Origin: Marchantia polymorpha subsp. ruderalis
Lineage: Eukaryota; Streptophyta; Marchantiopsida; Marchantiales; Marchantiaceae
Assembly: GCA_037833965.1 (NCBI GenBank)
Contig: AP031356.1
Coordinates: forward strand, 21,412,501 to 21,476,500
DNA: 64,000 nucleotides
Reading direction: 5' to 3'
The first letter of the stretch is position 1, and each line of letters begins with the position of its first letter. The notes under the pieces were generated by a model. The model saw nothing but the letters and a program-made list of their open reading frames with translations, did no database searches and had not been told where the DNA came from. This document shows, piece after piece, positions 1-64,000 of this stretch. The translations under genes were made by a program, and so were the position numbers.

Positions 1-2
1 TC

Positions 3-326
3 GGAGCAACTCTGTTTGGGCTGGGATTTTTGGGCAATTTTTGGAGCGACTCATACCTCTTCTCACTGCGGGCAGACGAAGATGATAGGAGCTACAAGAT
101 TCCGAAGGCCGGTTTGTTTAAGTTCATTACATGTCCGAATTATTTTTCGGAGATGGTAGAATGGTTGGGATGGGCCATCATGACCTGGTCTCCAGCTGGG
201 CTTGCTTTCTTCATTTACACCATAGCTAATCTGGCCCCTAGAGCTGTAAGCAACCATCAGTGGTACCTGAGCAAGTTCAATGACTATCCCAAAGAGCGAA
301 GAATTCTTATACCCTTTGTGTATTGA
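3..326 (+). CDS. DET2-like steroid 5-alpha-reductase, C-terminal part
   Basis: This is the last 107 codons of a 3-oxo-5-alpha-steroid 4-dehydrogenase of the DET2 type, an NADPH-dependent membrane enzyme. In seed plants it reduces the delta-4 bond of campestenone-like steroids in brassinosteroid synthesis. The frame is open from base 3 and ends at a stop at 324-326; the start lies outside the window. Visible family hallmarks are YKIP followed by GLF, then CPNYFSEMVEWLGWA, a hydrophobic stretch, ANLAPRA, and a C-terminal block with WYLSKF, DYPKERR and IPFVY. The NYF-E-EW block and the DYPK-R tail are the best conserved parts of the C-terminal reductase domain. No intron is visible in this part. 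Steroid substrate specificity cannot be read from the fragment. The family call is secure; the role in a non-seed plant is inference. Confidence 0.9.
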   Translation, partial: GATLFGLGFLGNFWSDSYLFSLRADEDDRSYKIPKAGLFKFITCPNYFSEMVEWLGWAIMTWSPAGLAFFIYTIANLAPRAVSNHQWYLSKFNDYPKERRILIPFVY

Positions 327-2021
327 TTCTTTTCCAGGTTCACTCTTTTTCTTTCCTTTCTCCTTTACCTTTCAGAGCATTTGAGAGCGAGAGGTTTTTT
401 TGTTACTCGATCTATCCGCCTTTCCCAAGCCAAGATATTGATACCGGTCTGAGAACTCTGTAGAGGAGTCAATGTCATATTCCTCAGCAGCTGTAGAAGC
501 AGAGCACTTCGTAGACGAACTTTGGATGGTAGCGCACGACCGTCATCACGCAGGATAGAAGAATCAGCAACGCTCCCCTCAGTCAGGGACTATCATGTAT
601 ATCTCTATAAAGCTCAGTGGAAATTGTATAGAACTTCTGCATGGCTTTTGATGCCAAAACAAACGTTATTCGTAACTGGTTCTCAATTTGAACGTCTATC
701 AATGGTGGATGATGAGTGTGTCAAAAATATTTACAGGCAGGTGACAAGAAACCAGTGTACCGTCTAGTTCGGCAAAACAAGCACGCTGGTCAGCTCTGGA
801 TAATACCGACCATTGGGTTCAACACAAGATGAAATAAGATCGATTACATACTTGGCACATAGGTTTCCAGATTTCGTCAATTAAAAGCTCTGATGTTGTA
901 GAGCTAATAATCTGCATTGGTTTCTGAAAAACCTTTCTGCCTTGATGGCATTTTCCGTGCAGTACGTTCATGTACGACATATTTAACTCCAGACTTCGCA
1001 GTGAGATTTGCAAATAGAAGTCGAATCACGTGAACGGTGAGGTTCCGATGTGAATGCGGTTCCGTTGAAGTGTGACAAGTTTGTGGTAGGCCTCTTTGCA
1101 CCTCAAAGAACATGTAGTCACAGGACACTATGATGGCATTGCATGCAGGTAACACTAAATATATCTTTCTAGTGAGTAACAGTACTAGACCTTCAAGGAA
1201 GGACAACGACACACATTTCAAGTGATGGCCTGGGAACTACCGTGTTTTCGGTGGTGCGGAATCTACTCACGGCCATGAAGATGACCTTCTGAATAAAAGT
1301 GAAGATATTGTCTCTTATTGCACTCTAATGACGGTCATGTAAAACTTCGGCTGTGTTGATGATTGTTATCATACTACAGAGAAACAATTTCAAATCTTTA
1401 GCCACGTAACACAAGTACATCATGGAATGGAGCAAATCTGTCAAGGATTTCACTTTGATGAAAAGATTCAGAACTGTGGCTCGGCCATTGAGAATACAGT
1501 AAGGAAAACAAGCCAAATCGCAGAACTGAAGGAAAGCAGACTCTCACAGACAGAATTTCAATTCCGAAACGACATTTAAAAGACGCTGCATTATTGATTC
1601 AAATTCAGCCAAGCCTTCCTTAAATGAGGACTTTACGCACGACGCAATGAGAATTTGGACTTTCACAGAACGGTGTATCCGACTCATAAGAAACAAAGAT
1701 GAATCCACTCGCCCAGGACTGGCAATATGTTGCATAGAAATAAAAAGGCAGTGAGAAGCCAACGCCGGCGGCTAATCCTCGCAAGTGCGGATGAAAAGAA
1801 TCAATCACCGAACGTGTATTTTGCATTGATATCGCTGCCGAAGGCAAGAGCTCATTTGAGTACTCACAACTGCACTAACGTTGCATGGGGGCTCAGCTCA
1901 ATGTACATGCTGTTCAAATCAGAATAGGGAGTAGAACCAGCAACTTCGAAGGCCCTACTGCCAGAATCATTGCAGCAAATTAGCCTATAGACAAATTTTC
2001 CTATCCAACTTATAAAAATTC
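327..2021. other. Intergenic DNA, no recognisable gene
   Basis: This stretch starts with the probable 3' UTR of the DET2-like gene and runs to the stop codon of PSRP5 on the other strand. It contains only short ORFs (up to about 105 codons) on both strands with no motif I recognise. The two flanking genes converge, so both 3' UTRs should fall here. Confidence 0.5.
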
Positions 2022-2787
2022 CTAGATATTCTTGGTCTTGTTGACCTTAGCTGGTGGCCAGCGGCCCTTCTTCCTCAGGTGGCGCTTGCGAACCAGCCTC
2101 TTCCTCTTGAGTTCTAACTTCTTAGCTTTTTTCTTGAGGAGCTCTGACTGCAACTTGAGAACTAATGCAGGGTCAGATGGAGCACTGGGAGTGCTATCTC
2201 CGGCCGCCTCTTCGGCTGCTGCCCTAACGATCACATTTCTCTTCTCGGTCCATGAAACCTTCCCTACTGGCGCTAAGACGAGTTTAAAACCTGCACGGAA
2301 AGAGCCCGTCAGATATGGCTCCATCCATTGAATTATTCAACATTCCGATGCCAATCATACCGAGCCCCTATTCTCACCGAACCTTCTGCTTGGCTCAAAA
2401 CCCTCAAATCCTCGAATTCGTGTCATTTGTAACCACAGAGACTATGGTGGCAGACAGAGCTGAATGCAGTGTCCCCGTGAATGCTGAACGTAGTTGGGAC
2501 ACCAAACGACATTTCAAAACGCAAAGGGCATTCGACACTGGAGAAATCTCAAAATGACAAATTGTTAAACCACGAGCAATTTCCACCAGGAATTAGCACA
2601 CACGGTCACAAAATAGGAACATTCCGCAAACACAACACAGCACGCGGAGAAGGGAAAGATAGCTCCACGAACCTGTCCGTCGTAGGCCCTGGTGACACGA
2701 AGAGGAGGAGGAGACGATGGACGAAGAGGCGGCAGACGAGAGTGCGAGAGACGAGAGCGAAGTGGCGAGGGCGCACGCCATGGCCAT
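2022..2787 (-). CDS. PSRP5: Plastid-specific 50S ribosomal protein 5 (PSRP5), two exons
   Basis: This is a small basic protein of the chloroplast large ribosomal subunit, nuclear-encoded and imported. I join exon 1 (2787-2673) and exon 2 (2290-2022) across a 382-nt GT-AG intron. The donor reads GGACAG/GTTCG and the acceptor CCGTGCAG/GTTTT; both are phase 1, giving 127 residues against about 148 in Arabidopsis. The first 35 residues, from MAMACALATSL, are rich in Ser, Ala and Leu and look like a chloroplast transit peptide. The C-terminus carries a very basic helix (KKKAKKLELKRKRLVRKR) followed by LRKKGRWPP and KTKNI. This matches the end of Arabidopsis PSRP5 almost residue for residue, and it is what identifies the gene. 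The start is the first ATG of two (residues 1 and 3). A frame upstream of exon 2 also offers an ATG at 2324, but that reading lacks a transit peptide. Confidence 0.88.
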
Positions 2788-3774
2788 CTCTGTCGACTGT
2801 CGTTCGAAGATCACAAGAGTCCGCGAGACGACGCCCGCGAGAAGTTTTGCTTCCGTGCTCTGCTCGCCTCGTCCCTTCCTTCCCCTCCCTTCCCTTCCTT
2901 CTCCTCTTCGTGCCTTCTGGATAAACTGTCCGTGACATGGCACCATTCCAGTGACACTATCTACTCGGTTCATCCACTTCGTCCCCTACCGCGTGAGCAC
3001 GAGCTCTCGAACCGCGTACTCTCCCGACCATCGACCATGTCAAACTTCTCCAACTGCGTCGTCGTGGAATGTTCCGCTTCCACTTGCAACTTGACGAATG
3101 CCAGTCGATTACTTTTTTGAAAACAGTTGGAATAACCAGTACTCTTTGTCAATGTTTTGTATGTTATGTTATTACCTTCCCAGTGAGCCAGTAAAATATT
3201 CCGGATTACTTTGTACAATACAACAATATAAGAAAAACATATATTTAATTGGGCTTTACATGCGTGGAAAGGCCAAATATCTTAATATTCTCATGTGTAA
3301 ATAATATACAATTTCGTATACATATTTACGATATATATAAGTGATGCCATATGTACACGAGAGCATGTTTTCACACAAAAAAATAGCCAACACAGAAATT
3401 GAAGCCGACGTGTATTGATGACCATGACCAAGTACGAATATACTGATTTTTAATACTAAGTATAACAAAATAAAATAGATTTGAAACAATGCTCCGCATA
3501 TATGTCTTCTTTTCATCATAAGCGTTCTACAAGAGTCTCATAAAACTTTTTCACACATGTCTACTGTTAATTTCCATAGCACAAAGGAGACCGTCCAAGC
3601 CTTAAAATTGCAGAGCACTATTGTCACATAATTCTTGCACAACCTAAAGATCCATCCATCTATATCAGTCACCGTTAATCATATATAAAATTTCATATAG
3701 AAAGATCTGACACTCGTGCCTTGATGGAGTGTGGCATCAGTAAAATTTAGTAGATAATGTTTCTTGTTACTTGA

Positions 3775-3778
<4 letters not shown>
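2788..3778. other. Upstream region of PSRP5 and AT-rich spacer
   Basis: Bases 2788-3060 are GC-richer with long purine/pyrimidine runs and should hold the 5' UTR and promoter of PSRP5, transcribed leftward. Beyond about 3100 the DNA is AT-rich with short ORFs only. I see no TATA box that I would place with confidence. Confidence 0.4.

Positions 3779-3807
<29 letters not shown>
3779..3807. repeat. (TA)n microsatellite
   Basis: An uninterrupted run of about 14 TA dinucleotides in AT-rich intergenic DNA. It is likely length-polymorphic and can form a cruciform. No gene is adjacent. Confidence 0.95.
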
Positions 3808-3809
<2 letters not shown>

Positions 3810-3859
3810 TGGATATGAAAATGGTACTATCCTATATGCAATTACATCAAGATAAGTTT

Positions 3860-3930
3860 GGGGATTACACAGTTGGTTAAGATTCTCCTCGCGTAAAGCC
3901 TTTGACGTTCAAGGTCACGCCGACTTAATC
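3860..3930 (+). repeat. tRNA-like segment, possible SINE head
   Basis: About 70 bases have the order of a tRNA: a GGGGATTA start, then AGTTGGTTAAGATTC resembling a D-arm/pol III box A, and GTTCAAGGTC in the position of a T-arm/box B. The acceptor stem does not pair well and the T-loop is off consensus, so it is not a working tRNA gene by eye. A tRNA-derived SINE head or tRNA pseudogene fits best. No poly(A) tail or target-site duplication was found. Confidence 0.3.
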
Positions 3931-4249
3931 ACGATCTCTCGATGGTCATAGGATGCAACAACATCGTCCCACAGTATCACTTTGCCCCCAGTTACTTCTA
4001 ATAGCTATTTATCTTCAAAGTCCAAGTACTCTTCCACTCCCTATCATACCAAATACTGCACATTAAATTATAAGAATGACTTTGAATGAAAATTTCAAAG
4101 GACTTATTGGTATCATTGATTTCCAAATTTGATGTTGAGCCTCCCAAGTCGTTGCACGTAGTCCATGAGAGATATATTTAGCAATGTATATCATTTGCTA
4201 TGTGAAAGTCCAACATCTTCGTTTGTCTTTTGTAATAAGTTTGGCTACA

Positions 4250-5420
4250 GACAACGAGGGCCTTCCCATCAAAACCTTGTGAAGGCAATGTGGGGACCAA
4301 TGTCATACTTCTCGGCAATTTAACAAGCTTTGAACTTTATATGTAGAGCTTCCAATGCTACCCTCTTCCTCCATTCTATGGTGATGGCCAATTCTTGTAG
4401 CACAATCTACACAGGTGTAATTGGAGTGGTTCCTCCATCATAGACCATGTAAGACTAGTCTTTGGATTAGAGTTTATAGGTGGAAGGCTCCCAATATAAT
4501 GGTCCCATTGAACACGAAGCTATTTCTCGACTAATGTTCCGAATTGGTGTGTCTTGATTTTCTACAAATCGTGCAGCGTTACATGAATTCTAATATGCAT
4601 AGGCGATTTGCAACAATCTGATGAACCAATTGGATTTTAACTCGTCCAAGGATTTAGTTAATTGTCCACTTTTAGACTCATTTCCGCCTTTCCTCCTTAA
4701 TACGATCTCTCTCGTTTTTCTTCAGACTTTACCTCCATTCGTTGCTTAAGAGTGTAGTCTTGAGGTATGCTCCTCTTCGGATTTAGGAAGAATTGTCGGT
4801 AGAGGTGATCCCCTCTTTAATTCTTTGCCCTTGGCTTTGATATGACGGGACTATCATTTGGGGGTAAGTCGATGTGGCGATATCATTTGACATTTCGTAT
4901 GACTTTGTTGCTTGTATCACTACCTCCAAAATACTGGGTCCGATCTTTGATGAAAGATTCATGGTACTTTCCCACTCCAGTCACATACCATTCTATGGCG
5001 GGTATTGGCATCGTGTCCAAGAGATTTAAAAACTTCTCAGAATAATCTTTGAGCTCCTTTATGTTGGCCTCGTTTCATCGCGCTCAAGTAGTAATTGGTC
5101 AAACCCCATCTTTCGGAAAAAAACTGGCCAGAAAGCTTGACGCTCTCCTCAAATGGCTATGTTTGCGGCATTTTCCTCTGTATCATTCATCCACACCCGC
5201 ATCCGTTTCTGATGTTGTTGGGAATCGAAAAATATATAGAGTTCGAACTCAACACCTGACTTCAAAGGAGTTGGTTACACGATTCGTGCATACATGTAAG
5301 TTAATTTCCCAACGATATACTTACCATAATACTAACTGCGTTGGATTACCTAGATCCGACTCTTCAATATCTGAATTTTTTTGTTGCATATCTCTTTTTG
5401 CCGCAACCAATGCCATCTTC
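4250..5420 (-). mobile_element. Degraded retroelement fragment with gag-like coding traces
   Basis: Read on the minus strand, this stretch shows scattered coding traces: a Met-led start near 5413 with a charged N-terminus, a patch rich in Ala and Trp-Pro around 5150, and a patch with the spacing of a Ty3/gypsy-type gag core around 5000. The fragment is old and clearly broken in several places, and no terminal repeats, protease or reverse transcriptase were found. The family assignment rests only on residue spacing and is weak; an unrelated worn transposon gene is the alternative. It is treated as a fossil. Confidence 0.3.
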
Positions 5421-7964
5421 ACTTCATGTAATTAAACCTCGCCAGGTCATTTTCGTGATTACTATACGTCGATTCTAACTGTATGGTCAGTTATATAAGC
5501 AAATAAATATTCATTCAAGGAAATCTTATAGTTGGCATGGAAAAATACATGATTCAGGACTGTATGCTATAATAACAATTTTATTCACGTACAATTGAAT
5601 AGTATAATTGATAATTCGGATTTATTTTCGTATGTAATGATAAACTAAATAACTGAATGTAACCCGAGTTAAATCAGACTGGGTTGTCTAATTGTCAATA
5701 ACAAGCTCTCTACCTCCTGCGAGATTGCCTCAAATAAGTACGGTCAGCAGATTGCTACTCCAGAGCCCTCTGCGGGACAAACATTGAGTCCCTCAATTGT
5801 GCCAGGTTCATTTACCGGGTCAATATCTCAACGAAGAAGACATGAATTAACTTTTAGCGCTAAGTAGTATCTAACACAATGAATACGGAGAAAACAATAT
5901 ACTGGGCGATAAAAGTCCCCTGCTGTACTGCTCCTGCACAGAAGAGTGCTGCCACTCTCATACATCAATTTTCAATTCTTTATGTCAGATCTCATTGATT
6001 AAATTGATCTGATCTGGGGCATGAGATGGGGTTTTCTAGAATTATATAAAATTCTAGAGAAATACTTATGGAGGAGACATGGGAAGAGGCTCATCTTGAA
6101 GGTCAAGTCAATGGGGAGTCTGTTCATAGAACTTGAAATTCACAAGTGGACTGGTCAAGATGCGCTCTGTCACAAAAGAACCGGAACATATCACAAATTC
6201 AAGTCCAACAGAACTTTTGACAGCCGCCGGAGATGGAACCAAGTTGGAGAAATTCAAGCCTTACCTTAAAGACCGAGCTCTTGACCGCGCATTCGCTCAT
6301 TCTGTATCCTTCGAATCCGGCGAAACTCTGCAGAGTGTGCCATGAATGGGTTTTCGTGCCATTGTTCAACCCGACTTCACAGGGAAACTTGAGACCCAAT
6401 AGTCCGAAGTCCAGGCCATTGTAGTTAGATGGAATCATATCAAAACTAACTGGGAATATAAGTATCATACATCACGTGTGTATTATACTGCAAAGACCGT
6501 AAAAACTAGATGGCGATCGGTACTCTCAACTGCTATCAGCTTGTTTCTTATGGGATGTGAGAGGAAGAATTGACTTCAATCACACAGATTTAGTGGCAAT
6601 AGCATGTGCATTTATCGGGAAGACAGAGGTCTACAATTGAGCAACATAACATGAATCTAGAATTTAATAATAACACAAAGTTCTGAAATATGCAAGATAA
6701 ACTCTTCTTTTTCGCTTGCCGAAAGGTGCAATGAATCCTGCCAAAAAAAAGCGTTAAATATCTAATAATATCAATAAATACATTCTGAAGATTAGTAGGG
6801 AAATTGTCGGTGTCCCAATCTGACTCGAGCCGAACATCCGACTTCCGACGCGAACACCGGAAGATCAGCTCCTTTTACATTTTGGTTGATACACACAACT
6901 CTTATGACTTGTTCTCCAGTTTAAGTGAGTCCTAGCCTCGTGCCACAATCTCAGCTGCAGCATTCCGTATGGTCTATGGATATCTAACAGCTCCATGCAA
7001 CATCTTTTGTCTTGCACATAATCCATGGCTCATTTTTAGTTATTTTCTATAAGGTCATGCTTAAGTGGCTCCACCTCACAGGTAACCAATCATTCCAGAG
7101 GAGATTGTTTTAGATTCTTGACTATTTATAGTACTGCTTACGAAGTATTCAAGAATAATTGCTCACGAACACTTATATTCTCAGCATACAATGGAGATGA
7201 GATGCAAGTAATCAACAGTTACGATCTCAATTAATCTGGTTTCAATATAGGAATGTTTTTAGAATTTTGTAAAATATCGGAGACTGCATAACTTTGAAAG
7301 GAATTAGCATTCATCTGACTGTTCCCAAGGCTTGTGGTAATGAAGTTGAATCTTTTACGCTAGATATGGCTCAGTCTTGTTGCAGTTATTTCTTACCAAA
7401 AGCCATTGCATGCAACTTTTCTGGCTCCGCATAGAAGTCACTTTAGCATAGTCAAGCGACTCATTCCAGTTTGAACAAGAAGTCCTTCCACTTTCGCCGT
7501 TGTATCTTTGCTGTTTGACCAATTTCTAAACCGTAAGTCTTCATTCTAGAACCCTGTTGGATAGACTTCATCGACATATCATTACAGAAATCTCATTTAT
7601 TCATTTTTGGATGTGTGTGCTCCTCTTTAGCGGATGATATTCATACTTATGGTCAAGCTAACTTTATAAGACATGTCTTATTCCATCCTGTAAGTTGTAA
7701 ATTCAATGGGTCCAGTGTAGGCTTGATATAGTCAAAGCCTTCCTTTTCTCATTATGGTCTTATAGGAATGTATGATATATATGCATGATTTTAGGAGTCT
7801 AAGAGAGCTGGTTGGATCCTATGATTTTGTTTCACTTAAACTAGATGCTAAACTACCTGAAAGTTTATTATGCTTGAAAATGTCTGGAAAAGTAGATGAT
7901 GTTTCTTTACAAGCAGACTCATAATTGGCGTATATTTATTTCTCATTTAATTTTAAAATTGCAC
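5421..7964. other. AT-rich intergenic DNA
   Basis: I recognise no gene here. A frame on the plus strand from about 6133 to 6570 is open apart from two stops (TGA at 6343, TAG at 6400) and reads as plausible protein, starting with MRSVTKEPEH, but I could not name it. It may be a worn gene or repeat fragment. The rest has only short ORFs. Confidence 0.35.
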
Positions 7965-8013
7965 GTTTAACCATGTCGTTGCCCTCGGAACCAGGGCAAC
8001 GACATGGTTAAAC
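7965..8013. repeat. Perfect 20-bp palindrome with 9-base loop
   Basis: The arms GTTTAACCATGTCGTTGCCC (7965-7984) and its exact reverse complement (7994-8013) flank a 9-base loop. The surrounding DNA is AT-rich and shows no terminator-like T run, so this is not a transcription terminator. It is one of a set of short sequence-unrelated palindromes in this window. Confidence 0.95.
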
Positions 8014-8832
8014 ACTGGATCCCCATCTACATCTATTATGTACTTTATTTAGCTTCAGTATATTTTTTAATATGCTTGAGTTCCTTTTATAGATGTATCG
8101 TGGGGGTTTGAAAAGTCATAAATATAAGTGGAAACCTTGATTGTGTGGTTAGAAATTTGACATGGAGGAGCCTATTCTGTGGATTTTGTATGTAGGAGAG
8201 TAGGTTACATATTGATGAATTCAGTGTCAACTTTTAAATTAATTTGGGCTTTTTCCATGCATTTTCGTTTTTCTTGTTTACGATGCAGGATATATACTAT
8301 AAATGTATGTAAAAGATGTGGGGATAAAATACAATGATTTATCCGATGTTATTTTTCTTTGTTTTTACCGTTTGATGTCATGTGTCTTTGTTTATTCTAT
8401 CGCTATATCTATTTGTTTATATTTTAAGTCTATTTACATGTTCCAACTAGTTCAAGTTACATTGAATGCTCTGTGTTATATAAGAGGAGGGTTTTTCTAA
8501 AAAACTGATCTTATTATGTATCTTCAATAATCTCTCCTATGCAGCCATCGAGTGCCTTACCAATCAGTCTCAACTCTTACAAAATAGCCTTTGGGTGTGA
8601 TATGGCTTTTTATGAGTAGTTAATTAGTGTACTGAAACTTACAAGAGCTTAATCCGAGAACTCTCTTAATCATGAATTGCTTTCTCAAGTCTAAAGTTGG
8701 AACTTTCTGCAACTCTTCTGTTGGATTACTTCCTAACGGGTCCCAATCCGATACACACCATGTGCTCTCAACAATGCTCTCCGTTTAACATTTATGCCAC
8801 CCAATTTGTGTTATTCAGTCGACATGTGGGCT
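8014..8832. other. AT-rich intergenic DNA, nothing recognised
   Basis: Low-complexity AT-rich sequence between the palindrome at 7965-8013 and the left end of the inverted-repeat element. The longest ORF is 65 codons and has no recognisable motif. Confidence 0.5.
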
Positions 8833-9860
8833 TGTAATAACCCACCAAAGGCTGAAACTGCAGTATAGCAGCAAAAAGGTCAAACCCACAGGGACAGAGG
8901 CAACACACGGAGTACAAAGTATCACGTTTAACAGACTATTGAAGAGTTTGAATTCTCAGGCGACTATCACTCCCAGAAATACTGCAAGTGCTCAACTCGG
9001 AGGTCACTCGGAGGACTCACAGTGCAGCGTAGTTCACCCCAACACACACCTGAAACTGGAAAAGCACAACTAAGAGGCCGGTTAGGACCTCCACTCAAGG
9101 TTCAGGGGGAAAGTTTCTCAAGAGTACATTCAAAGGATCTGCAGGTAGTGTTCCCCAACTCCGGATTGTTAACTCTGACTGCTAGAACAGAGCATCCGGG
9201 TTGGACTTCCTACTTCAGATGCGGTACCTTCGTCAAACCGAAGTCACTCACACGCGGTGAACAACACACTCAACTCACAAAACACGCAGAGAATACAAAA
9301 ACCGAATTGAGAAACTCAACTGAGAAAAGATCCAATGTCACACCATAACAGTCTATTGACGAGTTTGAATTCTCAGGCACTAGTCATTTATCAGAAATAC
9401 TGTGGAGGTTAGCCCCAAGGGCGCCACAGGCAGCGTAACCTGAATTTACAACCATGACTTACTCGAAGTAACAAAACTTCACTTTGGCATTCAAAGCAAA
9501 CATCCTGAAGGAGTACAAACAGGAAGAATCACCCGAAGGTGTAGGGACGAACTGCTCAAGTATCTAACCAGTTACTAGCTCTGAGCACTGAGCAATCACC
9601 CGCAGGTGTATATCCAAACTGCTCAAGTATCTAACCAGTACACTAGCTCTGAACATTCGGCCGAAGGCCTTCAGCTACAAAATGCGGTAACTTCGTCAAG
9701 CTGTAGCTCCTCTTGCGCGGTGACAGAACTAAAGACACAAACACGCAGAGAAAATGAGTTCCTGAACTGCACTTCCGAAACTGGAAGAATCCCAAGGCAA
9801 GACGCCTTGAACTACTTTATACCTCCTAAGTCCTAACAACCTAACACTCTAGACTACACT
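8833..9860 (+). repeat. Left inverted terminal arm of the 5.6-kb element
   Basis: The arm starts TGTAATAACCCA and aligns in inverted orientation with 14412 down to about 13415. Shared blocks include the stretch around 8930-8990 containing GAGTTTGAATTCTCAGGCGA, the block around 9655-9700 with CCGAAGGCCTTCAGCTACA, and the inner end around 9770-9830. Only short unrelated ORFs fall inside it. Confidence 0.85.
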
Positions 9861-9870
9861 ACACTCCATG

Positions 9871-12510
9871 TCATCTGCTATGTCTCCTGCGCGACGGACT
9901 ACCGTGCACTAACTCTCTACCCGACCAGTCGTCGGCTCCGCTGCGCAACCCCAGCCGCCGAAGTACCTCGGTCACCTCTGCCTCGAGGTTCGCAATGGCG
10001 TCTCGCGACCTCGTCAAAAAAGCATCTAACCTCTTCGCGACCCGCCGCCGGCTCCGACTGTCACCCGACATCAATTCCGCCGCACAAATCTTTAACCCGC
10101 GTAGTGTGATTCTCTCATGCGCAACCACTTCCCAATGAGTTTAACCTCTGAGGCAGCGGTTCACTCGCTCTGCCAACTCCTCCCGCGTGCGATCTGTCGC
10201 GCGCCGGCGATCGCCTTCAACCTCTACCAGCTGCAGCTCTGCCTCTGCACGCTGCGCTCTCAATTCGCCGCACTGCGATTGCAGGTGACGAATTAACTCT
10301 TTATCGGCTTGACGTGCGCTCTGACACTGCTCTAGTAACCGTGTCTGTCACACAAGCTCCTCGGAGAAGATGCGATTCTTAGCTTGCTCAGAATCGACAT
10401 TCTCCGCGAGCTTCTCCCGCTGCTTCGCAAATTACTTCTCCGCTTCGTCCAACTTCTCATCACGCGCCTTGTTGACCGCCTTCTGCAACTTCCGCAAAAT
10501 GGCAAGGTGTCCACGCAGGGCCTTGTTCTTCAACCTCAAATCCTTGATTGTCTCGTCCAAGGAAGCCAACAAACGACTTGTCCTGACCTTGGTCCGCGTC
10601 CGATTGCGCACCAATTCGACGTAGGACCCCCGATGGCGAGGATCATCATACTTCCCCACCTTGCGATTAAGGTACCTCAGCAGGGGTACCACCTGCTCGC
10701 ACAAGACTCTTGTCGGCGTGCCTTGCACCGACTCCTCTTCCTCCTCCGAGCTCGACTCATCCTCGTCATCCTCCGAATTGAGGATCTCGGTCGCTACAAA
10801 ATTCCCCGGCGACTCCCGGGAGTTGGGTTGCGTGGCTTCTGCTGCCGCGGCCGCCGCTCCACTCCCTGCCAAAATGTCGAATGCGGTGGGAGACCCGGCT
10901 CTCGACAAGTCCGATCCTCCTGCCTGATTTGCTACCGCCGAAGGCGCTTGTGCCGAAGGCAACTCAGCCGAAGGCACACGTGTCTCCTCCTTCCGTCCTT
11001 CGTCCGTCGCCGATCTCTCACATTGGGCCTGCGCCGAAGGCCCTTGAGCCAAAGGCTCCTCCTCACTCATCTGGTGCATCGAAGGCGGCTGCGCCAAAGT
11101 CTCTTGACCCGAAGTCGAGTCATCAAATGGTACTTGCTCGGAAGCGAAGCACCTGTCCGTCGTCGGCACATTCGTCGGTGCCGCATGTTGTCTTCCTTGA
11201 CCCTAAGGCTTTCTTGCTTCCGCCGAAGGCGTCCGTGCCTTCAGTGCAGGGAGGTCTGCTGACCTCTCCGCAGTTCGTGCACTCGCATCCTCCTCCGAGG
11301 ATGGCGAGTTTCTCCTCTCTACAGCTCTTCCCGTTTCTGCGCTGCTTGCAGGCATGACGAGCCTGCGAGCCTTCTGCTTTGGTCGACTGCAGAGCTCCGT
11401 CATCAGCCGCTTTCGATTGGGAGCAGCAGCATCGCGTTGCTGGCTCTGCTTCACCTCTCCTTCCCACTTCCGCTTCCGCGACACTCGTGTTGCGAGCGGT
11501 TCTTCCTCCGCCCTTGTTTGAGATGGTGGCGTGCAGGCGGGCGTCTCGTCTTCGTCACTATCGACTTCAACGTCCTTCACATATCGGCCTGGATTGCTGC
11601 GTGACAGCAATGGAAATTGTACCCGCTTCGACGCGGTCAAACATTTTATTGATCTATAGGAATTGATCAAGAAGACGGAGAGGTGATTGATTGATCTTAC
11701 CTTCTCCTCGAATGCATGTTGTCTTGTCGCCTTCCACAGAATGCGAGCCTAATGAATCGGAGCTCCGGACAACGCTAGCTCCACGAACCCCACCTGCCAA
11801 GAAGTTATGTAGGTGATCCGGTGTGGCTGCAAGAGTTGAATAAGTGCTACTGCGACATTCCTCCGGAAGCCATCCTTGTAGTCACGGGTCTTGTTCCCGT
11901 TCTTGCTCGACTTGCTATGCTTGAACAGCGTCCCGAAGGAAGCTTCTTCCTCCTTCGAAATATTGACACTCTCGCACTCGAACAGAAGATGGCCTTCTTC
12001 TTCCGCGCATCTTCCTAACACCTGCTCTTAGTCACTGACTTCCCATCGCTCCGGGTGCGGTCGGAATCCGCGCATAGGTTGTAGGCACTTGTCCCGCAGC
12101 CACTCGCGTATCATATCCGGACACACCCAATTCCATCCCCACAGGAAGAAATCGAGTTTCACCGCAGTCAGCTCGCGCTGGAATGCGCACAACTCAATGT
12201 GCGGTAGCTTTAGCGGAATTATCTGCAGCTGCGTAGACTTCGACATCGCGTTCTTGAATCCGACCGCGCATGTCAGAAGTCCGCGAACTCTGTAGTAACC
12301 CACTTTTTGTTTTTCGTCGGAACTAAAACATTTTTGAATAGTAAGTACCGTGGTAGCAGCTGTAAATAGTAATTGGTACGCAAAGCCAGAGTAAAAAGAG
12401 GATCCAAGACAGTCAAGGGGTTTTGGGCTTAGGCCACAGTGGAACGCTTGGAATGGAACGGGCGGTTCACGCTGCACGACTGGCTTCGAGCACCTTCGGC
12501 GGTAGATCAC
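9871..12510 (-). mobile_element. Coding region inside the 5.6-kb element
   Basis: Long minus-strand frames fill the space between the arms. In reading order they give a part with hydrophobic and Trp-rich patches (about 12510-11750), a Ser/Asp/Glu-rich part with a basic cluster (about 11670-11200), and a long charged, coiled-coil-like part (about 11170-9871). They lie close together and look like one former product. The large plus-strand frames over the same bases are their shadows. The product resembles no enzyme I can name. A structural or mobile-domain protein of the element is the likely role, and that is inference. Confidence 0.5.
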
Positions 12511-12741
12511 TCATAACTTCCTCAATTCTTAACGCCTTGAGTTACTTAGGGTCTCGTTGAAAAGAACTTGACGCTCTGGTTCTAACGAGCCCAAGAACGC
12601 TTGGAATGGATGAGGACTCAGGAAGTTGTGACTGTCGGAAGATGCAAAAGAGAACGCCTACGGATAGGCGGAAGGAGTTCGTCGTCGGCGGAATATCCGC
12701 CTTCGGCCCTAGATGTTCGCCTTCGGCGACGGACGTCTTCG

Positions 12742-12838
12742 GGTCAACTTCAAGTCGGCGAACTTCAAGTCGGCAAACTCGGGGTCGGCAAACTTGAGGT
12801 CGGGGAACTCAAGGTCGGAGAACTCGGAGTTGGCGAAA
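12742..12838. repeat. 15-bp minisatellite, about six units
   Basis: Tandem 15-base units of the type GTCGGCGAACTTCAA run through this stretch. A shorter second cluster sits at about 13106-13150. Because the unit is five codons long, both strands stay open: the plus strand reads VGELQ-like and the minus strand FADLK-like five-residue repeats. The periodicity comes from the DNA repeat and not from a protein family. Confidence 0.85.
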
Positions 12839-13320
12839 CATCGTGCGGGCGCCTTCGGCGATAAAAGATAACAAGCCTTCGACAGTGTGCCTTTGGCGAA
12901 GGATAAAACCGGCATAACTCTTTCAACTCGTAACGGTTTGACTTCGTTAGGGTTTCGTTAGAAAGAGCTCGACGCGCTCGTTCCAACGAGCTCAAGAACT
13001 CTTGAAACAGATCAAGGATCTGTGAGTTATGGGTGTCAGGAGTGACTGTTACAAATAGGCAAAGGTGCGGAAGTGCGTCTTCGGCAGTCAACGCCTTCGG
13101 CGAACTCGAGGTCGGCGAACTTCAAGTCGGCAAACTCGGAGTCGGCGAACCGGATGCGGTTCAGAGATCTTGCGGAGTCCATATCTTTGCGATGGACGGT
13201 CGGATGGATCTGAAATTTGGTGGGGCCGTTGATCTAAGTCGGCCACGGATGCCTGCAAATATTCAGCCTCAGATCTTGGATGTAAAGACGCTGGCGGCTC
13301 TGTACAGTAGGTTTAGGATT

Positions 13321-13350
13321 CAGATTTAGGGTTAGGGTTAGATTTAGGTT
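13321..13350. repeat. Short telomere-like stretch
   Basis: About two to three units of the TTTAGGG/TTAGGG type lie just inside the inner end of the right arm. It is too short and irregular to be a telomere remnant and more likely arose by chance or local slippage. Confidence 0.4.
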
Positions 13351-13414
13351 GTAAGTTAGAGGGGAAGGCAGCCGCCGACTCCTCAGGTGTAGGATCTGTT
13401 GCGGCTCGCACCCT

Positions 13415-14119
13415 AGCGGGTAGCGTAGTGTTAGTTAGGACCTTAGAGGGTATAAAGTAGTTCAAGGCGTTTTGCCTTGGGATTCTTCCAGTTTCGGAAG
13501 TGCAGATCAGGAGCTCACTTTCTCGGCGTGTTTGTGCGTTTGGTCCTGGCACCACGTAGAGGAGCTACAGCATAGTGAAGTTACCGCATGTTGTAGCTGA
13601 AGGCCTTCGGCTGAATGTTCAGAGCTAGTATACCGGTTAGAGACTTGAGTAGTGCGGATCTGCACCTGCGGGTGATTTCTGATGCTTAGAGCCGGTTGCA
13701 AGTTAGATACTTGAGCAGTTCCCCCTTACTCCTTCGAGTGACTTATCCTGATTGTACTCCTACGGGAAGTTTCCCCTTAATGCCAAAGTGAAGTTTTGTT
13801 ACTTCGTGTAAACCTTGGTTATCAATTCAGATTGTGTGTGTGTGTTACTGGATTATGTCTCAGTTGAGTTCTCAGACGGGCCTGTACTCTCTGCGCTTGG
13901 TGTGAGTCGGGGGTGACGTCCACTGCGTATGAGGGACTTCGTTCCGAAGTGGAAAGTCCAATCCGGGTTCCCTACCTTAGCAGAAACTGGCGGAGGGCTG
14001 TAAAAGCCGGAGTGGGAGACACTACCTGCAGAGCCTCTGAGTGAACTTTTGAGATACTTTCCCCCTGAAATCCTAAGCGGAGGTCCTGACTGATCTCCGA
14101 GTTGTGCTTTCCCAGTTTC

Positions 14120-14152
<33 letters not shown>

Positions 14153-14412
14153 GAGTGACTTACGCTGCACTGTGCATCCTCCGAGCATCCTCCGAGTCGA
14201 GCATACTCCGAGTGACCTCCGAGTTGAGCATCCTCCGAGTGGCCTGCGAGTCGAGCACTGCAGTATTTCTGGGAGTGATAGTCGCCTGAGAATTCAAACT
14301 CTCCAAAAGTCTGTTAAACGTGACACTTTGTACTCTGTGTGTTGCCTCTGTCCCTGTGGGTTCGATCTTTTTACCACCATACTGCAGTTTTAGCCTTTGC
14401 TGGGTTATTACA
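13415..14412 (-). repeat. Right inverted terminal arm of the 5.6-kb element
   Basis: This is the inverted partner of 8833-9860. It is longer near its outer end because of two local expansions: a TG dinucleotide run at about 14122-14150, where the left arm has only a few CA units, and several tandem copies of a unit containing CATCCTCCGAGT at 14167-14255. Confidence 0.85.
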
Positions 14413-15540
14413 AACTCTCCGTTCTCTGTCCCCAAGCTTCTTGCACGCAGACTCAATCACTCAGCGAGCTTCCCGCACTCTCTAGTAAGAACCCCTGGCT
14501 GCGCACTCAGCTGCTGCACGCTCTTCTGCAACAACCCGCTAGTCGCAACTCTCTCTAATTTCTCTCCGCCAATTTCCTGCTGCATGGTCGACGCTCGAGC
14601 AAAATCGAAATCGAAATTGCAAGAATGAGACGTCTGCCTTTGGCGATCAAGATTTCACCTTTCGACACTTGATTGCAGCGCCGGCTTGGAGGCGTAACGG
14701 CCTACTTCGCACGCTCGGCTTCACGCTCCGCCGTTGCAGGAACTCCCACGCCTGAAAATTGAATTCGACCGTTGTCCTTCGACTTAGCCTTGCTCGCGCA
14801 TCGCCGAAGGCGTGGCGGCGAAACACTTCGTCCCTGGCCGGTTTCCGATTTACTCTCTCCGTATCGCCGAAAGCGTTCCGCCAAAGGGGTATCGGTGAAG
14901 GCGTACGGCTGAAGGCGTCCGTCTTCCGCCGAAGGCGTTGACCAAAGTCAATGCGTCTTGTCGTTTCCGTTGTTCTTTATTGTCCCGCCGAGGACGCTCT
15001 TGCCATAGACTCCATTCCGCCGAAGGCACACGTGTTCGCCGAAGGCGTACGGCCGAAGTCACATCGCCGAGGGCATTGACCTAATATCAATGCGCTGGCG
15101 CCGAAGGCGTTCAGGCGAAGGCGCCCCATATCAGTAACTTCCGACACTCATAACTCAATGATCGCTTATCCGTTAGAACTAGCGTGTCGAGCTCTTTTCA
15201 ACAAGACTCTAATTAAGTCAAGGCGCTACGAATTAAGAAAGTTATGAGGAATCCACTCTTCCGCCAAAGGCGTACCGCCGAAGTCGTATCGCCCAAGGCA
15301 AGTGACTGGCGACGTCTTCGCTTTCCCTTAACAAAGGCGTAGATGTCCCAGGCCTCGTACGTCCTCAGCAAAAGCTCTTTTGCAGGGGCTTGAGCCGAAG
15401 ACGCTTCTCCTACTTGCGCCGAAGGCGCTTCACCGAAGACCCCTTAACAAGAATGCTTTTTCCGAAGGCGCCTGAGGCGCTCCTCCTCAGTAGAAACCGT
15501 CCATTCGGGCCAGGGCGCCTGTCCCCGACATTGCGCCCAA
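14413..15540. repeat. GC-richer DNA studded with the palindrome GCCGAAGGC
   Basis: The nonamer GCCGAAGGC (or CGCCGAAGGCG) and near variants recur many times here, and also within 10920-13120 inside the element, for about twenty copies in all. Each copy can form a 3-4 bp stem with a three-base loop. The distribution suggests this stretch belonged to the same insertion block as the 5.6-kb element, although it lies outside its TGTAATAACCCA end. No gene was recognised. Confidence 0.6.
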
Positions 15541-16749
15541 CTTGATGATTCTCCCGATTGTCCTGGACCCGCGATCATCCATTTTTACTCTATTTGAGTG
15601 TACCGATTACTATTTTCAATTGCTGCTGCGGTACTGTTTTCCAAAAATGTTTAAATTCCGCACAAAAAGTGTGTTACCACAGGGCTGTTGGAGCTCTCAT
15701 ATGACAAGTGTGTCACTAGGCAAGACAAGACATTTTCGCTAGAAGCTTTTGTCGAGCAAAAAGCAGTGACGAAATTGCATGTTTAAGGACCAATGAAGAA
15801 ACACAACTTATTTCAAATCATGTCGCTGAATTGTACACCTCTGTCGTATCAAGAGCCACATGCTAGAGCCAGGAGTAGTGTCTGATTGAACTCAATACTT
15901 GCGTAAGAAGCTGTAAATGAATCGCGAATGAAAGTACTGATCACCAAATGCTTTTCATTGTATTTGAGTTAAAACACAAGTTTGGCACAAGGATACAATT
16001 CTTCCCTTGATTTACAATTTGAGTTTATCTTGGTTTACACATTGGATTAATGGACCTAAACATTTCATTTTCCTCACACCTTAATAATATTAATACAATA
16101 ATACTATGTCACATTTCCCATCCATAAACATCCACAACCCTATCAGTAGCTTTTGAAAATCAGGCCCCGCAAAGACTTCAATGCTAAAGGCAAACGTTGA
16201 TGTTCCATTCCACTGGTTTACGCTCAATGGTTTCTGTTGAAACAATCAATCAGTAATAATCACCAGGAATGCGGAAAAAGTATATGATGCGGAATAATCA
16301 ACAGGAAGTTGCAAACCTTACTATCTATAGCATGAAAGACCCTGCTGACGTTCACGAACTGTCATACTGAGACTTCGCACTTCCTTATCCTCGCTTACCG
16401 TTTCAAGTCGCCACAGGCATATATGAGGCGGAAGTATATCACTATAATATAATGGATTTACAGGAGACAGGGTCGTTCATGGCAACTAGACGAGTTCATC
16501 ACAGTTTCCTGACGTGAGTCGCAATTTTATCAGACCAAATCCAGACACTACACGCGCATTTCTGGAGAAGCGACCGGTTAATATCTCAGAGGCTTTAAAT
16601 GTCCAGGGCCTGGTTATTCATTTCAACACACATCATTCCACGAACTCAATTCAGACTCAATTCAGACTCAACACTCTCCGGCTCCCAGCCTTCGACGTAT
16701 TCTCAGCTGAGCTATCTCGGCAGACATAATTAGGACCTGGCTCGGCAAC
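15541..16749. other. Upstream region of the germin-like gene
   Basis: AT-rich DNA between the GCCGAAGGC-rich block and the germin start codon. A TTTAAAT-like stretch lies near 16593-16600, about 150 bp upstream of the ATG, and could serve as a weak TATA element. Otherwise I see only short ORFs. Confidence 0.35.
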
Positions 16750-17370
16750 ATGGCTTCGAGATCGGCTCTCGCAGTTTCGACATTCTTGTGCCTGGCGGCC
16801 TTGGCTGCACTCAGCGCACATGCAGCTGATCCGGAGGAGATCAGGGACTTCGCGCCGCCTGCCAACGGCGCCCCGCCGAACGCCAGTTACTTCACCTTCA
16901 CTGAATTGCGCGATATCGACGTGAAGCAAGGCCAGTTCGCCAACGTTAGCAACGTCAACGTGCTCAGATTTCCGGTGCTGTCGGGATTGGGCGTGGCCAA
17001 CGCGCTCCTCGTCTATCCCCCGGGCAGCGTCAACGTGCCTCACACTCACCCGCGCGGCACCGAGACCTTGTTCGTGCTGGAAGGGACTCTGGAAGTGGGT
17101 CTGATCGACACCACGCTGCCTGTACCAGTTCTCTTCACCCAGACTCTCTGCACGAATGACATCTTCGTGTTCCCTCGCGGCCTCGTCCACTTCCAGATCA
17201 ACAAGAGCAAGTACGTCGTCAGAGCCTACGCCTCCTTCAGCAGCACCAATCCCGGCCTCGTGTCCCTCCCGCGCACGCTGTTCGGGGTGCATATCGACCC
17301 CGAGGTGCTCACCAAGTCCTTCGAGGTGTCATCCGATATCATCGCCAAACTGTCAGCCGTTCAGCCGTAA
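16750..17370 (+). CDS. Germin-like protein, intact, single exon
   Basis: This is a 206-residue secreted cupin. Germin-like proteins are apoplastic, manganese-binding and usually hexameric; members have superoxide dismutase or oxalate oxidase activity. Residues 1-25 (from MASRSALAVS to SAHA) form a clear signal peptide. The cupin carries both metal-binding boxes: PPGSVNVPHTHPRGTETLFV gives His98, His100 and Glu105, and FPRGLVHFQ gives His147. The usual LSGLGVAN and LPRTLFG segments are present. The Cys pair near the mature N-terminus that forms a disulfide in many seed-plant germins is absent; the only Cys outside the signal peptide is residue 134. Length fits the family, and there is no sign of damage. 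Third positions are clearly GC-rich compared with the flanking DNA. Which enzymatic activity it has cannot be told from sequence. Confidence 0.95.
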   Translation: MASRSALAVSTFLCLAALAALSAHAADPEEIRDFAPPANGAPPNASYFTFTELRDIDVKQGQFANVSNVNVLRFPVLSGLGVANALLVYPPGSVNVPHTHPRGTETLFVLEGTLEVGLIDTTLPVPVLFTQTLCTNDIFVFPRGLVHFQINKSKYVVRAYASFSSTNPGLVSLPRTLFGVHIDPEVLTKSFEVSSDIIAKLSAVQP

Positions 17371-18906
17371 TCTGGTCATTGCGCATCTGCTATGAGGATT
17401 TGAAAATAAAGGGCAGCCATTCCAAGGAGGAGATGGCTGTTGTGCATCCTAAGCACGTACAGAACGCAGCTATGAGCTGGATTCTGTAAGAGGTTACTCA
17501 TTTGACGCCAAGAAGGATGAAGAGCTCAAAGACTTGCTCAACTCGTCTAAACTCTCAGATCTGATGTTCTATTTTGCTATTCTGGCAGAAGTAGAAGACT
17601 GTAAGCGCTATTAAGCGTAAAACTTTGTTTCAGATTCACGTTTCAATATTTACTTGGCGCAGATTATTCTAGCACGTTTAATACGTTCTCTCACTGCCAG
17701 ATATTGGATGAACATCCTGTGTGAATGTGAATGTAGTTGTTAGCTATCATTTTGTTCTCCGATCTCCTCATAAGCTTTCTTAATATGTTTCAAAACTTGA
17801 CGTTGTGGAATGCAACCCTCCAGAGGTTATAATTCAATTAGATACTGCATACCTGTGTGTTTGTGATTTCAATATATCTCAAATTCATCAGCACATCTTA
17901 TGAATTGTCATTCAAAAAGGAATTATTCAAATGCTTTGATCTCGAGCTTCTTTCACTTCTATCTGGGAGATATGGCCTTAGGCCCAAATACTTTGAAATT
18001 TCGAGCATAATTCTAATATAGATGGCAATTGACATGGCTTCTGCACAACGACGACTGAAGTTTTTCTATTCTGGGAGGGATTGAGTTTGATTGTCTGTAC
18101 TCTGTTTACTTATGAATCTAGGTTTTGACGTGTGCTCACACACTAGCTCTTGGTCTAAGGCCATATCTCCCAGATAGATATAATCGGAAAGCTGTCAGCC
18201 GTTCAGCTGTTAAACGCATCGGATTTGAAGATTTTGTGCAGCGTTTAAAGGAGTAGATTTGTTATTCTCTCCTTGAGAATTTTTCTCTGTTTGGCATCCC
18301 AGAAATGCAGAATGAAAATCCTAGTCAAGGACTTGCAACCAGAATCACATTCCCCATAATATTCAGCAAACGAGGTCGTGCATCCTTTGAAAATTTGTGC
18401 TCCACGTAAAGATTCTCTTTAACTCAGCGTCCACACGCAGTCCAATTTCAAAAGCATTCGTGTACCACATTTATACACGTGACAGTTCTGAGCGTGCTGG
18501 AGATTTAAAATGCGCTGAGAACCCCGCTATACAAAGGCATGTTATCACGATGTGGCACAAAGAATACCGAACGAAAAACTCTGATAACACCTCAACAATA
18601 TTTCACAGGAGAGAAATTTGTGCACAGGTTTTGTTTTACCGGTAAGATGCATTCGAACTGGAGTTAGGCCTCCTAAAAAATCTTGTGAAATCTTCTGATC
18701 ATACAAAGAAGTGACAGAAGCAGATTCACATGAGCTACGAATTTCTGAGCTTCACAGATCGGATATTGTGCATGAGATCTTGCAAAAGCATTCTCTTCAG
18801 ACTATATCGCTCTCTTGTTTAAACACGGATACTACTTGAAAATGAAAACACATCTTAATTTTTAGTTCCGGTCCATCAGACATTTTTCGGAACTTCATCG
18901 TGGGAC
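17371..18906. other. Germin 3' flank and intergenic DNA
   Basis: This contains the germin 3' UTR, with an AATAAA signal near 17405. Around 18184-18230 there is a partial echo of the germin end (CTGTCAGCCGTTCAGC), which suggests a small local duplication of the 3' end. There is also a 23-bp inverted repeat, listed separately. No other gene was recognised. Confidence 0.45.
17959..18177. repeat. 23-bp inverted repeat, 173-bp spacer
   Basis: The arms 17959-17981 and 18155-18177 are exact reverse complements and contain the palindromic-looking core GAGATATGGCC. The long spacer sets it apart from the tight palindromes elsewhere in the window. Confidence 0.9.
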
Positions 18907-21156
18907 CTAAGAATCAGTCAGGAATATGTGTGGAAGTTCAACATGAACACCCTCACGTGTCAACGGAAGGGTTTTCATCATTTTTAGAAGTTGGGTTGAA
19001 CGATTTGCCACACTTGTGCTAAATGGACTCAAGAAGCTGGATCTAGGTGGTTTGAAGTCTTTCATTTGGGAGGCATTGGAGCCGCTAATAATGTTTTTGC
19101 CTTCAGGATAATATTGAGCCAAATCATTGTCCACGCTAATTATACCTTCCCGCAATGACTCCAATTGTTGAATTGGATTCTGGCGAATCTCATTCACAAC
19201 TGCTTCCACATCGCTCTCCCACAACAAATCCCTTGCTAGTTCAGATCTCCTGCTGGTGTAGCTTTCAATCGGAGGCCAAGACTGCTCATAGTGAAGAAAC
19301 TCTTGCTTCTCCATCAAGTGCGACCAAAGTCAAAGTCAAAAGTCATTTCTTCAAGTTTGTCATTGATGCTACAAATGAAGTCCGATTTCAGCTTCTCGAT
19401 CAGGATGGCTTTTCTAAGATGACTTGGAATCAGCATCTCCTCGCAAAAAGTTTGGATCACACCGAGCACTAACGCCACTCCGGGACAACCTTTCGATGAT
19501 GCGCAAAATGATATCAACTCTTGGACGATATGCTTCCTCACATATGTAATAGCCGCCTCCCTTGACTTCTGGCTTGAGCATAACATTAGAATATCTACGT
19601 ATTTGGAGGAATTTTCACTCTGAACGTGCTCGATATATATCTGATGCCTGTCAAGGAAAAGTAGCAGATAATGTCGAGAGCAGATAACATTCTCCTCTGA
19701 AACATCCCTCTTGGATATCAACTTGCGTCTCATGAACATCTACAATCATAGAAAATATGGTAAATCTTTAGTGAGACATTCAAATAATTTGTCACAATTT
19801 ATGAAAAAGGAACATTCTTTTCATAATATGCTAATTACAATCAAAACTTGACACATACAATGTTTTCTTTGTGTATATGAAACCATGATTGAACCTCACC
19901 TGGAAGCGTGGAAAAAAAGCAGCAGTTAGTGACATTGTTATTTCATCTTGACACTGAATCCGACTGCCGACAAACTGTGAAGTCTCACTCCTATTTTCCC
20001 AAGACATAGAGTCCACGTCTGTCCCTTCTTGATGCTTTTGTTCTTCCGTGCTTGCATGCTCAGGGATGAAGGAAGGAATGAAATACTGAGAAGTAGTTTT
20101 GAGCTTGAAACACAAATCTAGATTGACAAGTATGTTTTCAAGCTCCTCTCTGTCCACACCTCTTTGTCCATGTGGTTGATTTTTCAGAAACTCTTCTATC
20201 AACCGAGCAAAGACACTCTCACTCACAAATACGTCCTTGCTTGCGTATGAGCTCATTCTATAAAAAGACTTGGACTCTTGAGCTTGAAAATGTTGACCCA
20301 GAGCTATCAACTCACCCAAGAAGGTACTGGTGAGTCAGTTGGGATCAACAATGATGTAATCAAGGTTAGGAATGTATATAATGGATCCAACCTCATTCAT
20401 ATAGGATATGATAGACTCCATTATCCTTGAATGATCAACAAAGTGAGCAGAAGATGATGGAATGAATTGTTTCAAGCTAAAATCACAGAAATCATGAAAC
20501 TTTTTGGAGTGCCACAGAGGTACACTTTTGTTCTTCTTGGTGTTTGTAACCAAGAGGGAGGTGAGCTAAGAACACAATTGGGGAACCTGTGAGGATTTCT
20601 CTCTCAATAACTTGCTAAAATTCTCTAAAATGTAACTGTTGAGGAGGATAATATGCTTTTTCTTCCGAGCATCCACATGAAAACACTCTTGAATAGGGCA
20701 GAGATACACAAAATTTGCGAATCTTTGGGTGAGTTTTTCAACTATTGACTGCGCCCAACTCACAGAGCTATATATGGCTTTGTCTTTGTGTGAAATGACA
20801 ACAAAAACTTGGGGAAGGTCACGTCCCGTGACCCTAATGCTAGATGTGATGAAACTCAACCAATCCTCCAACTCAGTTTCAAAACAAGAATCTGGTTTCT
20901 TTGAAGAGTTTTTCTCACAGAAGGGGCTATACACAAAAATAAAAACACATAAATTGTTGGTTTGAGGGAAGAGAACATTTTGAAGGGTACGGAAAATCCA
21001 TTGTCCTGCAACATCCCAAACTGAGATTTGCATTTTGTCATTGTTTTGCAAAAACTCCACTTCAATCCCTTTGTTCCTCCACAATGCCTCCCATTTCTTG
21101 AATGGACTGCTTCTGTGTAGCCAGCTATGATTTATCCTCATCAAGTTGAGTTTTTC
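18907..21156 (-). pseudogene. Roco-family (ROC-COR GTPase) gene remnant
   Basis: Read leftward from 21156, one frame runs to 19900. It shows a Ras-of-complex GTPase domain, with WDVAGQ as the G3 (DxxG) motif and VVISHKD in the G4 position, and then a COR domain (PLWHSKKFHDFC, YIIVDPN, FFPRFQ). A clean GT-AG intron (19899-19740, phase 0) joins more COR at 19739-19314. The frame is broken twice by in-frame stops: TAG at 20568-20566, and TGA at 20337-20335 exactly where the COR consensus Asp-Pro-x-Trp-Leu expects Trp. The last part (19317-18907) sits in another frame. The P-loop is poor: the exon opens EKLNLMR where GKTxL would be expected. No leucine-rich repeats were seen upstream. Roco proteins are signalling GTPases; this copy is very probably dead or a remnant of a larger gene. 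Confidence 0.72.
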
Positions 21157-23584
21157 CTGGACGTCAAATCACAAAATCCACAACTTGTTATTATATATCT
21201 TCAGTAATGATTTAGAAATGTTGAAAGACCCTGAGGACTTGAGCGACATTAGACATGCATAGGTACGTGTGCATGGGAATTGCCAGAGGACCAGGCTGCT
21301 CACTGTTTCATCCCATCCTGTCGACAAATCAAAACGCTCTATCTCATGTCCAAGTTAAATTACCATACCTGTGCACATGTTCCATACGTATGCATTCGAC
21401 CGTGAAATATCTGTTGACTTTTTTCCGACACGTCCCCACCCACAGATAAATCTAAATGGTGTCATGTGCTTCAAGTCATCAGGGACTTTCATCCCTGTGT
21501 CCGGTGAAACGATGTACTGCACTAACTAGTAACGATAAATAATACAACTCTCCGCAACAATCTCCACACGCATGAGATTCTCAATCTCTTAATAAGCATG
21601 GAAACTTGTAAATGCAGAACTCTACAGGGAGGCTATGCTGTAACAAATTTGAGGTAGACTGACCGATGACCACAATCACTTTGAGAATCAATCTGGTTCG
21701 TGGTTGTGTATAAGCAAGGTTATGTCTTACAGGGAAGCATCACAATGGAAGAATGTCGTTCTGTATATTTGGTTTCGACTGGGTCAAATTTCTGCCAGAA
21801 AAAATCGCATTCTTCATGTTTGTGTGTGGTCAAAGACCTGGCAGCACAAGGTGCTCATGCTGAAGTTGGAACGACTGTCAAACTCTGAAATCGAGCTGGT
21901 CAAAGTAATCTTTTCCAATGAAATAATTCCAAGTCTGAGAAGAGTTTAAGAAGTAAAAACTCCCTTGAAGTACTCGGACTTAAGTAGTTAGAAGGTACTT
22001 ATGTGAAGAGTTAGAAACCTCGTTATAGCGATAACCTTCAGTGACTTCTTGTAAGCTAAACCTCGTAAAAATTCGTTACTTCATATAACTAACTTCTAAC
22101 ACATATATATATGATACAGATATTATAAGCCAAGATTGAGGCATATTGATCACGCTTGATATATGTTCAGACAATCCCTTTTACAAATTCCATCAACACA
22201 ATCAAAGCTTGCATTCGAAATGTTTAAGAATTATAATCCTTATGTCTTAAAGTATAACATTGCAGACATTGATAATTTGGAAAGCAATAGCTTAATTTAA
22301 ACGACAGCTTGAACCACTTTTCATCAAATATGTGATTGATGCATACAGAATCCATTTGTAACTGCAACAAAAATTTTCAAGTTCAAATCTAAAAACCAAT
22401 TGAATAATAAAGAATCAAGTGACCATTTGCTAGAAAAATAGAATTATATTACCTAGAATTAAATTTTAGCAACTTATGCTAGCTGCATACTACCTCACTT
22501 TAGGTATAAAGTGAATTATCCAGTAACACTCTTCTGGAACATAAGTTGTAGTTTCTTCTGAAAGGCTAGATACTTAATCTATTATACCTTAGCTTTTGCT
22601 AACACCACCAGAAGAAACAGACTGTGAGAGTCAAGTCATTTTTCTGAACTCAAGAATATTTTATTCCTTCCACAAAAAGTCTTCCTCTTCTAGCTCCAAG
22701 TTAAGCCCATTGTGTCCCACTGTGTCACATTTTGATCATAAAGATAAACCTACAGTGGCATTGAGCCAGAGTTCATGACCTTATAAATTCAGACTACTAC
22801 TTTCACTTTTGCATGAGCGAATGTTATACATCCAAGACGTTTGATGGTGTGCTGGCAGCTCAAGTTACTAGCATTCGACTGACAGTCGCTAAGCACTAAA
22901 CTTATGCTGACGGAATTTACGTTAGGTGATAAGCTTGTTTGCATGCCCCCTCCATGCCATTTTTATGCAACCAGCATTGTATCTTGCATGTCCTCACGGT
23001 TCATAACTTGCTCACTTGTCAAATGTCAGTGATTAACTGGTTTCAGCCGATTGTAAGTTGATCTATGCGTGCAATATTGGTTGACTTTCTGCTGTGGTGA
23101 AGTGAATATAGTACAGATTCTGATATAGTACAGATTTTCTCTCCTCGTTCATATAATCTACCCTCAATTTGTAATATGTAATATGAATTTTGTATTTATA
23201 TTCCATTTGAGCAAAACTGATTTTACGTATCTCTTTTGGATCTGAAGCGGAGAGCTCCTTGCCAAATGATTCGATACGGTCGATGGAAGAGATATTGTTT
23301 TGTGTATGTGAGCCAGAAGGTTCATGTTTGTTATGTGCACGACGAGGCCAAATCATAAGCAGCTGGATGGCTGAATGTTCTTCAATTTGGTCTGGGAATG
23401 GGACTGCGAGCTTGTGAACCAGTTGAGATATATCTGCATGTAAGCTTCGTCCACCTTCAGTCATTCTCCTACAAGTTTGCTAAATGCATGATAGAGTTGA
23501 AGATCAGACTCTGAAGCATTTCGTCAACTTGGGACCCGCAGATATCGATTTCTGAAAAGCGAGTGAAAATCTTCGACAGACACG
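21157..23584. other. Intergenic DNA with a dispersed-repeat segment
   Basis: Bases about 21254-21660 match 29020-29650 in the same orientation in two blocks. One shares TGCTCAC-GTTTCAT and nearby DNA. The other shares AAACGATGTACT, GCATGGAAACT and GCAGAACTCT-CAGGGAGGCTATGC. The remainder is AT-rich, and short ORFs of up to 133 codons (23063-23464, minus strand) carry no recognised motif. The proximal promoter of the terpene synthase-like gene should lie at the right end. Confidence 0.45.
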
Positions 23585-25472
23585 ATGGCAATTGTAGCCG
23601 AGGAAAAGTCAGAGAATGGCATCACCGAGCAATTTCAAGCGAAAGAGCTTCCAACTCAGACCGTCACAGAAAATGCGATGTCATATGAAATTCCAGACCT
23701 TGTCTTCCCCTACGAGCTCGTTGATCCTCATCCAAAGTCCACAATGCTGATCCGTATGAGTCATGATTGGTTAGCCAGTCATGGAGTGGACCAGCGGCTG
23801 GGACCAGAAATTTGGTACCGACTTGTCCAGCACAATACTCCTGATATCTTGACGTACATCTTAGAAGATGTGGATGACAAAGAGTTTCTCTTATTCTGCA
23901 AGTTTATGTTGGTCCTGTACTCTGTCGACACTCTGCTGGATGACACTGCCATCGGAAAGGAGTGGAGATATCTTTGGTTCTCCTTCTCGAAGTCATCATC
24001 GTATTCATGTGGGATTATCATGAAGATCCTACCTTGCAAGCGAGTTTAACTCCTTGTACAATCTGGTGTCTTCTGAAACGAGCAAGAAATCCGTGGACCT
24101 GTTCGAAGCTCGTCTAGCACAAGCGAAGCTCCAAGAAGGCAAGTGCAAGTTGGACACGCGATTTCGTCACTGCTGTTTCTGTTTTCGATTTTGAGAATGA
24201 TTAAGCTTAGACTGATGAGTTCTAAGGCTCGTCAGGGGATGAAATCCTCAATACATCAACTCAGAAAGGGTACGCTGATTGATTGTGCCACTGCTGTGCA
24301 GCATGCGATTTGAAGCTCTCACATGTGGCATTGGCATGGAAAGAATTTTGGGCCGAATACCAAAGCTATAGCATGCCATACGACTACAACGTTAGGCTAG
24401 CCCAGGGACTGCTGGATTGGCTGACCAGCTGCTCTCAAGAAGCTCATTTCAGAAGCTAAGATACATGTCCTGATTTGGTGGACTACATTACTTTCCGCAG
24501 AAAATGCTCTGATGTAAGGCCCGCCATCGTAAGTAGTGATCTGCTTAGTTCCCAGACCTTCGAGCCATCTCATTAGCAGGGTTTTAGGATCGTTCAATTC
24601 CCTGCATGCTTTATCAGAACTCTCAGCTTCATGATATGCGAGTACAGGAGACCAACAGTGAGGTTCTATACTATCTTCTGATGGATAGAAAATGACTAGA
24701 TAGAGGGACTGGCTGTGCCAGGGCTGTATATTGAAGAAGCGTTGTATACAGCCCTGGCTGTGCCAGGGCTGTATAACAGGTCGTGGTCGATGCGATTATC
24801 AGCAGAACGGGACCTGGTATACCAATGGAGCTATTTCATAGTGATCCAATGCAGCGCCTCCTACTCACTGTCACCGATGCCGTGTCATGGGACAACGATA
24901 TTTTCTCTGTGTACAAGGTTGTATAGCAATCTAAAAGCCTCAGTTCTTCTCTGCCTTCATTCTCTGCTGCTTCAGTAGTGGGCGTTTGTTGGTCATTTTT
25001 TTTAATTCATTGATAATATATCAATCAATCGCTGCTGAGGGTCTTCAGCTGTAATGTAGACGTCAAGATAGTCATGTCACTGGAGAACTGAATACAGCTC
25101 ACTGGAAATGTCTTTCCTATTCAGCTGGAAAAGTCTTCGATATGTAATGTTTTCAGGCTTCTGTCAAAGAGCCTTGGGCTGATACCATGGGCGTGATCTG
25201 ATCAGGAATGCATTGTGAACAAGGACAAGCATAATCTGGTGCATATCATCAGCGAGGAGCAGGGATGCACCTACAGCAAGGCTGTGGAGTTCGCGAGACA
25301 AATGATCGATGACACAATTATGGATATGGAGGCAGCAATATCAGATCTGCGTAAGGCAGCTCCTGAAGGTGCGCTGCACGCAGTGGAGAAGTATGCATCG
25401 ACATGCCGCAATTGGGTGTCAGGATCACACGCGTGGCATGCCAAATCACTTCGCTACAAAGCTCACCCTTGA
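23585..25472 (+). pseudogene. Microbial-type terpene synthase-like (MTPSL) gene, decayed
   Basis: Terpene synthases of this class cyclise prenyl diphosphates and occur in non-seed land plants. Exon 1 starts at ATG 23585; the Asp-rich segment reads LYSVDTLLDDTAIGKEW (Asp119-Asp120). After it the frame slips twice by what look like one-base losses, near 23970 (into a Leu-rich helix ending FMWDYHEDP) and near 24040 (into EFNSLYNL). Exon 1 ends at a GC donor (AG/GCAAGT, 24138/24139), and the intron closes at 24301 in matching phase 1. Exon 2 (24302-24528) reads WKEFWAEYQSYSMPYDYNVR but has an in-frame TAA at 24457-24459. Exon 3 (start uncertain, ending 24917) carries DNDIFSVYK; the final Glu of the NDxxSxxxE metal motif is the first codon of exon 4 (25205-25472), which ends NWVSGSHAWHAKSLRYKAHP. 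Both metal motifs survive, so decay is recent, or sequence errors contribute. Confidence 0.85.
24709..24775. repeat. Palindrome plus direct repeat in an MTPSL intron
   Basis: A 22-bp unit starting CTGGCTGTGCCAGGG occurs at 24709-24730 and again at 24754-24775. Between and overlapping them is an inverted 14-bp pair (24717-24730 and 24745-24758). Direct plus inverted copies packed into 67 bp are hard to get by simple slippage and fit serial template switching. It lies within the intron before the NDxxSxxxE exon, so it does not affect coding. Confidence 0.9.
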
Positions 25473-25617
25473 AATCTGTCTCGGATAAATCACTCTGCCA
25501 AATCGAGAGTCGGGCAAATCATCCCATGCGTGTGCGACTGGTCCTCGATCGTCTTATCTATATTCTGCCGGCTTATATTCTCGTCCCTCCAAGCAGGAAA
25601 TCCATCAGAAGCTTCGA

Positions 25618-25669
25618 GGAATTTAATCTCATTTCCATCCTCGAGGGGATCGAAATGAGATTTAATTCC
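25618..25669. repeat. Perfect 18-bp palindrome
   Basis: The arms GGAATTTAATCTCATTTC (25618-25635) and its reverse complement (25652-25669) are separated by 16 bases. The spacer itself contains CCTCGAGG. It lies downstream of the terpene synthase-like remnant. Confidence 0.95.
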
Positions 25670-26901
25670 ATCCTTAGCGGAAGAAGGTCCAGACGCTCTG
25701 TAGCCTGATGTTGAATGGCAACGTAACCAATTCCAATTTCAGTCTACAGGATGTACTGCTGCTCCATGGGTGGAGTGGTCAAACTCCTTTCTTCCCACAG
25801 GATGCACAGGCTCCATGGCAGAATAAGTGCCACCAGAGATCTCTCCCCAAATCGTCAATCTCTTACAACATGACTATCACACAGGAGCTGGAATAATATC
25901 CCATGTGATAACCCATGCACACGAAGTAGAACAGACGATGTCTGAAGAATGTGTCTGAAGAATGTTCACTGGAGAATGTTGTCTGGATCTCCGCCCCAAA
26001 CACTCGTCTTTACACTGGTAGAGTTTTTCCAATCTCGTGTACAGTTTCTTCTCCACAGGTCAAGTAGAAATTCAATTCCTAGAACATCAATTCTCGATAT
26101 TCAGCTCTGGCTAATCACGTAGTCTTGCTACAAACTGCTGTGCGAATACCTTGATACGGAATTGTTAAGCCACATCTGAATCGCACTTCTTCTTCTCGAT
26201 ATTATTGCATCGAAGGAGCCTCAGATGAAGGTCTCAGAAATCGGAATCAATGTTGTAACAATGGACGTACTGTACTCTTTCACATTTCGCAAATTTAACC
26301 TTGTGTCCATTTTGCTTGACTCTGCTGTGGAAGAGTTCAACGAGAGAATAGGTTGACAGAATCCGTCCAACTCAAAAAACACATCTGAAGTTAGCAGAAG
26401 GAAGAGCAGGGAGAAAAGAGAAAAGAAGTGAAGGGGAGCTTGCAAAGCTAAATGCTACAGAGCTAAATGTGCTTGCATAGCTAAATGCTTGAATGAAGAA
26501 GATGGATGTTTGGCTCATCAGATTTATTTGGCTGATTGCAGACACAACAATCATGTCCAGGATTTGCCACAAATTGCCTTCCAGAAATGAAACAGCATAA
26601 CAGCACAATGTGAATTCAGTCTTGTCCAAACTGATGGCCGAAGTCCAGTCACGTACTCTTTTTGATCTGTGGGATGAGGCAAGCGATATTAAGAAAATAA
26701 CTAAACTGCATATGGTGTTGCAGGCTGTAACACCGTGACTCCGGAGGAATGTAGGTACTGTCTACAGATTCTTAAATAATAAAAAACAAACAGGAACTGT
26801 TACAAGATCATTCACCTGAAGTCTCATGTTCAAGTATCTTCAACAAATACAATCTTTACTTGTAAGTTGAGTACTCACTTCATGATAAGATTATTCAACA
26901 T

Positions 26902-27050
26902 GAAACACAAAATAACTACACAAGCATGTTTGCACACTGTACAGAAATTTACAGAAATGTACATGGATAAGTTTATTGTACATAAAACAGAAAATAACTA
27001 TACAAGCATCTTTCCGCCCTGTACAGAAATGTACGTATTTCTACATAAGG
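26902..27050. repeat. Two-copy tandem repeat in the AAP 3' flank
   Basis: Segments at about 26902-26965 and 26987-27050 share AAAATAACTA-ACAAGCAT and CTGTACAGAAAT blocks at about 85-bp spacing. They lie just beyond the AAP stop codon on its downstream side and so probably within its 3' UTR. The copies are imperfect. Confidence 0.7.
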
Positions 27051-27075
27051 TAGAATCTCAACTAAAAGTAATCAG

Positions 27076-28434
27076 CTAATTCTTGGTGTGAAAAAGCTTT
27101 GTACCCTGTACAGAACTACGGATCCCCTCTACAGACCCTATAATGGCAACTAGTGTTATGAGGCCGGATATGATTCTCAAAGCCCATATCATGGTTAACT
27201 CTTTGGTAGAGGTAAGTGCCTTGCCTTTTGATTTTATATACATTGCAGTGGGGAAATAAACAGTGAGAGGGAAAAACGATATCGCTCCAATAAAACCATT
27301 GATATCGTTGAAGAAGGGCAAGGCGCTAGCTACGAGAGTGACTGCTATCACAAACAAAGTTCTAGTTATCAAGCGGAACCCAATTAGATTCTTTCTAGGC
27401 CAATTGTTGTGTACAACTCGTTCCAGAGCAGCGAAAATTGGCTGTACATAAACCTGATATGCACCAACAAGATGTATAACCACACATATATTTCCTATAG
27501 CCAAGATCCAATACGGGTTGTAGAATCCAAATCCGGTTAGAATATTACCCGGAGCATGGATTCCAAATGCCGCAAAACCCAAACAACCTACTGTTGTGTA
27601 AAACGCCGTCGTGATACTTATCCCCCATATCGTCGCCTTTTTCATCGTCACATTCTCCATTGCATATTTAGGTGGCCCTCTGACAGTGTCTTGGATTTCA
27701 ATCAGCACCATGCAGAAGGAATACGCGAACGCTATGTTGCCTAGAGCCTGAAACACGGACCAAGTCTTCTGGGCAGCAGAAAGTTGAGTTCCCCACACCG
27801 GACCCTTGGCATGTTTGTTAATTGACACTCTGGCAACGCTCAGCCCCAGTCCAATGAACGAGTATATCGCAGACATGACAGCAGCTACAATCGATACAAA
27901 CTTCAGATGACTAAAATCTGGCAACTGTGACAGGAATATCTGAATCCCACCGAACAATATCATCCACGGAATGTTGGAAACGTGACAATGAGCCTCGTGA
28001 CCATTCCTGTGGAAACATATTGCTCTCTTTACTGCAACCATACTGGTTGCACTAGTGACGGTATAGCCTATAGACGTGCATAGAAGATTAAGGTACTGAG
28101 CTATAGCGCACAAATAAACCTGTTTTTTTCCCAGATGAGAATTCACCGCATCCATGTATGTGTAGTTTCTCCTTCCCGTCACATGATGCCTGTAACAATC
28201 TGCCAACAGCGCCGAAGTATAGAATGTGGCCCATGCAAAGAAAATAAGCATGATAGAACCTACCACCCATCCTAACTGCGCTATACTCCATGGCAAACCC
28301 AAAACTCCAGACCCTATGACTGCTGTCACAACATGTGCAGTGGCGTTCAACCAGGTTCCCGTCCTTGCAGGTTTCAGATCATCATCGAACTTGCGACTAT
28401 CGTCCGCGCCCTCCGAGATCTCAGTCAAATCCAT
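27076..28434 (-). CDS. AAP-type amino acid permease, uninterrupted 452-codon frame
   Basis: This is a plasma-membrane proton-coupled amino acid importer of the AAAP/ATF family, subfamily AAP. It has 452 residues against about 475-490 in Arabidopsis AAPs. About eleven hydrophobic segments are visible. AAP signatures in order: RTGTWLNATAHVVTAVIGSG and LGLPWSIAQLGW in TM1, LLADCYRHH, GYTVTSATSMVAVKRAICFH, FGGIQIFLSQLPDFSHL, QALGNIAFAYSF, then PYWILAIGNICVVIHLVGAY and ALPFFNDINGFIGA with LTVYFPTAMYI. The ATG at 28434 is preceded directly by a good acceptor (TTCACGCAG/ATGG), so an intron in the 5' UTR is likely. The coding frame itself has no intron, whereas seed-plant AAP genes have several; it could be a retrocopy that gained a leader, or an ancestral intron-poor form. 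No damage was seen. Substrate preference is not readable. Confidence 0.93.
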   Translation of the reverse strand: MDLTEISEGADDSRKFDDDLKPARTGTWLNATAHVVTAVIGSGVLGLPWSIAQLGWVVGSIMLIFFAWATFYTSALLADCYRHHVTGRRNYTYMDAVNSHLGKKQVYLCAIAQYLNLLCTSIGYTVTSATSMVAVKRAICFHRNGHEAHCHVSNIPWMILFGGIQIFLSQLPDFSHLKFVSIVAAVMSAIYSFIGLGLSVARVSINKHAKGPVWGTQLSAAQKTWSVFQALGNIAFAYSFCMVLIEIQDTVRGPPKYAMENVTMKKATIWGISITTAFYTTVGCLGFAAFGIHAPGNILTGFGFYNPYWILAIGNICVVIHLVGAYQVYVQPIFAALERVVHNNWPRKNLIGFRLITRTLFVIAVTLVASALPFFNDINGFIGAISFFPLTVYFPTAMYIKSKGKALTSTKELTMIWALRIISGLITLVAIIGSVEGIRSSVQGTKLFHTKN

Positions 28435-29336
28435 CTGCGTGAAATTGAAAATAAAATGAATAAATTACGTGAAATTGAACGCTGGAGGTGGACGAACGCA
28501 GTCAAGTGATCTCGTGACTCCTCTCAAACTAGTAATTATGAGTGCTACTCTGCGTGTGGAAGACTTTACTGCAAACTCTTGGATGTTTTCCACTCCGCCT
28601 CCAGTAATACCAGTAATACTCCGACTTGCATCTGCGCAGACGAATTTCTCCCTGGCGCCTGTCCCGGCGCAGGCGTAGTGTAGTACTGTCTAAATCAGTG
28701 CTCACCTCTCCTCTCCCAATTCTAGGCATTTGGCTAACCTGTCCAGGGTTCACCGATCTTACCTCCAGACCTGTGAGACTTTCCTACGAGAGAGAGAATC
28801 GACATTGATGGGTCTAGCACTCTGCGAGCTACCAAAATCTCTGGATCTGCTAAGGTCAGAAGATAGTGGGGACATCAGTCCAGCTATCCATCAGTCTTGA
28901 GGGTGGCACTTGCTTCTGACTGGCAACTTTTATCATGTCTGGTCTTTCCTCAAATCAAGCCGTTTCTAGAGCCTTGACCTGTATCTTTTGTAATACGAGT
29001 ACTCTACAGAGATGCTATGGAGTTATGCATGGGACTTGCCGGAGGACCAATCTGCTCACGGTTTCATACAGCCTTTTGCTGTGTCGACAGGCTCTATCCC
29101 AAGCCCACGTTACATTACGGTCTTCATGTGTCGCCCCTGACTACTTGTTTGAACGTGGATAAATGGTAAACCTCACTGTCGGAAATAAAAATAAGAGCTT
29201 TACCGATCAGGTTGGTGGATTCGAAGGGGCTCATATTCAACTCCCTGAGAGTTGTGGTAATGGTATTTTTTGTACCAATACATGCTATAATAATAAGGGC
29301 AAGCGTCTAGCCCCCGGCCCTCTTAAATTGAAGCAT

Positions 29337-29373
29337 TTTTGGCCGTGATTAATCCGATTAATCACGGCCAAAA
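29337..29373. repeat. Perfect 17-bp palindrome, 3-base loop
   Basis: The arms 29337-29353 (TTTTGGCCGTGATTAAT) and 29357-29373 pair exactly around CCG. The very tight loop would extrude readily as a hairpin. Confidence 0.95.
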
Positions 29374-29437
29374 TCCAAGCTCGTCTTGTGTACTGTTATC
29401 GTAATTTAACGATACCTGTACACAGGTACACAGGTTC

Positions 29438-29491
29438 AGTCTGCAGCCATTTCAGCGTCGAATCCATACGAAGGTGAAATGGCTGCAGACT
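29438..29491. repeat. Perfect 17-bp palindrome, 20-base loop
   Basis: The arms 29438-29454 (AGTCTGCAGCCATTTCA) and 29475-29491 pair exactly. It lies just before the part of this dispersed repeat that matches 21507 onward; the copy near 21480-21510 has no matching palindrome by eye. Confidence 0.9.
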
Positions 29492-29732
29492 TTCGTGAAA
29501 CGATGTACTACAGTGATTAGTAACAAATCTCGGCTACAATCTCCACAAGAAAGCGATTCTCAATTCTCGATTCTCAAGCATGGAAACTGCTAAATGCAGA
29601 ACTCTTCAGGGAGGCTATGCAGTTTCAGCACGTGTATACTAAGCAGCGCAAGAAACCTCTTAGAAGTGATAGCACGTTTATTTCAGTGAGTCCCTGCGTC
29701 TCACTTAAACTAAGTGTGCTCGATGTTGCTAT

Positions 29733-29763
29733 ATAAGAGAAGCTCTTTCGTAGCTTCTCTTAT
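29733..29763. repeat. Perfect 12-bp palindrome, 7-base loop
   Basis: The arms ATAAGAGAAGCT (29733-29744) and its reverse complement (29752-29763). It is the shortest member of the palindrome set and would be the weakest evidence on its own. Confidence 0.85.
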
Positions 29764-30011
29764 CAAATGTGAATGTGCGAGCGTGACGCCGTTCGTATAT
29801 ACATCGAGGCTCTTTAAAGTTATCTTGCGACGTATCTAAATTTCAAAAGTCTAGAGCAAATTTCATTGCTGTAAACACATTTCAGATCAAGTAGGTGAAG
29901 TCTGGACCTTGGGAGATGGTTTTTAGTATTCTAATAAACTCCTTCGCCTACACTGCCTTAACTCGAGTATACAGAGGAAGGATGAAATTAAAATAAATAC
30001 CTTAGAAACTC

Positions 30012-30509
30012 TTGAGTAGTGATCGTCTCCCGTATGTCTCCGATATAATCACGTGTCTCCTCAGCTGCTGCCCCCGACTAGAACCACAGCAGACGTCCAG
30101 ATCTTATAACTCACCCCAAACGCACAAGCTCACAGGTCCGCTCCAGATTTTACAACTCACCCCGCACGCACAAGCTTACAGGTCCGCTACGTTTGCAGTG
30201 GGCACAAGGAGGAACTTCGTCGGCGGCGGTCGCTTCGAAATTCGTTTTCGGTGGCAGTGGGATGTTGACTCAAATTACGAATTCGACATGTATTTTGCAC
30301 CTTGCCGCGCGGTCGTCACCGCAACCTGGAAGATATTGTTGACGATCGAGAATCAGCCACTTGGCACAATTCCGATCGGCGTTTCTGGTTTTTTAGTTTT
30401 CCGCAATATTTTCGTACCGATCGGAACGAAAATAGTGATCAATCGCCCGAGGGCGCAAACGATGTGCAGTGACGTCATAGACTTACAGAATTACATTAGT
30501 AGGACCTAG
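30012..30509 (+). CDS. Unrecognised 165-codon ORF
   Basis: I do not recognise this ORF. The second half alternates hydrophobic and charged residues in a beta-strand-like way (RFEIRFRWQWDVDS, IPIGVSGFLVFRNIFVPIG). Against a real gene: the 5' third contains a 46-bp tandem duplication (30096-30141 and 30142-30187). Because 46 is not a multiple of three, the two copies are read in different frames, so the duplicated part is not conserved as protein. There is no clear promoter or splice evidence. It is best kept as a hypothetical ORF. Confidence 0.2.
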   Translation: MSSDRLPYVSDIITCLLSCCPRLEPQQTSRSYNSPQTHKLTGPLQILQLTPHAQAYRSATFAVGTRRNFVGGGRFEIRFRWQWDVDSNYEFDMYFAPCRAVVTATWKILLTIENQPLGTIPIGVSGFLVFRNIFVPIGTKIVINRPRAQTMCSDVIDLQNYISRT

Positions 30510-30729
30510 CGACAGCACAAAACAAGGTGTACACGTATTTAATAAATCCAATTTATGCGCAGTCCAAGCCTCCTGAACTCCCAACCTCAAGCTCACCTTC
30601 CAGCAAAGAAGGAACAGGAGGAATAATCGGTCCTGTGGATATGACAAATTGACAAGTGTCAAGTATTTCAATTCTTTGGGAGGGTACTTGGAGTGAGCAG
30701 CGGCTGCCGCCCAAAGACGATAGCTTGAT

Positions 30730-30789
30730 CATCTTAGCGCCGCCCGAACCCTCGGTCTGAGAGGCGGCGGTTGGGGCGGCGCTAAGATG
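30730..30789. repeat. Perfect 16-bp palindrome, 28-base loop
   Basis: The arms CATCTTAGCGCCGCCC (30730-30745) and its reverse complement (30774-30789). The stem is GC-rich, and the loop contains a second short GGCGGCGG-like element. Confidence 0.92.
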
Positions 30790-31709
30790 AATCACGAGAT
30801 GAATTGCTGATTGAGCTCGGGCTGTGTTATCCACTCATTATCTGAACTTACTCCCGGGCACATTGTGATCATTGCACACCATGGGTCGGAACATGGAGGT
30901 CTTGCGGCGGAACTCTCCAGAAACGAAAGTCATGGAAATCGCGAAAAGGAGGGTCCGGAATTTAAAACATGAATTCGATGCGAACCCAATATTTCGCCAT
31001 CACGAGGTCGTCGTATTCTTCATCTTAGACGAATACGGCATCACTTAATCCTGCGGCATAAAGGTGGGTCTGCCTTCTTCCACTTCCCATGGATCATCAC
31101 GAGAAATCCGCCATGATAGCTCCTGCAGTTGAACTCCCCGTCCGGAGAAAACCAATGCATGGTGAGTAAACGCACAGCAGATCCGTTGATGGAAAAAAGG
31201 TATCAAATACATTCGTCCATCAAGTCATATTACCTACCCGAACGAATTATACCACGTTGAGTTATATCGTGATGATCAGCCTAAAGTCTTTGACAAGAAG
31301 ACAAAGATGTATTAGGTTGTATCCGTGCAGACTCAGTACGAAGTTCTAAATGCTACAAAAACTGCTGTGGTGCAACGCTGCTGGCTAGCCACCATCGTTG
31401 CGTGGGGAAATGGACTGACAGATAGACCGATCTAGAAAGCACTTCAAGCTGCTTCTGGGAGGAGTTCTACTCCCAGATAAGCGCAGATCTTGGATTTTCG
31501 ACTTGACTACCGGCGCATGGTCGTGCCTTCCTCGTCCGTTTCCTGCTAAGGTGAAACTTGGGTGGAAAAGAGGGAAAAGTGTAGCTGTATTGGCTCATAT
31601 GGAATTGTACATAACTGATGAAGTCTCTCTTGATATTTGATTTACAGGAGGAGAAGTGGAAGGCCTTGTTAGAGAAATTCGAGAAGGAGAAGCCAGGCTC
31701 TCTTCAGAT

Positions 31710-32557
31710 TATAGCTACGTATGAAGGACATAGAGCGACTCTGTGTGTGCTTTCGAGTACGTTTTTTCCGAGTAAACACATTTTTGCCTCCACTTATTGA
31801 TTGCGTTGAAGAGTTAAAGACTTTCAGTGTTAGCATACTTATTTACATATGAATGTGATGTACACTCTGTTTTTGAAAATTTTGTATTCCAAGATGTTGA
31901 TATGTTTATTACTTAGATGAATGTAAAAACCTCCGGAACAGGACTCCCACGTCTTAATTGAGCCACATACCCAAAGGCTCCATGCTCGCCGCAAGGCATT
32001 GTAAGTTTGTGCCTAGATATGTAGATGAAGTTTGTGCCTAGATGTGCATCCATCATATCATAGATGAGAGAAAGCCTTTAGCTATCATTATAGGAATGGA
32101 AGAATCTGTGTTAAGTGCAAGGACGACGAAAAACAGTAAGTTAAAAAGCTCCACAATTTAGACACTAGGGACGAAGTAGGTTAAAAAATGTACATGTATT
32201 GACGTAGTGAGATGTTTGTTTTGTGCTTGATCTCATTGCCAGATTATCTTCAATCTAAAGTTAGCTTATCAGGTTCTTATTTTCGAATAATTCATCATCT
32301 CTCTGAATAGGTGGGAGTACTGTTCCGGAAGTTTTTACATTCATCTAAGTAATAAACATATCAACATCATGGAATACAAAATTTTCAACAACAGAGTGTA
32401 CATCACATTCATTTGTTAATAAAAACGATGTTAACACTGAAAGTCATTTAACTCTTCAACGCAATCAGTAAGTGGAGGAAAAAAAGGTGTTTACTAGGAA
32501 AAAAGTACTCGAAAGTACACACAGAGTCGCTCTATGTCCTTCATACGCACGTATAAA
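31710..32557. repeat. Long inverted repeat, about 245-bp arms
   Basis: The arms 31710-31950 and 32311-32557 are inverted copies, about 85-90% identical by eye, around a 360-bp spacer. Shared blocks include CTCCGGAACAG-like DNA at the inner edge, TTACTTAGATGAATGT, and AAGGACATAGAGCGACTCTG near the outer edge. A 60-codon ORF at 31618-31800 lies partly in the left arm and is not recognised. A transcript across it would fold into a long double-stranded hairpin suitable for Dicer cutting. It could equally be an old foldback element. Confidence 0.85.
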
Positions 32558-32567
32558 TTGATGCCCT

Positions 32568-32789
32568 ATGGCTAGTCGAGTCTACGATGCTCTTCCTCGT
32601 GGGAGTGGTAGGGGCTAATGGATATATCTTCTCTTTATTGTGATCTGAAGCAGATCATCGTTGCACCATCTGCTCGGCATAAATTCGTCCCGATGGCTAG
32701 TCGAGTCTACGATGCTCTTCCTCGCGGGAGTGGTAGGGGCTATTGGATGTATCTTCTCTTTATTGTGATCTGAAGCAGATCGTCGTTGC
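32568..32789. repeat. Direct repeat, two 97-bp copies 125 bp apart
   Basis: Bases 32568-32664 and 32693-32789 are nearly identical (only a few substitutions) and start ATGGCTAGTCGAGTCTACGA. The high identity marks a recent duplication. It lies directly outside the right arm of the long inverted repeat. Confidence 0.92.
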
Positions 32790-33051
32790 TGAGAGTCACG
32801 GGTCCGTGTTAAAGTTCAAGTGTTCCATCGATCGACTGACATCGATCCGCTTGCTCACGATGTCATGATGAGGTTTTGCTTTGGCTTTTCGAGGGCTTTT
32901 GGAAAAAGAGGTTTGTTTGTTGTCAGTTTTGGACTCGCTTTTCGATGATGGGAACAACAGTGACGGACTTTTGACCAAGCGAGTTGGGTTCTCATCAGGA
33001 AGTCGAGGTTTGAGCTTTCATCTTCCGCAAAGCAAATCAGAGCGAAGCAAG

Positions 33052-33160
33052 ATGTGGACGAGCCGGCGAATGATGGTCGTAGACGTGATGTCCATGCTGG
33101 CATCTGTGGCAATTTGGTCGTTGCTTTTGGGAGGGGCTGCAGCCTCCTCTCCTCCTGCAG
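33052..33160 (+). CDS. Possible first exon encoding a signal peptide
   Basis: From ATG 33052 the frame reads a basic start (MWTSRR), then a strongly hydrophobic segment with LASVAIWSLLLGGAAASS, and meets a good donor (CCTGCAG/GTGAGTGA) after Gly at 33160, in phase 1. This is what the first exon of a secreted or membrane protein looks like. The following 1.4 kb is a duplicated block, and I could not find a matching next exon. The donor context is kept in the second copy near 38795, but the signal-peptide part is not. Possibly a truncated gene. Confidence 0.3.
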
Positions 33161-34560
33161 GTGAGTGACGTTCGATACAAGGATAGCTGGTGCAGTCGGA
33201 GTCAATACGAGAGTCCCTCACAATATGAAATAGTCTTGAACAATTTGATTGATGATCTTGACGTGCTCGTTGCTGGAGTTGCAGAGGATCTTCGGGCCAC
33301 CTCCGAGTTCGGCCTGTTCGGGCCTCAGGCCTGTTGTTCTCATTCCTCTGCATCAATATTGGGACATGGTGTCCTCGTGCGAAACCCGCTCGGGTGACTC
33401 TGAACGACTGCGAGATGGAATGTGATTTTGAACTTGGTATTCCATAATTTTATATTTTATAAAGACGTGCTTGTGAAATATAAAATTATTTCACAAGCAC
33501 GTCTTTCCTCGACCCAGAATCTATCTGAAATCTGGTATTATATGCTTGTGGTGTCATGCGTACACCTGAGTCAGCACTTACTGCTATGGAATCGACTCAA
33601 CGAGCGAAATTGCTGGGCATTTTCTGTACAGCATTGGAACCGTCGCCTGGAAGTGGATTTGGTTTCAATCTCTTCGTTTGGGTTCATCGTTGCATGCATT
33701 GGAGAATTCATTTCTTCTAGGTACAGCAGTTTGGCCGATTGAAAACTCCTGGTCTGATGTTTATTTATCACGGGAGACCTCAAAGAGCACCAACATACCT
33801 GCGAACGTAGATATCTTGTTTGGAGTGGTTTGTGTTCTGGCTTTTCGTTATGCAGCCATTACGCGACCAATATGATGTCCTGCTCAGTGCGCTGAGATTT
33901 TTGAAAGTCATTGGTTCAGGTACGGAAGAAGATCAGTCAGCATGTATCTCACGAAGCCGACGACGGATGGGCTGATGGCGACTGCGCTCCCTTAACTCGA
34001 TCATCTGCAAGGTAGGTACGTTGAACTCAGAAGACGTGTACCCGGGCTCCGACCAAAAGAGATTCTCCTGTCGAGGTACTACGAGATTGTCTGGAATTGT
34101 TGATGTTGTTGAATATTTGTAGCCGCATGTACAAGCTCAATCTGTAAGGATCCTAGAATTGGACGAGACCACCCTGCAAAATCTTCGTTCTTTCGCGGTG
34201 TAATTTGAGCAATGGCATTGACTCAGAACTTCAATAAGTTAAGATTCTTGAGTATTTCACTTTCAAAATTTTTTGTTGAATCTTCGGTTTATCTTCATTG
34301 CATACAGATAAGATGGAATTATCAAGACATTCAGTAATTTACCTAGGTTTGGCTGACATTACTAGTACGATTGAAAGTAAGAAAGGAAATACAGAAGAGA
34401 AGGGTCATCACTGCCCACAACTCGTTTTACAAATCCGAGTGTCCTAGCTATCAACGTGCTGGACTTCCTTACGACTCATGAGATATAATCAGCTCTTGAA
34501 AGTGACGAGATTGTTAACCAATGAATGATTATATGTTCATACAAATGTATGAAATACAAT
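33143..34560. repeat. Duplicated block X, copy 1
   Basis: This aligns in the same orientation with 38781-40185, high identity by eye (around 90%). Shared landmarks include GGTGAGTGAC near the left end, AGTCAATACGAGAGTCCCT, a frame reading NSWSD, SRETSKSTNIPANVDIL in both copies (33678-33875 and about 39300-39497), and CGATTGAAAGTAA near the right end. The shared ORF ends in a hydrophobic segment and is closed by the same stop, but no protein family was recognised. Copy 1 differs by a palindrome at 33461-33506. Confidence 0.9.
33461..33506. repeat. Perfect 19-bp palindrome, present only in copy 1
   Basis: The arms AAAGACGTGCTTGTGAAAT (33461-33479) and its reverse complement (33488-33506) are separated by 8 bases. 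The corresponding place in copy 2 (about 39095-39118) has only the right arm (ATCACAAGCGCCTCTTTCC), so the left arm was added in copy 1 as an inverted copy of its own neighbour. Confidence 0.95.
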
Positions 34561-35093
34561 CATGGCTTGCAGCTTGTTTTAGAAGGTGGGCGGAAACGCG
34601 AAAGCTTAATTCGAACGTCGAGTGCGAGGGATTGCAATCCTGATTATTTTATTTACGAGGAAGGTGAGCGGCAGACCGAGTTAGTGGCGCTCGGACTCAT
34701 TGCGCTAGTCGATATTGCGGACTTCGCTGAGTGAAGGAGTCGAGCGGACGAGGCTCGGTGAAGCGAGGCTTTCAAAGCCAGGAGTGAACGTGAGGGCATG
34801 CGAGAGGTACGGGGATGTTGTGAGTGGGAGGGGCTTTATGATCATCTTGAAGAGTGAACGAACCGGCTTAGCTCTAAGGGAAATGGTGCATAGACCAGAA
34901 AGCATGCACCCGTCCACAGTCCTGCCTCGAGGTGCGACTTTTTGACCGAGCTGCGAAGCATGCACATGGAGGAGTCTCCTGCCTTGTGGATCGTCTCTTC
35001 CTCATAAAGCAACGCTAAATTCGCTCAATTCCTTCCTATTCCGACTCGGAGCTAAGTATAACCACGCTGCCCGCTGCATCGTCCGCTCCGATC

Positions 35094-35441
35094 ATGTCGA
35101 TTCTTCTTGCGCTCTCGTTCCTCGCTCTCTTCCAACTGCCGCATCTCTCATCAGCTGTTCCTGGTGGGTACTTCCGGTTCCAGAGGTTCTCGGCTGCGGA
35201 ATTGCGACAAAGCCTCGGTCTCGAAAGCCTCAAGCTCGACGATCAGGAGTTTTCCAACGCTGCAGTGGCAGAGCTGGTCGTTCCAGCTGATGAGTGCCGC
35301 AGCAATCGCGAGCTGGCCCAGCTTTCTTCAAGACACCTACCTAGACGCAGCACGGCAGCAGAAGCAGAAGCTACGATCATGTCTTCTTTAAAAACGAATC
35401 ATGGTCTCCTCACGCCACTCACGCACTTAAGTAAACAATAG
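35094..35441 (+). CDS. Small secreted protein, hypothetical
   Basis: An ATG-started ORF of 115 codons opening with a convincing signal peptide (MSILLALSFLALFQL, cleavage after HLSSA near residue 21). The mature part contains GGYFRFQRFSAAELRQSLGL and a single Cys in PADECRSN, then a basic, Arg-rich stretch. A second long frame overlaps it (35107-35391) but lacks a signal peptide. I recognise no peptide-hormone motif (no RALF, CLE, PSK or CRP pattern). It lies about 0.7 kb from the TPD1-like fragment, facing it. A frame beginning with a clean signal peptide is suggestive but not proof of a gene. Confidence 0.4.
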   Translation: MSILLALSFLALFQLPHLSSAVPGGYFRFQRFSAAELRQSLGLESLKLDDQEFSNAAVAELVVPADECRSNRELAQLSSRHLPRRSTAAEAEATIMSSLKTNHGLLTPLTHLSKQ

Positions 35442-36122
35442 AGAAGGAGGCCCATTCGGGTGTTACATACAGACGACGGCCTTTTGCAGCGTGGTGGTGG
35501 TAGTGGTGTGCGAGAGTTGACACAGCCCACAGACTCACACCAAGAGCAGGGACGAGGATAAGATGAGTGAAATGGAATGGAATGGACTGGCACACATGAA
35601 GGCGAAGCTATGTTTGGCAATATTTGCTCATTTTATTTATCTCATCTTCTGACCACATGCTGGCTTGAACTCCTCCATGCGAAAAACTGGATTTCCAGTC
35701 GCTAGGTCCGCCGAATTCTACCTTTAGAAAATCACTCGATACGCATCTCTTGAGGATGCTAGCTTTTGCGGTTGCTTACGTACTACCGTCAAAATTTTGA
35801 TTAAATTCACATCCTGTAAGTTCTATGGGACACTGTAATTTCTAATACCGTTACAAAAGTTGCATATCGCTTTCGGATCATCCGCCTCCATCATCATCAT
35901 CCTTCCTCCCCTCCACTCGCATTGCACGAAGAATATTGGAATTTCGAATCGATTTCCTCGGCGACACGATCCCACATGAGACTCAAAAACAAAACCGTAG
36001 GAGTCTGTACATCTTGGCCTAAAATATGCATAGAGGTGACCTCAGCTGGCGGCAAGCACAGCGAGCCGTCTTCATCGTGAGCATTCGTTGGTGGCGGTGG
36101 CAATGCTCGTGGGATACATGGC

Positions 36123-36467
36123 CTAATTGGAGTACTGGAACGATACGCTTCCCTGACTACTGAGCGGTTGGCCATAGTTGACGAGGCAGTCGTTGTAGCG
36201 CAGGCGAGTAAAGACGAACGAATCGACAGGAGTCGCCGAGGCCCAGTTTCCGCAAGCCACATGAATGTCGGCCATGGCAAATGCTCCGCACAGGTTCACA
36301 TTCTGCACGTTGAAAGTTGGAATGCCGCTCGTGGAGCTCACTGGGCCTTGTGTCAGACTGAGACCCCGCGGTGCGCAGCTCAGAGTTCCGAACAGAAGCT
36401 TTCTCACTCCACGAAGGGCACTGCCATTCGGATGAGACGCAGGTACAGCAGATCGGTTTCGAGCCAA
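36123..36467 (-). CDS. TPD1-like secreted ligand, C-terminal part
   Basis: The frame matches the mature region of TAPETUM DETERMINANT1/TDL1-type secreted proteins, ligands of the EMS1/MSP1 receptor kinase. Recognisable in order: SCAPRGLSLTQGPVSSTSGI, PTFNVQNVNLC, IHVACGNWASATPVD, FTRLRYNDCLVNYGQPL and SVSFQYSN before the stop. Cys spacing and the DCLVNxGxPL block are diagnostic. It ends at the SFQYSN position, without the short tail that many homologues carry. There is no ATG or signal peptide: the frame opens within about 10 bp of the edge of duplicated block Y (36475), so the 5' end was lost or separated there, or a distant first exon exists. An acceptor-like CGAATGGCAG lies near 36425. Probably a truncated gene, but no stop lies inside the conserved part. 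Confidence 0.65.
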   Translation of the reverse strand: MARNRSAVPASHPNGSALRGVRKLLFGTLSCAPRGLSLTQGPVSSTSGIPTFNVQNVNLCGAFAMADIHVACGNWASATPVDSFVFTRLRYNDCLVNYGQPLSSQGSVSFQYSN

Positions 36468-36474
36468 TGGGGCC

Positions 36475-36757
36475 GTGAATCATACAATACATACTCTCTG
36501 GCCTTTCTGCCAGCGGACTTACCTTTAGTCTTCTTGATTTCACACCCTATGATCGAGCTTCCAGACAGACGCCACAATATTCTACTCCAAAACTTCAACA
36601 CTCCACATCAAGAAGTAGAGTCTGAAACCTTGCTGCCATGAGGTGCAAGTGTAAAAGTGTCCACACCCTCCCAGGCCCACTATACGATACAGCCTTCCTT
36701 GTTCTTGAACAAAGAGTTACGGTGACTAATGACGTGGAAGGAAGTCTAGCTTCTTCT
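36475..36757. repeat. Duplicated block Y, copy 1
   Basis: This aligns with 40192-40474 in the same orientation, about 90% identical by eye, sharing TTCTTGATTTCACACCCTAT and CTATACGATACAGCC. In copy 2 it follows block X directly. On the minus strand both copies keep a splice-donor-like AAAG/GTAAG sequence, but no gene was recognised. Confidence 0.9.
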
Positions 36758-37110
36758 GAATGAGCATCGTGTAAAACGTGATTCAATTCAAGTCTACAGG
36801 ATGTACAAGTAGTCGAAAGAACTGGTACAAGAACTTTTACAAAGCATGGGTGTTGTGAACAAGCTCAATTTCCTCCCAGATGCATATGGTCCATGGCAGA
36901 ATAAGTTCCACCAGACATTGTTCCTTAAATTGTTAATCTCTTTGTACATTACTTAGCTCTATTGATATTCCATGTGGCAACCCGTACTTGCAAAGTAGAA
37001 TAGATGTTGTCCGTCGATTGGAAGAATAGACTTTCCATGAAGCCTGAAAATGCAAGATTTCTCGGGGTCGTCCATAAATGTAGCCTCTGGACACGGATAG
37101 CTTCCGGTGT

Positions 37111-37182
37111 CGAATCAGTACGCAGAATTTTGAAGCGGATTGTGGAGAAACAATCCGCTTCGAAACTCTGCATACTGATCCG
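37111..37182. repeat. 33-bp palindrome with four transitions
   Basis: The arms 37111-37143 and 37150-37182 pair over 33 positions with four mismatches, separated by a 6-base loop. All four differences are transitions (C/T or G/A), the pattern expected from deamination of methylated cytosine after an originally perfect palindrome formed. Confidence 0.92.
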
Positions 37183-37199
37183 TCTCGCGTGTCTCCATG

Positions 37200-38288
37200 A
37201 ACCAAGACGACCGTCTCTTCAACCTTAACCTCTTGTGAACATTTAGGGATTTTTTGAGCCAAATCCTAAATCCTTTTCCGCTTCAAGCTTCTCTTCCAGC
37301 TTTTTTTCTGTCATTTGACCAACGCGTTCTCTTCTAGCATGCTAGGGTCTGAGATTTTCATTGTCTTACTTCTCTTACATTTTGCCCCGCAAGTGTACCT
37401 GTGACCAGGGTCCTCAAGCTGTCGTGCGCGTGTGCAACAGATTGCGCTCGTTGAAAGTTTTTTAGTGAAGAATATACAAGATGAGCACAAATATGTTCTA
37501 GTTTAAATGATTTTTGGATGGTATTTTAGGTTTTGCTTTGTCATCACCTTAAATAACACCCAAAAAGTCATATGCTTTGAAATTTATCCTTGCATATCTT
37601 GAATACTCTTCATTGGAAAACTTTTGACTAGCAAAATCTGTTGCTTCTTCTATCTGGCAAGCTTTTTCAGACCCTTCAAACGAGGCGATATGAAGTATTG
37701 TAATTAAAACAAACCAATTAGATTGTTCTCTATCACATCGCACATTTTTTTGCAGATTGTATCGGTAGTGCGATCAAGGTGATGACTTCCCATTTCATAT
37801 CTTTGACAAGCTTGTAATTTGTGTGCAATTCTAGAGAATCTCAACGAGCTTAGAAAGAGGTTCCATTGTATTCTCTAGATGAGATGATTAACCCTTAAAA
37901 AGATTCTTGATTATCTTATTTTGCTACTTTGAGACCGAGACGATAGACTCTTTTGCTTTGAAACCTTATGAACATTTAGGATTTTTTTGAAGCAATTACT
38001 AAATATTTTTACTCCTTCAAGGGTTTTTTTGAACCGAGATGACCTCTTTTGCCTCAAGCCATTATGAACTTCTAGGGTTTTTTTGAACCAAACCCTAAAT
38101 CTTTTTTCCGCTTCATGGATTTTCTTGAACCAAAACGACAGTTTCTTTCGCCTTGAGTCCTTATGAGCTTTTAGGGTTTTCTTGAACCAAACGCTAAATA
38201 CTCTGGTTGCTTCAAGCTTCTATTCCGGCTTTTCTTTGTGTTATTTGACCAGCTCGTCCTCTTCTAGCATGCTAGGGTTTGAGATTTT
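37200..38288. repeat. 160-bp direct repeats with internal degenerate units
   Basis: Bases 37200-37359 and 38128-38288 are direct repeats, both ending in CTCTTCTAGCATGCTAGGGT. Between about 37950 and 38130 there are further partial copies of a unit of roughly 90 bp containing TTTAGGGTTTTTTTGAACC and AACCCTAAAT. The arrangement looks like an old tandem repeat interrupted by unrelated DNA. No internal coding region suggests a transposon. Confidence 0.8.
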
Positions 38289-38780
38289 AAGAGTTGGTCA
38301 CTTTGCAGGAAAGTTTGCAAAATATTCAGCACGTGGTTGCTAAGCAGCCCAAGAAACCTCTTAGTTCGCATAGAGTATGTGATTTCAAGCATGTCAAGAA
38401 AAGCGCAAAGAAAAGTAACAAGAGTCGAACACTTGCCCAACCAAGTGAATCACGAACTTGAGTTCAAAGCGGATTGTGGAGACTAGATTAGAGACGGAAC
38501 TTATCAATTATGAACTTTTATCATAACCTATGGACGGAATGCGGGCACTTCTGAGATCGTAAAATGAACTTCTGAAATAACATTCCAACTTGCAAACATT
38601 TGAAACACCTGGTTTGGCAAGTGCTCTACTCTTCTTATTTTTCAACGCACTCTTCTTTACCTGCTTGAAGGCACATGCTCTGTGTGGACTAAATGGTTTC
38701 TTGCGCTGCTTAGTATGAAGATGTTGAATATTTTGGTACATCCGATTGTGAGGACTAGATTAGAGAAGCAGATTCTAGAG

Positions 38781-40474
38781 ACTCCTCTCCTCATGCAGGT
38801 GAGTGACTTTCGGTACAAGGATAGCTGGTTCAGTCGGAGTCAATACGAGAGTCCCTTAGAATATGAAACAGTCTTGAACTAGTTGATTGCTGATCTTGCC
38901 GTGCTTGTTGCTGGAGATGCAGAGGATCTTCGGCCTCCGAGTTCGGCAAGTTTGCTACAGGGTCTGCAGTGTCCAGGACTGGTCCAGTTGCGCTGCTATT
39001 CTCTCATTCCTCCGCACCAATATTGGAACATGGTGTCCTCGGTGACTCTGAACGACTGCGAGATGGAATGTGATTTTGAACTTGGTATCCATGATTTTAT
39101 ATATCACAAGCGCCTCTTTCCTCGACCCATCTATCTGAAATTTGGTACTATATGCTGTACTAGATGCTTGTGGTGGCATGCGAAAACCTGAGTCAGTACT
39201 GACTGCTATGGAATCGACTGAATGAGCGAAATTGATCGGCATTTTCTGTACAGCAGTGGAACCGTTGCCTGGAAGTGGAGTTTGTTTCAAGCTCTTCGTT
39301 TGGGTTCATCGTTACATGCATTGGAGCATTCATTTCTTCTAGGTACAGCAGTTTGGCCGATTCCAAACTCCTGGTCTGATATTTGTTTATCACGGGAGAC
39401 CTCAAAGAGCACCAACATACCTGCAAACGTAGATATCTTGCTTGGAGTGGTTTGTGTTCTGGCTTTTTGTTATGCAGCACTAACGCGACCAATATGATGT
39501 CATGCTCTGTGCGCTGAGATTGTTGAATGTCATTGGATCAGGTACTGAAGAAGATCAGTCAGCATGTATCTCGCGAAACCGACTACGGATGGGCTGATGG
39601 CGACTGCGCTCCCTTAACTCGATAATCTGGTAGGTACGTCGAACTCAGAAGACCTGTACCCGGGCTCCGTCCAAAAGAGATTCTCCTGTCGAGGTACTAC
39701 GAGATTGTCTGGAATTGTTGATGTTGTTGAATATTTGTAGCCGCATGTACAAGCTCAATCTATAAGGATCCTAGAAGGGACGAGACTACCCTGCAAATTC
39801 TTCTTTCTTTCGCGGTGTAATTTGAGCAATGGCATTGACTCAGAACTTGACTTCAACTTCAATAAGGTAAAATTCTTAAGTTTTTCACTTTCAGATTTTG
39901 TTGGTTGAATCTTCGGTTTATCTTCATTGCATATAGATAAGAATTATCAAGACATTCAGTTATTTACCTAGGTTTGGCTGACATTACTTGTACGATTGAA
40001 AGTAATAAAGGAAATAAAGAAGAGAAGTGTCATCACTGCCCACAATTCGATATACAAATCCGAGTGTCCTAGCTGTCAACGTGCTGGACTTCCTTACATC
40101 TCATGAGTTTTAATCAGCTCTTGAAAGTGACGAGATTGTTTACCATGAATGATAATATGTTCATACAAATGTATGAAAATACAATTATTCAGTGAACCAT
40201 ACAATGCATACTTTCTGGCCTTTGTGTCAGCGGGCTTACCTTCAGTATTCTTGATTTCACACCCTATGTTCGAACTTCCAGACAGACACCACAACATTCT
40301 ACTCCAGAACTTTAGCACTCCACATCAAGAAGTAGATTCTGAACCCTTGCTGCCATGAGCTGCAAAGTAAAAGTGTCCACACCCTCCCGGGTCCACTATA
40401 CGATACAGCCCTCCTTGTTCTTGAACAAAGAGTTACGGTGACTAATTACGTGGAAGAAAGTCTTGCTTCTATTC
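38781..40474. repeat. Duplicated blocks X and Y, copy 2 (contiguous)
   Basis: Copy 2 of X (38781-40185) is followed within six bases by copy 2 of Y (40192-40474). Here the palindrome seen in copy 1 at 33461 is missing and the 1.9-kb segment is absent. Copy 2 keeps the 91-codon frame at 39222-39497. Confidence 0.9.
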
Positions 40475-40491
40475 TACTTCTACTTCATTTC

Positions 40492-40586
40492 ATGATCCTA
40501 AGGTGGACAATTCCACCTTAGGATCATCCTCTGAACATGACGATATGGCTCGTCCTTCTTTGCTCAATTATAGCAAAGAAGGACGA
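40492..40586. repeat. Two adjacent perfect palindromes (16 and 15 bp)
   Basis: The first pair is 40492-40507 and 40512-40527 (ATGATCCTAAGGTGGA and its complement, 4-base loop). The second is 40550-40564 and 40572-40586 (TCGTCCTTCTTTGCT and its complement, 7-base loop). They sit just outside the right edge of duplicated block Y copy 2 and share no sequence with each other. Confidence 0.95.
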
Positions 40587-43500
40587 ACACCCTATCAGGT
40601 CTAAAGATGAAAACTAATACGTAGCATACTATCCATAAACCGCAGTAGAATCACGATGGGAGATATTTCGTTGTGTATCTAAAATGAAGAAACTGTATGG
40701 GTTGATCCTTCTAGAAAAAATAGTGTTGAAACCAAGCATGTAATATGGGACCCCGAATTTGATCATACGGGATCATATCACCCAATTGCATCTTAGCCAT
40801 CAGAACTGACCACATCTGGCTGCCGATACATTTGGTATTAAATCAGACTCGGAGCGGATATAAAATATGTAACATATTTTGTCACCATTCTTTCAAAAGG
40901 TGAAGAAACTTGGATACGCCGACAATTGGACTTCAATCAAGTGCATGGGACCTTCCACATGGAACAAGGCCATTAGTCTCCTTCTGATGGTGAAGGCGAA
41001 AGCTGATGGCCAGCAGGACAGCATCGTCCTGAACCGAGCCTCACGGCGACGAAAATATTGAGATTTGTCGATAGAGACCACCGAAGAACAGCTCAATTTG
41101 CGAACGACATCATTTCTCATGCGCTGATTTCTCTTCTGTGAAGGTCGTCTCAGAAATCGGCATCAATGTTGTAACAATGGACGTACATTCTCACATTTCA
41201 CAAATTCAACCTTGTGACCATTATGCTTGACTATGCTGTTGAAGAGTACAATGAGAGAATAGGTAGACAAGATCCGTCCTACTCAAAACAGATGTGAATT
41301 CAGCAAACCTTGCTTCTTCTAATCAAACGACTTCTCATCAAATGCCATGTCTGATTTATTTCATGTACAATCTAAACAAAAAAGTGTTTGTTATTTAGCC
41401 ATCGTTATTTCAAGTAATTGTCGTATCAACCCAAGATCCGAACTGATGCTTTGATTACGACTGATAGCTTCTAGGAAAATTTGACGGATTTCACAAAGTT
41501 TGTTTGTGAAGTTATAGTTTACAAATGGGCTGATGCGCAATTATCGTTGAACTACTAGAATTCACATAAATCATCCAATTTGTGTGTCTTGCAAATTTTG
41601 ATCACTCGTAAATATTTCAAAATTTCTATATTTGGGGCTCTTAAATGCTAACATTCTGCTGTACTTCAACATAATGATTAAAAATTCTTTTAAAGGTAAA
41701 AATAAATACAACTTTCTAAAATCTAATCCCACTGAAGTCAAAGCTTCTTAAATCAATATATTTTTGATATTTTTGGATTGAATTGAAATACGTTGATAAT
41801 ACAAAATGATATTATTTTATTGTAATTGATAATATATCATCAATTTCGAGGGTAGTTTGACTCGATTTGATTGAATTCGAACAATTCCAAACTGAGCGTT
41901 ACAAAAAAAATTTTGAATTTGGAAACATTTATTATAGGGACAATATATAACCAAACTCAGCCAATCATTTGCAAAAAGATCCGGTTATATCTGTCCACAA
42001 CTCAAAGATTGTCTCTCTTATTCGACACGATGCTCATGTCCTGGTTCACTCCAAACTCAGCATGAGCACCGTGAGCCAACCAAGAGCAATGCATTTTGAG
42101 AAACAACGGGGTCTCTGTGGAGTTAATGTGAAACTAAACATCACGAATCGCCACTATCTCGTTCGAAAACAGCACACTCGGAGATTATGTGTGAGAACCT
42201 TCACGGCTGGAAATGAAAGTCTGGAGATACAAAGAAAGGAACGATCAGAAACAGCTAACTTGCTCTGCAATGTATGAAGGACTGCAAACCAATTTTGAAG
42301 CACTACATTCTTACTGTGACAGCGGGAGAAAGAACAAACTCTTTAGTCACAATCCATGCACGGTATCTCGCTTAAATGCAATTAGTCTAGTCTGGTGATG
42401 CAAGCCAGATTGACAGATGACAGCGATGGAGTATGGGCAGTAAATCTTCAACCGTGAAGTCTTAGAGAGGACCCCCAAGCTTTCAGACCCTTGGAAACTC
42501 CTCCAGACGAAACCAGACTGCATCCTTCCCAATCAAAACTCAATGCACTACACTGTCTGAAACACTGCATACCACTCAGTTCTTTAACTAGTACTTGGGT
42601 TTCGGGGTTTAGGGTTTAGTACTTCGTTAGATAGTTTGAGAGATTGTTGCTGATTGGTAGCTGACTTGCTAGTTATTCATTTCACTCTGAATTGCTCTGA
42701 CGGGACGATTCCACTAACCGATTTCGAACAAAATGATTCTGAAATTGTCGAGTTTTCTTTTACGAGGTTATTCAAGTGATATTACTGGGATGTTTTCGCA
42801 GTTTTTTGACATCGGCGGAACTTCGTGATTGTGAGGACACGGGGTGTGAACTCTAATCGACATTAGTTGTTGTTCTGTTATGTGCAAGATAACTTTGTTC
42901 TCCGAGATTTGAATTCTGTGAACCTTGAGTGGCACCAACTTTGCACAAGGTGAAATCATAGTTTCTGCAAAGCCAGTATTTCCTCGTTCTTTCTTTGTAT
43001 TGCAGGACCAATCCTTTCTCATCTTTGACTTTGAGCAATTTTTTTGATTTGTTCAAAGCAAGCTTTGTGAGTCCACCGAGTGGGAAGCCTGTTATACTGC
43101 AGGCTGTACAGGAGGCATCTAGTACAAACATTAGACGTAGAGAAAGAGCGCCTCAACATAACTTTCGCAGATTAGTAGATTTCAAGGTGGATCCCTTTCG
43201 TTTAAGTAGAATTAGTTGTCAATTCGTACAGTCGGGTGGGTCCATTAGATCCAACCTATTCTAATATTTATGAGCAGTTACAGATGAGCAGTCAATGGAT
43301 CGATCGTCCACAATTTACCCTTAGTCATGATGCAGTCAGTAGAGGTCATTCAAGAGTACACTTCGTTGATGCAAGCTCGATGAAAACAAGACGGCTTACA
43401 AAAGCTGCAGTGGTCATGATATTTTGAAAGAGTGTAAACTGTAACATGATATCTCAATCAAATCAACAACAAAATCCCTGGTGGGATCTTCTACGATTAC

Positions 43501-43922
43501 CCCCGATAAACCTTGTACTGACCTCTCCTCATCACATTCTGGAAACGCTCACGTGGCCTTTGAGCTTTTGATGGCTTCCCTCACTATAGCAGACAACTAT
43601 CGCTATACGCCTCAGCTCTACTTCCGACTGAAGCACAGTAAGTCGTCCAATGAGCAGTAAGCCAGTCCCGTAATGATAACCATCCATGCCGCTGACCTGC
43701 TCGCGACCACTTTTTCTGCCTAAGTTATTACATCGATGTGATTCTCGCATGCTGGAGAATCCTAAATAATTCTGCCCCAAAAACTGCGGCTACAACGCTG
43801 TGCATTTAGTTAAACTACAGGGAAGGATGAAATGAATGGGAATGTATATGTAAGAACTAAATCTACACGTTACACAAGGCCAGCATATAAATGGTTGGCA
43901 AATCGTAAGAAGGCGAATCTTA
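40587..43922. other. Intergenic DNA, no recognised gene
   Basis: It includes the dispersed segment 41138-41300 (matching 26219-26390), an AT-rich zone at 41300-41950, a near-palindrome at 42026-42073 (13-bp arms, one mismatch), and a telomere-box-like GGGGTTTAGGGTTTAG at about 42604. An ORF at 42995-43264 preceded by an acceptor-like TTTGTATTGCAG might be an exon of an unknown gene, but it has no recognised motif. The right end should contain the SEC8 3' UTR. Confidence 0.4.
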
Positions 43923-46900
43923 TTACGGGGCCATTATTTTGCCAATTCTTTGTACAGCATCCATAGGTATCTCCCGTCCTGGTATGTGCACCTTCAAAAG
44001 ACTGGAATACCTGTTATACAAAAAGCGTTCAAAAGTGAGAGAGCATCATTCCCAGCGACGACAAGGTCCAATGGGGGGCACTCTAGCAAACTAACAAAGA
44101 TCTGTTAGACGCATCATTATGTCCGGCCGTCAAGATCCTCTGACGCTTATCATCCCACTTCAAGACTTCAGACATTTGAGAGTAGGAGATAGATTCAAGT
44201 TACTTACTCTGAGAAGGAAAACATGGAATGATGCTCTTGGACAAAGGCAACGAGAGCCTGCAAAAAGGTGCCAATGTAACTATCAGTCAAACGCACAAAT
44301 ACTTCGATAATCTTGAAGAACCTGATTCGGCTCATCAACTGCTATCAACCAGGACATCGAAGGACTAAACAACGTCGTATCTATGTTTCTATCCCACAAA
44401 AAGATGCACTGTCCATTTTCCTCATCTACCGTAAAGCCTAGCAACTTAACAATGTGATGAGAGAGCCACTTGGTTGTTTCTTGTGAGAACCAAATCTACA
44501 AAGATGCTTTACATTATATAGTATATACCTCGAAAGGAAGATTGAGTAGATCATAGTAGGTCCGGACGCGATCCAGTCGTTCAATTACGGAGTTAACACT
44601 ACCTCCAAGTGACGCAAGTGACTGTCATCACGACATTATCAAAATCAGCAACAGAGGAACTTCTGAAATGCAGGTGTCCAATGAATAGAATAAGTTGATC
44701 GTATAGATGGGAAAGGGAAGGACCTGTTGCACAGCTGTGCAGTTTCTGCATATTTGTCGAATTCCGAGCATGTTGACAGCGTTCATTTCATTCAAAGACT
44801 GCAAATATCACACCGTTTAGTTCGCTCGGAGTAAGCAAAAGCATGACTAGTATGTGCACAATCCACGAGTGCCGACTGTTCTTTAGATGAAAACACTGAC
44901 ATGATTTTCAAGACAATCTTTGACACTAGGCAAGAGTTCACATTTGAACCATCCAGTGTGTTCCACTATTCTTGTGTCGAGTAGTACTAAAATGAGCAAT
45001 TTCAGACTTGAATTGTACCTTTATAAAGGTTGCAGCTGCTATGCTACAAATTCCCCCGAATATATAACCGCGCTTGAGAGAGGGCAAGTATGGTGCAATT
45101 TCTTCGTCTCTTCTAGTAATCTGGAAGTCCCAACAGATTGGAAGTCAGAAATATATACGGTGAAGAGCATGTATTTATAACCATGACAAAGATGATGAGC
45201 ATAAATGATCCATATAAGTTTGTATGAACTTCCATCCACATTACTATATGCACCTGAAACCTCCGAACTTACAATTACTTTCAGGTGCACGAAGAACGAC
45301 CACGAGGAATTAGCCGAATTCTTCCGTATTCTACGACCAGAATCAAAACACACAAGATGAAAGGCAGCAAGTTTCGCTCGAATATAACCCTCCGAGCAAC
45401 ATTCTGCACAATGTCGATATTTTGATCCCGTTTATATCACCCACCTGAGTCGTGAAAGCAATTATAAAATCCTCGGGTTCCTCCGCGTCCTGGTCACACA
45501 CGTACACTTTCCCAATACCCTACAACAAGAAGAGAAAAACCGTAAGTTAAATCCGCAAGCAAAAGTTGAATCATATATGCTGAAGTCTTTCAACACATTA
45601 CGACACTCTTCGTGAGGATTGCATTGACCACCTTCAGCTCTGTCCTCCAATAGATCAAGTCTTCCAAGTTTCGATGAGACGACCAGAGCAGAATCAGAAA
45701 ATCGAATATACATACCGCAAGGTGAGAGATAGCTTGCAGTTGCATTTCCACACGCAAAGTGCGAAGACATTCGCTGGAGAGGGCATGGAATTTGTCAGCA
45801 AGGGCACCCAAACCAGCAGTAAGAGCACTGCTTGTGCGTCGATGATGGCGGCGGACTTGATGCTGGTCTTTCCTCCTCCTCTCAGTAAGTCCTCGTGATT
45901 GTTGCTGTCCGAGTCTATCATCACATTTGGTGTACTCTCATAAGTAAAACGGACGACGACTGACTCAAAATATATTGAATGATAAAATATCCAAAGAAAT
46001 CAACCTTCATGATTCCGAACAGAGACACACATAACCGCAACCACTGAAATGAAACAAATAAATCAGCATTTTTCGAAGGTATGACCAGAAGAGTAAAGAC
46101 GGTATCATTAACAAGTATAATCATACTCAGCCACCATCAGTCAGGCTAACTGTGATAAGCCTAGCCCTGATATATCCAAGGGCATCTATGTGAAGGGTAT
46201 GACCACCCCCTAAACATAGAAAAACTTCAACCTCTTGTGACTAAGAGAATCTCTTTTGTGAGGTAAAGAATAGGCAAACATGACTACATATAAAAAGCAA
46301 ACTTACTCTTGGACAGAATCTGAGAGAAAATCCAATGTGTCACTTAAGGCCGCAAGTAAGACAAGTTTTGAATTATCTTTGATAAGTTGTTCCTGCACAT
46401 ACCATCTCCCATTAGCTGTTCACATCTCCATTAAGGGTCAAAAAAAGGAAACACTAGATCCTCGATCCAAAAGAGGAAACCCCGACTGCGGCTTTAAGAT
46501 GGAACAGAAAAAACTCAAATACTTTGATCAGTAAATACTTTGAAGAACCACCTGCTTGATGGGACGCAAGCTGAGTAACAAATTATTCAGTTCCATTTCC
46601 ACTTCAAGACCTTCAGCATCCAACGGACCATCCAGAGAAACCTTCTGGCCCAGTTGACTCAAAAATCCCGCCTCTAAAACAGAGTTGGCAGGCTCTTGCT
46701 TCATCAAACCTGAGACATCAGGCCTCCCAATAACATCTGAACTGAAACTGCCAAGAACGGCCTGCGTAACAGTGAAGAAACGGTTAGATACTGACAGCGG
46801 TGAACAAAGAGTCAATGACAGATTAGCAGGCCATAATTATAAAGCACTGCATGTTATCCGGTGTAAAAAAAGTCTCCAGAAAGCACAGCGCACGGTATGA

Positions 46901-49900
46901 AAACCTTCGTAGGTGAGATTGCATAATAACCACAGTTCTCAGAGTTCTTGTGATGCCTTACAAAATTCATCGGACAACTAAAGGCATTGTAAGAAGTCGA
47001 TGGTTATTCCGCACAATAACCATCCACTTCTTCCAATGGATCTAGTTGTCCGATCAATTCTAGAAGGCATCACAAGAACTCTGAGATATACTACAGCTGC
47101 TTGCTTCATGCCTTACGTAATTCATCGAAGGACTAAAGGCATTGAAAGCAGTGGATGGTTAGTCACGATAAACATTCACTACTTGCAATGCCTTTAGTTC
47201 TCCGATGAAACCTGTAAGGCATCACAAGAACTCAGATATGTTCCAGCTGCTTGCTTCATGACTTATATAATTCATTGGAGAACAAAAGGCATTGAAAGCT
47301 GTTGATGGTTATTCACAATAACCATCCACTACTTGCAATGCCTTCAGTTATCCAATGAAACCTATAAGGCATCACAAGAAATCTGAGATATGTTACAGCT
47401 GCTTGCTTCATGCCTCTGCTATCACTATTTCCCATAAATACTTCAGTTCAAACTTTCTTCCCAAAATAGAGGAATTTAAATAGCAAGGGCAGCAGGCTGG
47501 TATTCTACTTCTCTTTTTTTCAGCCATAAAGCCAAGCAGATTGATGCCAACAACGATTGTGTGAAAAAGGACAGATTAGCATGTCATGTAAAGCACTGCA
47601 TGTTTCAGTACTTCTCTTTCCCTATGATCTCTTAGTACGCTCCATATCACATCCTCAGTTAACCATTCTTTTCACAATCACGACTATAGCTGTAGACAGA
47701 AGAAGTCTATCTAGTATAATCATCCGACCAAACTGCAAAATTGAGAGGTAATGTTACGTTGGGGAAAGTCTAGGGCCATCTTAGGTTTTCATGAGAAGAC
47801 ACATCACTTTGAGTAAGCTTTCATGGAAGAATGTCTCTGCTAAGAGATTAGCGATTCTTATATTTACCTCAGTGTATCCCGCACGACATCGTTCCAGTGT
47901 GCGTTCAAGAAGGGTCTGCACTAGCTCCAATATTTCTCCTGCGTACATAGGCATCGCTTGGGCCCAACCTAAAACCTGCCATTGAAAACCTTTGAGGCCA
48001 TCTAGTACTCGGAAATACATATTTAGTAATGGAACAATCGTAGAGTCCACTGCCTCATCACTAGTTTTCCACCAAAATTCAGAGCTTAAGGTGAAACCAT
48101 CATTTTAAATGTAATGAGGTATACTAAAAAAATCTCAGGTCAACATGACTTACGCAAATCTCTTGTTAACAAGAGATATGGTTACATGATAATCTATTAT
48201 TTGCTTTTCTCAAACATAATATTGTCAGTTTGAAATTTATTGGCTCAGATTTGAGGTATGTCTATCCTCCACTTCGTCTGGTTTTGTAAAAATCACTGTC
48301 GAAGCATGAAATGATCAAACGCTCAGGCATACCTCCTTCACAAGTTCATTTGCTGCTAGAGGGCCCTGTAAAACTGGCCTTCCCTTCTCGACAGTGGGTT
48401 CATACAAAGTTCCTGGATGTGATCTTAAACGGAATGCAGCAGGACCTGTTTGCGAAAAAAATCGAAATAAATAACAATGATTAGGATATAGAAACAAACT
48501 AAAATGCACATCGACAGATTTCATGCACATAGAGAATAGATGAAGATCATTTGTTTACAACATAGTCCACAAATTTTCCTGCTTAGAGTAGAAGAGACAT
48601 TTATTTATAAGAGCAGTTTTTCCAAAGGAGAGAACCTAAACAACTCCTCTTGGATACACAGCTCTACTCAGATAGAAACAAAATATTTTTATGGATGCAT
48701 ATGGTTGACCGAAAATACCATTGGACGTTCATCAATTATTGCATGCAAGGTAAGGGCCACTACGTAGCTCTTATCTCCTCGATAGTGCGAACCAAATTTC
48801 AAAAATAAGGAAAACGAGCACCAAGAACTGAGTACTTACTAGCAAGAGCATCAGCTACCCGTGTTCGATAGTCCACACGCACAATGGGAAGAAACTGGTC
48901 TTTCACAAAATTCTCAATAAAATTTTGTAGCCCGTCATTTCTGCTCAGGAAAAGCCATATATTTTATTATTAAGTATTGAAACGCTGATTGAAAGAGGTT
49001 TTCCAGCGTAAGGAGGAATATGATACAAAAAAGGGTATACCATTGAATAGAGCAAATGTTCCTTTTCGCGAGAGCCGAGTAGATAAAACATATCGGGAAA
49101 AAACTATACATATTCGCAAAAAAATTGGATCGTACCCAAGTTGCAAGTACTTTGGAGGAAGCAATGACATCACTTTATCCGTGTACTGCAAACACCCCAT
49201 GGTAAGTAAAATGGTCGTGTTTTATCGAGTTAACACCAACAAGGCGCATGAGATTAAAAGTATATGACATCTTCAGGACAAGCAAGCAAAGACTGCTCTA
49301 AAAGCCTGTGCGATGCAAGGAAACGTGTATTACAAGTATTATTAAAAAAATTAGAAATCAAATTTTCTGTTTGACATGTAAGCTCTAAGGCTCACTTAGC
49401 CTGTCACGCAAGCCAATTACAAAAGTTGCGGTACCTGAAGGACTGGACGATAAACTGCTGAAGTGAGGTAGATGCCCCTCTCCGGAAGCACCGAGCCTGT
49501 CCCATATCCTTCCTGAGCAGCTGCTGTGATCCGCCTGTTCCTACCACCTTGACTTCCCATGATTTGGTTCATGCGATCATTTCCGGCTATGCAAAACATC
49601 AAGGATCGATAAATAGTGGGTGGATAATAGATAACGTACAGTCTCGGATTCTGCTGCTCTTCCTAGAGCAATTAGACCATACAGTTTTACGACCAAAACA
49701 AAACAACGACATGCAACCACCATCATCACACGCGCCTCGAATAATCTTGGGCTTAAAGAAACTACAACTTATCATATTTGGAACTTAAAGAGGACAGATT
49801 CTTCGATACCTGGTAGAGTAAGGATTGTATCAGTGAACCTAAACGCAAATGAGAGGCCCTCCTCAGACCCTCCTCTCCTGAAATTAATCCGAGCATATTA

Positions 49901-52900
49901 TTAACATAAAATGCCACAACGATAACCTAGAGACAAGGACAAGAAAAAACCAAGTCTCATGCTCACATTGCATCATCCGGGGGCGTTTTGCTCGCTAGCC
50001 TTGCAGTCTGAACAGCTGCATCAGCTGAAGCGGCATCAGGTGTTGCACGCAGAATATCGCATATAAGTTGCTGGCATTCGCTCTGCAATAATTTACAAAC
50101 AGTGTACGAAACATCGTATTTTAGAGAAAAGAAAAATTATATCTATTTCAAAAACCAGAAAAGATATTGAAGAGATTTTCTGGTTATTTTTCAAAATTTT
50201 ACCATGCTCTCAAGTGGCCTAAATTGTCTGAATCCAAAATGTGTTCCAAGTTTCCGTGATTTGTGGAATTACTGCGTAATGAGAGGTTTTAGGCAAATTT
50301 CCTCTAAAAATATCACACCCGAAGGTTGTGGTAGTGGAACAGACAGTGAAGTGTGTTCAAATGAACTATTTCTCCTGTAACAAATGTCTGCTGAACCAGC
50401 GGGACTAGTGTAAGGTTACAAATATAGGGAGAGTACACAGCACAGCATGAATCTAAAACTCAACCCAAAACGTTTGAAAAGATCCTACAACATGTCATGT
50501 CATTTGAAGAGGAAGACCTGGAGAACAGTCAACGCGAACACCAGACTGTATCCTCCTGTAGCCCTGTTGCTGTCCGAATCACCACCCCACTGCATATCGC
50601 CATTGACCTTCTCCGAAAAACTAGCAGCATCTGAAACACTAGCCTTGGCTTCCATTGCCTCCCCAACAACGACATGGTTTTCTGCAGTGTTCAGACAAAA
50701 AGAAACAAGCCCAAATCACTCATCCAGACTGATCAAGCTAAGAAAATTTAGAATGAAAGAATGGATTAGAAAGTTCACATACAACCCAACCGGGTTTTAT
50801 TACCAACTGTTGAAACATACAAGACTGGACAGCCTCAAATAGAGAAAACATAAGAAAATTCACGATAGGATAGCGAGGTTGAAAGTTCGAGGATTCACCT
50901 AATATACGCAATGCCAAAGAAAGAATAGACTGGAGGAGTTCCTGAGCAGCAGTCTGGGCCTTGCTCATTGGACCAACTAGGGGAGTAACGGGTCCAGAAG
51001 TGCCGTTTGCCTTAACCACGATATTCCCATTCTTTGAATCCTTCTGCTTTAGCGCAGGTCCAACAACGCCGTTTGGTTTGGATATGAGGGCAATACCAGC
51101 AGTCACTTTCGAGACTTGATCAACTCGAGGTCTAGACGCCTCAACTGCAGCAGCCCGAGCTTTAATTTCTGCAGTAATAAGCTCATGCAGGGTTGGTCTG
51201 AGCCTCTGACTGTAAGACATGCAGAGGAATAATCAGAATCCGAGAATAAAGGGACCCTCGCGAATCATCAACTCGGTTTGAAAAGAACATATCCATAACA
51301 GAGAAGTCAAAGAGGAATACGAAAAAATAGAAATAGTGAATACAGCAGGATCCATAGTCTTCATTTCAGGCGAGAACGTGTGTACTTCACCTTATGATAG
51401 CACCTGCAGCTGCTATTTTTCCAAGTAAGGCAAGGCACTCAACCATGGTTTGAAGGTACTTGACGGATGCTGTACCATCACTTTTTGTCATGGTCTCCTG
51501 CATATTTATGAATTCAAACGTTATCTATTAGTCAAACGAAGCAGGCGCATCTTGTGTAAATGCTTCAGATATCCATTCTAATCATAACAACTGGACTGTC
51601 ACAGTAGCAATTTAGAAGACTTACAGTAAATTCATTTGGGATAGAATCTGCCAGCCAAGGAGGAAGAACCCTAGTGGGCTTCTTGCCCTCCTTATTTCCA
51701 GACTCATCATGTCCATTTGCAGCAGCTAAGGAGTTCCCATCGACACTTCCTCCATTAGCAACACTCGCATCGTCTTCTCTGCCATCCACGGATGACCTGG
51801 AAAACATTGAATATGCAAGTGGATTTTCAAGTTTTGTAACATACACTTCTTCCGTGCAGATTCATACAAAAAACATTTATATTTTCCTATATGTGAAAAT
51901 GTCGGTAAGTTTTCAATTATTTTGGACAAAAGAATAACCGTTACTTACCCATCCACTGAACCACCTTTCCGAGCCTCTAACACTCGGTCAAGGCCAGCAG
52001 CTTGAAAATCATGTCTCCTCATTGTCCGCGTTCTGCGCGACATAGACAGAAGATTACCCGTCGGTGCAACCGTAGCAGCAGTGATGTTCGATATGTCGTC
52101 ATCTTTATCTGGGATGTCGGTAAGATTGTAGCTGCGGAAAAGAGACCACGTCATAAAATTAGCTTACATTGTTTCCAAGGTTAATCACATATTCTGCTTC
52201 AGTGAAAGTACGCTGCGACGGTCAAACCAATGGCATTACATCGAATATTAAACCCAAAGAATAATGATAAATACAATTTAGGGGTTTCGTATAGATGTCA
52301 TACCTGTATTCACCTTTATTGTATACATGAAGATGCAACTCCTCCATGACCTTAAAAAAAAGGACACCACGAAGCTTCGATAGATCTGCACGCACATCTT
52401 GCAGGGCACCAACCTATCCGAAGATAGTAAACAAAATATTTCCCTATCAGTCACACCCTCGTTATGGAACGACAGACTGAGCGATTTTTGTAATAAAAGC
52501 ATCTAATGTTGCTTTCATAATAGACGCTTGCCAAAACATAGTTGACAATAGTATACTAGATCAGAACCTGTAATAGCATACATCCATGTACACGGTTGGT
52601 GTGATAACGTGTCAAGCGCTAGTAAGCCTACTGTAGTATATAGAAATATCAAGGTATTAAACATTCTTCAAGTGATTCAAGTGAACTGGTGATTGGACCT
52701 GCTTAAGTAGAGCAACACTTTGCTATACTTAAGCAGGTCCAATCACCAGTTCATTTTGAAAACAATTCTGGACTTCTCGAGTGGACCCCAAAACAAGTAG
52801 ATCATACTTCGGAGTTACTGGCGCTTAATTTCCGGTAGTTTATTAAAATAGTAGAAAGTGTCCCATGGTCTTAGCGTCCCCCACATTCGGAAGTTTCTGC

Positions 52901-55562
52901 AACCTTGACAACCATCGATCCCACCGTTCACTGATAACCATGAAAACAGTTTCATGTGGTTTTCGGTGTGGCACTCATACACTTTTAAACAATTTGTTCA
53001 GATCAACTCCATATTTATGTATTATTGTACAATGTCCACCAGTATGCTCAAGCACATAAATACTAATTATAAAATCTTACCAATGTTATTTACAGTGGAT
53101 TTACGTCTTCCTTTTAAGTATAGCTTGAATAATCAAGAGGTACCTTGTCTTTCTTCTTCACATCATCTACAGTGGTGTCCCAGATCTGAGTTCAGCATCA
53201 TGGCTCACACCAACACGTGAAGACAACTGCCCCGTTAGAAGTGCACCAATTCACCGTATCGTTTCATGATATACAGACCGTTTTAGTGTGGTATCAATTT
53301 AGTTCCGAAAAAGTGGTGATACAGATTTTTATAAACCTGGTGTTGGAGATTAGGCAGTTAATAAGAGGAGATCTTTGAATTGAAGACTTCACGATTCGAG
53401 ATATGGTTAATAAGATGTTCTTTTGGAGTAGCCAACATAAAAACTGACTGATGTTCATCTTGTTAGCAGTACTCATTTTAAGACATTGTGACTTGCCGAT
53501 TGTTTCAGGCATCACAACCACTTGCTGAACGTTTATTCAGTGGGTAACATAGAGAGTACGCAAACAAAGTGTTGAGCTTCTTACTGATTGGATACCCTCC
53601 CTCTCCAGCATGCTTATAGACTGAATGTAGAGCTGCACCGCAGCATAATACTTCTTTTCTGCGATCAGCTTCTCAATTTGCGATGGAACCTGTACCACCA
53701 GAAAAAAACTTTGATAAGAAATCATCATCAAGAAGTGCTCAAAGATTTTGCAAATGTAATAAACGGTTATGACTGTGGAAGCCACTAAGTTACAAAAAGT
53801 TTGCTCATTTACTACATCCAGCGAACAAATTGCTGATTCTACCGAGTCTTCCTTTGCGACATTCGGTACTCAGCAGCAGACAAGAAACGGAGGTACAATC
53901 CAAGCAACGAAATGTCAGGGATGTCATAAAAGTTGAATATGTTCCTCACACGGTCGACAAAAGAGATAAGTACCAAGTTTACTTCACCTTGGCAACTCTG
54001 TCAATTTGGTCAAGCAGAGAAATAACATGCCGGAGGGTGACTGAACGACACCACTGCTGATGTAATTGTTTGTGTCGTGCTCCTAGCAAGTTCCTTGCCT
54101 CTCCTAGATTGGTTTTCAATCCGCTGATGCTCGAGGCTGACTCGCTGAACAGGCGCAATATCTGTATGCAGAAGAGTTGCTTAAGTACTTGGCCAAAACA
54201 TGGAGAATTAAAGGCAACGTGTGCAATCCCCTGCTAATCAGATTCTTCATGCAATAGTTGAATCCAAGCACCTACCTGAGAATAATTATGCGTTGCTTTG
54301 TTGAATCCATTGTGATATCCCCGAACCACATCATCTACCAACTCCTCAATTTCATCCCGTTGTTTTTGCAAAGTGCGAACAGCTCCCTCCGGATCTTGTG
54401 ACGTGAGAACTTGGACCACATGCGGAAGTGAATCAAATCGAGCCTGCTTCCAAACCTCATCAATTCCTTCAAGCTCAGCTCTCACGACCTGAAACATGAG
54501 AAATATAAAAAGGAAACCAGTTCGAATCAGAACTAGCAGTTGTATAAAAACGAAATAAAATAATGGTAATTGAGGTAGAAGAAGCATTGTCTATTATGAG
54601 GCATACTGAGAGGAGCAGCATGCCTCATAAGAACTAGGCCAACAAAGGTTACAAGCAACGATGGGCATTAATACAAATACACGCCTCTAACACATTTTAG
54701 TGCCATAACGTTACGACCTTTTATGTAACCAATTTCATGAAAGAATATGGATGCACGAAAGCAAATGACACAAGGTGTAAAACAGTCTCCAGAAAACACA
54801 GCGCACGGTATGAAACGGGGTCATTTAGTACATGTGGAAGAAAATCATCGTAGGTGAGATTGCATAATAACCACAGTTACAGTTCTCAGAGTTCTTCTGG
54901 TGCCTTACAAAATTCATCGGACAACTAAAGGCATTGTAAGCAGTCGATGGTTATTCCGCACAATAACCATCCACTTCTTGCAATGGATTTAGTTGTCCGA
55001 TCAATTCTAGAAGGCATCACAAGAACTCTGAGTTATACTACAGCTGCTTGCTTCATGCCTTACGTAATTCATCGAAGGACTTAAGGCATTGAAAGCAGTG
55101 GATGGTTAGTCACAATAAACATTCACTACTTGCAATGCCTTTAGTTCTCCGATGAAACCTGTAAGGCATCACAAGAACTCTGAAATATGTTACAGCTGCT
55201 TGCTTCATGCCTCTGCTATCACTATTTCCCATGAATACTTCAATTCCAACTTTCTTCCCAAAATAGAGGTATTTAAAATAGCAAGGGCAGCAGGCTGGTA
55301 ATTTACTTTTCTAATCTTCAGCCATGAAGTCAAGCAGATTGATGCCAACAACGATTGTGTGAAAGAGGACATATTTACGAAAGATCTTCCGATTATTATT
55401 CATGCACTCGCAGTGGATGCATTACAAAACTGCGGTGACTGTTAACTGAATGTGAGAACAGGAAGTAGGCCAGCTTTGACCTTCAGCACCAAAAGCAGAT
55501 ATCTAAAGCTGGAAGGCAAGTAAACGTACATCCCAATCCACTGATGACGACGGCTCCGCCAT
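43923..55562 (-). CDS. SEC8: Exocyst complex component SEC8, complete, 26 exons
   Basis: SEC8 is a subunit of the octameric exocyst that tethers secretory vesicles at the plasma membrane. Exons (first to last): 55562-55530, 54488-54276, 54161-53988, 53689-53585, 52413-52304, 52131-51949, 51796-51625, 51497-51391, 51209-50899, 50681-50518, 50082-49967, 49877-49810, 49586-49435, 49185-49136, 48940-48840, 48445-48333, 47975-47868, 46761-46552, 46392-46307, 45914-45716, 45519-45445, 45120-45019, 44798-44724, 44621-44529, 44257-44208, 44010-43923. Every junction is GT-AG and all phases agree, giving 1,085 residues against about 1,053 in Arabidopsis. Hallmarks: ARFDSLPHVVQVLTS and FNKATHNYSQ near the N-terminus, then SVTLRHVISLLDQI, QKYY-like AEKKYYAAVQLYIQS, ENHVVVGE, TVEKGRPVLQGPL, LGWAQAMPMY, LRVEMQLQAI and LLKVHIPGREIP at the end. 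Single intact gene; introns 1 and 17 carry hairpin arrays. Exon edges were read by eye. Confidence 0.95.
46860..47573. repeat. Stem-loop array A (three hairpins) in SEC8 intron 17
   Basis: Three tandem inverted units lie at 46940-47083 (144 bp), 47108-47222 (115 bp) and 47258-47372 (115 bp). Each pairs nearly end to end around a 5-7 base loop, with arms of 54-70 bp and scattered mismatches. Loop-side sequence reads ATGGTTATT/AATAACCAT; the stems share AAGGCATTG and CAATGCCTTTAG. The tail to 47573 is also part of the repeat, since it recurs with array B. A roughly 35-bp direct repeat (AAAGCACTGCATGTT core) brackets the array at 46820-46854 and 47574-47606. This could be a cluster of inverted-repeat microRNA precursors or an array of MITEs. 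Confidence 0.9.
52682..52753. repeat. 34-bp palindrome with one mismatch in a SEC8 intron
   Basis: The arms 52682-52715 and 52720-52753 pair over 34 bases with a single mismatch and a 4-base loop; the first 28 pairs are perfect (starting TGAACTGGTGATTGGACC). It lies in the intron between exons 4 and 5. It is the longest near-perfect palindrome in the window. Confidence 0.95.
54774..55372. repeat. Stem-loop array B (two hairpins) in SEC8 intron 1
   Basis: This is the second copy of the array, with hairpins at 54887-55030 (144 bp) and 55055-55169 (115 bp). They are about 96-98% identical to the first two hairpins of array A, and the left leader and right tail are also shared. The third hairpin of A is missing. 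B has about 25 extra bases in the leader. It is in the same orientation as A, 8 kb away inside the same gene. Confidence 0.9.
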
Positions 55563-56275
55563 GCTGTAGTCGGCAGACACCTAATTCCCAAATTCCTCGC
55601 CACTTCGTATCATTCAATTGTATTTGACTTCAGTCAACTTTATTTACAAAAATCTGCTGTATCAAACGAATCTTCAAATTATGAATATTGATTCTCAAGC
55701 AAGTAGAGCAGAAAAATGCGACGTATCAATGTTGTTCTGGTGAAATTGTGCTCGATGAACTCCCGCCTAAGTTAAAGGAAATACTGATTCCCAGTTAGCT
55801 CTGAATGCGAAACACAATATCCTTCACAAATATCTCACTAGTCATTAAACCCGTCCAAACCCTGCACTCATATCGTCCCATATAGTCCTCTCCTCCATCC
55901 AACTCTGCACTAACCCGAACATTCACCGCCGCAACTTCAAGTCGACAAACGAAGCGTATCAAAAGTATGCACCTGCAACAACGCCGGAGCGGCAAAAGAG
56001 TTCGCAGCGTGCTCCTCAATCCACCAGCTTCTGGTCCTAATCAAGATCCGCCCGTTCCAAATCTCTATCTCAACCACTGACCTCAATCGCCCTGCTTCCC
56101 GGCCTCCTGGCCCGCCCACCCGCTTCCCTCCCTCCCTCTACGCTGTGCTCCCAGAATCATTCGCCCGAGACGATGATCCTGCTCGACAGATCGACAAGGT
56201 CCTCCTCGACCACTACACCACCTCTATCAACACTAGGCCCACAGCGCCACCCCTGCCTCGATTATCCCGTCGACG
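55563..56275. promoter_or_regulatory. Upstream region of SEC8 (possible shared promoter)
   Basis: About 700 bp separate the SEC8 start codon from the next plus-strand ATG-led ORF at 56276. The part near SEC8 is AT-rich; 55900-56275 is pyrimidine-rich. I see no TATA box in a credible place, which is common for housekeeping genes such as exocyst subunits. Confidence 0.35.
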
Positions 56276-56752
56276 ATGGTCCTTCAGATCGATCGCGCCT
56301 GGCTTGCACTTGCACTGCTGCTCCTGCTGCTGCTCCTCCTCCTCCTCGTCCTCCTTCCGACCACGGAGGCAAGAGGTAGACTGACATTCCAATCTCTTCG
56401 TTTGGTCGCCGCTGCCGGAATGATCGAAGGCCCGAGCCTCGAGCTTCTACCTTTCCCGCTGCCTTGCCTTCGCTGGCCTTCGCTTCCCTCGCCTTCCCTT
56501 CCCTTTCCCGTCCCTTCGACTTTGCCTTCGATGATGGATCCAGTCAGGCACGCACCGAGCTGCCGGTCGCTCCGGCCTCCTCTTCCTCTCTGCCGGTTTC
56601 CCACGGATCGTTTGCTTCTCGTGCTCCACCGGAATGACCGGGCCAAGAAAACCGGGCCAAGATCTCTTTTTCTTCTTTGGGAGAATGTGCTTAAATTATC
56701 AAACTACCGATTCGTGTTTCGAAGCAAACTGCGAGCGTTATTTTTTTTCTAA
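56276..56752 (+). CDS. Putative secreted protein, low-complexity ORF
   Basis: A 158-codon ATG-led frame beginning with a long Leu run (MVLQIDRAWLALALLLLLLL) ending near TTEARG, which would act as a signal peptide or anchor. The rest is Pro, Leu, Ser and Arg rich and comes from a pyrimidine-rich DNA stretch that is open in several frames on both strands. I looked for peptide-hormone endings (CLE, PSK, RGF, IDA) and found none. It may be a 5' UTR of something else, or noise. Confidence 0.25.
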   Translation: MVLQIDRAWLALALLLLLLLLLLLVLLPTTEARGRLTFQSLRLVAAAGMIEGPSLELLPFPLPCLRWPSLPSPSLPFPVPSTLPSMMDPVRHAPSCRSLRPPLPLCRFPTDRLLLVLHRNDRAKKTGPRSLFLLWENVLKLSNYRFVFRSKLRALFFF

Positions 56753-59700
56753 TAAGGGAAAAAAATCCTATTTGTTTTGGATATAAGATATTCCGTTTCG
56801 CATCATTCGAGAAAAAATGCTTAACCAACAGAAGTGATTGGTGAACGATCCAATAAATCATGCAAGTCCCATTTTTTTGCGAGAGGGTATTCCGATTAAA
56901 TTTTTCATTTGTGGAAGCTGGACACTGGACATGCAGAGTACAGTTGTAACGTGGGATATAATATTCCGGACTGGTTTGGTGATACAGTATTCCAAAAATT
57001 AGAGAGGCTTAATGGAGACAAACACTCTTATTCCTTGTATGGGACTCATGCGTAACATTCTATACCTCGCTATGCAGATAAGCCGAAGGTAAATGAGCAG
57101 ATCTTTCTCAAGATGTTCGCTGCGATTCGACTTGAAATATAACAAGGCGTAACATAAGTGGTCCAGTTTATGGATGTACATGGGTAATCACTTTGGTACT
57201 TTGTTAGAAGATGGTAGATACCCTGGGTTTGTCTAGCAAGGCTAAAATCCTATAATTTTAAAGTATTATGTATCTGGCACTTATATGTTCTTTTCAACTA
57301 AATATGCCAAATTCTAAATGAATTGATCAAAAACATATTCTATAGTTACACCAAAGAGTTAAATTTACGACAATATATTTAAGATTTACATTGTGCATAT
57401 CTAGATGCTAAATGTTGACTCTATTACCGACTTAGTTTTATGTCATCTGAACTTCTGACAGTATTATGCTCAGTCAAACGGCTGTTTATTAACCAATTTT
57501 TTTGTTGTTGTTAACATGTATGATTTATTCTTCCATTCTTTGACAAAATAATAATTTAATTGACTTTAATTTGGAATATTCATTGCAAGAAAATGAGGTA
57601 CATATAGGACCATATTTTTAAATCAATAATCGTAAGATTTGTGTAATAAATATCATCCACATACTTATTGTATCAAAACATACAATTTTGCTACATTATA
57701 ACATACGAATTGTCATAAAGTAATATACCTGGAAATCAAATTCCAACCAAGTAAGATTGTAAACCATGAGATGAAGTTATGATTGTAAACCAGATTTATT
57801 TCTCAGATTTTTCCGGGATATTCGACTTCTCGTCACGAAATAGAAAATGAGACTAAATCTAACCAAATATATGTGATTTGAAAGATTCTAAGTAACTACA
57901 GTATCCCTAGATTCAACGCTGTTGGACTTTATGGCAATTCCAATATGAACGATCTAACTACAGACTAGATTCTAAGAGTTTACCACTACAATAAACTGAA
58001 ACATTAGATCAAATATGTCTCTCGTAGAACAACAACAAGACTTTTTTTACAGGAAAATTTTAAAAGCATTAAAAGATTCCAAAACCTTTGGAGTTTTGGA
58101 TAGACTTTTTGTTAAAGTAAGAGTTCTATAATTCACATAGATATCGGGATATTTAAACGAAGTAGAGTGACACTCACACACACGGAACAAACCAGGAAAC
58201 ACACGTGGTTCACCCCCTCAAATTTTGGTCATGGAATAGATGGATTTGTGAATTTCTGTCGTAATGACAAATTTTTGCGAATTAAATTTCAGATACATAT
58301 ATATGATAATTCAAATGCAACAATATATTGACATTAAAAAAGGTTAATGTCATAGTATTGAATTCCAAAAGTTTACAACACGAATATGTATAGTTTGAAA
58401 CTTGGAATTTGTTATTATAATAGGGTTTTGACTATTTTCAATTGATGAAAATCATTTGGGCCTAAAATGGGCCAGAGTCATGTGATTCATGTTCCCAACC
58501 TGCCGCTTTGGCAGGCACGATCGGGTCCCAGCTTCGTTACTGATCAACTTTACGATAGAACATGAAGGCCGTGACCTTCAACTTCTCAGACACGTGTCGA
58601 GCCGTAGCTTCTGTGCATGTTGGGGAGGGTCGAAGACTTAAAAACGCCGAGAAATTTGCTGATTTGGCCTCCATTAGGAATTTCTCTTCTCGTCAGACAA
58701 TTCTCCTTCCTGCACCCACAATAATGAAATTGATGCTGGCTTGCTGGAGCTGCAAGCAGAGGCACCGCAGTACTCGGTGGTGATCAAGGGCACAATGCCT
58801 CTTTCGTTTTCTAGAGACCTGTGTAGACCACTTGTGCACGATTTGTATCTTCTCAAAGAAGCCCTTGTTTGCTGCAGAAATGATTTGACAATCTGCTCTG
58901 GCTTCGACTGAAATTACTCGAAACTAGGACCATGGTGCTGTAATATACACTTCTGTCGCATGTTTGATCCATGTGGATTGCGATCGCTGAACGTAAAGAT
59001 TGGACTAGGCTTGTTGTGAGAATACACTGACCTCAGAGGTTTTGCACACTGACACCACAACACACCGGAGCTTTGAAAATGTTATGTCAGGAAGGCAATC
59101 GAGTCTGCGACGCAGTAATCATTTTGGTCGATACAGAATCGCAACACACCCGGCCGATAGGAACGGAATGCTTGTAAGCACGCATGCAATCAGCCAGTTC
59201 GATGAATCAGCAGGAACATGGAAGACATTGGCAGTATACTACGCGATTATCGGGTCCTTGCGACACCTAAGAACCGTCGGCTGTGAATCATACCGATGAC
59301 ACCTGTTGAAATTTGTAATGACATGTGACGTTGTCATTGTTGGTTTTAGAAAGTTCTGCAAAGACTGCACTCCGAAAGGGACTAAAGAGCTGAGGAGAAG
59401 GCTTGATTGACAGCTTCACTTACACAGTCGGATGTGGAGTTCAACAACCCTGGCGCCACGCACCACATGGTTGTCTTTCTGCTGTAGCTTCTCTGTTTGG
59501 GAATTTCCTGTAACGATTCTCTGTACATGCAGTGCGTCTACTCGTCGAACCGGGTGGACCGCTGAGCTACCTATTTAGGGTCAGGATGCCAGCAAGTGAT
59601 CCTTTTGACTGAAAACCGCATCCTCCAAGCACAACTGCGAAGTCCGGATCATGACAGAGTTCAACAGTGAGCATCAAGGTTGAATTGGAAAATTTCCAGC

Positions 59701-60083
59701 AGAAAAAAATGCAGTGTTTGTTCGACTCTTCTCATAGCTTGAGTCGACCGTCAACGAGAACCGATCGGCGAAACCCTAAATTTGAAGTTCGGGAGAACAG
59801 GTCTGAGCGTCTGCGCATTCATCCATCACATGTGTACACAGGGCTTTACCACAATTTCGGGCGACAAGAATTGCCGAAGTCAAAGGTAAGACCTATCGAA
59901 GATTGAGATGAGTACCTTTTCCACTGTTTTGAGGGGACTCGAGGGGAGATCCCGATGACTTCCGCAATTCCAACTGTCATTTACCTCGCGATTAAACTGA
60001 GATTGGAGAAAAATCCGACTCATGCCGCTCGTGCCGATACTGCAGATGAAGCTCTGACTACTAGAAGGGTTGAGACGATAGTC
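56753..60083. other. AT-rich intergenic DNA, no recognised gene
   Basis: Bases 56760-58440 are strongly AT-rich with no ORF of note. Between 58560 and 58880 two overlapping frames look gene-like: one reads NNEIDAGLLELQAEAPQYSV, then VIKGTMPLSFSR, on the plus strand, with no start codon of its own. I could not name it. It may be an exon or a fragment. Nothing else was recognised. Confidence 0.4.
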
Positions 60084-60875
60084 TCAGGGATCCAGAGGTT
60101 TTCTGCGAGGAGTTTGTTTCTTCCGGGGTGGACTTCTTGCGGGCGATACATGATCGTTGCTGTTTTCTTCAACTTCCATTTCCGAATTCAATTCACTATC
60201 TGACTCAGGGATTTCCTCTCTCTGTCGCTTTTCACCAACATCTGTCCTCGGAAGGCCTGAGGGAAATGCAGTTGGTATCATCATTCTTTTCTTATGCAAG
60301 TCTTCTACATCTGATTCGGACTCATCACTGCTTGGCTCGAAAATTTCGTACTCTAGATTCGAGGCATGCTCTTGCTCTGGCCATGGGTGAGATGATGCCA
60401 CCAGAGCTTGCGCATACCCTTCGCTACCAAATTCTCTCATAATCTCATCCTCATCGTCTGTAACTTCTACAATCTGATTTACTCCCTCGGCTCCGGTCTC
60501 ATGCGCAGCCTCTGGTTTCTCATCGAGTCTTGGATCTAGGTCGTCACTTGCAATCTCTACAATATTTTTAGCACCATCCGCTTGGTCCCTGTTTGTTGTT
60601 TGATTCGCATACCTTCCTTCTTCTCCGGCATCCTCGTTAGTGACCTCGACAATTTCATTCACTCCCTGCACGGGGTCCTGGTTTGAATATTCCACTATGC
60701 TACCTTCCTGTTGCAATTTTGCCAGCTCCCGTCGAAATAACTCCTCTTCCACCTGAAGAATATGAATCTGGTTCGCAATTTTCGAGTGCATAATGTGCAG
60801 AGTGGCTGCTTCGTCCTCCAGAAGTTTTTGAAGTTCTGATGATTTTAGGTGGTCCATGGTGCAAAACCCCGACAC
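60084..60875 (-). CDS. Acidic coiled-coil protein with four SUMO-interaction-like motifs
   Basis: An uninterrupted 263-codon frame I cannot assign to a named family. Residues 8-57 form a likely coiled coil (HLKSSELQKLLEDEAATLHI onward). Then four similar motifs follow at about 15-30 residue spacing: SIVEYSNQD (59-67), EIVEVTNED (74-82), NIVEIASDD (104-112) and QIVEVTDDE (134-142). Each has the hydrophobic-hydrophobic-x-hydrophobic core with acidic or Ser/Thr residues after it that defines a SUMO-interaction motif, much like the EIVDLT motifs of RNF4. The C-terminal third is Ser/Asp/Glu rich and contains basic clusters (EKRQREE, RSPPRKKQTPRRKPLDP at the end) suited to nuclear import. A second ATG at residue 7 (60857) is an alternative start. 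Third-position use looks ordinary for the window. Probably a nuclear scaffold or SUMO reader; that role is inference. Confidence 0.65.
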   Translation of the reverse strand: MSGFCTMDHLKSSELQKLLEDEAATLHIMHSKIANQIHILQVEEELFRRELAKLQQEGSIVEYSNQDPVQGVNEIVEVTNEDAGEEGRYANQTTNRDQADGAKNIVEIASDDLDPRLDEKPEAAHETGAEGVNQIVEVTDDEDEIMREFGSEGYAQALVASSHPWPEQEHASNLEYEIFEPSSDESESDVEDLHKKRMMIPTAFPSGLPRTDVGEKRQREEIPESDSELNSEMEVEENSNDHVSPARSPPRKKQTPRRKPLDP

Positions 60876-63800
60876 GAGCTGTAATTGAGTGAAATCATTA
60901 ACACCTCGCCTTCACGAGTTCAATCGGTGCATAATCCCAAAACCTGAAAGTGGTAGAATTGTGCATCCAACGCCTTCCGCCATCGTGACTGCTAGGAAAG
61001 TCTGCAATCTCACCCAGACCCTAATCTTTCGCCCTCTCCTCGCACCCGAGCCACCGTCTGAATCTCAAGCTTCCACCTCCTCCACCTCGCAAAACTAGGG
61101 CACAACTGCACAATACGATTGCGCCGAATTGCACAGAATCACCTGTTGAGATGACCATCTCCCGTCCGTTTTCCGCCTCCCCAATACACGAAAATCGACC
61201 ACCGCTGCACGGTCGGTACTTCCAAAACCGCGGATCGGTCATTCGAAATACGAGTCTTTCGGTCGCGCCCTGGTCACATTGCTGACTTTCCAATCGGCGT
61301 CGAAACCCTACCCATTCTGCGCACAACGCTTTGCGGCTTGCGGCCCACCTGAATTGTCACCGTCGCATTCCGCTGGAATATTAGGGCAAGCAACCCGCAG
61401 CAGCGCTCGCCTCTGCTTGCTGCCCGGCATCTTTCGACTGCTTACTTTTCATAAGCAGTCTCTCATTTCACTCCTGCAGCGTTTACTGCTCGGATCACGT
61501 CCACCTTCTGCAGATCGTCTCCCCTCTGCAATTCTATGTCCAATAGCCGACTGTGGTGAGAGGATTAGGGTGTCCTTGGACATGGTGTTCTAAAATATTG
61601 AGCAATAAAAGCACGATGGGCACTGTGGATCCGAGCCAGATTCGTCGGGGGATTCGGAGAGCAGACACTTCATCTAGTGTGCTCCCTAGGCGATGCAAAT
61701 TGCAGTTGCAATTTCAGATTGCACTAGCGTCTAGGAGAAGCGATTGTCTCGTGCTCGAATATGATAGGCAGTAGCTTCAGTTTAGCGTGGAAGACTGAAG
61801 GCTGATATTGAATTATGTTCTGGAACCCAACAGATCAACTCAGGAGATGAAATCAAGTATGCTGGCCGCAATTGTAGAATGTCCCAGAGATTTCGAATGG
61901 TTTCAGCATATGTAGTTCAACACATATGGAGTGAATCAGTCTGTGACATTTATCGACTGAAGCAGGTGACAGGCCCTGTAAGAGTTTTTTGAGTTGTTCG
62001 CAGATTACCATCTTCATTGAGGTGATTATTAACAAGAATTCGGATGGTGGATTGCAAGGTTGTTTGAGGCATTTGCGGTAGAAGATTATTGGAGTCCATT
62101 GATAATGCAGACCAGACGAAACAAAAGCAGTTTCCAACACCTTCTGACGAGTGTCATTGATAGATATTTGATGAGTCAGGACCAGGTCTCAAGGTGACTC
62201 TTGAAATATCAAGTTCAAGATATACCAGGCCTCAAAGATCGTTCACGTCCCAAGTCACCAGGGATAGAAGCTTACAGCACCTCGCATGTGAGATGAATAC
62301 TCCTCACCGGTAGAGCTCTCGGTGACGAGGGTAATTGAATATATGACTAGAGTTCATAAACGGAGAATGCAAAAATTTGAATCTTGACTCGATAAATCTC
62401 CGGAGGATACGCCAAACTGATTATCACCAAACACGCACAACAGAGTGGACAAGAGATACAGTCGAATGAGGTTTTATAATCTAGATCCGAGAACAGAGGC
62501 ACATCGATACAGAGATCAATTTCATTCCATCGCTCGTTCCATTCCTAGAGGACAGTTTGGAACGGGATTAGTCAGAGGTTTAAAAGTTTGTTGCTGGTCA
62601 CAGACTGCACGAAATTGGCAAATAATGAAATGACCTCGGTCACAATTGGACGAACTTTGGAGAGTCACCAGGTTTCTGAACACACGTAACAGGGATTTCG
62701 AGCTCTGCAGGTCTCACTTTCTCACCAGTCAGGCTATTGCTGTTTTCGCAGTCTAAAACCTCCTATGAACATGCACAGGCGAACCTCGGATGTGTGGTTC
62801 AAAACGTTCAAGCATATATGCCTCGATATGTACAGAATTGTAGTTCTACTCATGGGAATGGAAGAGAGTTGCAATACTGGGGCAGCAGGTTGTGGTCATA
62901 TATACTTGCAGAGTTAGAATTTGGAAGGAATTGGGTCTATCACGAATGAGACATATGAAGAAGCTTACAGATGAAACCTAGAACGCTTTCGAGAACACGA
63001 GTGACACGCTTTAGACAATGAGCAGGACTTCTGAGGTGCCAAATTCCAAGGACTGCCTTCTGTCAGCTGTAAGACATTCAGTTTGTCAAAACTGTCAATA
63101 GCCTGCTCTCATCTCCTCAATCTAAGATCGCATAGTCATTTGCAGTGGAGCATGAAAACGTTTGCTTCTCGCACAGTATTCAAAGAGAGAAGACCACATT
63201 GTACTCGAAAGAGATTCAAGCTTTCGGTACAATTCTGCCATGGACGAAAAGAAAAACTCTAAAGACAGCGAGGTTTCATTCAGGACAAACCTTAAACGTA
63301 GATCGGTCCCTAGGACAAGTGTGTATAATGAGAAGGGACAGCCCCAATGACTCCGACAGCCCAGTTGAAATAGAAGAGGAAGACAGAAATGGGGTACTTC
63401 TGTAAAAACCGTTTACAAGGCTATCGACTCGAGGCATCCACAGTCAAAATCTGGGAGTTTCGCCTGGTACCTGTCAGTGGTACCAAGGGCTTTTCAAGTG
63501 AGATAAGGACCCTTGGCTTCAGCAGTCCCTGAGCAGATTTTGCCGGGCGAGGGTACATACATGCAACAAATCTTGGGGTTCTTTCATGGTTGGAAACATG
63601 ACACGACGTCTTCACCACGGTTCTGTTAATCTCGTTATTTCTTTCAAACTAATAAGAGTCTGTTTCGAGCTCTATGGAAAAGAATGACACGTGGGGTATG
63701 TACATGCAAGGTCCCGGGCCGACTATGCGATCAGGTTTCAATCATCTTTGAGACTGACATTATGTCAATGGGATTCTTCGATAATATTTTCTAAGGATCT

Positions 63801-64000
63801 GTCGTTGTAGCATAGAGGCATCGTGGTAATTCCAAAAAGAATTTAACCTAAGCGAATGCCTTTCTGATATAATATTCTCAGAACCTCTATATTGCCATTG
63901 ATTATTATCACTTACAAGCTGAAGTGTTTGTGAAAAAAATATTGTTGTACATGGAGGCGTTGGTCCTTTTTATCGTAAACATTTACAATGAACCAGAGAG
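60876..64000. other. Right flank, no recognised gene
   Basis: The first 250 bases should hold the leader of the gene at 60084-60875. A 100-codon Gly/Arg-rich frame at 61021-61326 (minus) and an ORF starting MGTVDPSQIRRG at 61616 (plus) are the only gene-like frames, and neither is recognisable. Frames at 63145-63405 are short and unassigned. The remainder is ordinary intergenic DNA. Confidence 0.4.

Follow-up and report, generated by a model that had tools for sequence, protein, structure and literature searches.

Similar intronic hairpins are already known in plants. In rice, the precursor of osa-miR1428e is described as containing two stem-loops, and the same account gives ten further, dispersed loci, in which conservation extends beyond the stem-loop and one of which is intronic to a coding gene, together with a cloned small RNA that needs OsDCL1 (PMC2607281). 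The 16 intronic pre-miRNAs of rice reported in PMC3661559 fall into 7 clusters, most of which mix families. In Marchantia polymorpha, 51 of the 95 pre-miRNAs in genes with a known protein or motif are given as intronic (PMC9291395), and MITEs have been tied to the origin of plant miRNAs (PMC10004981; PMC3237417).

Here, we describe two hairpin arrays in introns of the SEC8 gene of Marchantia polymorpha subsp. ruderalis, within a stretch of 64,000 nucleotides (64 kb) that was analysed as a whole and is called the window below. Array A, with three hairpins, occupies one intron of the gene and array B, with two, occupies intron 1; they share the same orientation, as a sequence-only reading of this DNA had proposed. 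As at osa-miR1428d/e, where there are two, homologous stem-loops follow one another in tandem within one locus; the other loci in that account have single stem-loops, whereas SEC8 carries two arrays in one host gene (PMC2607281). The rice intronic clusters (PMC3661559) also have several hairpins per intron, but these are mostly of mixed families, whereas the SEC8 units are homologous to one another. Both rice systems come with small-RNA data (a cloned species for osa-miR1428, reads for the clusters), whereas the SEC8 hairpins are predicted from sequence. MITE-derived miRNA loci (PMC10004981; PMC3237417) resemble the SEC8 arrays in having inverted-repeat hairpins in or near genes as possible sources of small RNAs, but SEC8 offers no convincing MITE ends or target-site duplications. 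In the papers found by general literature searches, no gene was described as having homologous arrays in two of its introns.

SEC8 is encoded on the minus strand, and both arrays lie within its introns (Table 1). The Sec8_N domain (PF04048) matched the ORFs at 54237-54590 and 53982-54233, and we take the remaining exons, named by eye from the ORF list, to be those of SEC8. When one of the exon ORFs was searched against the PDB, an unrelated enzyme was matched weakly in two entries, which were set aside. Intron limits were worked out from splice sites between exon-like sequence. The intron that hosts array A has the donor CACTGAG/GTAAAT and the acceptor TTACGCAG/GCC, and the peptides that flank it, RAGYTE and AVLGSF, join in frame as judged by eye from the ORF translations. 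Elsewhere in the window, a single 462-aa open frame on the minus strand (27076-28464) matches the amino acid transporter family PF01490 (E=5.9e-104), and the ORF at 16711-17370 on the plus strand presumably encodes a germin-like protein.

Table 1. Hairpin arrays, copied blocks and host introns of SEC8, in window coordinates.
Feature	Position	Strand	Details
SEC8 intron hosting array A	46762-47867	minus	GT-AG ends
Block A	46860-47577		leader, three hairpins, tail; BLAST and MAFFT against block B
Array A	46937-47372		three tandem hairpins
Hairpin A1	46937-47086		72-nt arms, 88% complementary, with a loop of 6 nt
Hairpin A2	47108-47222		54-nt arms, 81% complementary
Hairpin A3	47258-47372		56-nt arms, 80% complementary; no counterpart in array B
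Tandem repeat of array A	46953-47415	+	TRF period 150, 3.0 copies, then start of a further unit (ATGCCT)
SEC8 intron 1, hosting array B	54489-55529	minus	GT-AG ends
Block B	54774-55375		leader, two hairpins, tail; BLAST and MAFFT against block A
Array B	54885-55169		two tandem hairpins, oriented as array A
Hairpin B1	54885-55032		71-nt arms, 85% complementary
Hairpin B2	55055-55169		54-nt arms, 80% complementary; counterpart of A2
Tandem repeat of array B	54901-55212		TRF period 152, 2.0 copies
First SEC8 exon	55530-55562	minus	33 nt, ATG at 55562

The hairpins had been put at 115-144 bp from sequence inspection; the 115-nt units agree with that range, but hairpin 1, at 150 nt, lies above it. 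A1 is the only unit of array A whose outer arms pair with each other (CTCAGAGTTCTTGTG). Compared with 100 dinucleotide-preserving shuffles per strand and region, folding z-scores reached -16.1 on the plus and -18.2 on the minus strand for 46860-47420, and -14.2 and -15.0, respectively, for 54840-55215; on each strand of each array, 0 of the 100 shuffles was as stable as the real sequence. When folding energy was scanned along the window in 150-nt segments (step 50, n=1277, better strand scored), array segments at 46951, 54901 and 47101 ranked 1st, 3rd and 6th, and the 2nd, 4th and 5th ranks fell to places outside the arrays.

The hairpins are internal to a longer copied block, and the earlier observation that a leader and a tail had been copied along with them is borne out by the alignment of blocks A and B. 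Across the whole blocks, 26 of 560 positions differ (4.6%). Aligned segment by segment, hairpin 1 differs at 6/150 positions (96.0% identical), hairpin 2 at 2/115 (98.3% identical), the linker at 0/21, the rest of the last unit at 1/43, the leader at 6/78 and the tail at 14/162. Divergence between the two arms of a hairpin is 12.5-20.4%; as had been noted by eye, matching hairpins (put at about 96-98% identity) are closer to each other than are the two arms of one hairpin. Relative to block A, the leader of block B is longer by 28 + 6 bases, and 150 bases of one unit are missing from block B; single-base gaps occur once in the leader and once in the tail. The changes between A and B comprise 14 transitions and 12 transversions. 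Eight further pairs of repeats in the window have ratios between 0.61 and 2.2, so this mutation spectrum cannot tell the hypotheses apart. At or next to each end of block A there is a copy of a 42-bp direct repeat (length approximate; 46814-46855 and 47567-47604, 81% identical). Its divergence exceeds that of the A/B copy, which makes it too old to be a recent target-site duplication.

Other repeats occur in the window. Two direct repeats of 1.4 kb (33141-34563 and 38779-40188) show 103 differences over 1355 aligned positions. The gene region of the arrays also contains a palindrome of 78 bp (52679-52756) that is unrelated to them and 90% self-complementary, possibly a separate MITE-like hairpin. 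Short palindromes lie at 7965-8013, 25618-25669, 29337-29373, 29438-29491, 30729-30790, 33444-33506, 37111-37182 and 40492-40527, and self-comparison of the window at E 1e-4 revealed no relation between them and the arrays.

The 5' side of the units suggests how the array grew. In units 2 and 3, the outer 5' arm is replaced by the sequence that follows the hairpin (CTACAGCTGCTTGCTTC or a close variant), and the end of array A has this same post-hairpin sequence followed by ATGCCT. An exact ATGCCT direct repeat is present at both ends of array A (46953-46958 and 47410-47415), and a tandem duplication between two such sites would account for the 5'-side pattern of units 2 and 3. Thus, the units probably multiplied at this microhomology. 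Between A1 and A2 there are 26 differences in 150 positions, and between A2 and A3 there are 19 in 148; because the latter divergence (12.8%) exceeds that of the blocks (4.6%), the three units look older than the copying of the block. A2 and A3 were therefore probably separate before arrays A and B split, and one unit has probably been lost from array B, an argument that presumes similar rates in A3 and elsewhere.

Hairpin B2 is the counterpart of A2. Among the 21 columns at which A2 and A3 differ, B2 agrees with A2 at 17 and with A3 at 4, and it shares none of the 8 states that are found in A3 alone. At all 4 A3-like columns (three changes) A2 alone departs from A1, which is most simply explained by changes private to A2; a chimeric B2 that switches from A2 to A3 was rejected for the same reason. 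Unequal exchange, which had been offered for three versus two units, is a plausible cause, with the divergence values pointing to B as the array that lost one, but the 21 columns reveal no readable recombination junction in B2.

What the arrays are can be read in several ways. Our best explanation, which we hold tentatively, is that they are a locally duplicated palindromic non-coding intron repeat of plant SEC8 with a possible small-RNA potential. Local copying is supported by the fact that both blocks found in the 64 kb belong to SEC8. Some properties of the stems count against a plain repeat and have to be weighed with a different idea, that the arrays are a young intronic MIRNA cluster, in which stem-loops of a pri-miRNA, within the SEC8 pre-mRNA or an independent transcript, are selected and yield 21-22-nt miRNAs. 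Between A and B, the hairpins are more conserved than their flanks (8/265 differences against 20/240 in leader and tail, Fisher P=0.011; with the block edges trimmed, which drops two leader differences and one tail difference, 8/265 against 17/231, P=0.038), a contrast that is suggestive of constraint, or of gene conversion between repeats. The SEC8-sense (minus) strand is the better folder in both arrays, and G-U-type mismatches number 14 on this strand and 8 on the other over 307 positions of five related hairpins, which is a lean and not a formal test. Columns changed on both sides of a stem number 0-4 against 0-2.2 expected in the 7 hairpin comparisons (54 inner columns). They exceed expectation in 4 of the 7; Watson-Crick to Watson-Crick changes affect three distinct columns (9, 19 and 23), and both doubly changed columns between A2 and A3 retain Watson-Crick pairing. 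None of the 7 comparisons reaches a significant excess, however, the lowest P being 0.14. In length, near end-to-end pairing and small loops the hairpins fit plant precursors; judged on whole arms (54-72 nt, 80-88% complementary), all five stem-loops could accommodate a 21-22-nt duplex with few mismatches, and tandem and intronic precursors have precedents in rice (PMC2607281; PMC3661559). Searches for known families point the other way. No Rfam family reached its gathering score in the window. With relaxed thresholds, 19 matches were listed for 46500-55800 at E up to 5, all below cut-off, the best being mir-34 (E=5.5e-05, 35.5 bits against a cut-off of 53.4). We take the families concerned to be mostly animal ones; the plant families among the matches to the arrays (MIR7125, MIR444 and MIR6146) scored far below their cut-offs, and we regard the relaxed matches as the general likeness of long hairpins. 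A new MIRNA family need not resemble a described precursor family. The arm cores tried in RNA letters matched no mature sequence in the literature searched; a search in DNA letters brought up two papers, one on a virus detection assay and one on cell culture, which we attribute to chance. As a possible target within SEC8 we considered the best match of array A outside the arrays, which comprises 15 bases (44355-44369, E=0.16). A MIRNA cluster, one of the two identities offered by the sequence-only reading, is thus not established, with Rfam, the literature and covariation all failing to lend it support, and we consider it unlikely. An extension of it, in which transcription of SEC8 yields related miRNAs from two introns and selected arrays are copied as blocks, making a spreading intronic small-RNA cluster, seems to us improbable.

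Many long inverted repeats of plant introns are MITEs, and a transposing element of MITE-like or foldback type, whose mobile unit would be either the block or the single hairpin, is a further candidate. The ends of array B carry an exact 7-bp direct repeat, GTTACAG, and another, ACGAAAG, lies close to the ends of block B; other short palindromes are present in the window. The scan revealed no such repeat at array A, however, where GTTACAG is absent from the 5' side, and the same search finds an exact 7-bp direct repeat at 53 of 300 random position pairs of the window, so that these candidate target-site duplications, seen at B alone, are to be read against that chance rate. No terminal inverted repeats were found at the ends of the copied unit, by eye and among the listed candidates; the hairpins are internal, with the leader and tail outside them, although in an older element the termini could have been the two arms of one hairpin. 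Self-comparison found no third copy of the block in the 64-kb window. Exact array patterns had 0 matches in bacterial/archaeal and viral collections, which tells little about plant DNA. With neither convincing target-site duplications or terminal inverted repeats nor a third copy in the window, the unusual MITE moving as an array that had been suggested for this locus is not established, and we regard a transposing element as doubtful.

Under the preferred reading, that of a locally duplicated intron repeat, a founder palindrome of the hairpin 1 type would first have undergone tandem duplication. Two ATGCCT sites probably served as the junction, located where the inner arm starts and immediately past the downstream flank of the hairpin, and a further duplication would have given three units. 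A block of about 600-700 bp, leader and tail included, would then have been copied within the same gene and in the same orientation, presumably from A to B, and array B would have lost a unit after this copying. In the primary transcript of SEC8, the units would fold into hairpins of 115-150 nt. Dicer-like enzymes could cut these into small RNAs, most likely a mixed siRNA-like population with hypothetical targets, while the stems give no clear sign of selection.

Should these hairpins give rise to small RNAs, SEC8 would capture a plant MIRNA family at an early stage, its tandem duplication and its copying both legible in one gene. If they do not, the locus would be a clear example of palindromic intron repeats that grow and move by local recombination, and such repeats can pass for MIRNA genes or MITEs.
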